From an uncultured Chthonomonas sp. (GTDB lineage Bacteria; Armatimonadota; Chthonomonadetes; Chthonomonadales; CAJBBX01): a stretch of 64,000 bases of DNA. Location of the stretch: positions 1 to 64,000 of the forward strand of contig CAJBBX010000148.1 of assembly GCA_903951425.1 (NCBI GenBank). Direction: 5' to 3'. The position numbers and the translations under genes are program-made. The first letter of the stretch is position 1, and every line of letters starts with the position of its first letter. This document shows positions 1 through 64,000 of this stretch, piece by piece. The notes beneath the pieces are model-generated. The model saw only the letters and a program-made list of their open reading frames with translations. It had not been told where the DNA came from and did not search any database.

Positions 1-1
1 C

Positions 2-1627
2 GCCGACGGCATGCTGCCCACGGCCATGCGCGCCACGACCGCAACCGTCACCGTCGTTGAGCACAGTCCGACCATCAAGATGGCGGCGGTACTCGACGAC
101 GGCTCCGTGGTTTCCCTGGACGCCTCGACGATGCGTGCGCTCTCCGCCGATGTCTCCATATGGCACAAGCTGCTGCGGGGCCAGGATCACGGGCGCATCG
201 AGGACCTGCAGCGCCGCACGCGCGAGATTCGCGTCGGGTTGCCGTCCAGGTTGCTTAAGGCGGGCATCCGCATCGTGGACACGCCTGGACTCGGCTCCAC
301 CAACCCGAAGCACTCCCGGATCACCAACGCCTATCTGGCGAAGGCCGACGCTGCGCTCTTCCTGGTGGCCACCGATCCGCCGATGGGCGAGTCTGAGATG
401 TTCTTTCTTGAGCAGGCATCTAGAATGCTCTCCAAGTTCCTGTTCGTGCAGACCAAGGCCGACCTGGGCGAGCGAATGGTGGAGGGCGAGCCGCTGGCGC
501 AGGTGCGGGAGAAGGAGCATAAGCGGGGAATCTCCGAAGTGCTGGGGCACAAGCGCCTGGAGTTCTACACAGTCTCCGCCAAAGCCGCCGGTCACGGCAT
601 CCGGCACAGGAGCGAGGCAGACATCAGGTCAAGCGGCATCCGAGCGCTGGAGGCCGGGCTGGATCGCTTCCTCGGTTCCCATAGCGCGGCGGACCGTCTG
701 CGGACCTGGACCTCGCGCCTCGAGGCGTGTGAGACCGTGTGCCGGCAGTCGCTGGAAGCCGAAGCCGATACATTACGTCGCCGAAGCGCCGACCTGGCGC
801 AGGTCGCACTGACGAACGATGAGCTTGAGGCCTGGCAGGCTACGGCCACCGCCTACGGCGCGATGGCGTACGAAGCGGCAAAGCAGGCCACGGCCGAGGT
901 CCTCGCGAAGCAGCAGGAGATCATCGCCGGCCTTCGCCAGGTCGCAGGCGCCGAGGCGGTCAAGCTGCGGGCGCATGGTAGCCCAAGCCAGAGCGACGTG
1001 GCGCGGGCCGCGCGGGTGATCATTCACCAGGTGCGTCAGGCGCTCAGTACCCACTTGGGCCTGATCATCCAGCACGCCATTGAACAAGCGAATGGAGCAG
1101 CTTGTCAGGCGTTGGAGCACGACCTCCCGCCTGCCGCTCGTGACCTGATCCTGAACCTGGACCTCAGCAAGGTCGTCGCCGGCGACGAGTCGCGTTTCGG
1201 CGCAGATGACATCCTGCGCGTCACAACGAAGCAGGTGGAGAAGGACGGGTTCTTCGCCGGGGTTGCCCGGTTCTTCGGCTGGGGCGGGTACGAGGAGGTG
1301 AGCGAGACGAAGGTTCGCGGCGAGGTGCTGATCAGCGCGGCGCAGGAGATCGCCATGGAGTCCGTGATGAGTACCAGCAGGCAGCTGGGCGACGCACTGA
1401 TGAAGATCGCCGCGACGGTCACCGCTGAGATGGACCGCGCCCAGGCCGCCGCCAGACGGCAGCGCGAACAGGCGGAACGCGCTCGGAGCCTCGACCTGGG
1501 CGAGTGCCGCTCGCGGCTGAACCGCATCGAGCAGCAGATTGCCGGTATTGACGGCGTCACCCAGGTTCGGCGGCGGGCGGTCGAAGCGATCACGGCGCTG
1601 CCGGTCCGGGCGCCGGACCGACCATGA
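2..1627 (+). CDS. Dynamin-like GTPase, 5' partial
   Basis: Large GTPase of the bacterial dynamin superfamily, cut by the left window edge. The frame is open from base 2, and the first visible residues (LLPTA-type start, then TTATVTVV) match the region just after the P-loop in dynamin-like proteins, so the P-loop lies upstream of the window. Counting from the Met codon at 11, the G3 motif DTPGLGS is near residue 90 and the G4 motif TKAD near 148. The rest is helical, with a glycine/aromatic stretch (GFFAGVARFFGWGG, about residues 410-425) that could be a membrane-touching tip, and a charged coiled coil at 470-515. Its TGA overlaps the next ATG (ATGA), so the two GTPases are translationally coupled. 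Such proteins bind or remodel membranes; tandem copies are typical of the group. Its role here is unknown. Confidence 0.85.
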   Translation, partial: ADGMLPTAMRATTATVTVVEHSPTIKMAAVLDDGSVVSLDASTMRALSADVSIWHKLLRGQDHGRIEDLQRRTREIRVGLPSRLLKAGIRIVDTPGLGSTNPKHSRITNAYLAKADAALFLVATDPPMGESEMFFLEQASRMLSKFLFVQTKADLGERMVEGEPLAQVREKEHKRGISEVLGHKRLEFYTVSAKAAGHGIRHRSEADIRSSGIRALEAGLDRFLGSHSAADRLRTWTSRLEACETVCRQSLEAEADTLRRRSADLAQVALTNDELEAWQATATAYGAMAYEAAKQATAEVLAKQQEIIAGLRQVAGAEAVKLRAHGSPSQSDVARAARVIIHQVRQALSTHLGLIIQHAIEQANGAACQALEHDLPPAARDLILNLDLSKVVAGDESRFGADDILRVTTKQVEKDGFFAGVARFFGWGGYEEVSETKVRGEVLISAAQEIAMESVMSTSRQLGDALMKIAATVTAEMDRAQAAARRQREQAERARSLDLGECRSRLNRIEQQIAGIDGVTQVRRRAVEAITALPVRAPDRP

Positions 1628-3123
1628 CGCTCAGCGAGCTGCAGGGCACTGCGGCCGGGCTCTTCCCTGAGGCGCGCCGGGCGCTCGAACTCGCGCTTGA
1701 GGGAGCCAGGACGGTCGGACGCCTGAGAGCGCGCGACGAGGCGCCGCAGTTGGCCGTCGTCGGCCGCATGAAGACCGGCAAGTCGACTTTCATCAACACG
1801 CTGCTAGCCGGCGAGGTGGCCGCCACCCATTCCGACGAGTGTACGACCCATCTCGTGACGTACCGGCACGGGTCGGCCGAGCGCTGGCTGGAGTGGCGTG
1901 GCGGATCGGGAGCGACGGCGTGGGTTCCCGTGACGAAGGCCGCCGTCTTCGCGGCCAACAATCTCGCGGGGTCCGGCGCCGTGCGGCGGGGCGCCGCGCC
2001 ACCCGTGCGGCGGTTCGTAGCGGAGTTGCCCTGCCCCTTCCTTCGCGACTGGTCGCTGATCGACACGCCCGGATACGACGGCGAGTCCGCTCGCCGTTGG
2101 CCGAAGCGCTTCGAGCAGGCCCTTGGGCAGGCGCTGGAACCTGCCGATGCCTGCCTCTTCCTGCACGACAACAACGAGCGCGAGGTCGATCTGCCCATAA
2201 TTGAGGCTGTACGGAGCCTCGCCATGCCGGTCGTCCCGGTTCTGTGCAAGTCGGACCAGTTCGACGCCGACCAGATCGACGACATCGCCCCAGGGCTCGT
2301 CGGCGTCTGGGAGCGGGGCTCCGTATCTCCCCGTCTGTTTGCCGTTTCGGCCCACTGGCATGTGCTGTCGAACGAGGAGCGCCAGGAGGCCATCGCCACC
2401 GGGTTCCGCCGCTACTCAGGCGCCGCGCCCGTGCATGAGTGGGACACCATGTTGGGACAGCTGGGCCGCATCAGGCGCCAGACGGTCGCGCAGCGCCACG
2501 CCGACCTGATGCGCCACGCCGCCGCCACTGTAGACCAGTGTGCAACTGCGGAAGCAGTCTATGACTGCGAGAAGCAGGCCTCGCACCTGCTTCCCCAGAA
2601 TATGGCCTGGCTCCGGTCGCGCTGCCAGGGCCCGTTGGGCCCCGCACTGTTCGAGCAGGTTCAGGCGGCTGTCCAGCGACAGAAGCCGGTCCTCTGGGCT
2701 CTGCTGCGCCGATGCGAGGTCCATCCGAGGGACATCGCGCCGACTTCACTGGCCGGCCTTGCCGATCTGAAGGCCACGCTGTGGTCGATCCATGACGCGA
2801 CCGCCGAGGAGCTCGCCCGGATCGTGCAGGATGAGGACGACGCATGTGCCATCGAGCTGATTCGAGGCGCCGGCGACTCTATGACGCGGCGCCGCCCCGC
2901 GGTTGCGGCTTTGGCCGATGCCGCTGACGCACGCGGAGCGTGGTTGGCCTGGCGCAGGTCTCTGCGTACGCCGCCGTTTCGGTACCGGTCATGCTATCTC
3001 GCCATCCAGCAGCGATGGGCATCGTCCCCGAAGACCCGGAGTCGTGACACCAATGAGACGTTGGCCGCGCTGCGCCTGATCGCCTCGCCCAAGCTGGCCG
3101 CATCTCCCTCACCCGCCCGCTGA
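1624..3123 (+). CDS. Second dynamin-like GTPase, coupled to the first
   Basis: 499-aa GTPase related to dynamin-like proteins. It shows a P-loop GRMKTGKS (residues 47-54), a threonine pair after it that could serve as G2, G3 DTPGYDG (from about 147) and a non-canonical G4 CKSD (about 208-211), where the usual first residue is N or T. The C-terminal half is alpha-helical with no clear transmembrane segment and is shorter than that of its upstream partner. The start ATG overlaps the upstream stop (ATGA), implying coupled synthesis and possibly a heteromeric complex, as in paired bacterial dynamins. Its 3' end overlaps the convergent deacetylase gene by 15 bases. GTPase assignment is firm; the process it serves cannot be read from the context. 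Confidence 0.85.
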   Translation: MTLSELQGTAAGLFPEARRALELALEGARTVGRLRARDEAPQLAVVGRMKTGKSTFINTLLAGEVAATHSDECTTHLVTYRHGSAERWLEWRGGSGATAWVPVTKAAVFAANNLAGSGAVRRGAAPPVRRFVAELPCPFLRDWSLIDTPGYDGESARRWPKRFEQALGQALEPADACLFLHDNNEREVDLPIIEAVRSLAMPVVPVLCKSDQFDADQIDDIAPGLVGVWERGSVSPRLFAVSAHWHVLSNEERQEAIATGFRRYSGAAPVHEWDTMLGQLGRIRRQTVAQRHADLMRHAAATVDQCATAEAVYDCEKQASHLLPQNMAWLRSRCQGPLGPALFEQVQAAVQRQKPVLWALLRRCEVHPRDIAPTSLAGLADLKATLWSIHDATAEELARIVQDEDDACAIELIRGAGDSMTRRRPAVAALADAADARGAWLAWRRSLRTPPFRYRSCYLAIQQRWASSPKTRSRDTNETLAALRLIASPKLAASPSPAR

Positions 3124-3834
3124 CGCCACCCTCTCCGCTGCCTCGGCCATCGTGGCGCACCAGACGCGGTTGGCCGGGTCGGCTGCGTAGGCGCAGAGGT
3201 TGTCGAGGACCTCGGGGCGCATGGCCTGGGTTGGGTGGTCGCCTACGTCGTGCGAGGCGAGGACGATCCAGCCGTGCTCGTGTCGGGCGCGATCGATGAG
3301 GGCGACGAGAGTGGGCAGGTCGGCGCCGTCGGCGTCATAGGCCATGGTGCGCGCCGGGTCGAACCAGCCGGGCGTGTTGTGGCTTTCGTCGCGGAAGCCG
3401 CGGCCCGCGGCGAAGCGCTGGGCTATGAGCGGCACGTAGCTCGCGGCCTCGACGCCACGACCGACATACTTCTGACCGCAGGGATAGGCGAAGGTGCGTG
3501 GCGGCGCACCGAGCATCTCGGCGATGCGCGCCGAGGCCCGGTCGATGTCGTCGGCCATCTGGGCCAGGTCGTACGCCTCCAGCGGGTTGCCGCGTGCGAA
3601 TCCGAAGTTGCCGGAGCAGGGGTGCGTCCAGCTGTGGTTGCCGATCTCGTGCCCCCGCCCTGCCGCCTCGCGCCACTCCTCGATCCGAGGCTCCACGGTG
3701 GGGAAGGAGACGAAGAAGGTCGCGCGGAGGCCGTGGCGGTTCAGGATCGGCAGGGCCGCCTCAAGCTGGCTGGGGCGCGCGTCGTCGAAGGTGAGGGTCA
3801 GCGCTACCTCCGCGCCGCCGGGCCACGGGTTCAC
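3109..3834 (-). CDS. Polysaccharide deacetylase (NodB/CE4-like)
   Basis: 241-aa NodB-fold deacetylase. Visible motifs are LTLTFDDARPS near the N terminus (motif 1, catalytic and metal-binding Asp pair), NHSWTHPC (motif 2, H-x3-H zinc ligands) and FAYPCGQ (motif 3). The frame extends further upstream, but the GTG at 3834 is chosen because it overlaps the stop of the GH95 gene (GTGA) and the protein becomes family-like immediately after it. No signal peptide is seen, although the preceding glycosidase has one, so it may act in the cytoplasm on imported oligosaccharides or be exported in another way. It is the last gene of a minus-strand pair with the GH95 gene. Substrate unknown; removal of acetyl or N-acetyl groups from carbohydrate is the family activity. 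Confidence 0.85.
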   Translation of the reverse strand: MNPWPGGAEVALTLTFDDARPSQLEAALPILNRHGLRATFFVSFPTVEPRIEEWREAAGRGHEIGNHSWTHPCSGNFGFARGNPLEAYDLAQMADDIDRASARIAEMLGAPPRTFAYPCGQKYVGRGVEAASYVPLIAQRFAAGRGFRDESHNTPGWFDPARTMAYDADGADLPTLVALIDRARHEHGWIVLASHDVGDHPTQAMRPEVLDNLCAYAADPANRVWCATMAEAAERVASAGG

Positions 3835-6797
3835 GGCCTCACCTCCAGGGCATAGGTCGCGCCGGGGCTCGTCTCGAACCGGACCAGGCCCGGTGCGAAC
3901 TGCGTGGCGGGTACGGTGCGGCCGCCCTGGCGCACGTTGAGGATGCCGTCGGCACGCACGGTGCAGGGCCCGCCCCGATGTGAGCGGATGGAGCCGGTGC
4001 GCAACTTGCCGCCCGACCAGGCCATGGCGACCTCGAACCCGCCGCGTGCCCGCAGGCCTCGGACCGACCCCTGCGGCCAGGCCGACGGCAACGCCGGCAG
4101 GAGGTGCAAGCTCCCCGTGTGGCTCTGCAGCAGCATCTCGCCGACGGCGGCCGCCTGGCCCATGTTGCCGTCGATCTCCCACTCGGCCTGGCCGCCGAAG
4201 CGCGCCGAGAGGTTCGGGTTCACGGACGAGCGGAGGTGCTTGCTGAGGATGTCCAGCGCCCGTTCGCCCTGCCAGAGCCGGGCGAAGGCGTTGGACATGA
4301 AGGCGCCGGTCCAGCTCCCGAACCCTGATAGCCAGGGCTTGCGGTCATCGATCTCCTTGAGGAGCGCTGCCGCAAGGACCGGGTCACGGTCGGGAGCCAC
4401 CTGGTCGCCGCAGATGAGGCCCCAGGTGGTGAGCATCTGCCCGTTGCCGGCGTGGGCGTAGTCCCAATCCTGCATCCAGGCCTGGATCTGTCCGGTGCGC
4501 GGGCTGACGGTGTCGACGGCCACGCGGGGCAGGATGGCCCGGATCTGGACCGTCAGCTCAGCCTCGCCACCCATGACCTCGGCGGCGCGTAGGGTGTCCG
4601 CAAAGAGCTGCCGAACCATCTGCATGTCCGCGGTGGGCCCGATGCAGACGCAGCCGGTCTCGCCGTTGGGCTTGCGGTAGTAGCTCTCGAAATTGGTGGC
4701 CGGAGCGGTGCCGAGGCGTCCCGTGACCGGGTCCTTCAGCATGGTATCGAGGTAGTAGCGGCAGGCGCCCTTCATCAGCGGGAAGACCGAGGCGAGGTAG
4801 GCGCGGTCGCGCGTGAAGTCGTAGTGCTCCCATAGGTGGCGGCAGAGCCACGCGCTGCCGGTCTGGAAGACGGCCCAAAGCGGGCTTCCGGCCACAGGCG
4901 TGGCGCGCATCCAGACGTCGGCGTTGTGGTGCGTCATCCAGCCGCCGGCGCCGTAGAGTTCGCGGGCCACGCGTGCGCCGTCCAACGAGATGCCACGCGT
5001 GAGTTCGGTGAGCGGCAGGTGGCACTCGGAGAGGTTGGCCGTCTCGGCGGGCCAGTAGTTGATCTGTGCGTTGCAGTTCAGGGTCCAGTTGCTCGCCCAG
5101 GGCGGGGGAAGCTGGGCGCACCAGAGGCCCTGCAGGTTCATGGGCAGGCCGCCGGGCCGAGAGGACGAGACGAGGAGGTAGCGGCCGAACTGGTAGTAGA
5201 GGGCGGCCAGGCCGGGCTCGCGGGCGGCGGCGGGCCGGCTGAGGCGCTCGTCCGTGGGCAGGGCGGCGCCGGGGCCGCGGCCCAGGTTCAGCGCCACGCG
5301 ACCCATGAGGCCGGCGAAGTCGGCCCGATGCTCGGCCAGAAGCGCAGCATAGCCCTTGCCCTTGAGGCGCGAAAGCGCGGCCTCATTCAGCGCCTTGGGG
5401 TCGCGCCCTTGGGCGCTGGGGCTCTTCTGCGGCCCGTTGTAGCTGGTGGCGGCCACGAGGATGAAGACGACCGACCGGGCTCCGGTGACCCGCACGCCCT
5501 CGTCAGTGCAGGTGGCCTGGCCGCCCTCGGCCAGCGTGCGAAGGCGCATCTCGAAGCGCATGCCTCGCTCGTCGTACCGCGTTGGAGCGCCGCCGTAGGC
5601 ATCGATGAAGGATGGCGCCTGTCCGCTGAAGACCAGGTCGGCTCCCCGCGTCGTCTGGGTCCCTCGGAGCGGCGAGGTGAGCGAGGCCCGCAGGTCGATG
5701 CCCTTGCCGCCCGTGGCCGTCACGCGGTAGACGAGGGCGCGAGCCGGGTGCGACATGAAAGCCTCGCGGGTCCAACGAGCGCCTCCCGCACCGTAGGTGA
5801 CGCGCGCCACGCCGTGCGCCAGGTCCAGTTCGCGGCGGTAGCGCTCGACACGCGTGACCGGGCCGAAGTCGATGGCCATGTCGCCCATAGGCAGGTAGGA
5901 GTGGAAGTAGGGCCCCAGCAGCTTGGCGGAGGTCAGCGCCTCGGCCTCGGCCTCCTTGCCCTCACGGAGGAGGCGGCGCACCTCGGGCACGGCAGCGGGG
6001 CCGCCCGGCGGCACGGTGTCGCCCGGCTCACCGGACCAGAGCGTCTGCTCGTTCAGCGCCAGCCGCTCCTGCCGCACGCCGCCGTAGAGCATGGCGCCCA
6101 TGCGGCCATTGCCCAGGACCATCGCCTGCACCCAAGCCGAGGCGGGGCCCCGGTACCAGAGCGTCAGGTCGCCTGCCGGCGGCGGGGCCTCGCCCACGAA
6201 GGCGACGCCGGGCTCACCCGCCGGTGGGGGGCCATCGGCCGGGCGCCCGTTGACGAAGATCGCGGCCTCGCCGTCGGACGTTAGGGTTGCTGCCACGTGC
6301 GTCCATGCCTCGGCGGGAAGCGACGCGGCGGTCTGGAGCGTGGCCCCGCCCACGATGACGCGCAGGGCGCTACTGGGCCAGGTGTCGAGGAGCCAGCCGT
6401 CGGAGCCGCCCGGGGTGATGCGGTCCACGATGCGGCCGCCGCCTGTCCCGCCCGGCCCGGGCTGTACCCAGGCCTCCACGGTGGCGGCTTCGCCCAGCGC
6501 GGGGCAGGCGTCGGGGCCGGGCCGCAGGGGTAGCGAGGCGCTCCGGCCATCCCACTCCGCGGCGGGCGAACCCACGTCGCCTGCGGGTTGATTGGGCGAC
6601 GCGGCCAGCCGACGAAGCTGCGCCTCGGTAAGGGCCCGGTTCCAGAGCCGCACCAGCCCGATGCGGCCGCGGAAGGGCGACCCGCCGCGCTGGTCGGCGC
6701 CGATGACGATGGGCAGTTCATTCCCGGGCAAGGGCGCCCCGGTGGGGCGGGCAACCGACAGCGCCAGACAACTGAGCAGAGCAGGTACCGCGACCAT
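3831..6797 (-). CDS. GH95-like alpha-L-fucosidase with LamG domain
   Basis: 988-aa secreted glycoside hydrolase. Residues 1-20 form a short signal peptide. About 30-65 resemble the end of a LamG/concanavalin-like fold and 85-205 form a more complete LamG-like domain. The GH95 body starts near 215 with MVLGNGRMGAMLYGG and LNEQTLWSG, a family signature. The Asn-rich motif NCNAQINYWP (about 574) matches the family's catalytic-support asparagines, and the Glu in NFES (about 702) aligns with the general acid. The usual HRHxSHL block is replaced near 780 by HAGNGQML. The C terminus carries the typical IDGN, LLPALPSAWP and GLRARGGFEV motifs. The start has a GAGGTAG ribosome site 7 bases upstream. 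Probably removes terminal L-fucose or L-galactose from glycans, but the altered centre makes specificity uncertain. Confidence 0.85.
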   Translation of the reverse strand: MVAVPALLSCLALSVARPTGAPLPGNELPIVIGADQRGGSPFRGRIGLVRLWNRALTEAQLRRLAASPNQPAGDVGSPAAEWDGRSASLPLRPGPDACPALGEAATVEAWVQPGPGGTGGGRIVDRITPGGSDGWLLDTWPSSALRVIVGGATLQTAASLPAEAWTHVAATLTSDGEAAIFVNGRPADGPPPAGEPGVAFVGEAPPPAGDLTLWYRGPASAWVQAMVLGNGRMGAMLYGGVRQERLALNEQTLWSGEPGDTVPPGGPAAVPEVRRLLREGKEAEAEALTSAKLLGPYFHSYLPMGDMAIDFGPVTRVERYRRELDLAHGVARVTYGAGGARWTREAFMSHPARALVYRVTATGGKGIDLRASLTSPLRGTQTTRGADLVFSGQAPSFIDAYGGAPTRYDERGMRFEMRLRTLAEGGQATCTDEGVRVTGARSVVFILVAATSYNGPQKSPSAQGRDPKALNEAALSRLKGKGYAALLAEHRADFAGLMGRVALNLGRGPGAALPTDERLSRPAAAREPGLAALYYQFGRYLLVSSSRPGGLPMNLQGLWCAQLPPPWASNWTLNCNAQINYWPAETANLSECHLPLTELTRGISLDGARVARELYGAGGWMTHHNADVWMRATPVAGSPLWAVFQTGSAWLCRHLWEHYDFTRDRAYLASVFPLMKGACRYYLDTMLKDPVTGRLGTAPATNFESYYRKPNGETGCVCIGPTADMQMVRQLFADTLRAAEVMGGEAELTVQIRAILPRVAVDTVSPRTGQIQAWMQDWDYAHAGNGQMLTTWGLICGDQVAPDRDPVLAAALLKEIDDRKPWLSGFGSWTGAFMSNAFARLWQGERALDILSKHLRSSVNPNLSARFGGQAEWEIDGNMGQAAAVGEMLLQSHTGSLHLLPALPSAWPQGSVRGLRARGGFEVAMAWSGGKLRTGSIRSHRGGPCTVRADGILNVRQGGRTVPATQFAPGLVRFETSPGATYALEVRP

Positions 6798-6919
6798 AGG
6801 GCTACCTCGCGATCGTTGATAGTGGACTCTACCCGGCGGCTAAGCATGCGGCATCGTGGATCGGTCAGCACCCGCGCCCACATCCATCCCTCCGGCAAGG
6901 ATGGTTTGGCACGCATTCA

Positions 6920-9900
6920 TCACTCTGAGAAGGGTGCTTTCGGCTTCCGGCCGCCGCCGGCCCTCTCCTGCACCACGCAGCCCACGGCCTTCGGGCCGAG
7001 CTCCAGGCGGAGCGTAGCCCAGCCGCCGCGCACCTCGGGATGCAGTCGCGTCTGGTTCCAGGCGTCGGTGTAGGTGGCGCCGGGCGAGTGGCGCACTCGC
7101 AGGAGGGCCCCGCGCAGGTTGCGGCCGTTGGCGTTGTAGAGGGTCCAGACCGTGCGGGTCGGAGCGCGGAAGGCGTTGGCGAAGAGTCCGTCGGCCAGCG
7201 TGTCGACGAGCGGATCCACGTCGCGCGAGCCAAAGGCGTCGCGGTACGTGCAGAGCACGCGCATGGCCTGGCGGAGGAAGGCCAGCGCCGGGCCGTCGCA
7301 CGCCGTCAGGTTCGGCTCGCCCAGGTCGTAGCTCTCGCCGTTGAAGAAGGGGAACTTGAGCAGCGACCAGTTGCCCGAGCGCATGGGCGCGTAGTGGATG
7401 ATGTGGAACTGCTTGAACTCCGGGAAGGCGAAGCGTGGCAGGTCGATGAAGTGGGGCGCCAGCGGCTCTTGGTCCACGCTCCAGAGGGCCTGGTAGGTGA
7501 ACGAGCCGTCGAGGATCGTGCGGCTCACCTCGGCGGGCGGGTACTCGGTGTAGAGCGCCACGCCGGGCCCCACGGCGCCGCGGATGGCTCGCATGGTGGC
7601 GACTTCGCCTGCGTAGGGCACCTCGGTGCCGTTGTGGCCGTGGTCCTTGGCGTGGCAGACCCAGCGGCCATCCGTGGCGCCGTATTCGTCTATGTACATT
7701 CCGCGCACGCCGGTCTCGCGCACCACGCGCCGGTAGACGCCGGCGAGGTGGTTGCGCCAACCCTCGCTGGTCGGGCACTGGTTGTAGGCGTTGTAGACCG
7801 GGATGAAGTCCGGCGAGCCGTCGGCGCGGCGCATGGCCCACTCCTTCGCCCGCGAGCCCACCGTCTGGCCCTTTTCGTTGCTCAGGTAGCCGTCCTGATA
7901 GAGGCCCACGGCCACCCCGCCGGCCTGCGCCGCGCCGATGTTGGCCCGGAAGCCGGGCAGGCCGCCCACGGCTTCGTCGTAGTGCGCGTAGTCGCCCCAA
8001 TCGCCATAGGCCGGGAGCGACGACCAGCCGAAGAGGTGCACCATGTCGCACCAGCCCAGCAGCTTGCGGGCGAGGTCGACGGCGGGTTTCACGGCTCCCC
8101 GGTCAGTGGGCTTCGGGTAGCTCTCGTAATGTGCGTTGCGCGTGATGAAGGCGAAGGTGCGCTGGAACCAGGGCTTGGCCGGCGGCGGGCGGTACCATCC
8201 GGCCAGCCACTTGCGGTACGTGGCGAAGATGGCCCGCCAACCGCCGGTGCAGGCCGTCACCTCCGCCTCGGTAGCGGCGAATGAGGCGCCGGGCGCCAGG
8301 TCGCGCTCCACGTATTCGGGCGCCCAGGCCCCGCCGGAGGCATCCAGACCCAGATTGATGAAGTGGTGCTGGGCGGCGGTGTCGTGGGTGATCAGCGCCA
8401 GCGCGTCGCCGGTCTCGGGGCAGAAGAAGCCGTCCATCTGGAGCGGGTGCGGCTCGCCCAGGCCGTCACGGAAGCGTACGGGCTGGTCGGTGAGGATGCC
8501 GCCTCGCCGGCCTGAGAGGCACCAGGCGCGCCCGCCATCGAACCGGACCCCGCGCAGCACGGGGAAGCGGAGCGTGGCGGTGCGCGGCTGCGAGCCCTGA
8601 TTGTGGAGCGTCATGCGGAGGGTCAGGCCTCCGGCGCCGCTCTGGGCGGCGGCGACCTCGGCCACCAACCCTGTGGCTGCGTGGCGCAGACGGCACATGC
8701 CGGGCTCAGAGGCCACGGGCGCCCACTCCGAGGCGGGCAGTGTTCGGCCGGCGATATCGACCTCGAAGAGCGGACCCGGCGCGGCCGACGCGCGCCCGGC
8801 GTTGAGGCGCAGCGTGCCGTCAGGCTCCAGCGCGGCGTGCAGGGCAGTCGCACGTGGCTGCGACGGACGTGTCCGGATCGCTGCCGAGAGGGCCTTCCAT
8901 CTCGGCTCCGGTACGCGGGGCGCGCCCGACCAGGCGGTGGCGGCAACCAGCGCTACCGAGGCGGTCTGCATGCGGTCGAGCAGCGTCAGCGAGACGGGCT
9001 TGCGGGTCGCGTCGGGGTGAACCACGCAGACGGCCAGCCCACGTGGTAGCCCGCGCAGGCCCGTGGCGGCGTCAACCGGGACCATGCGGTCCGGCGGGCC
9101 CGAGGCGTAGCGGATCTCCACCAACGCCTTCTCGGGTTCGGAGAGGAGCTCCTGCTTGCGCGGGTTGTTGGCCTCCAGCCCGAACGGCTCCTTCTCCGGG
9201 GCGGCCACTGCGGTGAGCAGGTAGGCCTCGCGGCAGGGCCCATCGAGGCGCACCGTGAGCGAGCCCAGGTCGCCCGTGCCGGTCTGGCGGACGGCATCGG
9301 GCACGGACGGCAGTCGGAACGGTGCGCCGGCGGCCTCGGCATTGGCGGGCTTGAACCAGCCTTGCAGCCCGATCCGCGGCCAGAGCGAAGACGCCGGACG
9401 TCCGCCGGTCGGTTCGGGCAGCGCGCGGAAGCCCGTCGGCCACGCCCCTGCCATTGCGCGGTGCGGGAGCATCTCTTGCGCGGACCACCTGCGCGGGCGC
9501 GAACTGAAGGTGAGGTCGCCCAGCGTGAGCTCCGCCGCCGCGCCGTCGCAGTCGAGCCCCACGGCCAGGTGCGTCACGGCGAAGGGCGATCCCAGCCGCA
9601 CGGACGTGGTGTGCCATCGGCCGTCGGCCACCAGGTCGCCGGGGTTCAGGGCCACCACGGCGCGGCCGCCGGAGCCGGCGGGGTCATCGCCCAGCCAGAT
9701 CGTGTAGCCCGTCCGCACGAGGCCGCCGGTGGCCCGGTAGCGTAGCGATAGGCAGGGCGTGCGGGCCAGGTCCACCGGAGCGCGCAGGGCCACGGGCCAG
9801 CGCATGCCGCGTCCGGCCTCGGGCACGGCGAAGCGGGCGCCGTCTTCAGTCAGGCGGGCCGATGCGCCGGCGGACGGCGTGGTGGTCCAGCCGGGCGCCG

Positions 9901-10492
9901 GCGTGAGCGTGCCCAGATCGCTCCAGGACACGCGCCGTTCCTCGCGGGTGACGGCGGGAGTGCGGCAGAGGCGCGCGTCTGCCGGCAGGGCGTCGGCGAA
10001 CCAGACGCGCCCCAGCGTAACCTCGGCCTTGCCCTGCGGCCCCGGCGCGAGCTTCAGCGCGACCTGTGTGGTTGCCTCCTCGGGCTCGCCGGCGGCCAGG
10101 TCCACCGCCAGCAGGCGCCACGCGCCGTCGGCCATGGGCTCATCGGAGAAGGCGTAGGCGCGGCCGCCCACCGTCCCGTCCCAGCCGTGCAGGAAGTAGA
10201 CGCCCGGCGAGGCGTCGAGCCCCTGAGCCCGGTAGCGGACCAGCAGGTAGCGGCTGTCGCCGTCGAGTTCCGATGCGGTGAAGGCCCGGAGCCAGGGCAT
10301 CTCGGTCCCGAAGCCCTCGGCGCGGAACGCAAGCCCCTCGGCGGCGCGAGCAACCGACCAGGCCGAGGGCCGGTGCGTCACCCAGCCGGGGCAGGCGGTC
10401 CAGCGGCGGGCATCGGCCAGGTCCACGTCGCGGTCGGCGGCGGCCCCGACGGACGCAAGGGCAAGGAGGGTGGTAAGGAGGAAGCGCTTCAT
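6920..10492 (-). CDS. Large secreted protein, probable TIM-barrel glycosidase (DUF6259-like)
   Basis: 1190-aa protein with a clear signal peptide (MKRFLLTTLLALASVGAAA). The N-terminal half consists of beta-rich modules resembling carbohydrate-binding jelly rolls, with repeated phrases such as YLLVRYRA and LSLRYRATG. About residues 640-800 form a beta-sandwich like those before GH31/GH36-type barrels (MDGFFCPETGDALALITHD). From about 820 a TIM-barrel-like domain follows, with candidate catalytic acids in MYIDEYGATDG and LYTEYPPAE. I believe this matches the DUF6259 group, but that is memory rather than a search. The start at 10492 is preferred over an upstream GTG-type start because the signal peptide begins there. 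Divergent from the propeller gene at 10664; 123 bases separate it from the GH95 gene, so co-transcription is plausible. Substrate unknown. Confidence 0.7.
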   Translation of the reverse strand: MKRFLLTTLLALASVGAAADRDVDLADARRWTACPGWVTHRPSAWSVARAAEGLAFRAEGFGTEMPWLRAFTASELDGDSRYLLVRYRAQGLDASPGVYFLHGWDGTVGGRAYAFSDEPMADGAWRLLAVDLAAGEPEEATTQVALKLAPGPQGKAEVTLGRVWFADALPADARLCRTPAVTREERRVSWSDLGTLTPAPGWTTTPSAGASARLTEDGARFAVPEAGRGMRWPVALRAPVDLARTPCLSLRYRATGGLVRTGYTIWLGDDPAGSGGRAVVALNPGDLVADGRWHTTSVRLGSPFAVTHLAVGLDCDGAAAELTLGDLTFSSRPRRWSAQEMLPHRAMAGAWPTGFRALPEPTGGRPASSLWPRIGLQGWFKPANAEAAGAPFRLPSVPDAVRQTGTGDLGSLTVRLDGPCREAYLLTAVAAPEKEPFGLEANNPRKQELLSEPEKALVEIRYASGPPDRMVPVDAATGLRGLPRGLAVCVVHPDATRKPVSLTLLDRMQTASVALVAATAWSGAPRVPEPRWKALSAAIRTRPSQPRATALHAALEPDGTLRLNAGRASAAPGPLFEVDIAGRTLPASEWAPVASEPGMCRLRHAATGLVAEVAAAQSGAGGLTLRMTLHNQGSQPRTATLRFPVLRGVRFDGGRAWCLSGRRGGILTDQPVRFRDGLGEPHPLQMDGFFCPETGDALALITHDTAAQHHFINLGLDASGGAWAPEYVERDLAPGASFAATEAEVTACTGGWRAIFATYRKWLAGWYRPPPAKPWFQRTFAFITRNAHYESYPKPTDRGAVKPAVDLARKLLGWCDMVHLFGWSSLPAYGDWGDYAHYDEAVGGLPGFRANIGAAQAGGVAVGLYQDGYLSNEKGQTVGSRAKEWAMRRADGSPDFIPVYNAYNQCPTSEGWRNHLAGVYRRVVRETGVRGMYIDEYGATDGRWVCHAKDHGHNGTEVPYAGEVATMRAIRGAVGPGVALYTEYPPAEVSRTILDGSFTYQALWSVDQEPLAPHFIDLPRFAFPEFKQFHIIHYAPMRSGNWSLLKFPFFNGESYDLGEPNLTACDGPALAFLRQAMRVLCTYRDAFGSRDVDPLVDTLADGLFANAFRAPTRTVWTLYNANGRNLRGALLRVRHSPGATYTDAWNQTRLHPEVRGGWATLRLELGPKAVGCVVQERAGGGRKPKAPFSE

Positions 10493-10535
10493 GGGCCCAC
10501 ATTCGACGGGAGGGGCAGGCGCTCCTGCAAGGACG

Positions 10536-10610
10536 GACACGGACCGTCACCCGCAGGCCGGTGCCGCTCCTGTCCGTGCAGGTCCGTGCGGGTCCGTGTA
10601 TGTCCGTGTC
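10536..10610. repeat. 10-bp-phased GTCCGTG array with inverted copy
   Basis: In the 171-base gap between the divergent genes at 10492 and 10664, four copies of GTCCGTG occur at exact 10-base spacing (10572, 10582, 10592 and 10602). The last one, GTCCGTGTC (10602-10610), is the perfect reverse complement of GACACGGAC at 10536-10544. One copy per helical turn would suit cooperative binding of a regulator, and the outer arms could form a hairpin. No known operator is recognised. Confidence 0.6.
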
Positions 10611-10663
10611 AACGACCGAGGGCTATCATGTACTGACCGCCCTTTCGCCATGGAGGCCCGCCC

Positions 10664-12100
10664 ATGAGACTGCTGCTTGCACTGCTCGTCGCCGTTGCCG
10701 CCGTCCCCTGCGTGTCGGCAGTCGCCCTGGCGCAGGCGAAGGAGGCGGGGTTGCCGCTCCTCTTCTCCAGCCGGCGCGACCTGGTGGAGCCGTGGGGGAT
10801 GCTCCATATCGCCGTGACGCCCGTGGGGAAGCTGGCCGAGGCGCCGCCGCCGCCCTTCACCTATGTCTGCGGCTTCCCCCGGGTCGACGGGGCGTGGGAC
10901 GTCTACGGGCAGGAGTTCACCGAGGTGAAGCGCGCCGACCGCGCCTGGGAGCAGGTCAATTCCTGGCGGCTGGTGCGCGCTACGACGACCGACGGCGTCA
11001 CCTTCGGCGCCCGCGAGGCGGTCTACGAGGCTGCGCCCGGCGCCTGGACCTCGCACATCGCGCTGGCCCGCAACGGCCCCACGGGCGAGCACCTGATGCT
11101 CAAGCTGAAGATCGACAGCTCCGGCTTCGCCTACACTGCCTTCTTCAGCCGCGACGGCCGGACATGGCAGGAGCATCCCGGCAACCCGCTCTTCTACGAC
11201 GGTGACAGCATGAGCCTTTTCTGGAGCGAGGCGCTGGGTCGGTTCGTCTGCGTCAACAAGAGCCTGCAGCCCTACCGCAAGCGCCTGGTGGACCACGGCG
11301 GCGCCACGCCCGCGCTGAAGGACGACGCCCTGCGCGATCGCCGCGTTCTGATGATGCGGACCAGCGCCGACGGCCGCACATGGGAGCCCAACGCCTCGCT
11401 GCCGGATGTCTGGGACCAGCACGGCAAGAAGGGGACGCTGCCCGCCCGGTACCTCACGGTGCCGGACGAGCAGGACCCGCCTGACCTGGAGTTCTACAGC
11501 GGCAACGCCTTCTGGTACCGCGATCGGGCCTACATGCTGGTGCTCAACTACGCTGCCAGCGCCGCCGCGCCCCGCAAGCATGCCCCGCAACTCGACAACG
11601 AGTGGTGGACCAGCCTCGACGGCCTCCACTGGGAGCGGCCCGCGCGCGGCGTCAACGCGCTGGAGGTCTTCCCGGCTATCCCGAGGCTGGAGACGCCGCC
11701 TATGGCCATCGGAGGGCGGCTCCTCTTCCCGCGCGGCTCGCTGCTCCTGGGCGTGCCCGGGGACCGCATCACGGGAGCGGCGGCGCGCGCCAACGCCGAG
11801 TTCGCCACCGGCTGGTTCCGTATGCCTTCCGGCGGCCTGCTGCTGAACGCCGTGATCCCCTCGCCGGACCGCCCCTTCGGCAAGGAGCAGGCGTACGTGA
11901 TGGTCGAGATGCAGGACGAGAAGGGCCGCGCCATCCCCGGCTTCGAGGCCGACAAGTGCCTCATCAGGGCGGAGGACAGCGCCGCCATCCCACTGAAGTG
12001 GACCGGCGCCGACGCCGCAACCCTGGCAGGCAAGAGTGTGCGCCTGCGCTTCCGCCTGCGCAGCGCGACGATCTACGCGGTGAGGAGTGGCGACCGATAG
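10664..12100 (+). CDS. Secreted beta-propeller glycosidase-like protein (GH32/GH43-like)
   Basis: 478-aa exported protein with a signal peptide over residues 1-24 (MRLLLALLVAVAAVPCVSAV, cleavage near ALAQA). The body has the recurring blades of a five-bladed propeller: phrases such as TTDGVTFG, FFSRDGRTWQEHPGNP and TSADGRTWEPN resemble the Asp-box and DGxxW turns of sialidase, GH32 and GH43 folds. The final 50 residues form a small beta module ending in LRFRLRSATIYAV, common after such propellers. A GGAGG ribosome site lies 7 bases before the ATG. It is divergent from the large glycosidase-like gene, and the phased GTCCGTG array between them may control both. The fold is supported by eye only; no catalytic triad could be assigned and the substrate is unknown. 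Confidence 0.65.
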   Translation: MRLLLALLVAVAAVPCVSAVALAQAKEAGLPLLFSSRRDLVEPWGMLHIAVTPVGKLAEAPPPPFTYVCGFPRVDGAWDVYGQEFTEVKRADRAWEQVNSWRLVRATTTDGVTFGAREAVYEAAPGAWTSHIALARNGPTGEHLMLKLKIDSSGFAYTAFFSRDGRTWQEHPGNPLFYDGDSMSLFWSEALGRFVCVNKSLQPYRKRLVDHGGATPALKDDALRDRRVLMMRTSADGRTWEPNASLPDVWDQHGKKGTLPARYLTVPDEQDPPDLEFYSGNAFWYRDRAYMLVLNYAASAAAPRKHAPQLDNEWWTSLDGLHWERPARGVNALEVFPAIPRLETPPMAIGGRLLFPRGSLLLGVPGDRITGAAARANAEFATGWFRMPSGGLLLNAVIPSPDRPFGKEQAYVMVEMQDEKGRAIPGFEADKCLIRAEDSAAIPLKWTGADAATLAGKSVRLRFRLRSATIYAVRSGDR

Positions 12101-12147
12101 GACCCATGCGTCGCATCCGCCGCAACGCGCAATCCGCCTGAACCCGC
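12066..12147 (+). repeat. Imperfect direct repeat, copy A
   Basis: Covers the last codons of the propeller gene and about 45 bases beyond. It is similar to 13096-13181, best over the segments GCGTCGCATC and ATCCGCCTGA. The best-aligned 60 bases are about 75-80% identical by eye, with the upstream part weaker. Together with copy B it brackets the gene at 12334. Confidence 0.5.
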
Positions 12148-12252
12148 GCCCACGGCGGCAAGAGGACGACGAGTAGTCGCGACCGCAACGGGGTCTGCGT
12201 GAACCAGTGAAGGCCGGTCCGGCGGCAGGCGCCGGCTGCCCAACTGAGCGCA

Positions 12253-12279
12253 CGCGGCGGCCGAACCGGAACCGCCGCG
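12253..12279 (+). terminator. Possible hairpin after the propeller gene
   Basis: Perfect 8-bp GC stem CGCGGCGG / CCGCCGCG with an 11-base loop, lying 150 bases after the propeller gene stop and 55 bases before the next start. It has no T-run, so it is a weak terminator candidate. The rest of the gap (12101-12333) holds repeat copy A and nothing else recognisable. Confidence 0.35.
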
Positions 12280-12333
12280 CTCGGGTTCGAGTATGGGTAT
12301 CTCGTCAGGCCACCAACCGTGGGGAGGTTCAGC

Positions 12334-13029
12334 GTGCGCATCTCAGCAGTGCTGGCGGCGACTGCCGTTGCGGTCCTTGCTTCGGCATCGACCAGAGCGC
12401 CGGCACAGGTTCGCGAGACGCCGCGCGGCTGGCTGTTTCGCGCCAGTTTCAAGCCGGGAACGGTACTTAGCTACCGCCTTGACGGCGCCAGTGAAGGCCA
12501 TCCTAAGCCGGAGACGCACGTCAGCAATTGGTCGCTGTACAATCTGGCATGCAAGCGCCTTGAAAACGGCAAGGCAGTCGTGCACTACGAGCTGGTCCAG
12601 GATGAAGAGGGTAAGTACAAGGACATCCACCTGGTGCTGAAGATCGATCGGCGCGGAAAGGCTATGTGGGGCAATCAGCCAATGCAGCGGCTTGGCGTCC
12701 ACTTCCCGGAGAACCCGATCCCGATTGGCGGATCGTTCCGCGGAGAGGCTATCGTGCAGATGGGCGGCCTGGGTCAAGCCAAGGCAACCGATACCTACAC
12801 GCTTCTCGGGTTCAAGGACCGTGCCGGTGTGCGCGTGGCCGAGCTATCTGTTCAGTCCACGGCCCGGTCCGAAGCCGTCCGCGCGGGCGGATCCGGAACC
12901 GTGCTGATTGACATGACCGACGGATCCATGGTTGAGATGGACTACACCCACTCCGCCGACGTGACGCATGACGGCAAGACCTATAGCCTGCGCCAGACCG
13001 CGACATGCCGCCGCACAGGGCGCACATAA
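12334..13029 (+). CDS. Secreted protein of unknown function
   Basis: 231-aa protein of no recognised family. The GTG at 12334 is chosen because a GGGGAGG ribosome site ends 6 bases before it and a good signal peptide (VRISAVLAATAVAVLASAS, cleavage near RAPAQ) follows; an in-frame GTG at 12319 would overlap the ribosome site. The mature part looks all-beta, with alternating hydrophobic strands (GTVLSYRLDG, KAVVHYELVQD, DIHLVLKIDR, DTYTLLGF) and ends with MDYTHSADVTHDGKTYSLRQ. This resembles secreted lipocalin or LolA-like barrels only in general character. The gene stands alone: hairpin upstream, repeat copies A and B on either side, and more than 300 bases before the next gene. Confidence 0.7.
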   Translation: MRISAVLAATAVAVLASASTRAPAQVRETPRGWLFRASFKPGTVLSYRLDGASEGHPKPETHVSNWSLYNLACKRLENGKAVVHYELVQDEEGKYKDIHLVLKIDRRGKAMWGNQPMQRLGVHFPENPIPIGGSFRGEAIVQMGGLGQAKATDTYTLLGFKDRAGVRVAELSVQSTARSEAVRAGGSGTVLIDMTDGSMVEMDYTHSADVTHDGKTYSLRQTATCRRTGRT

Positions 13030-13340
13030 CGGAGCTGCGCGCCAGAGCGCTTCTCGCCTGGGGCTGTGGACGTCGGTCTCAGCACCCGCGGCGAACGACG
13101 ATCTGCGGTCCGTGGGCTGGAGCGGCGACGCATCGGCCCCACGCGTCGCATCGGTCACAGCGCGCATCCGCCTGACCCTGCCCGTTCACCGCCTCGGCCA
13201 TCCTCCCCGCAATCCCCGCGATTCCGCCATCCTTGGTAGGAACCACGCCGCCTCGCGTCGAACTGGCTTGCACAGGGCCGGGGGCGCGTTGCGGCTTGGC
13301 CCGGTGACACGCCTGACACTCGACGAACAGGAATACCAAC
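13030..13340 (+). other. 311-base intergenic region before the sugar operon
   Basis: Contains repeat copy B (13096-13181). The remainder has no convincing gene, RNA or consensus promoter. A GC-rich inverted segment around 13276-13303 (GGGCCG and GGCCC words) lies about 40 bases before the operon's first ATG and could be part of its leader. Presumably the operon promoter is here, but I could not locate it. Confidence 0.5.
13096..13181 (+). repeat. Imperfect direct repeat, copy B
   Basis: Partner of the repeat at 12066-12147, about 1.03 kb downstream. It shares GCGACGATCT-like, GGCGAC, GCGTCGCATC and ATCCGCCTGA words in the same order. It is non-coding here, so it looks like a diverged duplicate of the 3' end of the propeller gene. 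Confidence 0.5.
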
Positions 13341-14570
13341 ATGAGCCAACCGTCCATTGCGACTCTGGCGGGCCGCGCACTCGATGCGGGTGGCGGCATC
13401 CTGCGACTGGCGCCGAACTGGGTGCCCCGGTCGTTCTGCGTGCCGGGGCGGCGCATCAAGCTCCACCCGGACGACTACTACGCGCTCGGCGCGGCTCGCG
13501 GCGGGATCGATGAGCGCTGGTTCGCATCGACCACGCCTGCCGACAACGGCCCGCTGACCGCCCCGCACGAGGGGCAGAGCTGGATCGTCCTCGAGGATGG
13601 TGGCCGCGTGGAGCGCGTGCTCCTTCGCGACGCCGTGGCGGAACTGAAGGGCGCCGTCCTGGGCGAGAAGATGTGGGCCGAGCATGGCCGGTGGCCCATG
13701 TTCTCCAAGTTCTTCGACAACAAGGGCGCCCTGCCGCACCACGTCCACCACCGCGACGAGCACGCCGCGAAGGTGGGCCAACTGGGCAAGCCCGAGGCCT
13801 ACTACTTCCCGCCGCAGGCGAACAACTACGGCGCCGACTACCCCTACACGTTCTTCGGACTTGAGCCGGGCACCACCAAGGCGCAGGTGCGCGCCGCGCT
13901 GGAGGACTTCACCAAGGGCGACAACAAGCTGACGAACCTCTCCAAGGCCTACCGGCTGGAGCCCGGCACCGGCTGGGACGTGCCGCCGGGCATCCTGCAC
14001 GCGCCCGGCAGCCTCTGCACCTACGAGCCGCAGCGGGCGTCGGACGTCTTCGCCATGTACCAGTCGCTGGTCGGCGATGCGCTCCTGCCCGAGGAGCTGC
14101 TCTGGAAGGACACGCCGCCGGATCGCAAGGGCGACTTCGACTACCTCGTCGAGGTGCTGGACTGGGAAGCGAACACAGACCCCGACTTCGTAGCGCACCA
14201 CTTCATGCGGCCCAGGCCTGTGGGCGACCCGGCCGCCATGGAGGCCCAGGGCTACGTGGAGAACTGGATCTGCTACCGGTCGGCCTACTACAGCGCCAAG
14301 GAGCTGACGATCCTGCCCGGCCGCACGGTGCGCATCACGGACGGCGCGCCCTACGGCCTCATCGTCATGCAGGGGCATGGGACCATGGGCGGCTGGGACG
14401 TCGAGACGCCTGCGCTGATCCGTTACGGGCAACTCACTCGCGACGAGTACTTCGTCACGGAAGAGGCGGCCCGGGCGGGCGTCATCATCACCAACCCGTC
14501 GGACTGCGACCCCATCGTCATGCTGAAGCACTTCGGCCCAGACAACCCGGACCTCGTCGTCGAGAACTGA
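13341..14570 (+). CDS. Cupin protein related to class I mannose-6-phosphate isomerase
   Basis: 409-aa protein with cupin-type metal ligands in HHVHHRDEHAAKVGQLGKPEAYYF (residues about 134-157), where histidines, a Glu and the K-P-E triad resemble the zinc site of type I phosphomannose isomerases. The later YRLEPGTGWDVPPGILHAPGS matches the second half of that cupin core, and a beta-rich C-terminal domain follows. No signal peptide, so cytoplasmic. An AGGAA ribosome site lies about 10 bases upstream of the ATG. First gene of a plus-strand run through 23022 and only 19 bases from the next gene. Probably isomerises a keto or aldo sugar (perhaps unphosphorylated, since no kinase is in the operon); the precise reaction is inference. 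Confidence 0.7.
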   Translation: MSQPSIATLAGRALDAGGGILRLAPNWVPRSFCVPGRRIKLHPDDYYALGAARGGIDERWFASTTPADNGPLTAPHEGQSWIVLEDGGRVERVLLRDAVAELKGAVLGEKMWAEHGRWPMFSKFFDNKGALPHHVHHRDEHAAKVGQLGKPEAYYFPPQANNYGADYPYTFFGLEPGTTKAQVRAALEDFTKGDNKLTNLSKAYRLEPGTGWDVPPGILHAPGSLCTYEPQRASDVFAMYQSLVGDALLPEELLWKDTPPDRKGDFDYLVEVLDWEANTDPDFVAHHFMRPRPVGDPAAMEAQGYVENWICYRSAYYSAKELTILPGRTVRITDGAPYGLIVMQGHGTMGGWDVETPALIRYGQLTRDEYFVTEEAARAGVIITNPSDCDPIVMLKHFGPDNPDLVVEN

Positions 14571-14589
14571 ACTGCAACGGAGGAGCGAC

Positions 14590-15495
14590 ATGAAGGACAT
14601 CTCGATCGGTTCATGGGCGTACACCATCGGTCCCTACGGCAAGAACCCCGTGCCGTGGGATGAGGTGATCGTCACGCTGAAGCGCCTGGGCTTCCAGGGC
14701 GTCGAGCTGGGCGGCTTCCCGCCGCACCCGAACCCGGACGACTTGCCGACCAAGGAACAGCGCGAGGCCTGCAAGGCCCGCCTGGCCGAGGTGGGGCTGC
14801 GCTTCTCGGGCCTGGCTGCGAACCTGTGGGCCGAGCACCTCATCGACACCGATGACCCGTCGGACTACATCGCCTGCTTCCGCAAGAACCTGGACTTCTG
14901 CGTGGACCTGGGCATCCAGGGCCTCCGCGTCGACACTGTGCAGCCGCCGACGATCTTTGAGACCGTCGACGAGGCCACGGCTCGCCGCCGCGTGGTCGAG
15001 ACCTGGAAGCAGTGCACCCGTGAGGCCGCCGACAAGGGCGTCTATGTCACCTGGGAGTTCGAGCCCGGCTTCGCGTTCAACAAGCCCTCGGACATCATCG
15101 GCATCACCCAGGAGATCGGCAGCAGCAACTTCGGCGTCCAGTTCGACACTTGCCACGCGCACATGGTGGCCGCGGTGGGCGCCCGGCAGCCCGGCGTGTC
15201 CGAGACGCTGCCCGGCGGGGCGCTGGAACTGGCGCAGAAGCTCCGCGGGATGATCAACCACATCCACCTGATCGACTCCGACGGCACGCTGCACGACGAC
15301 GAGACCTCGACCCACGCGCCCTTCGGCGACGGCATCCTGGACTTCGACGCCCTGCTTCCCGAGCTGAACAAGAACAAGCTGCCGCACAACTGGTGGACCA
15401 TCGACCTCTGCTTCTGGCCCGACGCCTGGGCCGTCACCGAGCGCGCCAAGGCCGCGATTGATGCGCTCAATGCGAAGTGGGGCTCGGGGCAATGA
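14590..15495 (+). CDS. Sugar phosphate isomerase/epimerase (xylose isomerase-like TIM barrel)
   Basis: 301-aa cytoplasmic TIM barrel of the AP endonuclease family 2/sugar isomerase group. Strands start with [11 protein letters not shown] and [12 protein letters not shown]. Metal and substrate ligands are visible as TWEFEPGF (Glu), FDTCHAH (Asp and His) and [10 protein letters not shown] (His). A GGAGGAG ribosome site precedes the ATG. The stop overlaps the next gene's start (ATGA). Members isomerise or epimerise ketoses, dehydrate inosose, or open keto-glycosides. Within this operon it most likely processes a keto-sugar made by one of the neighbouring oxidoreductases. Confidence 0.85.
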
Positions 15496-16634
15496 GGGAC
15501 CTGAACATCGGCCTGATCGGCTACGGGTTCATGGGGCGGGCCCACTCGAACGCCTACCGGAAGGTGAACCAGTTCTTCAAGCTGGGCTACCGGCCCGTGA
15601 TGAAGGCCGCCTGCGCCCGCAACGGCGCGCAGATCGCTGAGTTCGCCGATAACTGGGGCTGGGAGAGCGTCGAGACCGACTGGCGGAAGCTCATCGCGCG
15701 GCCGGACATCGACGCCATCGATATCTGCAGCCCCAACGTCACGCACCACGACATCGCCATCGAGGCCGCGAAGGCCGGGAAGATGGTCCTCTGCGAGAAG
15801 CCGCTGGCCATGAACGCCGCCGAGGGGCGCGCCATGGTCGACGCCATCGAGAAGGCCGGCGTGGCGAACATGGTCTGGTTCAACTACCGCCGTGTCCCCG
15901 CCATCGCGCTGGCCAAGCAGATCATGGACGAGGGCCGCATCGGCCGCGTCTTCCACTACCGGGCTAAGTACCTGCAGGACTGGACCATCAGCGCCAAGGT
16001 GCCCCAGGGCGGAGCGACGCTCTGGCGCCTGGACATCGACGTGGCCGGCAGCGGCGTGACCGGCGACCTGCTGGCCCACTCCATCGATACCGCGATCTGG
16101 CTCAACGGCCCAGTCGAGGCCGTGACCGCCATGACCGAGACCTTCATCAAGGAGCGCGAGGTCCAGGGGCAGCCGGGGACGGTGAAGCCCGTGGGCATCG
16201 ACGACGCCTGCGCCTTCCTGGTGCGCTTCAAGAACGGATCCGTCGGGACCTTCGAGTCCACCCGCTACGCCCGGGGCCGCAAGAACCAGAACACGTTCGA
16301 GGTGAACGGCGAGAACGGGTCGGTCTGCTTCGACCTGGAGGACGCGCACCGCCTGCAGTACTTCGACCACGGCGATGTGAGCCACCTCCACGGCTGGCGC
16401 GACCTGCTGGTCACCGACTCCGACCACCCCTACATGGGGCACTGGTGGGTTCCCGGCTGCGTCATCGGCTACGAGCACACGTTCATCCATGCCGTCGCCG
16501 ACTTCCTGACCGGGCTGGAGACCGGCGTGGCCGTGCAGCCCGACTTCCGCTGCGCGCTGCAGACGCAGCTCATCTGCGACAGCGTGCTGGAGTCCGCCCG
16601 ATCCGGCCAGTGGGTCAAGGTGCCCGAGGCCTAG
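15492..16634 (+). CDS. Gfo/Idh/MocA-family NAD(P)-dependent oxidoreductase (cytoplasmic)
   Basis: 380-aa oxidoreductase with an N-terminal Rossmann fold ([15 protein letters not shown], GxGxxG near residue 10) and the hallmark CEKPLA at about 98-103, where the Lys is the catalytic residue. It continues through the family's C-terminal beta-sheet domain, with D-x3-H at [16 protein letters not shown]. No leader peptide. The ATG overlaps the previous stop (ATGA), so it is coupled to the isomerase. Typical substrates are sugars, inositols or their keto forms. Paired with the exported homologue further down the operon, it may reverse or complete a 3-keto-sugar redox step inside the cell. Confidence 0.88.
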
Positions 16635-16671
16635 CCGAAGCCATCGCCAACCGAAAGGCAAGGAGGAAGCC

Positions 16672-17517
16672 GTGAAGATCGGCATCAACGTCTTGCTCTG
16701 GACCGCCGCCGCCGCCGAGGAGCATCTCGGCCTGCTCGGCGACATCCGGACCTGGGGGTACGAGAGCGTCGAACTGCCTATGTTCGCGCCTGACTGCTCC
16801 CCGTGGCCCCTCCTTGCCGGACGGATGGATGATCTGGGGCTCTCGCGGACGGCCGTCACCGTCATGCCGCCCGAGGCCAACCCAATCTCCGCCGACGCGG
16901 TGGTGCGCCGGGCGGGCATCGACCACCTGCGCTCCTGCATCGACGCCTGCGCGCAGATGGGCGCCGACGTGCTCTGCGGCCCCATGTACTCGCCCTGCGG
17001 CGCGCTCGTGGGCCGCAGCCGCACGGAGCAGGAGTGGGACTGGGCCGTGGAGTGCCTGCGACGGGCAGGGGAGCATGCCTCGGGCGCCGGCGTCACGCTG
17101 GCCGTGGAGGCACTGAACCGCTTCGAGACCTACTTCCTCAACTGCGCGGCGGACGCGGCGCGGCTCGTCGACGAGGTGGGCCTGCCGTCGGTGGGGCTCC
17201 TCTTCGACACGTTCCATGCCAACATCGAGGAGAAGGACCCCGTGGGCGCCATCGGCGTGGCGGGCGGGCGCATCGCCCACTTCCACATCTCCGAGAACGA
17301 CCGCAGCACCCCCGGCGAGGGCCATGTGCCCTGGGATCGGGTCTTCCCGGCGCTGAAGGCCACCGGCTACGACGGCGCCCTGACGGTGGAGGCCTTCGGC
17401 CGGGCCCTGCCGGAAGTGGCTGCGGCCACGTGCATCTGGCGCCAGACCTTCCCGAACGCGCAGCATCTCGCGACCAGCGCGGTTCGGCACATCCGGGACG
17501 GCTGGTCCCGCTCATGA
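16672..17517 (+). CDS. Second sugar isomerase/epimerase TIM barrel
   Basis: 281-aa TIM barrel of the ketose 3-epimerase/hydroxypyruvate isomerase-like group. The GTG start has a strong AGGAGG ribosome site at 16661-16666. Ligand motifs include AVEALNRFE (Glu), LLFDTFHANIEE (Asp, His), AHFHISENDRSTPG (His) and a final LTVEAFG (Glu), matching the four metal ligands of D-tagatose/D-psicose 3-epimerases. It differs clearly from the first barrel gene, so the two probably catalyse distinct steps. It lies 37 bases after the oxidoreductase and its stop TGA overlaps an upstream in-frame ATG of the following gene. Cytoplasmic, no leader. Confidence 0.85.
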   Translation: MKIGINVLLWTAAAAEEHLGLLGDIRTWGYESVELPMFAPDCSPWPLLAGRMDDLGLSRTAVTVMPPEANPISADAVVRRAGIDHLRSCIDACAQMGADVLCGPMYSPCGALVGRSRTEQEWDWAVECLRRAGEHASGAGVTLAVEALNRFETYFLNCAADAARLVDEVGLPSVGLLFDTFHANIEEKDPVGAIGVAGGRIAHFHISENDRSTPGEGHVPWDRVFPALKATGYDGALTVEAFGRALPEVAAATCIWRQTFPNAQHLATSAVRHIRDGWSRS

Positions 17518-17537
17518 GCGACGCGAGGAAGGACACC

Positions 17538-18827
17538 ATGCAAGACGAGAAGATCATCCGGGGCTCCACGCGCCGCCAGTTCATCAGTAGTACACTCGCC
17601 ACAGGGGCCGCCTTCGCCCTGCCCGCCTTCATCCCCGCGCAGGCGCTGGGGCGGGGCGGGGCCGTAGCGCCGTCCAACCGCATCGTGCTGGGCGCCATCG
17701 GCATCGGGCCGCGCGGCCGCGATGTGCTGGGCTACCTCATCGCCGAGCCCGACGTGCAGTTCACCGCCATCTGCGACGTGCGCGCCGACCGCCGGCAGAG
17801 CGTGAAGGAGATGGCCGACGCCCGTTACGGCAACAAGGACTGCTCCATGTACCGGGACCTGCGCGACCTTCTGGCCCGCAAGGACATCGACGCGGTGCTC
17901 ATCGCCACGGGCGACCGGTGGCACGCGGTGGGCTCCATCATGGCCGCCAAGGCGGGTAAGGATGTCTACAGCGAGAAGCCCTGCAGCCTCACCATCGCCC
18001 AGTGCCAGGCGCTCTCCGATACCATGCGCCGCCTCGGGCGCGTCTTCCAGGCCGGCACCCAGCGCCGTAGCGTGCCCAACTTCGAGGCAGCCGTGCGCCT
18101 GGCCCAGACCGGCAAGCTGGGCAAACTGAAGACGCTCCACGCCTCCATCAACGACCTCTCCATGCGGTACGACTGGCTACCCGCGCAGCCCGAGCCGCCG
18201 CGCGAGGAGATCGACTGGGACCTCTGGCTCGGCGCCGCGCCATGGCGTCCCTACAACCGCGCCTACGTCGACGGCGGATGGCGCGCGCACTACGACTTCG
18301 ACTCCGGCGGGCGCCTGCTGGACTGGGGCGCGCACACCCTGGACATCTGCCAGTGGGCGCACCAGTCCGACCACACCATGCCCGTTGAGTACGAGGCTCA
18401 GGGCGGCTCCGTTCACGCCACCTACGCCGACGGCGTGAAGCTGGTGCTGCGGCCCGGCGGCTGGATGGGCCTGGGAACCTGCCCCGTCCGCTTCGAGGGC
18501 GAAGAGGGCTGGGTGGAGACCGCCGACAGCGGGCAGATCGAGGTCTACCCCGCCTCCCTCCGCTCCGAGTTGGCCAACGTCCGCCGCATGGCCGGCACCG
18601 ACCCCGGCAACCATGGGCGCAACTTCCTGGACTGCGTGAAGTCCGGCGCCAAGCCCGCGGCCAACGCCGACGTCATGCGCCACTCGCACATCTCCTGCTA
18701 CGCCGCCTCCTTCGCGTGGATGCTGGGCCGCAAGCTCCGCTTCGACCCGGCCACCGAGAGCTTCATCGGCGACGACGAGGCCAACAACCTCCGATCGCGC
18801 GCACTCCGCGAGCCGTGGCGCATCTGA
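17538..18827 (+). CDS. Tat-exported Gfo/Idh/MocA-family oxidoreductase
   Basis: About 429 aa. The N terminus is a twin-arginine leader (STRRQFIS followed by a hydrophobic stretch TLATGAAFALPAF), so the enzyme is exported folded, with its nicotinamide cofactor. The Rossmann motif is degenerate (AIGIGPRGRDVLGYL) and the catalytic YSEKPCS replaces the usual EKP context. The C-terminal part holds WLGAAPWRPYN and GGRLLDWGAHTLDICQW, typical of secreted members of this family in planctomycete-like bacteria. ATG 17538 is chosen for its GAGGAAGG ribosome site; an in-frame ATG at 17514 overlapping the previous stop is the alternative. Likely oxidises a glycoside hydroxyl to a ketone in the periplasm, feeding the DUF1080 hydrolase encoded next. 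Confidence 0.87.
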   Translation: MQDEKIIRGSTRRQFISSTLATGAAFALPAFIPAQALGRGGAVAPSNRIVLGAIGIGPRGRDVLGYLIAEPDVQFTAICDVRADRRQSVKEMADARYGNKDCSMYRDLRDLLARKDIDAVLIATGDRWHAVGSIMAAKAGKDVYSEKPCSLTIAQCQALSDTMRRLGRVFQAGTQRRSVPNFEAAVRLAQTGKLGKLKTLHASINDLSMRYDWLPAQPEPPREEIDWDLWLGAAPWRPYNRAYVDGGWRAHYDFDSGGRLLDWGAHTLDICQWAHQSDHTMPVEYEAQGGSVHATYADGVKLVLRPGGWMGLGTCPVRFEGEEGWVETADSGQIEVYPASLRSELANVRRMAGTDPGNHGRNFLDCVKSGAKPAANADVMRHSHISCYAASFAWMLGRKLRFDPATESFIGDDEANNLRSRALREPWRI

Positions 18828-18850
18828 CCATGAAACAGGAAACGAACCGC

Positions 18851-21328
18851 ATGACCGCACTTCCGCGCCTCGGCGCCCTGCTTGCCGCCGCACTGACGCT
18901 CGCCCCATGCCTGGCCCTCGCGCAGGCTACGCCCGACCGAGCGGAGGAGACCCGCAAGCAGATCGCCGTGCTGCAGAGCGGCTCCGGGACCTTCGCCAAG
19001 GCCGAAGCCTGCCGCACGCTGGCCCTGCTGGGCTCCGCCGAGGCCGTGCCCGCACTGGCGGCGTTGCTGCCGGACAGGCAACTCTCGGCCCACGCCCGCA
19101 CCGCCTTGGAGATCATTGCCGACCCCGCTGCGGCCACCGCCCTCCGGTCCGCCATGGGTAGCCTGAGCGGCGACCTTCGCCTCGGCGCCGTCGGCTCCGT
19201 GGGCGCCCGGCGCGACGCCAAGGCCGTTACGGCGCTGCTCAAGTTCGCCGCGTCGCCGGACGCCGCCCTCTCCGCGGCCGCGCTGGCCGCGCTGGGGAAG
19301 ATCGCCACCCCCGAGGCCTCCGGCGGCCTCCAGCGCGCACTCGCCTCGCCCCGTCCCGAGACGCGAACCCAGGCCGCCGACGCAACGCTTACATTCGCCG
19401 CCCGTCTCGTCGCCGTCCGTTCGACGGCTCAGGCCATCCGGCTCTACGCCGCCGTGCAGGGCGCCAACGTGGCCCAGGCGCAGCGGCTGGCCGCCGGTAT
19501 CGGCATCATCGCCGCACGCTGGTCCGTCGCCGACGGCGCCTCGCGCAAGCAGGCCCTGACGCTCCTCGCGGGCCAGGTGCGCTCCCCCGACCCCGCCGCG
19601 ATCCGCGCGGGGCTCATGGCCGTGCGCTCCATGGAGGGTCCGGAGGTCACTGGCCTGCTGGCAGCGCAGATGCCGCAGGTGGCGCCCGAGGTGCAGATGC
19701 TGCTCGTGCGCGCCCTGCTTGAGAGGACCGACCCTGGCGCCCTCACCGCCGTGGAGACCCTCGCATCGTCGCCCAGCGCCCCCGTGCGGGCCGCCGCCGT
19801 GGCCGCGTTGGCGGGCATGGGCCGCCTCTCCAGCGTGCCCGTGCTGCTCAAGGCGATCGAGGCCGGGCGCTCCGATGAGGAGACCGTAGCCGCCGCCGCA
19901 AGCCTCACGCGGCTCACCGCCGAGGGCGCCGACCAGGCCATCGTCGCCCGCCTGCCGCAGGCATCCCCTGCGATCCGCGCCCGCCTGGTGACCGTGCTGG
20001 GCAAGCGCCGGGCCGTAGCGGCCGCCGACGCCGTGCTGAAGGCCGCCGCCGATCCCGACGCCGCCGTGCGCAAGGCCGCCTACGGGGCGCTTACCGAGCT
20101 GGCCCGTCCGGGCGACCTGGCCGCCATCGTGAAGCTCGCCGCCACCGACCGCGACGAAGGCGCCCGGCAGGCCGCGGGCCAGGCCCTCCGCGCCGCCGCA
20201 GCCAAACACGCCGACCCCGGCAGCCGTAGCGCGCCCATGCTGGCCGAGCTCCGCGCCGCGTCAGACGCGCCCACCCGCAGCGCGCTCCTCCGCATGCTGG
20301 GCGAAGTGGGCGGGTTGCAGGCCCTGAAGGCCGTGCGCGAGGCGCTGAAGGACGGCTCCGCCGACATCCGAGCCGCCGCCATCCAGAGCCTGGCCGACTG
20401 GCCCGATCCCAGCGCCACCGCCGCCCTGCTGTCCCATGTGCGCACCGCGGCGGATGCCGGCGAGAAGGTCCAGGCCCTCCGCGGGGCCATCGGCCAGGCG
20501 GGCGCGCTGGCCGCGGAGCTTCCCCGGCCCTCGCGGCAACTCATCGGCTGGTTCACCGAGGCCAACAAGGCCGTGGGCGCCGACGCAGGCGACCGGCGGC
20601 GCATCCTGGCGGCCCTGGGCGACCTGAAGTGCCCCGAGGCCCTCGCCATGGTCGAGCCCTACCTCTCCGACTCCAGTGTGGCCGCCGAAGCCGCCGCCGC
20701 CAAGGAGCGCCTCGCCAAGGCCGTGCCCGCGGCGCTGCCCCGGTCCGGCGACGACCCCGACCCGGAGAAGCTGGCCTACGCGCCGATCTTCGACGGCTCC
20801 GGCTTCACCGGCTGGGAGGGCGACACGACCAAGGCGTTCCGCATTGAGGAGGGCGCCATCGTCGGTGGCAGCCTCGCCGCGCCCGTGGCACGCAATGAGT
20901 TCCTCTGCACCACGCGTCCCTACGCCGACTACGTGCTGCGGATGGAGGTGCGCCTGAAGAACGCCAACGGCGGCATCCAGATTCGCTCCCGCCGCGTGCC
21001 CGACAGCCCAGAGGTGAGCGGCTACCAGGCAGACATGGACACAGGAGGCGCCTACTGGGGTTGCCTCTACGACGAGAGCCGTCGAGGCATGCTGGTGCAG
21101 GCCGACCAGGCCAAGGTGCTGCCCAGCGTCAAGAAGGACGACTGGAACACCTACGAAATCCGCTGCCAGGGCCCGCGCATCCGGCTCTTCGTCAACGGGG
21201 TGCAGACGGTCGACTACACCGAGGCCGACGAGGACGTGCTGCACAGCGGCATCATAGCGGTCCAGGTTCACGGCGGCGCGCCCAGCGAGACCTGGTACCG
21301 GAACATCCGCATAGCCGAGCTACCGTAA
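18851..21328 (+). CDS. HEAT-repeat protein fused to DUF1080 (3-keto-glycoside hydrolase-type) domain
   Basis: About 825-aa secreted two-part protein. A signal peptide (residues 1-26, ending near LALAQA) is followed by some 600 residues of alanine-rich helical repeats of HEAT type (units such as DPDAAVRKAAYGALTEL). From about 640 there is a concanavalin-like DUF1080 domain: FDGSGFTGWEGD, FLCTTRPYADYVLRMEV, GGIQIRSRRV, GYQADMDTGGAYWG and WNTYEIRCQGPRIRLFVNGV are all diagnostic. DUF1080 members hydrolyse 3-keto-disaccharides, which fits the exported oxidoreductase just upstream. The HEAT array may anchor or dock the enzyme. ATG 18851 has AGGA at 18837-18840; ATG 18830, 3 bases after the previous stop, is the alternative. 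Confidence 0.88.
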   Translation: MTALPRLGALLAAALTLAPCLALAQATPDRAEETRKQIAVLQSGSGTFAKAEACRTLALLGSAEAVPALAALLPDRQLSAHARTALEIIADPAAATALRSAMGSLSGDLRLGAVGSVGARRDAKAVTALLKFAASPDAALSAAALAALGKIATPEASGGLQRALASPRPETRTQAADATLTFAARLVAVRSTAQAIRLYAAVQGANVAQAQRLAAGIGIIAARWSVADGASRKQALTLLAGQVRSPDPAAIRAGLMAVRSMEGPEVTGLLAAQMPQVAPEVQMLLVRALLERTDPGALTAVETLASSPSAPVRAAAVAALAGMGRLSSVPVLLKAIEAGRSDEETVAAAASLTRLTAEGADQAIVARLPQASPAIRARLVTVLGKRRAVAAADAVLKAAADPDAAVRKAAYGALTELARPGDLAAIVKLAATDRDEGARQAAGQALRAAAAKHADPGSRSAPMLAELRAASDAPTRSALLRMLGEVGGLQALKAVREALKDGSADIRAAAIQSLADWPDPSATAALLSHVRTAADAGEKVQALRGAIGQAGALAAELPRPSRQLIGWFTEANKAVGADAGDRRRILAALGDLKCPEALAMVEPYLSDSSVAAEAAAAKERLAKAVPAALPRSGDDPDPEKLAYAPIFDGSGFTGWEGDTTKAFRIEEGAIVGGSLAAPVARNEFLCTTRPYADYVLRMEVRLKNANGGIQIRSRRVPDSPEVSGYQADMDTGGAYWGCLYDESRRGMLVQADQAKVLPSVKKDDWNTYEIRCQGPRIRLFVNGVQTVDYTEADEDVLHSGIIAVQVHGGAPSETWYRNIRIAELP

Positions 21329-21359
21329 GCGGCGCCGTCGCCGCCAAATCGTCGACACA

Positions 21360-21409
21360 GTCAGCACGGTCAGTCAGGTCAGAGGCTTGACCGTCCTGAC
21401 CGTGTTGAC
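21360..21409 (+). terminator. Hairpin between DUF1080 gene and symporter
   Basis: Arms GTCAGCACGGTCAG (21360-21373) and CTGACCGTGTTGAC (21396-21409) pair over 14 bp with one G-U wobble, and a shorter GGTCA/TGACC stem lies inside. No T-run follows, so it may attenuate rather than end transcription before the symporter. The same GTCAGCA word recurs in the hairpin at 27600. Confidence 0.55.
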
Positions 21410-21456
21410 GGCGTTGTGGTTGGGCCGGCGGCTGATTGCCGGAGGAGCCCCTACCC

Positions 21457-23022
21457 ATGAGACTGGCCGGCATCGACATCGGCGTGTTCGTCCTCTACCT
21501 GCTGGCCGTGCTGGCAGTGGGCGTCGCGGCCGCCCGGCGCGCATCGGGCACCAAGCGCGACTACTTCCTGGCGGGCGACAAGCTGCCCTGGTGGATGATC
21601 GGCGGCTCCATCGTGGCGGCCAACATCAGCAGCCACCACTTCGTCGGCGTCATGGGCACGGCCTACAGCCGGGGCTTCGTGGCCATGACCATCGAGTGGG
21701 GCGCCATCCTGGTTGGGTTCAACGCCCTCCTCTGGGTCTTCCTGCCCTTCTACCTGCGCAACGGCTTCTACACCATGCCGGAGTTCCTCGAACGGCGCTT
21801 CGGCCCGGCCGCCCGCACCTCCTACGCGGCGCTGATCCTCCTCACCTACGTCTTCGTGGAGATCAGTGCGGTGCTCTACCTGGGCGCCATCGCGGTGCAC
21901 TCCATGGTGGGTGCGCCGATCCTGGGGAGCATCATCGCGCTGGCCCTGCTCACCGGCCTCTACACCATCGTCGGCGGCCTGCGCGCGGTGGTCTGGACGG
22001 AGATGCTGCAGCTCGTGGTTCTGCTCATCGGCGGGCTGACGCTGGCGATCGTCACCATCAACCGCGTGGGCGGCCTCCAGGGCGTCATGGCCACTTCCGG
22101 CAACTGGCATCTGATCCTGCCCGCGGACGACCCGGACTTCCCCTGGACCATGTACCTGGGCGGCCTCACGTGCATCAGCATCTTCTACTGCGCGGCCAAC
22201 CAGTTCATCGTGCAGCGGACGCTGGCCGCCAAGGACGAGTGGCACGCGCGCATGGGCGTGGTCTTCGCCGACTACCTGAAGTTCCTCATGCCGCTGCTCA
22301 TCATCGTGCCGGGCCTGGTCGCGCCGGCGCTCTTCCCGAATCTGGAGAAGGGCGACATGGTTTTCCCCATGCTGGTGAAGACGCTGCTACCGCACGGCCT
22401 CATCGGGCTGGTGATGGCGGGGCTCATCGCGGCCATCATGTCGCATGTGGCAGGCGCGGTGAACTCCTGCACCACCATCGCCGCGGTGGACTTCTTCGTG
22501 CCCTACGCCCGGCAGGGCTCCGATGAGCGCGCCGTGGTCCGGTTCGGCAAGGCGGCCGGCGTGGTCATCCTGATGCTCAGCGTGGTCTGCGCGGTCACCC
22601 TGGTGAGCCACTCCGACAAGCCGGTCTTTATCTACCTGCTGGCCGCCTACGGCTACTTCACGCCGGGCATCGCCACCATGTTCCTGCTGGGCATCTTCTG
22701 GCGCCGGGCCACCACGGCGGGAGCGCTGGCGGCGGGCCTGCTGACGATCCCGCTGTCGGCCGCGCTGCAGTTCGCGCTGCCCAAGATGCCCTTCATGAAC
22801 CGCACGGGCATCGCGTTCTGGGCCTGCATGGCCGTCTGCGCCGCGGTGAGCCTCGTGACCAAGCCCAGGAGCGCCGAGGAGCTGACGGGCCTCATCTGGA
22901 CGCGCGACAGCCTGCGCCTCCCGATGGAGATGCGTGAGAAGATGCGGGGCATCCGCAACCCGGCCCTCTGGTGGGCCGTGCTGACGGCCGCGCTGCTGGT
23001 GATCTACGTGAGGTACCGGTAG
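21457..23022 (+). CDS. Sodium/solute symporter (SSS family)
   Basis: 521-aa polytopic membrane protein with about 13 hydrophobic segments. The family signature is visible: early RASGTKRDYFLAGDKLPWW, then SIVAANISSHHFVGVMGTAY, the YTIVGGLRAVVWTEMLQ stretch of helix 5 and its loop, and GLIAAIMSHVAGAVNSCTTI of helix 8 with sodium-coordinating Ser/Thr. ATG 21457 follows a GGAGGAG ribosome site by 9 bases. It is the last gene of the sugar operon and is probably the importer of the released sugar or keto-sugar. The gene ends just before a 54-bp tandem hairpin repeat that likely ends transcription. Confidence 0.9.
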   Translation: MRLAGIDIGVFVLYLLAVLAVGVAAARRASGTKRDYFLAGDKLPWWMIGGSIVAANISSHHFVGVMGTAYSRGFVAMTIEWGAILVGFNALLWVFLPFYLRNGFYTMPEFLERRFGPAARTSYAALILLTYVFVEISAVLYLGAIAVHSMVGAPILGSIIALALLTGLYTIVGGLRAVVWTEMLQLVVLLIGGLTLAIVTINRVGGLQGVMATSGNWHLILPADDPDFPWTMYLGGLTCISIFYCAANQFIVQRTLAAKDEWHARMGVVFADYLKFLMPLLIIVPGLVAPALFPNLEKGDMVFPMLVKTLLPHGLIGLVMAGLIAAIMSHVAGAVNSCTTIAAVDFFVPYARQGSDERAVVRFGKAAGVVILMLSVVCAVTLVSHSDKPVFIYLLAAYGYFTPGIATMFLLGIFWRRATTAGALAAGLLTIPLSAALQFALPKMPFMNRTGIAFWACMAVCAAVSLVTKPRSAEELTGLIWTRDSLRLPMEMREKMRGIRNPALWWAVLTAALLVIYVRYR

Positions 23023-23033
23023 CCGCAGGGCCG

Positions 23034-23141
23034 GTCAAGGTTGCCACTTCTCCAGTACTGGCGATCTGGCATCCTTGAGGCGAATCCGTCAAGGTTGTCA
23101 CTTCTCCAGTACTGGGAATCTGGCAACCTTGAGGCGAATCG
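23034..23141. repeat. 54-bp tandem repeat, each unit a hairpin
   Basis: Two adjacent units, 23034-23087 and 23088-23141, differ at only 5 of 54 positions. Each can fold on itself: CAAGGTTGCCA pairs with TGGCATCCTTG (copy 1; TGGCAACCTTG in copy 2) around a central CCAGTACTGG palindrome. The pair sits exactly between two convergent genes (ends at 23022 and 23172), as expected for a REP-like or bidirectional terminator element. No transposase is nearby. Confidence 0.85.
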
Positions 23142-23171
23142 GCGGGCGCCCTTGGGCTCGCGCCTGCCACC

Positions 23172-24914
23172 CTACCGCCAGAAGTAGTGCCACGTGTACG
23201 GCAGCTCGGCGGACTTGCGCGCCGGTATCTTCACCTGCCAGGTGAAGCGGCCCGTGCCGTTCACGTGGCTCCACCAGCCCGGCCAGCCGTACCATCCCCA
23301 CCAGTGCGGAGCGGCCGTCGCGCGGCTGTCCTCGAAGGCGTTGACCATCTCCGACTTTCCTCCGGCGCCAACGGTGTCCGGGTGGCCCAGCACGAACCGG
23401 GTGACCTCCACGTCCACCGCCTCGTTCCGGAAGTTGTCCAGCGTCAGCGAGCCCGACAGGTCGATCCGGCTGTAGGAGCCGCCGTTCCACTCCAGGGCGC
23501 CCGCCTTGCGGGCGGTCTCCTTGTCGGTGCGCTTGGCCCGAACGTCGACCGCCTGGGTCACGTCCAGGTCGCCGTCGCCGCCGACGGCCGTGTAGGCCAT
23601 GAGGCCCTGCGCCAGCACCCGCTCGTCCAGGCAGACCAGGGCGGGGGCGGTGGTGAGCGGGTACTCGCTCTTGTTGGTGAGCCGGAGCTTGTGGGCGACC
23701 TTGAGCGATGAGAGCTGCAGGGCAAGCTCGCTGTCGCGCCCGCCACTGCTGGCGGCCCGGACCTCCGGCGGCGGCGCGAAGGGCACCTCCAGCGCGTAGA
23801 CGTCGCGGTACTTTAGCGTGAACTCGGCGATGGGAGCCACCATGCGGGCGCCCTTCTTCAGGCTGATGTGCTTGACGGTGTAGACGAAGAGGTCCTCGGC
23901 CTGCTCCTTGCCGCCCACTTCCGGCTCGGGAGCAGGGGCCGCCGCGCCGCCCATGCCGCCGGCGCGCTCGCCGAAGCGGGCCTGCGACATGACGGCGTTG
24001 CTGAGCATCTGGCTTGTGCCCGCGTCGGCCTGGAAGTAGGTTCCCAGTCGCGCCACCTGCTCCTGCAGCGCCATGGGGTCGGTCATGTCCTTGAACGCGA
24101 AGGTGGGCACCCCGACCACCAGGTTCGCGGTCACGTCCTCCAGGTCGATCAACTCGTTGACCAGCGTGGCTTGGAGCTTAACGACCGCCGACCCCTTGCC
24201 GTCCACCGTCACCTTGTACGAGGGTATCCAGCGGAGGCCCTTCTGGACGTACATCATCGCCATGTCGGCGGTGGCGGGCACGGCGCCGTCTCCCCGGACG
24301 GTGGCCGTGATGAGGCTGCGGAACTCCTCCTGGGCCACCTTGCGCTTCGGCTCGGACTTGAAGGTGAGGCTCTTGATGCGGTCCAAGGGCATCAGCGTGA
24401 GCCCGTCCGCGGTCTTTAGGAGCACGGCCGTGGCCTTCTCGGGCAGCCTCTCGGGCGAGAAGGGCGGGTCCAGCGACGCCAGTTCGGTCGCGTCACGGGT
24501 GGGAATGCCCACGATGCGCGCCTCGATGGGCTTGGCGTCGCGGGCCTCCTTCTCCTCGATGATGACCTCGGCGCCGGGGTTGGCCTCGATCAGCTCCTGC
24601 TGTGTCAGGCAGGTGCGCTCGGCCAGCACGCGGCGGCGCGTGGCCGTGACGGAGGTCACCTTGAGCCCCTTGGCCGCCGTGGAGACCCAGAAGGTGCCAA
24701 GCACGGGCGCGGGCAGGTAGTCCATCGCCACGTGCCCGCCTGCAGCCAGCGGCATGGCGCCCTGGTGGAGCAGCAGCGCGTGGCCGTCCTTGAAGACGGT
24801 CACCTCGCGCACGGGCATGCGGGCCAGCGCGCTGAGTGGCTGCGCCTGCTCAGGAGCGGCGGCGGCGCTCGCGGCGGCGGCGATGATGGCGATCGTGGCG
24901 ATCCAGGTGCGCAT
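23172..24914 (-). CDS. Secreted DUF4139-like protein
   Basis: 580-aa exported protein with a signal peptide (MRTWIATIAIIAAAASAAAA). The body has the beta-rich arrangement of DUF4139/mucoidy-inhibitor-like proteins: an N-terminal VTVFKDGHALLLHQG segment, the core LRWIPSYKVTVDGKG with KLQATLVNELIDLEDVTANLVVG, and a C-terminal region with LTLDNFRNEAVDVEVTRFV and a Trp-rich end. An AGGAGG ribosome site lies 7 bases before the ATG. It is transcribed alone toward the symporter and divergently from the small genes at 25088. Function unknown; members of the group are predicted envelope proteins. Confidence 0.7.
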   Translation of the reverse strand: MRTWIATIAIIAAAASAAAAPEQAQPLSALARMPVREVTVFKDGHALLLHQGAMPLAAGGHVAMDYLPAPVLGTFWVSTAAKGLKVTSVTATRRRVLAERTCLTQQELIEANPGAEVIIEEKEARDAKPIEARIVGIPTRDATELASLDPPFSPERLPEKATAVLLKTADGLTLMPLDRIKSLTFKSEPKRKVAQEEFRSLITATVRGDGAVPATADMAMMYVQKGLRWIPSYKVTVDGKGSAVVKLQATLVNELIDLEDVTANLVVGVPTFAFKDMTDPMALQEQVARLGTYFQADAGTSQMLSNAVMSQARFGERAGGMGGAAAPAPEPEVGGKEQAEDLFVYTVKHISLKKGARMVAPIAEFTLKYRDVYALEVPFAPPPEVRAASSGGRDSELALQLSSLKVAHKLRLTNKSEYPLTTAPALVCLDERVLAQGLMAYTAVGGDGDLDVTQAVDVRAKRTDKETARKAGALEWNGGSYSRIDLSGSLTLDNFRNEAVDVEVTRFVLGHPDTVGAGGKSEMVNAFEDSRATAAPHWWGWYGWPGWWSHVNGTGRFTWQVKIPARKSAELPYTWHYFWR

Positions 24915-25048
24915 GAGGCAACCTCCTGACCCGTTGTCGAGTCACCAGTTGTGACGGCCGCCGCCGCCGATCAGTTACCGCCGGCAGGCAGGTGCCGGGC
25001 GGTTCGGCGTCGAACATCGGTTCTGAAATCGTCGCAACACCGGGGAGC

Positions 25049-25170
25049 CGCCGAAGCCGGCGCCATGCCCCAGGGAAGAGGCACATCGTGAGCGTGGAGT
25101 TGAGCCGCAGGGCTCTCATCGGAGGCGGGCTCGCCGTGGCCGGCGGCCTCCTGCTGCCGGTCGGCACTGA
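25049..25170 (+). repeat. Duplicated Tat-leader region, copy 1
   Basis: About 120 bases including a ribosome site and the start of a Tat-type leader are duplicated at 25745-25875, with roughly 75-80% identity by eye. Near-identical stretches include CGGCGCCATGCCC, TTGAGCCG and GCCGGCGGCCTCCTGCTGCC. Copy 2 is the genuine 5' end of the ThuA gene. Confidence 0.7.
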
Positions 25171-25300
25171 GCCGCTCGACAATGTATCGCTGAGCGGCAT
25201 GCGGTACATAGGCACCCACATCCTAACGTTCAACCCCAGGCACTTCGCCCGGTTCCCGCACGCGGCTACTGTCGTCGCCAAAGACGCGATCGATGCGTGA
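25088..25300 (+). pseudogene. Chimeric ORF: Tat leader joined to a PIN-domain-like tail
   Basis: A 70-codon GTG-start frame. Residues 1-26 (SVELSRRALIGGGLAVAGG) copy the Tat leader of the ThuA gene 700 bases downstream. Residues after about 33 change character, and the stretch THILTFNPRHFARFPHAATV is the typical C terminus of VapC-like PIN toxins. No PIN catalytic acids are present because the first 80% of the domain is missing. It therefore looks like a fusion remnant from local duplication and decay, not a working toxin. Its end overlaps the next ATG by a few bases. It might still be translated, since the ribosome site was duplicated with the leader. Confidence 0.6.
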
Positions 25301-25646
25301 GAACCTGAAGGCCATCGGTACAGCGGCGGCGGCGTTGGCCGCCGTGGCGGTCGTTGGCTTCGTGGTGGTGATGAACTACCTCGTGCTGCCTCAGCGCATG
25401 GCCGCTGACCTCTCCGGCGCGCCGACCCGGCAGGGCGCCGGCACGGTCACGTCGATCTCGTATCAACAGGCCATCCGCCGCCAGCCAGGCCCGCCCTTCC
25501 TGGTGCTCGTCCGGTTGAACGGCCGCTCTGAGCGTGTGCTGACGCACACACCGCTTCGCGTCGGTCAAGTGGTGCCCATCCTCTACCGAGTGGGCAAGAG
25601 CGGAAAGACCTACATCACCCAAGTCGGATCATCACCGGTAGAGTGA
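25293..25646 (+). CDS. Small single-pass membrane protein
   Basis: 117 aa. One transmembrane helix near the N terminus (residues about 8-30, TAAAALAAVAVVGFVVVMNY) is followed by an extracytoplasmic domain of about 80 residues with beta-strand character (GAGTVTSISYQQ, PFLVLVRLNGRSE, GQVVPILYRVG, KTYITQVG). That pattern resembles small SH3/OB-like or DUF3592-type domains, but I cannot assign a family. Start ATG overlaps the end of the preceding remnant ORF (ATGCGTGA). No partner is suggested by context. Confidence 0.55.
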   Translation: MRENLKAIGTAAAALAAVAVVGFVVVMNYLVLPQRMAADLSGAPTRQGAGTVTSISYQQAIRRQPGPPFLVLVRLNGRSERVLTHTPLRVGQVVPILYRVGKSGKTYITQVGSSPVE

Positions 25647-25791
25647 GCCCGCACAGCAGCCGGCGCGGAACTCATGTGCCGAACCCCAGATGGTGAACGG
25701 CCACCGCACCTCGAACCACTGGGCAGCAAACGACATGCGAACCTCGGGCCGAGCCGCCAACGGCGCCATGCCCGAAGGGAAGGGACAACAC

Positions 25792-26553
25792 GTGACTACT
25801 AGATTGAGCCGGAGAGCGCTCATAGGCAGCGGGATCGCGGCCGCCGGCGGCCTCCTGCTGCCGGTCGGCGCTGAGGCAGCGCGCAAGCGGCGCGTGGTCG
25901 TCTGGTCCGAGGGCACGGCCCCCAAGCCCGTCTATCCCAACGACATCAACGGGGCCATCGCCGACGGCCTGAAGCCGCTGAAGGGCTGGGACATCCGGGT
26001 CGCCAACATCAACGAGCCCGACCAGGGCCTGCCCGACGACCTGCTGAACAGCACGGATGTGCTCATCTGGTGGGGCCACGCACGGCACGGCGACGTCCAG
26101 GACGCCCTGGTTGAGAAGATCGTGAAGCGTGTGAAGGTCGACGGCATGGGCTTCATTCCCACGCACTCGGCGCACTACTCCAAGCCGCTGCGGGCCGTCC
26201 TGGGCACCAACTGCGGGTGGGCGGGCGGCTACTTCGAGGACGGCTCACCGGTGGAGATCATCGTCAAGGCCCCGAAGCACCCCATCGCCCGCGGCATCAG
26301 CAGCTTCGTGATCCCGAAGACCGAGCGCTACTGCGACCCGTTCGAGGTCCCGACACCGGAGGCCCTCGTCTTCGACGGCGTATACACGCTGCCCAACGGC
26401 ACCAAGCAGAACGCCCAGCAGGGCATGACCTGGACCGTAGGCAAGGGGCGCATCTTCTACTTCCAGCCCGTCCACGAGACCTACCCCTACTACACCATGC
26501 CGGAGGTTGCGCGCATCTTCCGCAACGCCGTGGAGTGGTGCGCCCGCAAGTAG
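25792..26553 (+). CDS. Tat-exported ThuA-domain protein
   Basis: 253 aa. The GTG start follows a GGGAAGGGA ribosome site; the leader LSRRALIGSGIAAAGGLLLPVG is of twin-arginine type. The mature protein is a ThuA (trehalose-utilisation-like, glutamine-amidotransferase fold) domain: VVVWSEGTAPKPVYPNDING, DVLIWWGHARHGDV, GFIPTHSAHYSKPLRAVLG and IFYFQPVHETYPYY are family signatures. ThuA-like proteins accompany sugar-oxidation genes in many heterotrophs; the biochemical role is not settled. It is 25 bases upstream of the UROD-like gene and probably co-transcribed with it. Copy 2 of the duplicated leader region covers its 5' end. Confidence 0.85.
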   Translation: MTTRLSRRALIGSGIAAAGGLLLPVGAEAARKRRVVVWSEGTAPKPVYPNDINGAIADGLKPLKGWDIRVANINEPDQGLPDDLLNSTDVLIWWGHARHGDVQDALVEKIVKRVKVDGMGFIPTHSAHYSKPLRAVLGTNCGWAGGYFEDGSPVEIIVKAPKHPIARGISSFVIPKTERYCDPFEVPTPEALVFDGVYTLPNGTKQNAQQGMTWTVGKGRIFYFQPVHETYPYYTMPEVARIFRNAVEWCARK

Positions 26554-26578
26554 TATCGCCGCCCCACAGGAGAACCCA

Positions 26579-27580
26579 ATGACGCCTCGTGAGCGCTTTC
26601 GCGCTGTGCTGGAGTTCCGTGCGCCGGACGACCGGATGCCCATGGTGGAGTGGGCGGCCTGGTGGGATACCACCTTCAACCGATGGAAGACCGAGGGGCT
26701 TCCGGCCGATATGGGCTGGGACGAGTCGCTGCGCCACTTCGGGCTGGACCCGCTGGTCTGCATCGGCGCAAGCGGCATCGGGCCCAACTGCCCGCGAGCC
26801 ACGTCGCACGGCGGAGCCATCGTCCGCGACGAGTCCGACTACGAGGCCGTGCTGCCGCACCTCTATGCAGACGCCACGATCGAGGCGCTCCTGGCCTCGG
26901 CGGTCTCGCTGAAGGAGAGGCACGACCGGGGCGAGATCGTCATCCGGCTCTGGCTGGACGGCTTCTTCTGGTTCCCGCGCATCCTCCTGGGTATCGAGCC
27001 CCACCTCTACGCCTTCCACGACCAGCCCGCCCTGCTCCACCGCATCAACGAAGACCTCACGCATTTCAACCTGCGGGCGGTGGAGGCCCTCTTCCCGGTC
27101 CTCAAGCCCGACATGGTGGGCTTCGCCGAGGACATGTCGTACAACCACGGCCCCATGCTCTCGCAACGGCAGTTCGAGGCCTTCCTCGCGCCCTACTACC
27201 GGCGGCTCAACCCGGCCATCGCAGGATACGGCGTGCGCGTGCTGGTGGACAGCGACGGCGATATCACCCGCATGGCCCCCTGGCTGCTCGACGTCGGCAT
27301 CGAGGGCGTCTACCCGCTGGAGAGGCAGGCCGGCGTCGACGTGGCAGCGTTGCGGCGGCAGTTCCCGAGCCTGCTGATGATGGGCGGATACGACAAGATG
27401 GTCATGCCCCTCGGCGAGGCCGCCATGCGAGCCGAGTTTGAGCGCCTCCTGCCCGTCATGCGCGGAGGCGGCTTCATCCCGTCGGTGGACCACCAGACGC
27501 CGCCCGGCGTCTCCTTGGAGAACTACCGGATCTACATATCCCTCTTCCGCGAGTACGCCGAACGGGCTGTCCGGGGGTAG
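26579..27580 (+). CDS. Uroporphyrinogen decarboxylase-like protein (methyltransferase-related)
   Basis: 333-aa TIM-barrel protein of the UROD/MtaA/CmuA superfamily, starting MTPRERFRAVLEFRAPDD, a typical opening. CAGGAG lies 5 bases before the ATG. The barrel includes GFAEDMSYNHGPMLSQRQFEAFLAPYYRRL and PSVDHQTPPGVSLENYRIY, which are features of the uncharacterised UROD-like branch common in Armatimonadota and Planctomycetota, not of the haem enzyme. The His-x-Cys zinc ligand motif of corrinoid methyltransferases is absent (the equivalent strand reads VLVDSDGDI). No haem or corrinoid gene is near, so the reaction is unknown. It follows the ThuA gene closely and ends at a strong hairpin. Confidence 0.8.
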   Translation: MTPRERFRAVLEFRAPDDRMPMVEWAAWWDTTFNRWKTEGLPADMGWDESLRHFGLDPLVCIGASGIGPNCPRATSHGGAIVRDESDYEAVLPHLYADATIEALLASAVSLKERHDRGEIVIRLWLDGFFWFPRILLGIEPHLYAFHDQPALLHRINEDLTHFNLRAVEALFPVLKPDMVGFAEDMSYNHGPMLSQRQFEAFLAPYYRRLNPAIAGYGVRVLVDSDGDITRMAPWLLDVGIEGVYPLERQAGVDVAALRRQFPSLLMMGGYDKMVMPLGEAAMRAEFERLLPVMRGGGFIPSVDHQTPPGVSLENYRIYISLFREYAERAVRG

Positions 27581-27599
27581 GAACTGCCTTGCCAGTAGG

Positions 27600-29050
<1,451 letters not shown>

Positions 29051-29064
29051 CCCGTAACTCACCA

Positions 29065-29101
29065 CGACGGGGCGGATGGCCTGGCGCCGTTCGCCCCGTC
29101 G
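29065..29101 (+). terminator. Hairpin between enolase and pyruvate kinase
   Basis: CGACGGGGCG (29065-29074) pairs perfectly with CGCCCCGTCG (29092-29101), with further possible pairing inside. It lies 14 bases after the eno stop and 13 bases before the pyk ATG, and has no T-run. It may be a partial terminator or an mRNA-processing or translation-control hairpin rather than a full stop. Confidence 0.5.
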
Positions 29102-29114
29102 CCACAGGTGGCCC

Positions 29115-30533
<1,419 letters not shown>

Positions 30534-30547
30534 GGCGGCCGCAGGGC

Positions 30548-30844
30548 ATGACTATGGCCTATCGAACCTCCAATGGAATGACCTCACTCCTCGTGACCGT
30601 GGGTGTCGCCGCCGCCCTGGTCGGCGTCGTCTTCACCTACCGGGTCCTCGCGGCGCCCTACTACGAAGCCGCCATACTGGCCGAGCAGAACCGTAAGCTG
30701 GCACAGAAGGCCTTCGTTGAGGCGAAGAAGGCCAACGACGCCGAGCGCCAGACCGAGTACCTGCGCACAAGCGCCGGGCTGGAGTGGCTCGCCCGAGAAA
30801 ACGGCAAGGTGAAGCCGGGCGAGAAGCCGCTGGTCGATCCGTAG
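30548..30844 (+). CDS. FtsB/DivIC-like septum-formation protein
   Basis: 98-aa bitopic protein. A single transmembrane helix (about residues 12-32, TSLLVTVGVAAALVGVVFTYRV) is followed by a helical, coiled-coil-prone stretch (EQNRKLAQKAFVEAKKANDAERQTEYL). The end, LEWLARENGKVKPGEKPLV, matches the C terminus of FtsB/DivIC proteins, which typically read IERLAREKLGMVKPGE. In many bacteria ftsB lies directly downstream of eno, which supports the call. The gene starts 14 bases after pyk, so it is probably in the same transcript. It would act in the divisome by pairing with FtsL and FtsQ, neither of which is in the window. Confidence 0.65.
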   Translation: MTMAYRTSNGMTSLLVTVGVAAALVGVVFTYRVLAAPYYEAAILAEQNRKLAQKAFVEAKKANDAERQTEYLRTSAGLEWLARENGKVKPGEKPLVDP

Positions 30845-30865
30845 CCCCGCAAACTCCCCGGGCCT

Positions 30866-32044
30866 CTACTTGGGCGGTTGCGGCCGGGCCTCGGCCTCCT
30901 TCAGCAGGGGCTCGATCTCGAACCCCAGCGGCGCGCCTTGGCTGATCTTGCGGCGGGCCGAGACGATGGCCTCTTCGAGCCCGGGCGGCGTCTCGCGCTT
31001 CCACCAGCTCATCCGCTCGCTGTAGCACCAGACGTACTTGTCCGTGGTGTAGAGCGCCCAGTAGGTGTTGTGCTCGAACCAGCGGGCGCGCTCAACGGGG
31101 CTCATGCGGTAGCTCGTGTAGCTCTCCGGGTTGGGCTGCCGTAGCGCGAAGTTCTGGTCGACATAGAGGGCCATGCCCACCTGCACCTGCCGGTCGTACT
31201 TCGGCCGTAGCTCCGGAGGGATCAGCAGCCGTGCGCGGCTCCGGATGGCGTGATAGGCCCGGAAGTACTGCTCCCGCGTGGTGGTGTAGTAGGCCATCTC
31301 GTTGCCGTCGACGAACCGTGCGCCGTGGCTCGCGCCCTCCAGCATCCCCACGAAGAAGTCCGGCATGAGACCCCACGAGCGTTCCTGCAGCCGCTTGCCG
31401 CGCTCGGGCTCGGGTACGTCGGCCAGGTCGCCCATGAGGCTGACATGGAAGAAGGTGAGGATCACCGCGGCGGGGAGCGACTTCTCGAAGGCCCGCATGA
31501 GCTGCGCGCCGCGCTTGCGCACCTGGGCGCGGTACTCGGCGAAGCTGCGCGACGAGGCTCGAGGCTGCTTGGCGTAGTTCCAGAGGTCGAAGTCGTACGG
31601 TTCGGGGTCGAAGCAGATGCCCGCCAGCGGGCCCGATCGGGCCGCCCGCACGAGGAGCCGCGCGTTGCCCTCGACGGCCTTCCACTGGGCGTCGTCGAAC
31701 CAGTCCCACCCGGGCGGCGGCGAGCCCCAGATCAGCACGAAGTTCTCGTTGAAGCGCTCGAAGCGGAGCGACTTCAGAATGCGCTGGTCCTCGGCGAAGG
31801 CGGCCGGAGTCAGGGGCTTGGTCACGAACGCGTTGTAGCCCCCGTCTAACCGGTAGATGACGCCCTCGAACGGGCGCTGCTCCATGGCCTTCTGGCCGGC
31901 CTGCAACTGGGCGGGGTTCGGCACATCCCAGCCGTACTCGATGAGCTTCTTGCCCCGCAGGTCCGCCAGGTCGGCGGCGGGCGCCCCCGTCGCCGCCAGG
32001 ACGGCCACCAGGAAGGGCAGGGCGCCATTCACGAACGATCTCAT
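30866..32044 (-). CDS. Secreted protein of unknown function, possible TIM barrel
   Basis: 392-aa exported protein (signal peptide MRSFVNGALPFLVAVLAATGAPA). No family recognised. Alternating hydrophobic strands separated by helices (LIEYGWDVPNP, GVIYRLDG, ENFVLIWGSPPPGW, LAGICFDPEPYDF, AVILTFFHVSLMGD, KYVWCYSERMSWW) suggest a TIM barrel. The acids in GICFDPEPYDF and the Glu in WCYSERMSW lie at strand ends, as in glycoside hydrolases. A GGAGG ribosome site lies 7 bases before the ATG. It is transcribed towards the FtsB-like gene, with a 21-base gap, and divergently from the rhamnosidase-like gene, so the 157-base spacer may hold promoters for both. Candidate new glycosidase or sugar-binding family. 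Confidence 0.6.
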   Translation of the reverse strand: MRSFVNGALPFLVAVLAATGAPAADLADLRGKKLIEYGWDVPNPAQLQAGQKAMEQRPFEGVIYRLDGGYNAFVTKPLTPAAFAEDQRILKSLRFERFNENFVLIWGSPPPGWDWFDDAQWKAVEGNARLLVRAARSGPLAGICFDPEPYDFDLWNYAKQPRASSRSFAEYRAQVRKRGAQLMRAFEKSLPAAVILTFFHVSLMGDLADVPEPERGKRLQERSWGLMPDFFVGMLEGASHGARFVDGNEMAYYTTTREQYFRAYHAIRSRARLLIPPELRPKYDRQVQVGMALYVDQNFALRQPNPESYTSYRMSPVERARWFEHNTYWALYTTDKYVWCYSERMSWWKRETPPGLEEAIVSARRKISQGAPLGFEIEPLLKEAEARPQPPK

Positions 32045-32201
32045 TCTGAACCTCCGCTTCGGCGTGACTTCGGGCTGAGGATACCTTGCGCCGGGCGCAC
32101 GGAGCGGGCATTCGCCTCCATACGTCCTTCTTCAGTGCAGGAGCGTCGCGCCCTTTCGCCGTATATACGTGTACGATCGCGCCCCAGCAAGGATGCCAAC
32201 C

Positions 32202-35200
32202 ATGCCGAACCGGACCTTAGCCGCCGCTGCCGCCGCCGTCCTCGCCGCACTGGGTCCGTGGGCGCGCTGTGCCCCGGCCCCGAAGGCGCCCCAGCCTGCC
32301 GTGCCGGCCCCCGCCGGCATCGCCGCTTTGCAGGCCAAGTTCGCCAAGCCGCCGCGCACCATGGGGCCCATGCCGGTCTGGTGGTGGAGCGGCGACGACC
32401 TGGACGCCAAGCGGCTCATCTGGCAGATGGACCGCATGGTGGAGGCGCGCGTCTACAACGCCGTGGTGGCCCATGTTTCGCCCACCAGCGGCCTCTACGG
32501 CTCCGCCGCCGACCGGCCCCGATTCCTCTCGGAGGAGTGGTGGCGCGTCGTCGCGCCGGTGGTGAAGCACGCCAAGGCCGTCGGGTTGCGCCTCTGGTTC
32601 TCCGACCACCTGGGCTTCCCCTCGGCCGGTATCCAGGACCGCCTCCTCGCCCGCAGGCCCGAGTGCCGGGCGCGCGACCTCGAGGTGACCGAGAACAATG
32701 CGGTGGGCCCCGCAGACATCGAGGCCGTTGGTGAGGCGCGTCCGCTGGCCATCTTCGCGCTGGAGTTGCCGCGCAAGGGCGCCGCACCGACCTTGGGGTG
32801 CCGCATCATCGACTTCAGCGCCGCCGCCGCCGCCGGGCGCAGCCTGCGCGTTCCCGAGGGGTTCTGGCGCGTCCTCACGTTCACCGAGACCCCCGGCGCG
32901 TTCGACTACCTCTCGCCCAAGGCCTCCGCGCTGCTGCTCGATACGGTCCAGGGAGCCATGGAGCGCCGGCTCGGGCCCTATCTCGGCTCCACCGTGGCGG
33001 GCACCTGCCGCGCCGACATGGCGTCGCCGAACCGGTGGACCGCCGGCTTCCTGGAGAAGTTCCGCAAGCGCAAGGGCTACGACCTCCGCTCCCGCCTGCC
33101 GTTGCTGCTGTACGACGTGCGGCCTACGTCCGGCAAGCTACGGTGTGATGTGGCCTCCGTTCAGGCCGCCCTGCTGGAGGAGGCCCTACTGCAGCCGTCG
33201 TCCGCCTGGCATGCCAGGCACGGCATGCGTCTGCTGAACGAGCCGCCGGTGGGCTTTGACAATCCCATCGAGGCGCAGTCGGCCTTCCCCGAGTCGCTCC
33301 GAGCGCTCCGCTGGGCCGCGTCGCAGGGCTCCGATGACGCCGCATCGCTGAAGGCCCTCAGTTCGGCCGCACATGCCCGCGGGCGCCCGGGCGCCTGGAT
33401 GCTGGGGGGCGCCGACGCCGGCTGGGACCAGACGCTGGAGCAGAGCGCCCGGGCCGTGGAGGCCGCAGCCCTGCGCGGTGCGGCGCTGTTCAGCCCCAGC
33501 AACTTCCTCTACGCCACGCAGGCGGGATGGTGGGAGTGGGCCAACCCCGGCGGCTCCTTCCGGCAGCCGACCTGGCGCCAGCATGCCCTCTTCGCCGACC
33601 ACGTGGCTCGCATCGGCGTCATGGCCTCGGGCGGGAGCCACCGCTGCGACGTGGCCCTGGTCTACCCCTCCAGCGCCATCATGGCCTCCATGGATCCCCT
33701 GAGCGGCTCCCTGGTGGCTGCGAGGGCGCGGCAGGCGGCCGCCGTCCGCGATGCCTACGTGGCCACGCGCAGGGCGCTGGACGCCGCGGGGCTCGATTAC
33801 GACGTGCTTGACGAGACGACGCTGGCCGGGGGCATCGCCGGCGCGGAGCGTCTGCGCGTGGCCGGCGAGGCGTACCGCGCCTTGCTGCTACCGGGGCTGA
33901 CGACCTTCGCCGCCCGGGCCGCATCACGCGTCCGCGAGCATCGCCTGGCCGGCGGCATTGTGGCCACCGTAGGCGCGTTGCCCTCCGAGGCCGCCGAGGT
34001 CGGCGCCAGGGACAGCTCCATGGCGGCCGACCTCCGAACCGCCTTCGCACCGCGCGGCCCGGGCATGGCACTCTCCGGCACGACGGCTTCCGGCGCGGTG
34101 CAGGCCCTGCTGGGAGCCCTGGGCCGGCATGCCTCGCCCGTAGGCAGGACGCTCCACCGCGCGGTGGCCGACGGCGACTGGTTCTTCGTGACCGGCGCGC
34201 CGGGCGGCTCGGAGACGGCCTGGTTTCGAGCCGATGGGCGCCCCGAGGTATGGAACCCCTACACCGGTAGTTGCGCGCCCGTCCGCCCGGTGGGCGTGAG
34301 CAAGGGCGCCGTCGGCCTGCGGCTCTCCTACACCGAGAGTCCCGCGCTACTGGTCGTCTTCCGCCGCGACGCCGCCGGCGCGGTCGCACGGCCCACTGTG
34401 GCGTTGGGCCCCGTGCGCCCCGCCGAAGCCCCGGCCTCGGCCGGTTCGGCGCGCCAGGTCCGCCTGGCGCCGGAGTGGAGCGTCTCGCTGGCGCAGACCG
34501 CCGACAACCGTTGGGGCGACTTCGCGTTGCCGCCCACGCGCGGCATGCTACCCGTGGAGTGCCGCCGGTTCCGCTACCGCGAGGAGCGATTGGGCGAGGA
34601 CGGCGTCGCGCTGGGCTGGCACGAGCCCGAGGCCGCGCCCGGCGAGTGGAACTGGGTGACAGCCGGGTTCGGCCAGCGGTGGTGGATCAGCGGCGAGGTG
34701 CCGCCCAAGTCTGACCTGCCGCTGCCGGGCCCGGACACCGGCGTCTGGACCCCCTCCGCCCCCATGTGGGCGCCGGCGGTCTATTCCACCCGCCTCGGCA
34801 TCGAGAAGGACCCGGTCCATCATGCAACGTTCGGCCCCAAGGGGCGTGTGCCGGACGAGTACCTGGACCTGGGCATCGGGGCCGAGGGGGCCACGCGCTA
34901 CGCCGTCACCTTCCTCCACAGTCCCGTGGAGACGCAGGCCACGGCATGGCTCGGCGGCAACGGCAGGCCGCAGCTTTGCGTCAATGGTGAGTGGCTGGTC
35001 GAGGGCCAGACCACGGTGCGCCTCATGGCAGGCTACAACGCGGTGGCCCTGCGGCTCAGGCAACCCGCACACTCGCGCCTGCGGGCCTTCCTGCATTTGG
35101 GTCCTCCCGGCCTTTCGGCCTGGCGGCCAGCTTGGATCTGGTATCCCGAGGCGCCGTTGCCGGGCGTCACCCGCATCTTCCGCACGACCCTGAACTTGGA

Positions 35201-36296
35201 GACTGTGCCCGAGCGCGTGGAGGCGCTGATCACCGCCGACAACTCCTACGCCCTCTTCGTCAACGGGCGGCCAGTGGGGCGCGACGGCGGGAGTAGCGCG
35301 GCATTCTGGCAGAGCGCCGAGACCTACTCCATCCGCCAGTACCTGCACGCCGGCGCCAACGTCATCGCTGTGCGCGTTCACAACCTGACGGGGCAGGCGG
35401 GGCTCCTGGCCGCCATCCGTTCCTATGACGAGCATGGCGCACCCAAGGACCTCCTGACCACCGGTCCCGCCTGGCGCGCCGGCAAGGACGCCCCCAACGG
35501 CTGGAACCGCGCCGGGTTCGACGACTCCTACTGGCCCGAAGCCATGGTGGCGGGTTGGTACCCCTGCGAGCCCTGGGGTTGGATTCAGGGCATGGAGGAC
35601 CTGCGCGGAGCCGTGCTGCCCGACTCGGGCTGGCTGAACGGCCGGACCGCGCCATGGGCCGCGGCCATCACCGTCGACCCCCGCCCCGGACTCCGGAAGA
35701 GCGTGGGTTGGTACCGGTTCGATCTGCCGCCCGGCACGACCACGGTGGACCTGAGCCTCTGGGGCCGCTACCGGGTCTTCATCGGCGGCAAAGAGTGCGT
35801 TCCGGCGGAGAACGGCATCGTCACGGTGCCCGCCGAGCTCGTCGCCCGTGGCGCCGTCTGTGCGCTCCGGGTGCAGCAACCCGCCGGGCGCTACGAGGGC
35901 GCCGTGTTCGAGGCTCCGGTGCGGTTCACGGTCGGCTCCGGGCGCATGGCGCTGGGGCCGTGGTCAGCCCAGGGGCTCGGCTCTTACTCCGGCGGCGTGC
36001 AGTACCAGCAGACGGTGGATCTGCCCTCGTCCGCGTCGGACGCCGCGCTGGACCTGGGAGCCGTGCAGGGAGCCGCCGAGGTGAGCGTGAATGGCCGTTC
36101 GGCAGGCGTCAGGCTCTGGCCGCCGTACCGGTTCGGGCTGAACGGCCTGCTGCGCAAGGGGCCCAACAGGATCAGCGTGACGGTCTATAACACGGCCGCA
36201 TCCTGGTTCGGCGCGGGTAGGCCAGGCCCGTACGCGCCGACGGAACCAGACGACTCCGGGTGGCTCGGACCGGCGTCGCTCACGGCAGGCAGGTAG
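32202..36296 (+). CDS. GH106-like alpha-L-rhamnosidase, multidomain, secreted
   Basis: 1364-aa exported hydrolase. Signal peptide at residues 1-24 (MPNRTLAAAAAAVLAALGPWARC). The catalytic part resembles GH106 and related large hydrolases: MGPMPVWWWSGDDLDAKRLIWQMDRMVEA, VGLRLWFSDHLGFPSAG, a middle barrel with FLEKFRKRKGYDL, and an amidotransferase-like segment (about 550-650) with LRVAGEAYRALLLPGLTTF. From about 880 onward come beta-sandwich modules: a Bac_rhamnosid_N-like domain (PAWIWYPEAPLPGVTRIFRTTL, DNSYALFVNGRPVGRDG) and a jelly roll near the end (VSVNGRSAGVRLWPPYRF). ATG 32202 has AAGGA 8 bases upstream. Likely removes L-rhamnose from plant or algal polysaccharides; specificity is inference. 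Confidence 0.75.
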   Translation: MPNRTLAAAAAAVLAALGPWARCAPAPKAPQPAVPAPAGIAALQAKFAKPPRTMGPMPVWWWSGDDLDAKRLIWQMDRMVEARVYNAVVAHVSPTSGLYGSAADRPRFLSEEWWRVVAPVVKHAKAVGLRLWFSDHLGFPSAGIQDRLLARRPECRARDLEVTENNAVGPADIEAVGEARPLAIFALELPRKGAAPTLGCRIIDFSAAAAAGRSLRVPEGFWRVLTFTETPGAFDYLSPKASALLLDTVQGAMERRLGPYLGSTVAGTCRADMASPNRWTAGFLEKFRKRKGYDLRSRLPLLLYDVRPTSGKLRCDVASVQAALLEEALLQPSSAWHARHGMRLLNEPPVGFDNPIEAQSAFPESLRALRWAASQGSDDAASLKALSSAAHARGRPGAWMLGGADAGWDQTLEQSARAVEAAALRGAALFSPSNFLYATQAGWWEWANPGGSFRQPTWRQHALFADHVARIGVMASGGSHRCDVALVYPSSAIMASMDPLSGSLVAARARQAAAVRDAYVATRRALDAAGLDYDVLDETTLAGGIAGAERLRVAGEAYRALLLPGLTTFAARAASRVREHRLAGGIVATVGALPSEAAEVGARDSSMAADLRTAFAPRGPGMALSGTTASGAVQALLGALGRHASPVGRTLHRAVADGDWFFVTGAPGGSETAWFRADGRPEVWNPYTGSCAPVRPVGVSKGAVGLRLSYTESPALLVVFRRDAAGAVARPTVALGPVRPAEAPASAGSARQVRLAPEWSVSLAQTADNRWGDFALPPTRGMLPVECRRFRYREERLGEDGVALGWHEPEAAPGEWNWVTAGFGQRWWISGEVPPKSDLPLPGPDTGVWTPSAPMWAPAVYSTRLGIEKDPVHHATFGPKGRVPDEYLDLGIGAEGATRYAVTFLHSPVETQATAWLGGNGRPQLCVNGEWLVEGQTTVRLMAGYNAVALRLRQPAHSRLRAFLHLGPPGLSAWRPAWIWYPEAPLPGVTRIFRTTLNLETVPERVEALITADNSYALFVNGRPVGRDGGSSAAFWQSAETYSIRQYLHAGANVIAVRVHNLTGQAGLLAAIRSYDEHGAPKDLLTTGPAWRAGKDAPNGWNRAGFDDSYWPEAMVAGWYPCEPWGWIQGMEDLRGAVLPDSGWLNGRTAPWAAAITVDPRPGLRKSVGWYRFDLPPGTTTVDLSLWGRYRVFIGGKECVPAENGIVTVPAELVARGAVCALRVQQPAGRYEGAVFEAPVRFTVGSGRMALGPWSAQGLGSYSGGVQYQQTVDLPSSASDAALDLGAVQGAAEVSVNGRSAGVRLWPPYRFGLNGLLRKGPNRISVTVYNTAASWFGAGRPGPYAPTEPDDSGWLGPASLTAGR

Positions 36297-36433
36297 TCTG
36301 GCGGAAACCGACTAACCGCGCGAACCCGTGGATAGGGGCGCGGCGAGATAGCGAGTGGCAGGCTGTCATCGCCTAGGCGTCCACAATACTGCCAAAGTCG
36401 GCCGCACGGCATTCGGCCGAAGGGAGGGCCGAC

Positions 36434-37717
36434 ATGGGGCTCGTACACGTTGGCTGCTGCGTCATCCTACTCTGCCTGCTTGTCGTGGGCGCTCGGGCTG
36501 ACGACAAGTCGTCGCCAAAGGAGCCGTATGAGGCTTACCTGCGGCACAGCGCCGTGCCGAAGGCGACGCTGGACGGGTTCCTGCAGGGCCCGGCCTGGGC
36601 GCGGTTCGATCCCGAACTGGGCTACGTGCTTGCCAACTACATGCCGTCCGATGGCCTGGACAAGAGCGCCACGATCTCGACGGCGCAGGCCGATGGGGCC
36701 CGCACCTCCTTCATGTACGCGGGCAAGCCCTGCCGGATCAACACCTATGGCGACAGCTTTACGCAGTGCCACCAGGTGAGTGATGGCGAGACGTGGCAGG
36801 AGTATCTCGCGGCCCATCTGGGCGAACCGGTTCGAAACTTCGGCATGGGGGGCTATGGCGTCTACCAGGCCTACCGCCGGATGGTCCGCGAGGAGCAGAC
36901 GCCCCGCCGCGCCGAGTACGTCATCTTCTACATCTGGGGCGACGACCACATCCGTAGCCTGCTCCGCTGCCGGCATGCCATCATCTACCGCTGGTGGGAC
37001 CACCAGGGCGGCCGCGCCTTCCACAACAACTTCTGGGCCAACCTCGAGATGGACCCCGCCACCGGCCGGTTCGTGGAGAAGGAGAACCTGCTCCCGACGC
37101 CGGAGTCGCTCCACCAGATGGCGGACCCGCAGCGGATGGTCGACCTGCTCCGCGACGACCTTGCGCTGAGGCTCTTCGCCTTTCATCTCGGCCTCATCGA
37201 AGATCTGGACCGCGCAGCGATAGATGGGCTCGCGGCACATCTGGGCTTCGCCTGGGACTGGAGCCGGGAAGCTGACCTGGCCGCCCAGGCTGGCGAGCTA
37301 CTGGACCTCTACTCGCTGCGGGCGACAATTCACGTGCTGGACAAGGCGCGGGAGTTCGCCCGAAAGAAGAGCAAGAAGCTGCTGGTAGTCTTGTTCGACC
37401 CGGCCCGCGTCCTGCCCGCACTGCGCGACGGCAAGCCGAGGTATGACCAGGCGGTACTCGACTACCTGGTGCGCGAGAAGGTCAACCACTTCGACATGAA
37501 CCAGGTCCAGGTCGCCGACTTCCGGAAGCAGAAGTTGCCGTACGCGGACTACATGAACCAGTACTTCATCGGCCACTACAACCCCCGGGGGAACCACTTC
37601 TTCGCCTACGCGATCAAGGATACCGTGGTTGAGTGGCTCGATCCGAGACCCATCACCTACCAGAAGCGTGACCCGGTGTCGGTCGGTTTTCGGGGCTACC
37701 TGCCTGGGACGCCTTGA
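36434..37717 (+). CDS. Secreted SGNH/GDSL-family hydrolase
   Basis: 427-aa exported protein. Leader MGLVHVGCCVILLCLLVVGARA. Block I is INTYGDSFTQC (catalytic Ser in GDS, about residue 106), followed by NFGMGGYGVYQA (Gly of block II) and YIWGDDHIRS. Near the end GHYNPRGNHFFAYAI supplies a probable catalytic His with a preceding Asn instead of the usual Asp. This layout resembles AlgX/DltD-like carbohydrate O-acetyl esterases or transferases. AGGGAGGG lies about 8 bases before the ATG. It stands alone downstream of the rhamnosidase-like gene (137-base gap with no clear terminator). Likely acts on acyl groups of polysaccharide outside the cytoplasm; direction of reaction unknown. Confidence 0.72.
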   Translation: MGLVHVGCCVILLCLLVVGARADDKSSPKEPYEAYLRHSAVPKATLDGFLQGPAWARFDPELGYVLANYMPSDGLDKSATISTAQADGARTSFMYAGKPCRINTYGDSFTQCHQVSDGETWQEYLAAHLGEPVRNFGMGGYGVYQAYRRMVREEQTPRRAEYVIFYIWGDDHIRSLLRCRHAIIYRWWDHQGGRAFHNNFWANLEMDPATGRFVEKENLLPTPESLHQMADPQRMVDLLRDDLALRLFAFHLGLIEDLDRAAIDGLAAHLGFAWDWSREADLAAQAGELLDLYSLRATIHVLDKAREFARKKSKKLLVVLFDPARVLPALRDGKPRYDQAVLDYLVREKVNHFDMNQVQVADFRKQKLPYADYMNQYFIGHYNPRGNHFFAYAIKDTVVEWLDPRPITYQKRDPVSVGFRGYLPGTP

Positions 37718-38019
37718 GCGCCTCGGCGGCGACGACGCCTGCGGGCCCAGGATTCCGGCCCTCCTGAGCAGCGAATCCAGTGTGGAGCGGCTGGTGCCGA
37801 TTTCATGATCCTGGAGCAGCGTTTCGCTCCGGTGGCGCACAAGGCCGTGGACAAAATCGCCGGGCACCTAACCCGGACAGATTCCCTGAGCAGTTGACAC
37901 GACCATCGCACTGACAGCTGATTGACAGATACCGCTGAATCCTGTATAGTCGTGTGCAGTCGGGCGCAGGAAGCCCGGACAACGGCCACTCGGCCACACC
38001 TATAGGAGCCACTGAAGCT
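37718..38019 (+). other. 302-base intergenic region with a strong promoter
   Basis: No gene is credible here. The notable item is the consensus promoter at 37922-37950 for the prepilin gene. A second TTGACA at 37894-37899 has no matching -10. The stretch 37780-37860 can be read on the minus strand as a short helix-turn-helix-like peptide, but it has no start signal and I do not call it. Confidence 0.5.
37922..37950 (+). promoter_or_regulatory. Sigma-70-type promoter for the prepilin gene
   Basis: TTGACA (37922-37927, perfect -35) and TATAGT (37945-37950, five of six -10 bases) are separated by the ideal 17 bases. Transcription would start near 37957, giving a leader of about 60 bases before the ATG at 38020. 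It is the best consensus promoter seen in the window, which suggests the pilin-like gene is strongly expressed. Confidence 0.8.
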
Positions 38020-38817
38020 ATGCGACGCAACACGGCTTTCACCCTGATCGAGCTGCTGGTCGTGATCGCGATCATCGCGATCCTCGCGGCGATCCTCTTC
38101 CCGGTCTTTGCTCAGGCACGGGAGAAGGCCCGCCAGACAAGCTGCGTCTCCAACCAGAAGCAGCTACTCACCTCAATGCTGATGTACGTGCAGGACTACG
38201 ACGAGAAGTTCCACCGCATCAAGTGCGGCGCGGCCTCGTTCAACAGCAACCCGCCCGGAGCGCCCGACCAGATGTTCGGCTCCGAGAACATGCTGTTTCC
38301 CTACGTGAAGAACGGCGGCGTCTGGAAGTGCCCGTCGGACTCCATCATCCGGGATGACTGCGGCACGGATCGCTACGGCACCGGCGTGGGCTATCCCATC
38401 AGCTACTCATGGACCCACTTCCAGGCCAGTTCACCGAACCAGTGCTTCGGCCTCTTCGCCTACTACAACGCCGATGACTCCCGCCGCCAGGCCGTCGTGG
38501 GCGCGCCCGCCGAGACCGTCTGCATGTACGAGTTCTGGACGACGCTCAGCTACTCGCGCTATTTCTCCTACTGGCGCTGGAACAATGCCGACATCGCCAG
38601 CCCCACGTGGCCCACCGGCCCGAACTACTTCACGGCCAACTGGTGCGGGACTGGCGACGCCAAGCTGACCATCGGCGCCCACAGCGGCTTGACTAACTTC
38701 GGCTTTGCCGACGGCCACGTCAAGGCCCTGAAGCGCACGTCGCTCATGCGGGTGGTGAGCGGCAACTGGGACGGCTCGCGGCCTAACCTGATCCACTACA
38801 GCGAGTCCTACAAGTAG
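38020..38817 (+). CDS. DUF1559-type prepilin-like protein
   Basis: 265-aa type IV pilin or pseudopilin-like protein. The N terminus [18 protein letters not shown] is a class III prepilin leader with the essential Glu at position +5 of the mature helix. The residue before the Phe is Ala, not the usual Gly. After the helix comes [16 protein letters not shown], a phrase frequent in Armatimonadota. The C-terminal domain ends with the [13 protein letters not shown] element typical of DUF1559 proteins. TAGGAG lies 11 bases before the ATG and a consensus promoter lies upstream. Such proteins occur in many paralogues and are thought to form surface structures, but no pilus machinery is in the window. 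Probably co-transcribed with the small membrane protein 13 bases downstream. Confidence 0.9.
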
Positions 38818-38830
38818 TCGAAGGGAGCCG

Positions 38831-39088
38831 ATGATGGCAGTTTCGTCCGGCGAGGGCTCCGGCCCCAACAAGACGGTGATCGTCATAGTCGCGCTGGTCC
38901 TTGCGCTCGCGGCCGCGGCTTTCTCCATCACCAAGACGGTAACCGCCAACCAGGGCAGGAGTGTCGGCACTCTGGGCGGTATCGTCGGCAAGGCCGAGGC
39001 CATGAAGGGCGCCCAGCAGGAGGGCCGGCAGGCGGCTCCCAAGGGCGCTGATCCGCTCTCCGGCGCACCTTCCGGCCAGGGCGAATAG
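38831..39088 (+). CDS. Small membrane protein downstream of the prepilin
   Basis: 85 aa. One transmembrane helix at about residues 15-34 (VIVIVALVLALAAAAFSITK) is flanked by a short polar N terminus and a Gly/Ala/Gln-rich disordered tail. No family recognised; this layout is common for genes placed after DUF1559 prepilins. GGGAG lies 4-8 bases before the ATG (a second ATG follows at 38834). A terminator hairpin begins 16 bases after the stop, so the pair forms a two-gene unit. Confidence 0.6.
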   Translation: MMAVSSGEGSGPNKTVIVIVALVLALAAAAFSITKTVTANQGRSVGTLGGIVGKAEAMKGAQQEGRQAAPKGADPLSGAPSGQGE

Positions 39089-39104
39089 CCGGTAGCGACA
39101 CCGG

Positions 39105-39137
39105 ACGGGGGAGGAGCCGCCATGGTTCCTCCCCCGT
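39105..39137 (+). terminator. Terminator hairpin after the prepilin unit
   Basis: ACGGGGGAGGAGCC (39105-39118) pairs with GGTTCCTCCCCCGT (39124-39137): 14 bp with one G-U wobble and a 5-base loop. No T-run follows. Because the helicase frame stays open through this hairpin, it also argues for the later helicase start at 39176. Confidence 0.75.
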
Positions 39138-39175
39138 CGCGCATCAGTGCCCCCGCGTCTGCGATAATGTACGCC

Positions 39176-42100
39176 ATGTCTGATGACGGCTTGGGCGCCC
39201 TCCACGATCCGACGCGCACCTGGTTCGCTGCCACCTTCGGCGAGCCGACGCAGGCGCAGCAGATGGGCTGGCCCGCCATCGCCGGCGGCGAGTCCTGCCT
39301 GCTCCTTGCCCCCACCGGCTCCGGCAAGACCCTGGCGGCCTTCCTGGTGGCCATCGATCGCCTCCTCTTCGAGCCGCCGCCCCATCCCGACCATCGGTGC
39401 CGCGTCGTCTACGTCTCCCCGCTGAAGGCGCTGGCTGTCGACGTGGAGAAGAACCTGCGGCGTCCCCTGGCCGGCGTGGCCCGCGCCGCCGAGGCCCTGG
39501 GAGTGGCGCACCACGCGCCGCAGATCGCTGTACGCACCGGCGACACGCCCGCCCGCGACCGAGCTCGCTTCCGATCGCACCCGGCCGATATCCTCATCAC
39601 CACGCCCGAGTCGCTCTTCCTCATGCTCACCTCCACCGCCCGCGAGGCCCTGCGCAGCGTGGAGTGGGTGATCGTGGACGAAATCCACGCCATGGTGGCC
39701 ACCAAGCGCGGCACGCACCTTTCGCTGACGTTGGAGCGGCTGGAGGAGAACATCGGGCGTCCGCTCCGGCGCATCGGCTTATCGGCCACAGTGCGTCCGG
39801 CCGAGGAGGTGGCGCGGTTCCTGGGCGGCCAGTGCGGAGAGCCGCCGGCGCCTCGCCCGGTACGGCTCATCGATGCAGGCTCGGTGCGGCGCTGGGACCT
39901 GGCGGTCGTTACGCCGTCGGACCACACGCCCGGCTCGGCGCCGCTACCCGAAGTGGTGGCCGCCCGGCGCAAGCGCAAGGACAGGGGCGAGGGCCCCCGT
40001 GTGCTCTCCTTCTGGGGTGAGCCCACCACTGGTGCGTGGCCCACGCTGCAGCCCATGATCCTCGACCTGATCCGGGCGCACAAGACCACGCTCGTCTTCG
40101 TGAATAACCGCCGCCTGGCCGAGCGCCTGGCCATCGCGCTGAACGAGATCGCCGGCGAGGTGATCGCATACGCCCACCACGGCTCCATCGCCCGCGAGAA
40201 GCGGCTCACCATCGAGCACGACCTGAAGTCCGGCAGGCTACCCGCCATCGTCTGCACCTCGTCGCTGGAACTGGGCATCGACATGGGCAGCATCGACCTC
40301 GTCGTGCAGGTCGAGGCCCCGCCGTCGGTCTCTGCCGGCCTGCAGCGCGTGGGGCGTGCGGGGCACCAGGTGGGCGCCTCCAGCAAGGGCATCATCATCC
40401 CCAAGTTCCGCGACGACCTGCTCGCCTCGGCCGCCGTGGCCGAGCGGATGCTGGCAGGCGACGTGGAGCCCATGCGCTACCCGCGATGCCCGCTGGACGT
40501 GCTGGCGCAGCAGATCGTGGCCATCGCGGCCATGGACGACCGGCACATCGACGACCTCGCGGCCCTCGTTCGCCGGGCCGCGCCCTACGCCGACCTGCCC
40601 GAGGCCTCCTTCCTCGCCGTGCTGGACATGCTCAGCGGCAAGTACCCGTCCGACGCCTTCGCCGAGCTTCGCCCGCGCATCACCTGGAACCGGCTCAGCG
40701 GGCTCGTCACCGCCCGCGAAGGCGCCCGCCGCCTGGCCGTCAGCAACAGCGGCAGCATCCCCGACCGGGGCCTCTTTGGCGTCTTCATGGCCGGTTCGGA
40801 GCCCGGCAAGGGGCGGGTGGGCGAGCTCGACGAGATCATGGTCTACGAGACCCGCGTCAACGACGTCATCGTCCTCGGGGCCAGTAGCTGGCGCGTGGAG
40901 GAGATCGGCCCGGACAAGGTGACGGTCACCCCCGCGCCCGGCGTTCCCGGACGCACGCCCTTCTGGCACGGGGAGGGCGTAGGCCGCCCGCCGGAGCTGG
41001 GTAGGGCCATCGGCAGCCTCAGCCGCCGCCTGCTGGAGGGCACCCAGGCCGAGGGCGAGGCCCTGCTTACCGGGAGCCACGCCCTGGGGCGCGAGGCGGG
41101 CCGGGAGCTGATCTCCTACCTCCGCTCGCAGGTCTCCGCCGCCGGGGCCGCGCCTGACGACCGGACGATCCTCATCGAGCGGTGCAAGGACGAGAACGAC
41201 GACTGGCGGGTCTGCCTCCTGAGCCCGCTGGGAGCGCGCATCCTGGCGCCCTGGGCCATGGCCGTGGCCGCCACCATCCACGACGCGACGGGCCTTGAGC
41301 CGGACATCCTCTGGACCGACAACGGCATCGTGGTGCGCCTGCCCAACTCCGAGGCTCCGCCCGACGCCTCCTGGTTCACCCCGGAGCCGCACAGCGTCGA
41401 GGCCCTCGTCATGCGGCAGCTCTCCGTGGGCGGAGGTGGGGCGAGGGCCGCCGTGCAGGGCGCCCCGGTCAACGCGCTCTTCGCCTCCCGTTTCCGCGAG
41501 GCCGCCCAGCGGGCCCTCCTCCTGCCCCACGGCAAGATCGGCGAGCGCACGCCCCTCTGGCGCCAGCGCAAGCGCGCCGCCGACCTGCTGCACGTTGCCG
41601 GGAGGCATCCTTCGTTCCCCATCGTCATGGAGGCCTTCCGCGAGTGCATGGCGGACTTCTTCGATATGCCCGCCCTCCACGAGACGCTGGAGCGGCTCGA
41701 GGATGGCTCCATGCGCGCCGTGGTGGCCGACACGCGGTCGCCCTCGCCTATGGCCGCCTCGCTGCTCTTCAGCTACGTGGGCAACTTCATGTACGAGGGC
41801 GACGCGCCCATCGCCGAGCGCCGGGCGCAGGCCCTGACCATCGATCCGGTGCAGCTCAAGCAGCTCATGGGCGACGCCGCCCTACGGGAGCTGATCTCGC
41901 CCGAAGCGCTCCACGCACTGGAGGAGGGCCTGCAACGCCTCGCGCCGGGCTACGGCGCCCGCCACATCGACGGCCTGCATGACCTGCTGCTGCGACTGGG
42001 CGACCTTACCGACGCCGAGGCGGCTGTCCGCTGCGATCCGCCCGAAGCCGCGCCGGGTTGGCTGGCCAAGCTGCGCGCTGAGCAGAGGGTGCTCCAGTTG

Positions 42101-43789
42101 CAGGTGGCCGGCGAACCACGCTGGGTGGCCGTGGAGGACGCCTCGCGCTACCGCGACGCGCTGGGCGTCGAGCTACCGGCCGACCTGCACGAGGCCTTCG
42201 CCCTGCCAGTTCCCGACCCGCTGGATGATCTGCTCTCGCGCTACGCCCGCACGCACGGCCCCTTCACGGCGGCTGACGCGGCGGCCCGGTTCGGGCTTGG
42301 CCCGGCCGTGGCCGAAGGCGCATTGAGGACGCTGGAGGCCCACGGGCGCCTCATCTCCGGCGCGTTCCGGCCCGGTAGGCGCGGTCTGGAGTGGTGCGAG
42401 GCCGACGTGCTGCGCTCCCTGCGCGGCCGATCGCTGGCCAAGCTCCGCATGGAGGTCGAGCCCGTCTCTGGCGCGGCCCTGACCCGGTACTTGCTCGCCC
42501 ACCACGGCGTGGAGCCACTCGTGGGCGACGCCGAGCGCGGCGCGTCCGGCGTCACCGCCACCCAGCGCGACCTGCTGGAGGCGATCCGGCTGCTGGAGGG
42601 TGCGCCCATCGCCGTGGCGGCGCTGGAGACCAGCGTGCTGCCCGCCCGCGTGCGCGGCTACGATCCCCGCGACCTTGACCTGCTGACGGCCACGGGCCAG
42701 GTGGTCTGGCAGGGCGATGGGGGAGCCGGCGCCCAAGACGGCCGCATGCGGCTCTACCTGGCCGACGATGCGCCGCTCCTCGCTCGTTCGGTCCCGTCTG
42801 ATCGGACGGACCCGCTGGAGCGTGCCGTCGTCCAGGCCCTCCAGTCGCGAGGGGCCTCCTTCACACTGCAGCTTGCTACCGATGTGGGGCAGCCGCCGGC
42901 GGCGGTGACCGAGGCCGTCTGGCGGCTGGTCTGGGCAGGTGTGGTCACCAACGACACGCTGGCTCCCGTGCGGGGGCTGGTCTCCCCGGCCACGGCGTCG
43001 CGGCGCTCCAGGCCCATGGTGCGGCCGCGTCACGTGCCCATCGTGCTGGGTGGCTTGCCGTGGCTTGCGCGTCCGACGGAGGCTCCCGGCCGGTGGTCGG
43101 TCCTGGCCTGGCCCGAGACCTCGCCCGCCGTACGTGCCGCCGCGCAGGTGGAGATGCTGCTCGCCAGGCACGGCGTGCTAATGCGCGAGGCAGTCACGCC
43201 CGACGAGGTGGAGGGCGGCTACCCGGCGGCGTATGGCGTCATGCGCGCCATGGAGGACGCCGGCAGGGCGCGCCGGGGTTACTTCGTGGCGGGCCTGGCC
43301 GGGGCACAGTTCGCGCAGACGGGCTCCGCCGACGCCCTCCGCCGCTTTCGGGACCCCGGCGCCGAGCCGGTCGGCCATCTGTTGGCCTCGCTGGACCCGG
43401 CCAACCCATACGGCGCCACGTTGCCCTGGCCCGACCGCCCCGACGGCCGAAAGCCTGCGCGCATGGCCAACACCTGGCTGGCGCTGCTGGACGGCTGCCC
43501 TGCCGCGTGGCTGGGGCGAGGCGGCCACACGCTGCTGCTCTACCCGACCGAGGCCGACTGGCGGGACCATCGCGAATGGGCCGACACCGTGGCCGGCGCC
43601 CTGGCGGCGGCGGTGCAGCTCGGGCGTCTGCCGAGCCTTACGATCCGCGAGGCCGACGGCATCTCGCTGGTCCGCGAGTCCGAGGAGGGTGGCCCGGTGG
43701 AACTACCGCCGCACGTGGCGCGGTTGGCCGAGGCCCTCGACCGCGCAGGCTTCCGCCGAACAGGCAAGGGCTGGTTTATGCGGGCATAG
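39176..43789 (+). CDS. lhr: Lhr-type large DEAD/DEAH-box helicase
   Basis: 1537 aa, close to the 1538 aa of E. coli Lhr, so the full-length bacterial form with the C-terminal extension. ATP-dependent 3'-5' DNA helicase linked to repair. Motif I is APTGSGKT (about residue 44), motif Ia YVSPLKALAVD, motif II VDEIHAM, motif III LSATV. RecA domain 2 includes TLVFVNNRRLAERLAI, CTSSLELGIDMGSIDLVVQ and the motif VI QRVGRAGHQVG. Winged-helix and Lhr-core domains follow to about 870, then the C-terminal repeats of winged-helix type. ATG 39176 is chosen because the longer frame crosses the hairpin at 39105. No ribosome site is seen, but GATAAT lies 8-13 bases upstream, so the mRNA could be leaderless. 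Confidence 0.93.
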   Translation: MSDDGLGALHDPTRTWFAATFGEPTQAQQMGWPAIAGGESCLLLAPTGSGKTLAAFLVAIDRLLFEPPPHPDHRCRVVYVSPLKALAVDVEKNLRRPLAGVARAAEALGVAHHAPQIAVRTGDTPARDRARFRSHPADILITTPESLFLMLTSTAREALRSVEWVIVDEIHAMVATKRGTHLSLTLERLEENIGRPLRRIGLSATVRPAEEVARFLGGQCGEPPAPRPVRLIDAGSVRRWDLAVVTPSDHTPGSAPLPEVVAARRKRKDRGEGPRVLSFWGEPTTGAWPTLQPMILDLIRAHKTTLVFVNNRRLAERLAIALNEIAGEVIAYAHHGSIAREKRLTIEHDLKSGRLPAIVCTSSLELGIDMGSIDLVVQVEAPPSVSAGLQRVGRAGHQVGASSKGIIIPKFRDDLLASAAVAERMLAGDVEPMRYPRCPLDVLAQQIVAIAAMDDRHIDDLAALVRRAAPYADLPEASFLAVLDMLSGKYPSDAFAELRPRITWNRLSGLVTAREGARRLAVSNSGSIPDRGLFGVFMAGSEPGKGRVGELDEIMVYETRVNDVIVLGASSWRVEEIGPDKVTVTPAPGVPGRTPFWHGEGVGRPPELGRAIGSLSRRLLEGTQAEGEALLTGSHALGREAGRELISYLRSQVSAAGAAPDDRTILIERCKDENDDWRVCLLSPLGARILAPWAMAVAATIHDATGLEPDILWTDNGIVVRLPNSEAPPDASWFTPEPHSVEALVMRQLSVGGGGARAAVQGAPVNALFASRFREAAQRALLLPHGKIGERTPLWRQRKRAADLLHVAGRHPSFPIVMEAFRECMADFFDMPALHETLERLEDGSMRAVVADTRSPSPMAASLLFSYVGNFMYEGDAPIAERRAQALTIDPVQLKQLMGDAALRELISPEALHALEEGLQRLAPGYGARHIDGLHDLLLRLGDLTDAEAAVRCDPPEAAPGWLAKLRAEQRVLQLQVAGEPRWVAVEDASRYRDALGVELPADLHEAFALPVPDPLDDLLSRYARTHGPFTAADAAARFGLGPAVAEGALRTLEAHGRLISGAFRPGRRGLEWCEADVLRSLRGRSLAKLRMEVEPVSGAALTRYLLAHHGVEPLVGDAERGASGVTATQRDLLEAIRLLEGAPIAVAALETSVLPARVRGYDPRDLDLLTATGQVVWQGDGGAGAQDGRMRLYLADDAPLLARSVPSDRTDPLERAVVQALQSRGASFTLQLATDVGQPPAAVTEAVWRLVWAGVVTNDTLAPVRGLVSPATASRRSRPMVRPRHVPIVLGGLPWLARPTEAPGRWSVLAWPETSPAVRAAAQVEMLLARHGVLMREAVTPDEVEGGYPAAYGVMRAMEDAGRARRGYFVAGLAGAQFAQTGSADALRRFRDPGAEPVGHLLASLDPANPYGATLPWPDRPDGRKPARMANTWLALLDGCPAAWLGRGGHTLLLYPTEADWRDHREWADTVAGALAAAVQLGRLPSLTIREADGISLVRESEEGGPVELPPHVARLAEALDRAGFRRTGKGWFMRA

Positions 43790-43843
43790 AGTGCTGGGGG
43801 CAGCGCGGCGCGGATGGAGTATGCTCCGATCGGGAGGATGGCG

Positions 43844-44381
43844 ATGTTCAGGGAGGAGAAAGCCACGGCCGTTGCAGCGCTTCTGCTCGAATGGGCGGGC
43901 GGAGCCTTGGATGACCTGAAGCTCATGTACCTTGCTGACCGTGATGCGTTTCGCCGCTTTGGAACGACGATCACGGGTGATCGGTACTTCTCCATGAAGA
44001 ACGGCCCGATCCTGAGCGCCACACTGGACCTGATGACCCCGCGGTCACGACGACACGGCCACGGTCTGGCGAGACCACATCGACCTTCCGGCGCGCTACC
44101 AGATCAGGCTGCTGCGGCCGATGGATGCGTCGCCCGTGCTCTCGCGCGCTGAGGTCGCCATTGTGCGGAGCGCCCATGATCCGTACGGCGCCTGGGACGA
44201 GTGGCGTCTGGTGGAGTTCGCCCACAACCTGCCAGAGTACACGCCGACCCCGCATACCTCGATCCCGATCCCGCTTACCGAGGTGCTGAGCGGCCTGGGT
44301 CTCAATGAGAGCGCCATCGCCGGCCGCCTCGCCGCCGACCGGCAGCACGACGCAATGGACCGGCTCCTCGCGTCCGCATAG
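43844..44381 (+). pseudogene. Panacea (DUF4065)-domain antitoxin-like gene, frameshifted
   Basis: The first reading frame gives MFREEKATAVAALLLEWAGG, LKLMYLADRDAFRRFG and ITGDRYFSMKNGPILSATLDLM, the recognisable N-terminal two-thirds of a Panacea antitoxin domain. After the CCCC run at 44037-44040 homology continues in the +1 frame as RGHDDTATVWRDHIDL through EWRLVEFAHNLPEY to the stop at 44379-44381. One extra C in that run explains the shift. GGGAGG lies 6 bases before ATG 43844. In intact systems such antitoxins neutralise an adjacent toxin; here the following gene is also broken. Sequencing error is possible, but two independent shifts in neighbouring genes favour decay. Confidence 0.75.
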
Positions 44382-44393
44382 CCTTGAGAGCCT

Positions 44394-44783
44394 ATGCCGG
44401 CTTACGTTCGTCCTGGACATTCCCGGTGAGCGAACGGACCACCCGTGGATGGTGTTATCGGACGGCGATGACGAAGGGCTGGTCGCGGTGGTGATGCTCA
44501 CCGGCGTGTGCGCAACGTCGGCGATCCGGAGTGTCAGTTCGGCGCTCGGGTACGGCTCGCCGATGACTTCTTCACATCCATGCCCTGGTGTGTTTACTTC
44601 GCTCGGGCCAGAGTCGCCCAGGTCACGGCCATTGATCGAGTCCTGTCGGGGAGCAGTGTACGGATCACCACCGGTGAGATGTTGTCTGGGGTGTGGCGCC
44701 GCATCAGACGGGCTCTCGCCGTGTCCGACGCCGTGCCGCCGGAAGTGAGCCGGTATTGCCGAACCCTCGGCTGGCATTCCTGA
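44394..44783 (+). pseudogene. Toxin-like partner of the Panacea gene, frameshifted
   Basis: Two frames give one continuous protein. The first reads LTFVLDIPGERTDHPWMVLSDGDDEG then VAVVMLTGV. After the GTGTG at 44506-44510 the sense resumes in another frame as RNVGDPECQFGARVRLADDFFTSMPWCVYFARARV and ends RRALAVSDAVPPEVSRYC before the stop at 44781-44783. A 2-base insertion (GT) explains the break. The pattern HPW-VLS, then LTG, then an F-T-P-V-Y-ARA strand resembles small beta-barrel proteins that sit beside Panacea antitoxins; I recall the family but cannot name it. The start is uncertain: ATG 44394 is out of frame with the first segment, so a third small lesion may exist there. Confidence 0.55.
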
Positions 44784-44877
44784 TAGGCACGCTCTCGCCC
44801 ACCCAAGCCGCATGCCGTCAGGTCGAGTACTGACCCGCACGGCCCGTGGGTCGAGAGCCGGCCCGCGGGCGCCCTGC

Positions 44878-46224
44878 CTACGGACGAACCGAGACCACTC
44901 CTGCTGTCATCTGCTTCTGCACCTCAGCGACGGCTCGCGCCAACTGGGTGTCGTTCTTGGTGTCCTCGAAGTCCTGGTCCAGCCAGAGCTTCGACTGCTC
45001 TACCTCGATGTCGGGCGCGATGCCGCCCGTGTTGAAGATGGGCCGGTGCTCCTCGTCGAACTTGTTGTTGATGTCGCGGCCGCTGGGCGTGAAGTACTTG
45101 GCCGTGGTGAGGCGCAGGGCCGTATCGTTGGCCAGCGGGAAGAGCGTCTGCACCAGGCCCTTGCCAAAAGTGTGCTTGCCCACCAGCGTCCCGGCCTTCG
45201 TGTCCTTGATGGCGCCCGCCACGATCTCGCTGGCGCTGGCGCTGCTCTCGTTGATCAGCACCACGATGGGAATGCCCGAGTACCGCTGGACACGGCGGGT
45301 GCGAATCGCAGCCCGACGGCCGTTCTTCTCCTGCACCAGGACGACGGGGCCAGAGTTCACGAACCGGCTCGCGACCTCAACCGCGGCGGTCAACAGCCCG
45401 CCCGGGTTGAAGCGCAGGTCGAAGACGAGTCCCTTCATGCCCTGCGCCTTCAGGTCCGAGACGGCCTTGTCGAGCTGGACGGCGCTCTTCTCGTTAAACT
45501 CGTTCAGAACGATGTGACCCACCTTCCTGGCCGGGTCCGCCATCTTGCTCGTCACTACCGGCGGCTCGATATGCATGCGTGTCAGGAGGAAGCGGATTGG
45601 CTTGGGAGCGCCGCGGCGGAGCATGGTGATCGTCACCCGGGTTCCCTTGGGCCCCTTGATGAGCTTCACCACGCTGCTGATGTCCATGCCCAGGGTAGGC
45701 GTGGTCTTGATGAGCTTGCCCGTCCTGATATCGTGCGTACCGACGCTGAGGATGGTGTCGCCGGCCTTGACACCGGCCTTGGTGGCCGGGCTGCCCGGCA
45801 AAGGCCGGACCACTCGCACGTCCTTGCCCACAGGCTCCAGTACGGCGCCGATGCCCTCGAAAGAGCCCTGCGTCGTCTGCTGCATCTGCCGCCACTCGTC
45901 CTGGTCCAGAAAGCCGGTGAACGGGTCATTCAGGCTGGCCAGCATGCCCTCGATGGCGGCGTAGGTGAGCTCTTTGGTTTTCTTGGCGTCGATGGCTGCC
46001 GGTGCGTACTCGTGCTTGATGACGTCGAGCGCCTCGGCGTAGGCCGCAAAGGTGGCGTCGGTGTCCTCAGCCGAGGCGGCCTGCACCCCCAGCGAGCGCA
46101 GCACCATATCGACCGGATGGCCTGATCGGCGCATCGCCCTGGGGTTCGGTCCTGAGATGATGCCCAGCAGGAACGCCGCGGATGCGAGCAGGACGACGGG
46201 CAATATGCGGGACCGGATGTTCAT
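44878..46224 (-). CDS. ctpA: C-terminal processing protease (S41, CtpA-like)
   Basis: 448-aa envelope protease. An N-terminal signal anchor (about residues 5-24, RILPVVLLASAAFLLGIISG) precedes the helical region, then a PDZ domain (about 120-205; GSFEGIGAVLEPVGKDVRV, VKAGDTILSVG) and the S41 catalytic core. The catalytic Ser is S330 in NESSASASEI and the Lys is K355 in HTFGKGLVQ, the same 25-residue spacing as in plant D1 processing protease. It trims C termini of exported proteins. ATG 46224 is preferred because AGGAGAG lies 9 bases upstream; ATG 46233 would abut it. The upstream gene on the same strand is a dead paralogue ending 15 bases away, so the two are co-transcribed. Confidence 0.93.
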   Translation of the reverse strand: MNIRSRILPVVLLASAAFLLGIISGPNPRAMRRSGHPVDMVLRSLGVQAASAEDTDATFAAYAEALDVIKHEYAPAAIDAKKTKELTYAAIEGMLASLNDPFTGFLDQDEWRQMQQTTQGSFEGIGAVLEPVGKDVRVVRPLPGSPATKAGVKAGDTILSVGTHDIRTGKLIKTTPTLGMDISSVVKLIKGPKGTRVTITMLRRGAPKPIRFLLTRMHIEPPVVTSKMADPARKVGHIVLNEFNEKSAVQLDKAVSDLKAQGMKGLVFDLRFNPGGLLTAAVEVASRFVNSGPVVLVQEKNGRRAAIRTRRVQRYSGIPIVVLINESSASASEIVAGAIKDTKAGTLVGKHTFGKGLVQTLFPLANDTALRLTTAKYFTPSGRDINNKFDEEHRPIFNTGGIAPDIEVEQSKLWLDQDFEDTKNDTQLARAVAEVQKQMTAGVVSVRP

Positions 46225-46238
46225 GGCTCTCATCTCTC

Positions 46239-47606
46239 CTAGCCCTGAGCCAGCGCGCCGGCAGCGCGCCGAACCGGGTCCTCGCTCTCGTGAACCACTA
46301 CGTCAGGCTTCAGGCCGATACCCTCGAAGGACGCGCCCTTGTCGGTGAGGTACTTGCCCGCCGACACGGTCAACGCGCCGCCTGCTCGTAGCGGCACCAG
46401 CTTCTGGTATGTGCCGTCGCCCATGGAGCGCGACCCCACGAGCTTGGCGCCGCCCTGATCGCGAAGGGCGGACGCTGCCATCTCGGCCAGCCCGGCGGTG
46501 CCGCCGTTGACAACCACGGCGAGGCGCCGCGGCTTGGCGCGCTCGGCAGCGGCCGGCAGCGGCTGCTTGCGGCCCCCTGCGCGAACGACCGAGCCAAGGT
46601 TGCCGCCGTCGGTCAGCAGGCCCACCAGCGTCGCTGCGGCCGCATAGGCCCCCGAGCGCGTGTCCGCCACGGGCCCGCCGGCGTTGTTGCGCAGGTCGAT
46701 GACGACCGGCGCCGTGCCCGCCGCGGACAGGGCCTCAGCCAACTCCTTCTCGGCGCGCTCGTTGAACTGCGTGATCCGCAGGCATGCGACGCCGTCCACG
46801 CGGGTGCCGCTCACCGGGTCCAGTGTGTAGGGGGCGCTGCGGACGGTGACCTTGATCGGCTTCGCTACGCCCGGCCTCTCCAGCGTCAGCTTCACGTCGG
46901 CCGGGTCCGGCGTCATCTTGTTCAGCGGCAGGCCGTTCAGGCGGTCCAGGGCACGCCCGAGCGTCATGCCGTCGGTGAGGCGCTTCGTGGCGTCCTTGAA
47001 GGCCTGGCGGTAGGTGCGGTCGTCCATATCGCGGGTCTGCATGTTGTTCAGGTCGAGGCGCGGGTCGTAGGCGATGACCCAGCGTCCGTCGATCTCGGTC
47101 ACCACGTCGCCGGCGCGTACGCCGGCCACGTCGGCCGGTCCGCCCGGCGCGGGCGCGATGATGCGGAGGCGCCGCTGCTCCACCTCGCCCTTCTTGAACT
47201 TGCCGACCGTGAGGAAGGCTCCGATGCCTTCGAACTCGCCGGAGAGCTGCCGCTGGTAGCGGGCCCACTGCTTGGCGTCGTAAAAGCGCGTGCGGGGATC
47301 ATCCAGTGCGAAGGCCATTGAGCGCACGGCTCCGTCGGCGAGCCTTGCCGAGTCGTCAACCTTGTCGACGTACTCGCTGTAGACGTAGGCCAGCACATCG
47401 CGCAGGGTGTCGGCCGGGTCGCCTGAGTCGGCTTCGTCCGCAAAGGGCGTGCCGGAACCCGGGAGCCCGGCCATGGGCCCTGCCATCTGGGCATTGCCTG
47501 CGAATACGGCGCGGTTGAACCAGCGAATCTGGCGTCCGCCGGCAAAGGCGGCGACGACCAGCACTGTGAGCCATATGGCCAGCGCTATGCGCTTAGTTGT
47601 CCTCAA
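46239..47606 (-). CDS. Catalytically dead S41/CtpA paralogue (pseudoprotease)
   Basis: About 455 aa, with an N-terminal membrane anchor (IALAIWLTVLVVAAFAGG), a PDZ domain (GEFEGIGAFLTVG, VRAGDVVTEIDG) and an S41 core (VVIDLRNNAGG). At the active site NGGTAGLAE replaces the N-x-x-S-A-S-A-S-E motif, putting Gly at the catalytic Ser position. Exactly 25 residues later SMGDGTYQ has Asp in place of the catalytic Lys of FGKG. Both dyad residues are thus lost while the fold motifs stay intact. The TTG start at 47606 is inferred from GAGGG 8 bases upstream and from the anchor that follows. Directly upstream of the active protease, it may regulate or scaffold that enzyme. Confidence 0.82.
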   Translation of the reverse strand: MRTTKRIALAIWLTVLVVAAFAGGRQIRWFNRAVFAGNAQMAGPMAGLPGSGTPFADEADSGDPADTLRDVLAYVYSEYVDKVDDSARLADGAVRSMAFALDDPRTRFYDAKQWARYQRQLSGEFEGIGAFLTVGKFKKGEVEQRRLRIIAPAPGGPADVAGVRAGDVVTEIDGRWVIAYDPRLDLNNMQTRDMDDRTYRQAFKDATKRLTDGMTLGRALDRLNGLPLNKMTPDPADVKLTLERPGVAKPIKVTVRSAPYTLDPVSGTRVDGVACLRITQFNERAEKELAEALSAAGTAPVVIDLRNNAGGPVADTRSGAYAAAATLVGLLTDGGNLGSVVRAGGRKQPLPAAAERAKPRRLAVVVNGGTAGLAEMAASALRDQGGAKLVGSRSMGDGTYQKLVPLRAGGALTVSAGKYLTDKGASFEGIGLKPDVVVHESEDPVRRAAGALAQG

Positions 47607-47803
47607 GAGCGGTCCCTCACCTTCCGGCGGCCAGTCCTGCCTGCGATGCCGAAGCCGATTGTCCCGTAAGTATACTGCGTGAGCCGACGAGCCGAGGGAG
47701 ATGATGTCGCCGTTGGGGCGCGTCCCGCCGGGCCGAGCGGCCGGTGAAGTAAAATGATCCTCAGCAAGTGCAGCGCCGTTACGCGCCACTTCCAGGAGTA
47801 CCG

Positions 47804-48259
47804 ATGAAGGTTTCCATCGCCTCAGACCACGCCGGCTATCGCCTCAAGGACCGTATTGCAGCCCTTGTGCGCGATCTCGGGCACGAAGTCATCGATCTCG
47901 GCGTCTTCAGTGATGCCTCCACCGACTATCCCGACCACGCAGCCGCAGCCTCCGCGGAGATATCTGCCGGACGATCTCAGCGGGCTATCCTCATCTGCGG
48001 GACCGGCGTCGGCATGTCCATCGCTGCCAACAAATTCGACGGCGTTCGGGCGGCCGCGGTTTCCGAAACCGTCAGTGCGCGGCTTGCCCGCGAGCATAAC
48101 GATGCGAATATTCTATGCATCGGCGAGCGCATCGTCGGTCCTGAGGTGGCGGACGACATCGTGCGCGTCTTCATGACGGCAGAGTTCGCCGGCGGTGAGC
48201 GTCACGTTCGGCGCGTGGCCAAGATCGGCGCACTGGAAGATCGGACCCCGAGCGCTTGA
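47804..48259 (+). CDS. rpiB: Ribose-5-phosphate isomerase B
   Basis: 151-aa RpiB/LacAB-family enzyme interconverting ribose 5-phosphate and ribulose 5-phosphate in the pentose phosphate pathway. Landmarks: [15 protein letters not shown] at the start, [14 protein letters not shown], the catalytic Cys in [17 protein letters not shown], and [20 protein letters not shown] lies 5 bases before ATG 47804. TAAAAT at 47750-47755 could be a -10 box but lacks a -35 partner. First gene of a tightly spaced run (rpiB-glyA-deaminase-tagO-wecB) that is conserved in gene order in many Gram-positive and related bacteria. Confidence 0.95.
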
Positions 48260-48282
48260 GCGCAACGCAGGAGGCTGGCGTC

Positions 48283-49557
48283 GTGAATGATGCATGTATG
48301 GCCGATCCCAGGCTGGCGCCGCTTGCGGTAGCCGACCCCGCCGTGGCCGAGGCCATCCGCTGGGAGGAGGAGAGGCTTGAGGAGCACATCGAGCTGATCG
48401 CCTCCGAGAACGTCGTCTCGCTGGCAGTCCTGCAGGCGACGGGCTCGGTCATGACAAACAAGTACGCCGAGGGCTACCCCGGCAAGCGCTACTACGGCGG
48501 TTGCTCCAACGTCGACGTGGTCGAGGACCTGGCCCGCAAGCGCGCCTGTGAGCTCTTCGGCGTGGAGCACGCCAACGTGCAGCCACACAGCGGCGCACAG
48601 GCCAACCTGGCCGTCTACAGCGTGGCCATGGAGCCGGGCGACACCTACCTGGCCATGAGCCTCAGCGAGGGCGGGCACCTGACCCACGGCTCGCCGGTGA
48701 ACTTCTCGGGCTCGTGGTACAAGCCCGTCCACTACGGTGTCTCGCCGGAGACCGGGCGCATCGACATGGATGAGGTGGCGCGGCTGGCCGAGCAGCACAA
48801 GCCCAAGCTCATCGTGGCCGGCGCCAGTTGCTACGCCCGCATTCTGGACTTCGCCGCGTTCCGCCGGATCGCGGACATCGTGGGCGCGCGGCTCATGGTC
48901 GACATGGCGCATATCGCCGGGTTGGTCGCCGCAGGAGAGCATCCGTCTCCCGTGCCGCACGCGCACTTCGTCACGACGACCACGCACAAGACGCTCCGCG
49001 GCCCGCGAGGCGGCATGATCCTCACGTCGGGCGAGTACGCCCAGGCTATCGACAAGGCCGTCTTCCCCGGCATGCAGGGCGGCCCGCTGATGCATGTGAT
49101 CGCGGCCAAGGCCGTCTCCCTCCTCGAGGCGCAGCAGCCTGCGTTCAGGCAGTACCAGGCGCAGATCCGGACCAACGCGGCCGCCATCGGCCGGACGCTC
49201 ATGGATCTCGGCTGGAGCCTGGTCTCCGGCGGCACCGACAACCACCTGATCTGGTGCGACCTGCGGCCCAAGGGCTCCTCGGGCCGCGCTGCTGAGGTGG
49301 CGCTGGATGCCGTGGGGATCACGGTCAACCGCAACATGATCCCCGGCGACCCCGCCAAGCCCTGGGTCACCAGCGGCATCCGGATCGGCTCGCCGGCCGT
49401 CACGTCGCGCGGGTTCACCGTGGACGCCATGGTCGAGACCGGCCGGCTGGTCGACCGCTGCATCAGCAATCCAGGTGACGAGGCCGTCCTCGCCGAGGTG
49501 CGCGCCGACGCGCGCGCCCTGACGGCGCGCTTCCCGCTGCGGCCGGCGGGGCTCTGA
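48283..49557 (+). CDS. glyA: Serine hydroxymethyltransferase
   Basis: 424-aa PLP enzyme converting serine and tetrahydrofolate to glycine and methylene-THF. Motifs: [42 protein letters not shown], the PLP-binding Lys in [15 protein letters not shown] and [15 protein letters not shown]. Length and ending ([14 protein letters not shown]) are standard. The GTG at 48283 is chosen for its AGGAGG site at 48269-48274; an ATG at 48298 is the alternative. It lies 23 bases after rpiB. Methylene-THF made here feeds thymidylate synthesis, consistent with the dCMP deaminase that follows. Confidence 0.96.
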
Positions 49558-49564
49558 GGTGGAC

Positions 49565-50044
49565 ATGGAGCGCACGCGGCCGAGCTGGGACGAGTACTTC
49601 ATGCAGATCGCCGGGCAGGTGGCCACTCGCGCCACGTGCCCCAGGCGGTCCGTGGGCGCCGTCATCGTCAAGGATCGGCGCATCCTCACATCGGGCTACA
49701 ACGGCGCTCCGGCCGGCCTGCAGCACTGCCCGTCCGGCGGCCCGGACCACGACTGGCCCGAAGGCTGCATGCGCGGCGGCCACTGCATCCGTACCGTGCA
49801 TGCCGAGCAGAACGCCATCGTGCAGGCGGCGCTGAACGGCGTCTCGACCCGAGACGCCACCCTCTATGTCACCTGCCAGCCCTGCAGCAACTGCGCCAAG
49901 ATGGTCATCAACGCGGGCATCCTGAAGGTGGTCTTCGACGGCGACTACCCCGATGACTTCGCCATGGAGATGTTCCGGGAGGCGCAGATCGAGGTGCTGA
50001 GGCTTCGTCCCGACGCCGGAGGGGTGGGAGAGAAGCTGCTGTGA
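49565..50044 (+). CDS. dCMP deaminase (ComEB-like)
   Basis: 159-aa zinc-dependent deoxycytidylate deaminase producing dUMP for thymidylate synthesis. The zinc site is HAEQN (His and catalytic Glu) plus CQPCSNC (two Cys ligands). The insert GGPDHDWPEGCMRGGHC with extra Cys/His, typical of this group, often binds a second zinc. A start at ATG 49565 gives MERTRPSWDEYFMQIA, the usual family opening, with GAGG 5 bases upstream; a GTG at 49559 is in frame. The stop overlaps the next gene's GTG (GTGA). No sign of competence genes, so the ComEB name reflects sequence only. Confidence 0.93.
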   Translation: MERTRPSWDEYFMQIAGQVATRATCPRRSVGAVIVKDRRILTSGYNGAPAGLQHCPSGGPDHDWPEGCMRGGHCIRTVHAEQNAIVQAALNGVSTRDATLYVTCQPCSNCAKMVINAGILKVVFDGDYPDDFAMEMFREAQIEVLRLRPDAGGVGEKLL

Positions 50045-51045
50045 TCGCCATGGCCACGGCGTTCATGCTCGCCCTGAGCGTCTCGTGGCTCCTGACGCCC
50101 GCCGTGGGCAGGCTGGCCTGGAAGTACGGGGCTGTCGCCCAGCCGCGCGACCGTGATGTGCATACAGAACCGACGCCGCGCTGGGGTGGCATCGCCATCT
50201 ATGCGGGCGTCGTGCTCGCCGCGCTGGTTACGGTGACGTTCCGGCACTGGCGAACCGACGGCGACCACGGCTGGACCATGCAGCTTGCCGGCGTGCTGAT
50301 CGCGGGGACGGTGGTGGCCGCCGCCGGCTTGGTGGACGACCTGCGCGAACTGAGCGCCACCAAGCAGATCGTGGCCATCGTGGGGGCTGCGTGCATACTC
50401 CTGTACTTCGGCGTTCGGATCGAAGGCGTGCGGAACCCCTTTGCCGGCGACGCCGCCGGCGGGTTCGGGCCCAATAGCTGGATCGCCCTTTCGCCGCTGG
50501 TCGGCGGAGTGCTGACCGTGACTTGGATCCTCGTGGTGACCAAGACCGTGGACGCCATCGATGGGCTCGACGGCCTGGCCGCCGGCGTCTGCGCCATGTC
50601 GGCCGGGAGCCTGGCCCTCCTCGCCCTGGCCTCGCGGCAGCACGACGGTCCCACCGTGGCGCTTGTCGCGGCGGCGGCTTCCGGGGCCTGTGTGGGCTTC
50701 CTGCGGCACAACTTCAACCCTGCGCGGATCTTCATGAGTACGGTGGGCAGCCAGTTTCTGGGTTTCACGCTGGCGGCCCTGGCGGTCATGGGCGCCTTCA
50801 AGGTGGCTGCGGCGCTCTCGGTGGTCCTGCCCGTGCTGGTCTTCGGCGTGCCGATATTTGACTACATCCATGTCCTTGCCCGCCGCTTCATGCACGGCGC
50901 TCCACTGACCCAGGCCGACCAGCGGCATCTGCACCACCGGCTACTGGCCCGCGGCCTCACGCACCGTCAGGCCGTCTATGTCATTTACTTCTGCACGGCG
51001 CTGCTCTGCATCGGCGCCGTCGCCATCATGAGGTACTCACGCTGA
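50041..51045 (+). CDS. Undecaprenyl-phosphate HexNAc-1-phosphate transferase (TagO/WecA/MraY family)
   Basis: 334-aa integral membrane enzyme with about 10 transmembrane helices. It transfers HexNAc-1-phosphate (usually GlcNAc-1-P) from UDP-sugar to undecaprenyl phosphate, the first step of surface-polysaccharide assembly. Signatures: HTEPTPRWGGIAIY, the Mg-binding GLVDDLRELSATKQ, TKTVDAIDGLDGLAAGV and the His-rich cytoplasmic loop ADQRHLHHRLL. The order after the deaminase and before wecB is the classic tagO-mnaA arrangement. It can prime the polysaccharide built by the locus starting at 53571. GTG 50041 overlaps the previous stop; ATG 50050 is an alternative. Confidence 0.92.
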   Translation: MIAMATAFMLALSVSWLLTPAVGRLAWKYGAVAQPRDRDVHTEPTPRWGGIAIYAGVVLAALVTVTFRHWRTDGDHGWTMQLAGVLIAGTVVAAAGLVDDLRELSATKQIVAIVGAACILLYFGVRIEGVRNPFAGDAAGGFGPNSWIALSPLVGGVLTVTWILVVTKTVDAIDGLDGLAAGVCAMSAGSLALLALASRQHDGPTVALVAAAASGACVGFLRHNFNPARIFMSTVGSQFLGFTLAALAVMGAFKVAAALSVVLPVLVFGVPIFDYIHVLARRFMHGAPLTQADQRHLHHRLLARGLTHRQAVYVIYFCTALLCIGAVAIMRYSR

Positions 51046-52178
51046 TGCCCAGCAGCCGCCTGCCGATCCTCTGCGTCTTCGGCACCCGACCGGACGCGAT
51101 CAAGATGGCTCCGCTCGTCCTCGAGTTGCGCGCGCACCCCAGGCTGGAGCCGCGCGTCGTGGTGACCGGGCAGCATCGCGAGCAACTGGACCAGGTCCTG
51201 CGTGTCTTCGACATCGAGCCGGAGGCCGACCTGGCCATCATGCGGCACGGCCAGACGCTGACCGAGATCACGACGCGGGCGCTGGAGGGCGTAACCGAGG
51301 CCATCCGGCGCGTGAAGCCCGCAGCCGTCCTCGCCCAGGGCGATACCACCACGACGTTCGTCGCCTCGCTGGCCGCCTTCTACGAGCGAACGCCCTTCGG
51401 ACATGTGGAGGCCGGCCTCCGCACTGGATGCATGTACGACCCCTTCCCGGAGGAGATGAACCGCGTCCTCACGGCCCGCATCGCCTCGTACCACTTCGCG
51501 CCGACGGAGGACTCCCGGGCCAACCTCCTTCGCGAGGGGACGCCGGACGAGGCGATCTGGGTGACCGGCAACACGGGCATCGACGCCCTGCTCTGGGTCG
51601 CCGGGCGCGAGTGGGCTGTGGAAGACCCAGCCGTGCGCGAGGCGCTCGCCTACCCCGGCAAGGTCGTGCTGGTCACGGCGCACCGCCGCGAGAACTGGGG
51701 CGAGCCCATGGGCCGCATCTGCCGTGCGCTGCAGTCCATGGCCGCCGAAGCGCCGGACATGCGCATCGTCTTCTCCATGCATCGCAATCCGGCCCTGCGT
51801 GAGCAGATCACCGGCGCCCTGGGCCGTGTACCGAGCGTCTCCCTGATCGACCCGCCGGACTACGCCCCGTTCGTCAAGCTGATGCAACGCGCCGATATCA
51901 TCCTGACCGACTCCGGCGGCGTGCAGGAGGAGGCCCCCAGCCTGGGCGTCCCCGTTCTGGTTCTGCGCAACACCACGGAGCGGCCCGAAGGCGTCACGGC
52001 AGGTTGCGCCACGCTGGTGGGAACAGACGTCGAGACCGTGCTGTCTAACTGGCGAGTGCTGATGGCGGCTACGCCGCAGGCCTCGCAAGCCGGGTCGGCG
52101 ACGCCGGCCAACCCCTACGGCGATGGGCGGGCCGCCGCCCGCATCGCGCAGGTCCTGGAGGACCGCCTTTGCAGGTGA
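51045..52178 (+). CDS. wecB: UDP-N-acetylglucosamine 2-epimerase (non-hydrolysing)
   Basis: 377-aa GT-B-fold epimerase making UDP-ManNAc from UDP-GlcNAc. Motifs: CVFGTRPDAIKMAPLV, the Asp/His set in VLAQGDTTTTF and GHVEAGLRTG, EEMNRVLTARIASYHFAPT, VLVTAHRRENWGEP, and DSGGVQEEAPSLGVPVLVLRNTTERPE, which binds UDP and the regulatory UDP-GlcNAc. Start ATG overlaps the tagO-like stop (TGATG). It probably supplies ManNAc-type precursors for the exopolysaccharide locus. A distinct paralogue (CapG type) lies at 59822. Confidence 0.94.
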   Translation: MPSSRLPILCVFGTRPDAIKMAPLVLELRAHPRLEPRVVVTGQHREQLDQVLRVFDIEPEADLAIMRHGQTLTEITTRALEGVTEAIRRVKPAAVLAQGDTTTTFVASLAAFYERTPFGHVEAGLRTGCMYDPFPEEMNRVLTARIASYHFAPTEDSRANLLREGTPDEAIWVTGNTGIDALLWVAGREWAVEDPAVREALAYPGKVVLVTAHRRENWGEPMGRICRALQSMAAEAPDMRIVFSMHRNPALREQITGALGRVPSVSLIDPPDYAPFVKLMQRADIILTDSGGVQEEAPSLGVPVLVLRNTTERPEGVTAGCATLVGTDVETVLSNWRVLMAATPQASQAGSATPANPYGDGRAAARIAQVLEDRLCR

Positions 52179-53437
52179 CAGAGCCTCGCATCGCCCTCGG
52201 CCAGACCGTGGACGCCTGGATGAAGGGCGCCTTCATGCTGGTCGTGCGGCTCTGGGTCGCCTTCATGCTCGTGCAGTATGTGGGCTACACGACCGTTCGC
52301 CTGCAGGCCATCATCATCACGCTGCTCGTGGCGGGCACACTCGCTTTCGTCATGCGGCCCATCGCCTTCTGGGTGGCGGGCCAACGCTCCTTTGATGCGT
52401 TCCATTCTGCGCTGGCTTGGCCGTTCCTGCAAGTCGGAGCTTGGGCCACGCGTCGGGCGCACCGCGGCACGGCCACGGCGGGGCGGCGCGGGTTGGGCCT
52501 ATATCCGCTCCGCATCATCGCCACGCTCTACACGCTGATTCTCATGATCACCGTGACCGTCTACGGCGTCCGCGTCACCACGGACCCGTTCGTTACGGAG
52601 TTGAAGCGCGTTCAGGAGAACTGGACCCAGTACAGCGACCGGATGCGCGACTATAGCCGAGACGCGACGGCCTGGTACGAGCGGAATGTCAAGCCGGAGT
52701 GGCGCACCTGGATTGAGCAGCAGATCGACGGTGACGAGGGCGTCGGCGCCCTGCGCGACCGCGCGACGACCTGGTTCGGCCTCGGCGTTCTTCGAGGCGC
52801 CGAAAACGTACGGCACATCGTCGAAGTGGTGCTGATGCCCGTGCTGGCGTTCTACTTCGTCATCGACAGCCGCAAGCTAAAGCACATCTTCGTGGGATCG
52901 TTGGGCAAGCGCCGGCACCGGGAGGCGCTCTACCTGCTGCGCCAGTGCTCGGGCATCATGCACAGCTTTATAGTGAGCCAACTGGTGCTGTGCCTGATCG
53001 CCGGCATCGTCGTCGGCATCGGCCTCGCTGCGCTGGGCGTGCCCTATCCGCTGACCCTGGGCCTGCTGGGCGGCGTCACGCGCGCCATTCCGGTGATCGG
53101 CTCCATCATAGGCGGGATCCCGATCGTCCTGCTGGCCCTGGTGAGCCAGGGGCCCATCGTGGCGGCGTGGGTACTCATCTTCTTCTCGATCCTGCACTTC
53201 ACCGAGAGCAAGTTCATCATGCCGCTGCTGATCGGTGACAGTCTCGACCTGCATCCGGTAGTCATTATAGTGGTGCTGCTGGTGGGTGGCGAGTTCGGCG
53301 GCCTGTTGGGCATGTTCTTCGCCGCCCCGGTCGCGGCGTTGGTACGCGTCATGCTCATGCGGTACTGGATTCGGTCGGGAGCCGCCGACGGCGTTAGGCC
53401 CGGTGGTTCGGCGCTGACTCCGTCTAAGGTAGAATGA
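52169..53437 (+). CDS. AI-2E/PerM family membrane transporter
   Basis: 422-aa polytopic protein with paired hydrophobic segments at the N terminus, a soluble middle (about residues 140-200) and five or six further helices. The C-terminal ISS-like tract (ILHFTESKFIMPLLIGDSLDLHPVVIIVVLL followed by GGEFGGLLGMFFAAPVAALVRV) is diagnostic of the AI-2E/PerM superfamily, whose members export small molecules or work as Na+/H+ antiporters. TTG 52169 has GGAGG 7 bases upstream; GTG 52175, overlapping the wecB stop, is the alternative. Coupled to wecB, but a link to polysaccharide is not established. Confidence 0.88.
   Translation: MQVTEPRIALGQTVDAWMKGAFMLVVRLWVAFMLVQYVGYTTVRLQAIIITLLVAGTLAFVMRPIAFWVAGQRSFDAFHSALAWPFLQVGAWATRRAHRGTATAGRRGLGLYPLRIIATLYTLILMITVTVYGVRVTTDPFVTELKRVQENWTQYSDRMRDYSRDATAWYERNVKPEWRTWIEQQIDGDEGVGALRDRATTWFGLGVLRGAENVRHIVEVVLMPVLAFYFVIDSRKLKHIFVGSLGKRRHREALYLLRQCSGIMHSFIVSQLVLCLIAGIVVGIGLAALGVPYPLTLGLLGGVTRAIPVIGSIIGGIPIVLLALVSQGPIVAAWVLIFFSILHFTESKFIMPLLIGDSLDLHPVVIIVVLLVGGEFGGLLGMFFAAPVAALVRVMLMRYWIRSGAADGVRPGGSALTPSKVE
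53407..53435 (+). promoter_or_regulatory. Candidate promoter of the exopolysaccharide locus
   Basis: TAGAAT at 53430-53435 is a good -10; 17 bases upstream TTCGGC is a weak -35 (three matches). It lies at the very end of the AI-2E gene and about 130 bases before the kinase gene, leaving a leader of some 125 bases with no recognisable RNA element. The same GTAxAATGATC context occurs before rpiB at 47749. Confidence 0.4.
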
Positions 53438-53570
53438 TCACATCATCGGACACCTGCCCCGCAGGTGGCCCGCTCTGTCCATGTCTGTGCGGCGGGTCCT
53501 GCCGCGATAGGCCGGTGGCCGTGACGGAAGAGGGTCAAGGCCGATCACCCAAGGAACAGGTGCCAGTCCA

Positions 53571-55874
53571 TTGGAAGAGACGCAAATTGTCGAACGCGAG
53601 CAATCGCTACGTGACTATGTAAACCTACTCCTGCGACGCAAGACAGCGGTGCTGGTCACCTTCGTCATGGCGTGCTCGGTGGGCGTCGTTTACACGGTGC
53701 TCTCCAAGCCCGTCTATCGATCCAACGCCCGCATCGTGGTTAAGGTGGACAAGGGCGGGTTCGGGGGCATGCAGGGCGCCGAGATGCTCGGGTTTGCGCT
53801 GTCGCCTACTCGCGACGTCCAGACGCAGATCGAGGTGTTGCAGGGCAAGGTCGTCTTCCAAGAGGCCATTGACCAGACCGGCATCAAGTCCTCGTCCGTG
53901 ACGCTGACAGCAACGCAGGTGGGCGAGACGGACGCCATCGAGATCGTGGTGCAGTCCGGTCGGCCCGCCGACGCGGAGCGCTTCGCCGCTGTCATCCCCG
54001 ATGTCTACCGCAACTACGTGAAGCGGAACCGGGCCTCATCGATCTCCAACGCGATCGACTTCGTGAAGAGCCGCCTGAAGGAGGAGACCGAGAAGCTCAC
54101 CATGGCTGAGCTGAGCCTCCAGCAGTTTCGCCGCAAGGAGCAGATCCTACCAAGCGCTGCCGGCGATGAGAACGGCGGCATTGTGGCAGGGCAGGCGCAG
54201 AGCAAGGCGCAGCAGCTTGCAAACCTTGAGGGACGTGTGCGCGAGTTGGAGATGTCCATGGCCGGCCAGGTTGCGGGCCTGGAGAGCACCCAGGAAGTCC
54301 GCCGAAACCTGCCCGCCAAGTTGGACACGCCCCAGACCACCACGAACAAGGCCGAGATCGACGGGCTGAAGAGCAATATTGCGGCGCTGGAGAACCAGCG
54401 ATTGGCCCTACTCGTGAACTACAAGCCCGCACACCCCAAGGTGATGGAGATCGACACGCAGATCGCCGACCTGAGGGCCAGGCTGGAGCGCGTGCCCGCG
54501 ACCTACACAGTCACTACGACCATCCCCAATCCGGACCGGTTGCGCTACGACGAGACGATCCGCCAGGCTCAGGCTGCCATGCTCGTGACGCAGGTGGAGC
54601 TGGCCCGCGCCAAGGCCGGCGTCGCACAGATGAAGTCCGGGCTTACCCGGTTGATGGCCCTTGAGATCGTGCAGGCTCCCCTGCAGCGCGACCTGGAGCG
54701 CTACCGCGACACCGTGAACCTGCTGACGAAGTCGCTGCAGGATCTAAGCCTCCGCGAGAAGGCCGTCGAGAACCCGGTAGATACGATCACCCAGGCGTCC
54801 AAGGCGAGCCAGGTGGCCCCGCGGCCGCTGGCGAACATGGTCCTGTCGGCGCTCCTGGGCCTGGTCATCGGCGTGAGCGTTGCGTTCCTGCAGGACTACT
54901 TCGACGACCGCGTCAATGCCGGCGAAGACCTGCGGCGCGTCCTTGGCGCTCCGACCCTTGCGGCCGTGCCGCTGATCGAAGACTCCGAGAGCCGCCTGAT
55001 CCATGGCAAGCGCCGCGACTCCTCACTGATGGAGACGTTCCGCATGTTGCGTACCGGCGTGCGCTTCGCGACCGTCGATGCGCCTGCCTGCTCGCTCTTG
55101 GTTACCAGCGCCTTCCCCGGCGAGGGCAAGTCGCTGATCTCAACCAACCTGGCCACGTCCCTCGCGCTCAACGGCCTCCGGGTGATCCTGGTGGACGCTG
55201 ACCTCCGGCGCCCCTCGATCCACGACAAGTTCGATATCAGCCGCCAACCCGGCGTCACCAACGTCCTGATCGGCCATACGTCGCTGGACGATGCGCTGGC
55301 CGACGTGGGCGTGCCCGGCCTCAAGGTGCTGCCGACCGGTCCGTTGCCGCCGAACCCGGCAGAGCTCCTGGGTTCGCAGGCGATGCGTGACCTGCAGCAG
55401 GACCTGCTGAAGCGCGCCGACATCGTCCTGTACGACTCGCCGCCGCTGCTGGCCGTAGCCGACGCCCAGGTGCTGGCCGCCGATTGCGCCGGCGTGGTGA
55501 TCGTCTCCGTCCTCGGCAACGCCCGGAAGAGCGGCCTCCAGTTCGTGGCCGAGCTTCTCCATCAGGTGAACGCCAAGTTGCTGGGCGTCGTCGTTAACAA
55601 GGTGAAGGTCGAGCGTGGCTACGGCTACGGCAAGGGTTACGGTTACGGTTCCGGCGGCTACGGCTACGGTTACGGGTATGGCTACGGATATGGCCGCTAC
55701 CAGTACTCGTACGGCCATGACTACCACTACGGCCAGATCGAAGATGACAAGTCCGATCGAAGCCTCCGCGATGAGTTCGAGGCATTGCCGCACGCCCGCG
55801 AGCACTCGGAGAACAGCGCCACGCTACCCGAAGGCGAGCAGGAAGGCAAGGACACCAATGGCAAGACTGTCTAG
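53571..55874 (+). CDS. wzc: Wzc-type polysaccharide co-polymerase with tyrosine-kinase domain
   Basis: 767-aa inner-membrane protein controlling polysaccharide chain length and export. Residues 1-120 form a Wzz domain with TM1 (AVLVTFVMACSVGVVYTV). A long helical periplasmic part (about 150-410, coiled coil) is followed by TM2 (MVLSALLGLVIGVSVAFL, about 425). The bacterial tyrosine-kinase domain has Walker A FPGEGKS (K520), Walker A' ILVDADLRRPS and Walker B VLYDSPP. The C terminus carries a Tyr-Gly tail (residues 683-724, 15 tyrosines in 42), far more regular than normal autophosphorylation clusters. The TTG start is the only one matching the family opening. It overlaps the export gene by 17 bases. 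Confidence 0.93.
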   Translation: MEETQIVEREQSLRDYVNLLLRRKTAVLVTFVMACSVGVVYTVLSKPVYRSNARIVVKVDKGGFGGMQGAEMLGFALSPTRDVQTQIEVLQGKVVFQEAIDQTGIKSSSVTLTATQVGETDAIEIVVQSGRPADAERFAAVIPDVYRNYVKRNRASSISNAIDFVKSRLKEETEKLTMAELSLQQFRRKEQILPSAAGDENGGIVAGQAQSKAQQLANLEGRVRELEMSMAGQVAGLESTQEVRRNLPAKLDTPQTTTNKAEIDGLKSNIAALENQRLALLVNYKPAHPKVMEIDTQIADLRARLERVPATYTVTTTIPNPDRLRYDETIRQAQAAMLVTQVELARAKAGVAQMKSGLTRLMALEIVQAPLQRDLERYRDTVNLLTKSLQDLSLREKAVENPVDTITQASKASQVAPRPLANMVLSALLGLVIGVSVAFLQDYFDDRVNAGEDLRRVLGAPTLAAVPLIEDSESRLIHGKRRDSSLMETFRMLRTGVRFATVDAPACSLLVTSAFPGEGKSLISTNLATSLALNGLRVILVDADLRRPSIHDKFDISRQPGVTNVLIGHTSLDDALADVGVPGLKVLPTGPLPPNPAELLGSQAMRDLQQDLLKRADIVLYDSPPLLAVADAQVLAADCAGVVIVSVLGNARKSGLQFVAELLHQVNAKLLGVVVNKVKVERGYGYGKGYGYGSGGYGYGYGYGYGYGRYQYSYGHDYHYGQIEDDKSDRSLRDEFEALPHAREHSENSATLPEGEQEGKDTNGKTV
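55617..55742 (+). repeat. Tyr-Gly codon repeat inside the kinase gene
   Basis: Codons alternate GGN (Gly) and TAY (Tyr) with synonymous changes in the third position, especially 55617-55694. The variation of third bases shows selection for the peptide rather than recent slippage of DNA. It encodes the phosphorylatable tail of the Wzc-type kinase. Confidence 0.85.
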
Positions 55875-57036
55875 CATACTCACCTGCCTCTTTGCGGCGC
55901 TCCTCGCGTTGGCAGTCGCCATGCCGAGCCGTGCAGCCGCGGACGACACGCAGGGGCCGGAGTACGTCATCGGCATTGATGATGTGCTGGCCATCAGCGT
56001 CTCAAATCGCCCTGAGCTTGGCGGTTCCGCCACGGTGCTCACCGACGGCAACATCTCGGTGCCCGAGGTGGGCCTGGTGAAGGCTGCTGGGAGGACCTCC
56101 AAGCAGTTGGCGAAGGAGATTGAGGAGGGGCTGTCAAAGCTCTACAACAACCTGACCGTGACCGTGGCCGTGACTTCGGCAAAGGCGTACCGCGTTCGCG
56201 TGCTCGGATCGGTGAAGTCGCCGGGCGCCGTTCCATACCGCCCCGGCATGAAGCTGGTGGATGCTATCCTGCTCAGCGGCGGCATCACCGGCAAGCCCGG
56301 CCGCATGCGCGGCCGCCTGGTTCGAGGCGTCGGCAACGCGCAGGAGCTGAATATCAACGGAGCGCTGGAGAAGCCGGAGTCGGTGGCCAACATCGACCTC
56401 CAGACCGACGACCTGCTCGTCCTGGACGAGACCGATCCGGCCAAGAGCAAGATCTACGTCATGGGCCGCGTTAAGAGCCCGGGCGCGTTTGACGAGGGCG
56501 AGGATGGCCTCTTCCTTCTGGCGGCGCTCACCCTGGCAGGCTACCCCATGGACGATGCGGCGCTGACGAAGTGCTACATCCAGCGTGGCAATGAGAAGGT
56601 GCCGGTGAACCTGTTTGAGACCGTCGGCAAGGGTCGCCTCGATCCAGCAATCCAGGCCATGGTCCTCCGCGCCGGTGATATCCTGGTCGTCCCGGCCATT
56701 GACAACCGGTTTCAGGTGATGGGGCAAGTCTCCAAGCCCGGCGAGTTCCCCATTCCGGAGACCAAGGACATCCGCGTACTGGACGCCCTCGGCCTGGCCG
56801 GCGGACCCACACAGGTCGCCGATCTGAAGAAGGCCGGCGTCTTCCGTGTTGCCGACGGCAAGCCGACCATCATCAAAGTTGATTTCGTCAAGATGCAGCG
56901 CTCGGGTGATATGACGAAGAACTTCGTCCTGCAGAAAGACGATATGCTGTTCCTGCCCATGCGCGGCCCGGCCGGCTTCCGGATTGAGTCGCTCATGTCG
57001 CCGCTGTCGATGTTCTACTATCTGGGCCGGCTGTAG
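55858..57036 (+). CDS. Wza-type polysaccharide export protein (SLBB domains)
   Basis: 392-aa exported protein with signal peptide (MARLSSILTCLFAALLALAVAMPSRA), lacking a lipobox Cys at the cleavage site. The polysaccharide-export domain starts with EYVIGIDDVLAISVSNRPEL and GNISVPEVGLVKAAG. Three SLBB-like units follow: YRVRVLGSVKSPGAVPYRPGM, IYVMGRVKSPGAFDEGED and FQVMGQVSKPGEFPIPETK. The C terminus (SLMSPLSMFYYLGRL) is amphipathic and could insert in the outer membrane. The gene overlaps the kinase gene by 17 bases, giving the usual Wzc-Wza pair. A strong hairpin after it suggests partial termination before the sugar-precursor genes. Confidence 0.9.
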   Translation: MARLSSILTCLFAALLALAVAMPSRAAADDTQGPEYVIGIDDVLAISVSNRPELGGSATVLTDGNISVPEVGLVKAAGRTSKQLAKEIEEGLSKLYNNLTVTVAVTSAKAYRVRVLGSVKSPGAVPYRPGMKLVDAILLSGGITGKPGRMRGRLVRGVGNAQELNINGALEKPESVANIDLQTDDLLVLDETDPAKSKIYVMGRVKSPGAFDEGEDGLFLLAALTLAGYPMDDAALTKCYIQRGNEKVPVNLFETVGKGRLDPAIQAMVLRAGDILVVPAIDNRFQVMGQVSKPGEFPIPETKDIRVLDALGLAGGPTQVADLKKAGVFRVADGKPTIIKVDFVKMQRSGDMTKNFVLQKDDMLFLPMRGPAGFRIESLMSPLSMFYYLGRL

Positions 57037-57042
57037 ATCATT

Positions 57043-57105
57043 GGCCCCGCGCCGCTGGTAGACCCCGCGACCGCTCGCGGCGGCGACCTGCGGCGCGGGG
57101 CCTTT
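57043..57105 (+). terminator. Intrinsic terminator-like hairpin after the export gene
   Basis: GGCCCCGCGCCGC (57043-57055) pairs perfectly with GCGGCGCGGGGCC (57090-57102), a 13-bp GC stem with a 34-base loop that can itself fold, followed by TTT. It separates the kinase/export pair from the nucleotide-sugar genes and probably lowers downstream expression. Confidence 0.7.
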
Positions 57106-57143
57106 GTGCGTGTGGCCCAACGCGGGCATTGGAGCAACTACCT

Positions 57144-57698
57144 GTGCTTAGAGAAGCTTCGCAAGTAGGTGGCGTCGTGCTCCTCCAGTCGGTAGCGCAT
57201 CGCGACGACCGTGGCTACCTTGTGGAGACGTGGCGTGAGGAGCGGTGCCTTGCGGCGGGCATCAGGGCCCGGTTCGTGCAGGACAACGTGTCGGTATCGC
57301 GTCGGGGCGTGCTGCGCGGCCTCCACTTCCAGCATCCGGCGCCGCAGGGCAAGCTGGTATGCGTCCTGCAAGGCTCGGTCTGGGACGTCGGGGTAGATCT
57401 CCGGCGCGGTTCACCCACGTTCGGCGACCATGTGGCAGTCGAGCTCTCCGCGGAAAACGGACTGCAGGTCTACCTGCCCGAAGGCATGGCGCATGGCTTC
57501 TACGTCACGAGCGAGAGCGCCCTGGTTGCGTACAAGTGTACGTCGACCTACCGCCCCGGCGGGGATAGGGGACTACGCTGGGACGATCCTGCCCTCGGGA
57601 TCGCCTGGCCCGGGGGGCCGCGGGTGCTTTCGCCCAAGGACGCCGTCCTGCCATTACTGACTGACGTCTCAAGTGAGGATCTGGCGCAATGGACCTGA
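57144..57698 (+). CDS. rmlC: dTDP-4-dehydrorhamnose 3,5-epimerase-like protein
   Basis: 184-aa RmlC-fold cupin. Features: RDDRGYLVETWREE, DNVSVSRRGVLRGLHFQHP (catalytic His), QGKLVCVLQGSVWDVGVDLRRGSPTFG, LPEGMAHGFYV and YKCTSTYRPGGDRGLRWDDPALGIAWP, all in family order. It epimerises carbons 3 and 5 of a nucleotide-4-keto sugar, normally on the way to dTDP-L-rhamnose. RmlB and RmlD are not in the window, and the next gene makes a UDP sugar, so the substrate could differ. GTG 57144 is preferred to TTG 57129 because TTGGAG then serves as ribosome site 9 bases upstream. Overlaps capE by 10 bases. Confidence 0.87.
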   Translation: MLREASQVGGVVLLQSVAHRDDRGYLVETWREERCLAAGIRARFVQDNVSVSRRGVLRGLHFQHPAPQGKLVCVLQGSVWDVGVDLRRGSPTFGDHVAVELSAENGLQVYLPEGMAHGFYVTSESALVAYKCTSTYRPGGDRGLRWDDPALGIAWPGGPRVLSPKDAVLPLLTDVSSEDLAQWT

Positions 57699-58711
57699 AC
57701 GGGAAGACCCTACTCATCACAGGGGGCACAGGCACCTTCGGCAACGCGGTCCTGGACCGCTTCCTGGGTACCGACATCAGGCAGATCCGCATCTTCAGCC
57801 GCGACGAGAAGAAGCAGGACGATATGCGGCAGCAGTACCGGACGGCCACGATCAAGTTCTACATCGGCGACGTCCGGGATCGGGCCTCGTTGGACGATGC
57901 CATGGCCGGCGTCGAGTTCGTCTTCCATGCCGCGGCGCTCAAGCAGGTGCCGTCGTGTGAGTTCTATCCCATGGAGGCCATCAAGACTAACGCCGTCGGC
58001 ACGGACAACGTCCTTGGGTCGGCCGAGGCCCACGGCGTAGCCCGCGTGGTGGTCCTCAGTACCGATAAGGCGGTCTACCCCGTCAACGCCATGGGCATCT
58101 CCAAGGCGATGATGGAGAAGGTGATGGTCGCCCGCTCCCGCGTCGCCTCCGAGCGGGGTTCAGTCTTCTGCGGCACCCGCTACGGCAATGTGATGGCATC
58201 GCGCGGCTCCGTGATCCCCCTCTTCGTGAAGCAGATCAAGGCCGGACAACCGCTCACCATCACCGAACCGGCCATGACCCGTTTCATGATGTCCACCAAC
58301 GAGGCCGTGGAGCTGGTCCTGCACGCCTTCGAGCATGGGCAGGCCGGCGATATCTTCGTGCAGAAGGCGCCCGCCGCCACGATCGGTACACTCGCGGAGG
58401 CGGTTCTGGAGGTCTTCGGCGCGAGCAACCCCATCAGAGTGATCGGCACTCGGCACGGCGAGAAGCTCTACGAGACGCTGCTGACCCGCGAGGAGATGGT
58501 TCGGTCCGAGGACATGGGCCTCTACTTCCGCATTCCCGCCGATACGCGCGACCTGAACTACGATCGCTACTTCACCGAGGGACAACCCAAAGCTGCGGCG
58601 GCTCAGGACTATGACTCTCACGGCACCACAAGGCTGGACACGGCACAGACAGCCGAACTGCTGCTTCGACTGCCCTACATCCAGGAGGAGCTCAAGGGAT
58701 GGAGCCGATGA
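57689..58711 (+). CDS. capE: UDP-GlcNAc 4,6-dehydratase/epimerase (CapE/FnlA/WbjB)
   Basis: 340-aa short-chain dehydrogenase. The Rossmann motif is TGGTGTFGN (residues about 11-19). The distinctive active-site stretch LSTDKAVYPVNAMGISKAMMEKV, with Met where other family members have the catalytic Tyr, marks the CapE/FnlA subgroup rather than PseB. FHAAALKQVPSCEFYPMEAIKTN and TRYGNVMASRGSVIPLF are also typical. It begins UDP-N-acetyl-L-fucosamine synthesis by removing water from UDP-GlcNAc and inverting centres at C5 and C3. Overlaps the neighbouring genes on both sides, indicating one translational unit with capF and capG. Confidence 0.92.
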   Translation: MDLNGKTLLITGGTGTFGNAVLDRFLGTDIRQIRIFSRDEKKQDDMRQQYRTATIKFYIGDVRDRASLDDAMAGVEFVFHAAALKQVPSCEFYPMEAIKTNAVGTDNVLGSAEAHGVARVVVLSTDKAVYPVNAMGISKAMMEKVMVARSRVASERGSVFCGTRYGNVMASRGSVIPLFVKQIKAGQPLTITEPAMTRFMMSTNEAVELVLHAFEHGQAGDIFVQKAPAATIGTLAEAVLEVFGASNPIRVIGTRHGEKLYETLLTREEMVRSEDMGLYFRIPADTRDLNYDRYFTEGQPKAAAAQDYDSHGTTRLDTAQTAELLLRLPYIQEELKGWSR

Positions 58712-59829
58712 GGAAGGCGCTGGTCACCGGCTCGGCCGGTTTCGTGGGCTCGAACCTTGCCCTGCGGCTGCGCGAGACCGCCCGTTGGGAGGTCCTTGAG
58801 TACGATCTCCACAGCGGGCCCGGCCTTCTGGACGAGTACCTGTGCCAGGCGGATGTGGTCTTCCACCTTGCCGGTGTGAACAGGCCCGTGGACCCGTCGG
58901 AGTTCACCACGGGCAACGCCGACTTGACACGCACTGTCTGCGAGAAGCTGGCCGCCCGAGCCGAGCCGCCCTTGCTGATCCTTTCGTCCTCCACGCAGGC
59001 CGAACTCGACAACGCCTACGGCGCCAGCAAGCGGCAGGCCGAGTTGGAGGTGGAGAAGTACGGAGCAACTGCAGGCGCATCGGCAGTTGTCTTTCGCCTG
59101 CCCAACGTCTTCGGCAAGTGGGCCAGGCCCAACTACAACTCGGCCATCGCGACCTTCTGCCACAACACCGCCCGAGGGTTGCCGATCGCGATCCATAATC
59201 CGGATGCCGAGTTGCGCCTCATCTACATCGATGACGCGGTTACGGCCATGATCGAAGAGGCCGAGGCGTGCAGCACGCCGGGCTGTCGACCTGCCGCCGG
59301 CCTGGCCGTCCATGAGACCACGGTGGGGCAGGCCGCCGAGACGATTGCCGGGTTCGCGGCGTCAAGGCGAACGCTCACCCTGCCGGACTTCCGCGAGCCG
59401 CTGGTCCGCAAGCTCTACGCCACCTACTTGAGTTACCTGCCCACCGACCAGTTCGCCTACGACCTCGACCAGAAGAGCGACCACCGGGGCGATCTGGCCG
59501 AGTTCATGCGCGGGCTCGTCTATGGCCAGGTCTTCGTCTCCCGCACCAAGCCGGGCAAGGTCCGCGGCAACCACTACCACCATACCAAGTGCGAGAAGTT
59601 TTTTGTTCTCGCGGGCGAGGCTGTGATTAGGTTCCGCCACGTCCTGGGCGACGACGTGCTCAGCTACCCCGTGCGCGGCGAGCAGTTCCGCGTGGTCGAT
59701 ATCCCTCCGGGCTACACCCACTCCATCGAGAACGCGGGCCAGACCGACGTCGTGGTGCTCTTCTGGGCCACGGAGCCGTTCGACCCGGTCAACCCCGATA
59801 CCATCTTCGTGGAGGTGGAGCGTGGCTGA
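58699..59829 (+). CDS. capF: CapF-type bifunctional epimerase/reductase (UDP-L-FucNAc pathway)
   Basis: 376 aa, two domains. The N-terminal SDR half (VTGSAGFVGSNLALRL, VFHLAGVNRP, YGASKRQAE with the Y-x3-K pair) reduces the C4 ketone with NAD(P)H. The C-terminal cupin half (about 250-376; FVSRTKPGKVRGNHYHHTKCEKFFVLAG and DIPPGYTHSIENAG) binds zinc and epimerises C3. This fusion is unique to CapF/FnlB/WbjC. ATG 58699 has AGGAGGAG 8 bases upstream; ATG 58708, overlapping the capE stop, is the alternative. Product is UDP-2-acetamido-2,6-dideoxy-L-talose, passed to CapG. Confidence 0.94.
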   Translation: MEPMRKALVTGSAGFVGSNLALRLRETARWEVLEYDLHSGPGLLDEYLCQADVVFHLAGVNRPVDPSEFTTGNADLTRTVCEKLAARAEPPLLILSSSTQAELDNAYGASKRQAELEVEKYGATAGASAVVFRLPNVFGKWARPNYNSAIATFCHNTARGLPIAIHNPDAELRLIYIDDAVTAMIEEAEACSTPGCRPAAGLAVHETTVGQAAETIAGFAASRRTLTLPDFREPLVRKLYATYLSYLPTDQFAYDLDQKSDHRGDLAEFMRGLVYGQVFVSRTKPGKVRGNHYHHTKCEKFFVLAGEAVIRFRHVLGDDVLSYPVRGEQFRVVDIPPGYTHSIENAGQTDVVVLFWATEPFDPVNPDTIFVEVERG

Positions 59830-60952
59830 CCTGAAAGTGGTCACCGTGGTTGGTACGCGGCCCGAGATCATCCGCCTCTCGCGGGTCATCGCCTCGCTGG
59901 ACCGCTACACGAACCATGTCCTGGTCCACACGGGCCAAAACTACGACTACGAGCTCAACGAAGTCTTCTTCCGCGACCTTAGCATCCGCCCGCCGGATCG
60001 CTTCCTTGAGGCCGCCGGGGCAGTCCCCGCTGAGACTATCGGCCAGGTGATCGCGAAGACCGATGCGGTGCTTGCAGAAGAGAAGCCTGACGCCTTGCTG
60101 ATCCTGGGCGATACGAATAGCTGTCTGGCGGCCATCGCGGCCAAGCGCCGGCGCGTCCCGGTTTTCCACATGGAGGCAGGCAACCGTTGCTTCGACGACC
60201 GTGTGCCGGAGGAGATCAACCGCCGCATCGTCGATCATATCAGCGACGTGAATATGCCCTACAGCAGCATCTCCCGCGACTACCTGCTCCGTGAGGGGCT
60301 TCCGCCGGACCGCACCATCAAAACCGGCAGTCCCATGTTCGAGGTGCTGCACCACTACATGGACCGGGTCGACGCATCGGATGTCCACCAGCGGCTGGGG
60401 CTGCATCCCGGGAGCTACTTCGTGGTCTCCTGCCATCGTGAGGAGAACGTCGACTCGCCGGACCTATTCCGCAAGTTCCTGGTCGTGCTGCGCATGCTGG
60501 CCGAGACCTATGGGCAACGCGTCATCGTCTCGACGCACCCGCGGACCCGCAAGCGGCTGGAGGAACAGGCGGACGCGACCCCCAGCCTCGTCGAGTTCCT
60601 GAAGCCGCTGGGGTTCTGCGACTACGTCAAGCTGCAGAAGCACGCTCGCGCCGTCCTGTCGGATAGCGGCACCATCTCGGAGGAGTCCTCGATCCTGAAC
60701 TTCCCTGCGCTCAACATCCGGCAGGCCCACGAGCGGCCTGAAGGCATGGAGGAGGCCGCGGTCATTATGACGGGCATGGACCCCGACAACATCGCTCGAG
60801 GCTTGCGAGTGCTGGAGGATCAGCCACGCGGCGAACAGCGCCTCCTGCGGCTCGTGGCCGACTACTCGCAGCCGAACGTGTCCGATAAGGTCGTCCGCAT
60901 CATCATGAGCTACACGGACTACGTGCGGCGGGTTGTTTGGCGCGAGGCTTGA
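59822..60952 (+). CDS. capG: UDP-L-talosamine 2-epimerase, CapG/FnlC/WbjD type
   Basis: 376-aa member of the UDP-GlcNAc 2-epimerase family, about as long as WecB but clearly of the CapG branch: [95 protein letters not shown] and [29 protein letters not shown]. It inverts C2 to give UDP-N-acetyl-L-fucosamine, completing the three-step pathway. The GTG start overlaps the capF stop by 8 bases. L-FucNAc is therefore an expected component of the surface polysaccharide. Confidence 0.93.
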
Positions 60953-60966
60953 CGAAGGAGGGAACC

Positions 60967-61848
60967 ATGAAGGGCATCGTACTGGCAGGCGGAGCGGGGA
61001 CGCGCCTCTATCCCGCCACGGCGGCTGTCTCCAAGCAGATGCTGCCCATCTACGACAAGCCCATGGTCTTCTACCCGATCTCCACGCTCATGCTGGCGGG
61101 CATCAGGGATATCCTGCTCATCTCCACCCCGCAGGACCTGCCGCAGTTCAAGCGCCTGCTGGGCGCCGGCGAGCAGTTCGGCATCTCGCTCACCTACGCC
61201 GAGCAGCCTCGGCCCGAGGGTCTGGCGCAGGCCTTCATCATCGGCCGGGAGTTCGTGGCCGGCGGGCCCGCGTGCCTCATCCTGGGCGACAACCTCTTCT
61301 ACGGCGGCGGCCTCTCCAGCATGCTCCGCGAGGCCGCCAACCGTCAGCTCGGGGCCACCATCTTCGGCTACCGCGTGCGGGACCCGGAGCGTTACGGCGT
61401 GGTGGAGTTCGGTCCCGATGGCCGCGCCCTGAGTATTGAGGAGAAACCGAAGCAACCGCGGTCGGACTACGCGGTGGTGGGCCTCTACTTCTACGACGAG
61501 CGGATCACCGAGGTGGCGTCCGGCATCAAGCCCTCGGAGCGCGGCGAGCTTGAGATCACCGACGTGAACCGCGCCTACCTCGAGATGGGCGACCTGCACG
61601 TGGTTCGGTTCGGGCGCGGCTACGCGTGGCTGGACACGGGCACCCACGAGTCGCTGCTGGAGGCCGGCAATTTCGTGCAGGCGATCGAGAAGCGCCAGGG
61701 CCTCAAGGTCGCATGCCTCGAGGAGATTGCGTTCGAGCACGGCTACATCGATAAGGCCCGGCTTCTGGAGTGCGCTCGGACCTATGGCTCCAGCGAGTAC
61801 GGCCGGTACCTGATGCGCCTATGCCACGAGGGTGGCGGCGATGGCTGA
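60967..61848 (+). CDS. rmlA: Glucose-1-phosphate thymidylyltransferase
   Basis: 293-aa nucleotidyltransferase of the RmlA type: [18 protein letters not shown] (nucleotide-binding loop), [30 protein letters not shown] (metal Asp), [21 protein letters not shown] and [14 protein letters not shown]. It makes dTDP-glucose from glucose 1-phosphate and dTTP. AAGGAGGG lies 4-5 bases before ATG 60967. With the RmlC-like gene it suggests a dTDP-6-deoxysugar branch; RmlB and RmlD are expected outside this window. It lies 14 bases after capG and overlaps the next gene. Confidence 0.95.
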
Positions 61849-62854
61849 GGGCGGTCCGGCGTGGCCGGGCGGCAAGCGATTTGCGTTCACCATCGTGGAC
61901 GACACCGACTGCAGCACCCTTGCCAACGTCAGGCCGGTCTACGACCTGCTGCAGGACCTCGGCTTCCGCACCACCAAGACGGTCTGGCCGCTGGCGCCAT
62001 GGCAACCGACCTTCACCGGCGGCGCCACCCTGGCCGATCCCGACTACCTCAAGTGGACCCTTGCCCTTCGCGACGCGGGATTCGAGATTGCCAGCCACGG
62101 CGCCACCGACCATTCGTCGGAGCGCGCCGATACGCTCCGCGGGCTTAACGCCATGCGGGAGGTGTACGGCGCTGACCCGCGAATGCACATCACGCACTGC
62201 AGCCAGCAGGAGGGCCTCTACTGGGGCGCGGCTCGGTTCTCCGGCGCCGTGGCGCGGCTCTACGGCCTACTGCGGCTCGTGGGGCGGCGTTCGTGGCGTT
62301 CCAGCGGGCACGAGCCGGACAGCCCCTACTACTGGGGCGACCTCTGCGCGGCCCGGCTGAAGTACGTACGCGGGTTCGGCTTCGATACGATCTGCACCAC
62401 CAGCGCCGATCCGTACATGCCGTACCACGACCCGGCGCGGCCCGATGTGCCCTACTGGTTCAGCGCAGCCAATGCCCGGTCGATCCCCAGCTTTCTGGAG
62501 TTGCTCAGCGAGGCCAGCCAGGAGCAGTTGGAGACGTCGGGTGCGGGGTGCATCGTCTACACGCACTTCGCGCTCGGGTTCATGAAAGGCGGCGCGCTGG
62601 AGCCCCGCTTCCGTGCGCTTATGGAACGGCTGGCGCAGAGGCCGGGCTGGTTTGTGCCGGCATCTGATCTGCTCGACCACCTTGCCGGCCGGCCAGGACG
62701 CGGCGGCGCCCTGATGCCGTCCCAGCACGCCCGCCTGCAGCGCCGGTTCCTCGTGGAACGCGTGGCCGGTCGCGACAACCATCTGGGCGATGTCATGCTG
62801 CGCGCGAGGGCCACGCTACGCCGCAGGTTCGCCGCCGGAGGAGCTAGGTCGTGA
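61841..62854 (+). CDS. Polysaccharide deacetylase-like hydrolase in the EPS locus
   Basis: 337-aa protein with a NodB-like barrel. Motif 1 reads [10 protein letters not shown], keeping the Asp pair but lacking the usual F-D-D-G form. The expected H-x3-H zinc motif appears as SHGATDHSS, with four residues between the histidines. Later [20 protein letters not shown] and [12 protein letters not shown] match barrel strands and the motif 5 His. Members of this variant occur in polysaccharide gene clusters. GAGGGTGG lies 5 bases before ATG 61841, which overlaps the rmlA stop. No signal peptide, so it may act on lipid-linked or nucleotide sugars. Deacetylase activity is unproven given the changed ligands. 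Confidence 0.7.
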
Positions 62855-63432
62855 AGGTAGCCCGGTGGGTCTATGGCCTGATGCAGATCTGGCCCCGGTG
62901 CGTCCGGGGTACACTCCGTGCCCTGCGACGCCCGCTCTTCGCGCATTGCGGCCGCAACGTGCGGTTCGACCCCACGGCCCACTACACCTATGCCGGCATC
63001 AGCGTGGGCGATCACTGCAGCCTTGGCGACCGTGGGATCATGCTCGCATCGGATTCGCGCATCATTATCGGCAACCATGTGATATTCGGCCCCGAGGTGG
63101 CGATCATCGCCGGCAATCACAACATCGCCGAAGTGGGTCGATACATCGGCGACGTGTACGACAAGCGCCCCGGCGATGACGAGGACGTCGTCATCGAGGA
63201 TGATGTCTGGCTGGGCGCTCGCGTCACGGTGCTGAAGGGCGTGCGCATCGGCCGCGGTTCGGTCGTCGGCGCCTGTTCCGTGGTGATGCGTAGCCTCCCG
63301 CCCTACAGCATCGCTACCGGGTCGCCAGCCCGCGTGCTGCGCCGACGGTGGGATGTGGAGACCATCCTGCGCCATGAGGAGGCCCTCTACTCGCCCGAGG
63401 CGCGTCTCTCGCGGGAACAGCTGCGGGCCTAG
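62851..63432 (+). CDS. Hexapeptide-repeat O-acetyltransferase
   Basis: 193-aa left-handed beta-helix acyltransferase (WcaF/NodL-like). Hexapeptide repeats run from ISVGDHCSLGDRGIML through IIIGNHVIFGPEVAIIAGNH to VIEDDVWLGARVTVLKGVRIGRGSVVGACSVV. The catalytic His is likely that in IAGNHNIAE. The end, SIATGSPARVLRRRW, is the family closing. It transfers acetyl from acetyl-CoA to a sugar hydroxyl of the polysaccharide or precursor. GTG 62851 overlaps the previous stop (GTGA). A TATACT box at 63448 after its stop may start a new transcript for the transporter. Confidence 0.9.
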   Translation: MKVARWVYGLMQIWPRCVRGTLRALRRPLFAHCGRNVRFDPTAHYTYAGISVGDHCSLGDRGIMLASDSRIIIGNHVIFGPEVAIIAGNHNIAEVGRYIGDVYDKRPGDDEDVVIEDDVWLGARVTVLKGVRIGRGSVVGACSVVMRSLPPYSIATGSPARVLRRRWDVETILRHEEALYSPEARLSREQLRA

Positions 63433-63521
63433 CACGGGTCCCGAAGGTATACTGGTAGTCTGCTACCTGCCGCGTACCTTCCCTGTGCCAACGCCAATGC
63501 CATCCGAGGTTATGTCACGCC

Positions 63522-64000
63522 ATGTCGGTTCGAGCGGAGCCGGAAGCGGACGCGCGCCCATGGTCGCTAATCATACGCCCCGTCCGAGGTCTGCTAGACC
63601 TGCGCCTGGGCCTCCTACTGCAATATCGCGACCTGGTTACGCTCTTCGTGCGCCGCGACTTTGTAGCCGTCTATAAGCAGACTATTCTGGGCCCCCTGTG
63701 GCATCTGGTGCAGCCCATCCTCACCACGGTCACCTTCACGATCATCTTCGGGAACATCGCCCGGCTACCCACCGACGGCCTGCCCAGCTTCCTCTTCTAC
63801 ATGGGCGGCACCGTCATCTGGACCTACTTCGCCAACTGCGTGACGGCTACGTCGCAGACCTTCTCGCACAACGCCCAGCTCTTCGGTAAGGTCTACTTCC
63901 CGCGCATCGTCGTGCCCGTGGCCACGGCGTTATCGAACCTGATCGCTTTCGCCATCCAGTTCATCCTGTTTGTCGCTCTGGCGCTCTGGTATGCCGGCCA
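63522..64000 (+). CDS. ABC-2 type polysaccharide export permease, 3' partial
   Basis: The first 159 residues of a permease of the Wzm/KpsM/TagG class. A cytoplasmic N-terminal stretch ends in YRDLVTLFVRRDFVAVYKQTILGPLWHLVQP, the amphipathic signature before TM1 in O-antigen and teichoic-acid exporters. It continues with VTFTIIFGNIARLPTDGLPSFLFYMGGTVIWTYFANCV and FGKVYFPRIVVPVATALSNL. It pumps a completed lipid-linked glycan across the inner membrane with an ATPase that must lie beyond the window. The ATG at 63522 has CGAGG 12 bases upstream, so the start is tentative. The gap from 63433 holds a TATACT box at 63448-63453 without a matching -35. Confidence 0.9.
   Translation, partial: MSVRAEPEADARPWSLIIRPVRGLLDLRLGLLLQYRDLVTLFVRRDFVAVYKQTILGPLWHLVQPILTTVTFTIIFGNIARLPTDGLPSFLFYMGGTVIWTYFANCVTATSQTFSHNAQLFGKVYFPRIVVPVATALSNLIAFAIQFILFVALALWYAG

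Follow-up and report, generated by a model that had tools for sequence, protein, structure and literature searches.

The CtpA paralog (U) encoded directly upstream of an apparently active CtpA (D) was found, as judged by comparison with its homologs, to have lost its cutting residues long ago, yet to have been preserved since, across one phylum. This long preservation of a dead copy directly before a live CtpA suggests a partner role for it, in feeding or controlling the live protease, and we consider a U:D hetero-complex, in which the two proteins are subunits of one envelope protease, the best explanation and, on balance, a probable one; physical pairing, client capture and the identity of the clients are the steps of this model that we infer. 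The published work searched contained no S41 pseudoprotease and none paired with a CtpA.

Domain composition and catalytic sites of the two proteins

The window, i.e. the whole stretch of 64,000 nucleotides that was analyzed, carries both genes on its minus strand, U first and then D, with the following features:

44878 to 46224, minus strand: D, CtpA-type S41 C-terminal processing protease, predicted active, 448 aa (NCBIfam prc, intact Ser/Lys/Gln, AlphaFold)
45160 to 45162, minus strand: predicted catalytic Lys355 of D (AAG; alignment)
45235 to 45237, minus strand: predicted catalytic Ser330 of D (AGC; alignment)
46234 to 46239, minus strand: GGAGAG, putative ribosome-binding site for D that overlaps the stop codon of U (sequence)
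46239 to 47606, minus strand: U, S41 pseudoprotease, dead CtpA paralog, 455 aa, TTG start (Pfam S41, catalytic-site alignment, AlphaFold)
46416 to 46418, minus strand: Asp397 of U (GAC), aligned with the catalytic Lys (124 U proteins aligned with 128 D proteins)
46491 to 46493, minus strand: Gly372 of U (GGG), aligned with the catalytic Ser (same alignment)
46959 to 47075, minus strand: U-specific PDZ insert, residues about 178 to 216, with a predicted extra helix at 196 to 212 (segment lengths; model helices)
47217 to 47228, minus strand: conserved PDZ carboxylate-binding loop GIGA of U, residues 127 to 130 (equivalent of the CtpB Gly113-Ala116 loop, PMC3808539)
47244 to 47417, minus strand: N-terminal dimerization-region helices of U, residues 64 to 121 (model helices 64 to 78, 86 to 100 and 111 to 121)
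47541 to 47603, minus strand: membrane anchor helix of U, residues 2 to 22 (hydrophobic stretch; helix 2 to 22 in the model)

Judged by its sequence, D is an S41 C-terminal processing peptidase (CTP) with the fold, a PDZ domain, the Ser-Lys dyad and an NCBIfam prc (TIGR00225) score of 315.2 bits, above the cut-off of 218.6; its Pfam Peptidase_S41 (PF03572) match reaches 180.2 bits against a cut-off of 24, and its AlphaFold model (pLDDT 87.9) matches best the structures of Helicobacter pylori CtpA (HpCtpA) and Bacillus subtilis CtpB. U likewise has the S41 fold and the Pfam domains (Peptidase_S41 with 96.4 bits, PDZ_6 and a weak CtpB_N-like match, nothing else), but it lacks the Ser-Lys dyad and stays below the prc cut-off with 144.8 bits; its model has a mean pLDDT of 79, and the nearest solved folds are D1P, CtpA and CtpB (Z 25-29). 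The preliminary description had placed Ser and Lys 25 residues apart in the downstream protein and Gly and Asp at exactly those positions in the upstream one, and both readings hold: Ser330 and Lys355 in D are matched by Gly372 and Asp397 in U, which are also 25 residues apart. That the upstream protein keeps its anchor, PDZ and core motifs was borne out as well by Pfam, the model helices and the carboxylate loop. For the active-site acid His84/85 of CtpA, D proteins have Y, F or H, unrelated to the presence of U.

The GxGIG loop and the N-terminal helices belong to the more conserved regions of U, the helices with a JS conservation of 0.396 against a whole-protein mean of 0.345, and the loop glycines being retained in 122-123 of the 124 U homologs. 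The PDZ domain of U, in turn, is longer, the segment D167-E237 having a median of 65 aa in U vs 26 in D and outgroup CtpAs, i.e. about 39 extra residues. Two CtpA-conserved arginines, at D positions 190 and 216, are missing from U, of which Arg216 of D is invariant in CtpAs, so that PDZ binding by U may differ. U lacks the Arg/Lys in the 'RG' motif of its PDZ domain; going by residue numbering and offset, this residue would be the counterpart of Arg168 of CtpB, the substrate sensor linking the PDZ domain to the active site (PMC3808539).

U and D look co-transcribed, given the gap of 14 bases between them and the GGAGAG in the end of U that would serve the ATG of D. An alternative ATG for D at 46233 is possible too; the one at 46224 is better spaced.

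Conservation of the dyad loss across homologs

Homologs were searched first in 61 genomes, made up of that of the window plus 60 relatives, and afterwards in 237 genomes of the phylum, and U was found widely. The 124 U and 128 D proteins that were compared come from 27 families, of which 22 have U and five contributed D-type loci only. Ser and Lys occur together in none of the 124 U homologs. The Ser position is occupied by N (46), G (46), R (15), S (11), K (3) or D (3), and the Lys position by Asp or Glu in 100 proteins (D 87, E 13) and by other residues in 24, with whole U lineages carrying L, N, R, S, K, Q, T, M or H. Close to the Ser position, Thr at -2 (123/124) and Glu at +3 (119/124) are nearly invariant in U. 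All 128 D homologs have the Ser, and 127 have both Lys and Gln, the remaining one being unread there.

Since U homologs with an intact dyad would have pointed to a recent loss in this strain, their absence among the 124 read from 22 families, together with the single clade described below, speaks for an ancient one. The conservation of the pair with the same substitutions, which had also been raised, stands in part: the pair is strictly co-encoded and the loss is conserved, but the substitutions vary (Ser to N, G, R, K or D; Lys mostly to D or E). In families f8 and f15 (L050, L194, L195, L196, L197, L052, L206, L214 and L233), most U proteins keep the Ser and have Asp in place of the Lys, and here Lys-to-Asp may represent the first step of loss.

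Origin, genomic linkage and selection

A tree was computed for 160 proteins after masking of the catalytic columns. All 68 U proteins included form one clade in it (SH-aLRT 100), separate from D and from the CtpAs of other phyla; as the tree was a quick one and some of its branches are long, this single U clade is its firm part. The D proteins of U-bearing genomes cluster as well (SH-aLRT 89, one f4 group excepted), and D-only lineages fall outside, a topology that fits one tandem duplication inside the phylum after some lineages had branched off.

In 122 out of 122 loci that have both genes, U directly precedes D in the same orientation; in further loci, D stands alone in eight and U alone in two, the latter near contig ends. 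Both genes are present in two genomes of 1.5 Mb. Three genomes of U-bearing families (G004, G005 and G112) are without U and without a close D; as these are draft genomes, the absence of the genes is not certain. In three close pairs, omega was 0.10, 0.034 and 0.079 for U and 0.067, 0.029 and 0.069 for D; U is thus under purifying selection, with an omega of about 0.03-0.10, near that of D. That U is a decaying pseudogene, or lost its residues recently in this strain, as its missing catalytic residues might suggest, is ruled out by these omega values, the 124 open homologs and the one ancient clade.

Two loci deviate from the simple pair. At L061:3469-4962 (G021), a stop codon, possibly a sequencing error, splits D into two ORFs and U reaches the contig end, and in another genome the pair is followed by a more distant S41 ORF (L265:4450-5817), the third one there.

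In a scan outside the phylum, all matches among those listed were CtpAs, and each that could be read at the dyad had it intact. Tandem ctpA pairs were observed in another phylum (L309, L154 and L113, loci named Eremiobacteria and 'Armatimonadetes' in NCBI). In L309 and L154, Ser and Lys are present in both copies, which could serve as an active-active comparison for the active-dead pair; in L113, a stop codon ends the upstream ctpA copy before the catalytic region. Across 148 genomes of the phylum of L113, U is essentially absent, the one marginal match being an active tandem pair.

Gene neighborhood

The genomic context gives a hint to the function of the pair. In several families, the order is FtsE-type ATPase, FtsX, M23 peptidase (with a PcsB-type coiled coil), U, ctpA and polysaccharide deacetylase, which points to cell-wall hydrolase control, and CTPs of other bacteria degrade peptidoglycan hydrolases, M23 types included (PMC8764530). 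Where a genome has no U, ctpA directly follows the M23 gene, indicating that U was inserted into an FtsEX-M23-CtpA cluster. In the window itself, the ftsEX-M23 neighbors are gone and rpiB lies divergently upstream. An ORF of 112 aa at 43814 to 44152 of the window matches the SocA/Panacea antitoxin domain over no more than positions 2-42 (of 113) and is possibly a truncated antitoxin. No gene for a TPR partner was found next to the U-D pair.

A proposed two-subunit envelope protease and its alternatives

We propose that an ancestral ctpA behind ftsE-ftsX-M23 hydrolase genes was duplicated once in tandem, and that the copy at the 5' side persisted as a non-catalytic subunit after losing its Ser and Lys. 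U and D would most likely pair via the N-terminal helix motif that dimerizes known CTPs. U would then supply a second PDZ domain, whose conserved carboxylate-binding loop could capture or present the C-terminus of clients, which are probably envelope proteins such as peptidoglycan hydrolases, and/or U might stay at rest within the dimer and leave the cutting to D. Pseudomonas aeruginosa CtpA (PaCtpA) and HpCtpA form dimers through their N-terminal regions with one active subunit at a time, and M23 hydrolases are among their clients (PMC11021448, PMC12749690, PMC8764530). A dead and a live gene side by side, both with dimerization helices, fit a fixed division of labor.

Among single-chain models, that of U agrees better with PaCtpA and HpCtpA chains in the resting state than with the others, and that of D fits active-state CtpB better than resting-state CtpB. 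These preferences lean weakly towards a resting U and an active D, conformation choice having many causes. A mean-field DCA of 120 pairs (Neff 84) with a reduced alphabet, a test that lacked power, gave a top-50 inter-protein mean of 0.259 vs 0.203-0.216 for within-family shuffles, which also break the shared phylogeny, and its top intra-protein pairs are not contact-like. Several points speak against the two-subunit model: U might dimerize with itself, its PDZ domain may bind differently for lack of the two arginines, the window has no ftsEX-M23 genes beside the pair, and a permanent resting partner is not a general need, as the related CtpB lets both of its subunits work.

The more specific proposition of an obligate U:D heterodimer, in which evolution has fixed the one-active-subunit asymmetry, with D permanently cutting and U permanently at rest and gripping clients, in a complex linked to the cell-wall remodeling by FtsEX-M23 over a large part of the phylum, is put forward tentatively, as a possibility that we hold to fall short of probable.

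Unlikely, in our view, is that U alone or as a homodimer is a PDZ scaffold or client adaptor which delivers to D without a mixed CTP dimer. U keeps the carboxylate loop, anchor and dimerization helices that such a role would draw on, CTP adaptors are known (NlpI for Prc, and LbcA), and a functional link alone would suffice for co-encoding, but for a strictly paired paralog that keeps the CTP fold in full, subunit pairing is the readier explanation. We regard it as less probable again that U is mainly an inhibitor or brake of D, acting through inactive mixed oligomers or through the insert blocking the PDZ domain and tunnel; the dead site, the lost sensor Arg and the extra PDZ helix would agree with this, as would near-equal amounts of U and D if they are co-translated, yet with a constitutive inhibitor encoded in an operon at a fixed 1:1 ratio, little active enzyme would remain. 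A different chemistry, with the near-invariant Thr370 (Ser-2 position) and Asp397 as a new active site, draws on the prevalence of Thr at the one position and of Asp or Glu at the other, but is very improbable, because whole U lineages carry quite different residues at the Lys position and nearly all active CTPs have Ser/Thr at -2 as well, for which reason Thr370 is probably structural.

Comparison with known systems and implications

The proposed U:D complex can be set beside several known systems. With PaCtpA (which works with LbcA) and HpCtpA (S41A), the pair shares the fold, the anchor, the N-terminal dimerization region and the PDZ domain, and D also the Ser-Lys dyad. In these enzymes, however, both subunits come from one gene and either can be active, which U, from its residues, presumably never can be. 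B. subtilis CtpB (4c2c and related entries) is a ring dimer held by N- and C-terminal motifs, with a PDZ gate and the Arg168 sensor (PMC3808539), at whose position D has Arg or Lys. It is a homodimer with two working sites, from which U differs in having no dyad, no sensor Arg and the enlarged PDZ domain. From the TPR adaptors NlpI and LbcA, U differs in being without TPR repeats (Pfam).

For the principle of a dead subunit, ClpR in Clp proteases is the nearest precedent. The ClpP3/ClpR protease of cyanobacteria and plastids has in its complex a long-conserved paralog without catalytic residues (PMC6508832). Going by its genes, U is ClpR-like in being homologous to the active subunit, in its conserved dyad loss and in being co-encoded and co-inherited. 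The Clp core, however, belongs to an unrelated family, the ATP-dependent S14 in cytosol or stroma, and its complex has been proven biochemically. The vertebrate retinoid carrier IRBP (retinol-binding protein 3), to which U has a sequence match, has an S41-related fold in a non-protease role, but has no active protease partner and is not a protease subunit.

For PaCtpA and HpCtpA, it is an open question whether cutting by one subunit of the CTP dimer requires that the other be inactive. If these roles are split between two genes in the U-D pair, its natural fixed subunits would allow a direct test. If true, our model would add an S41 pseudoprotease for bacteria, beside the FtsEX-M23 system that controls peptidoglycan cleavage.
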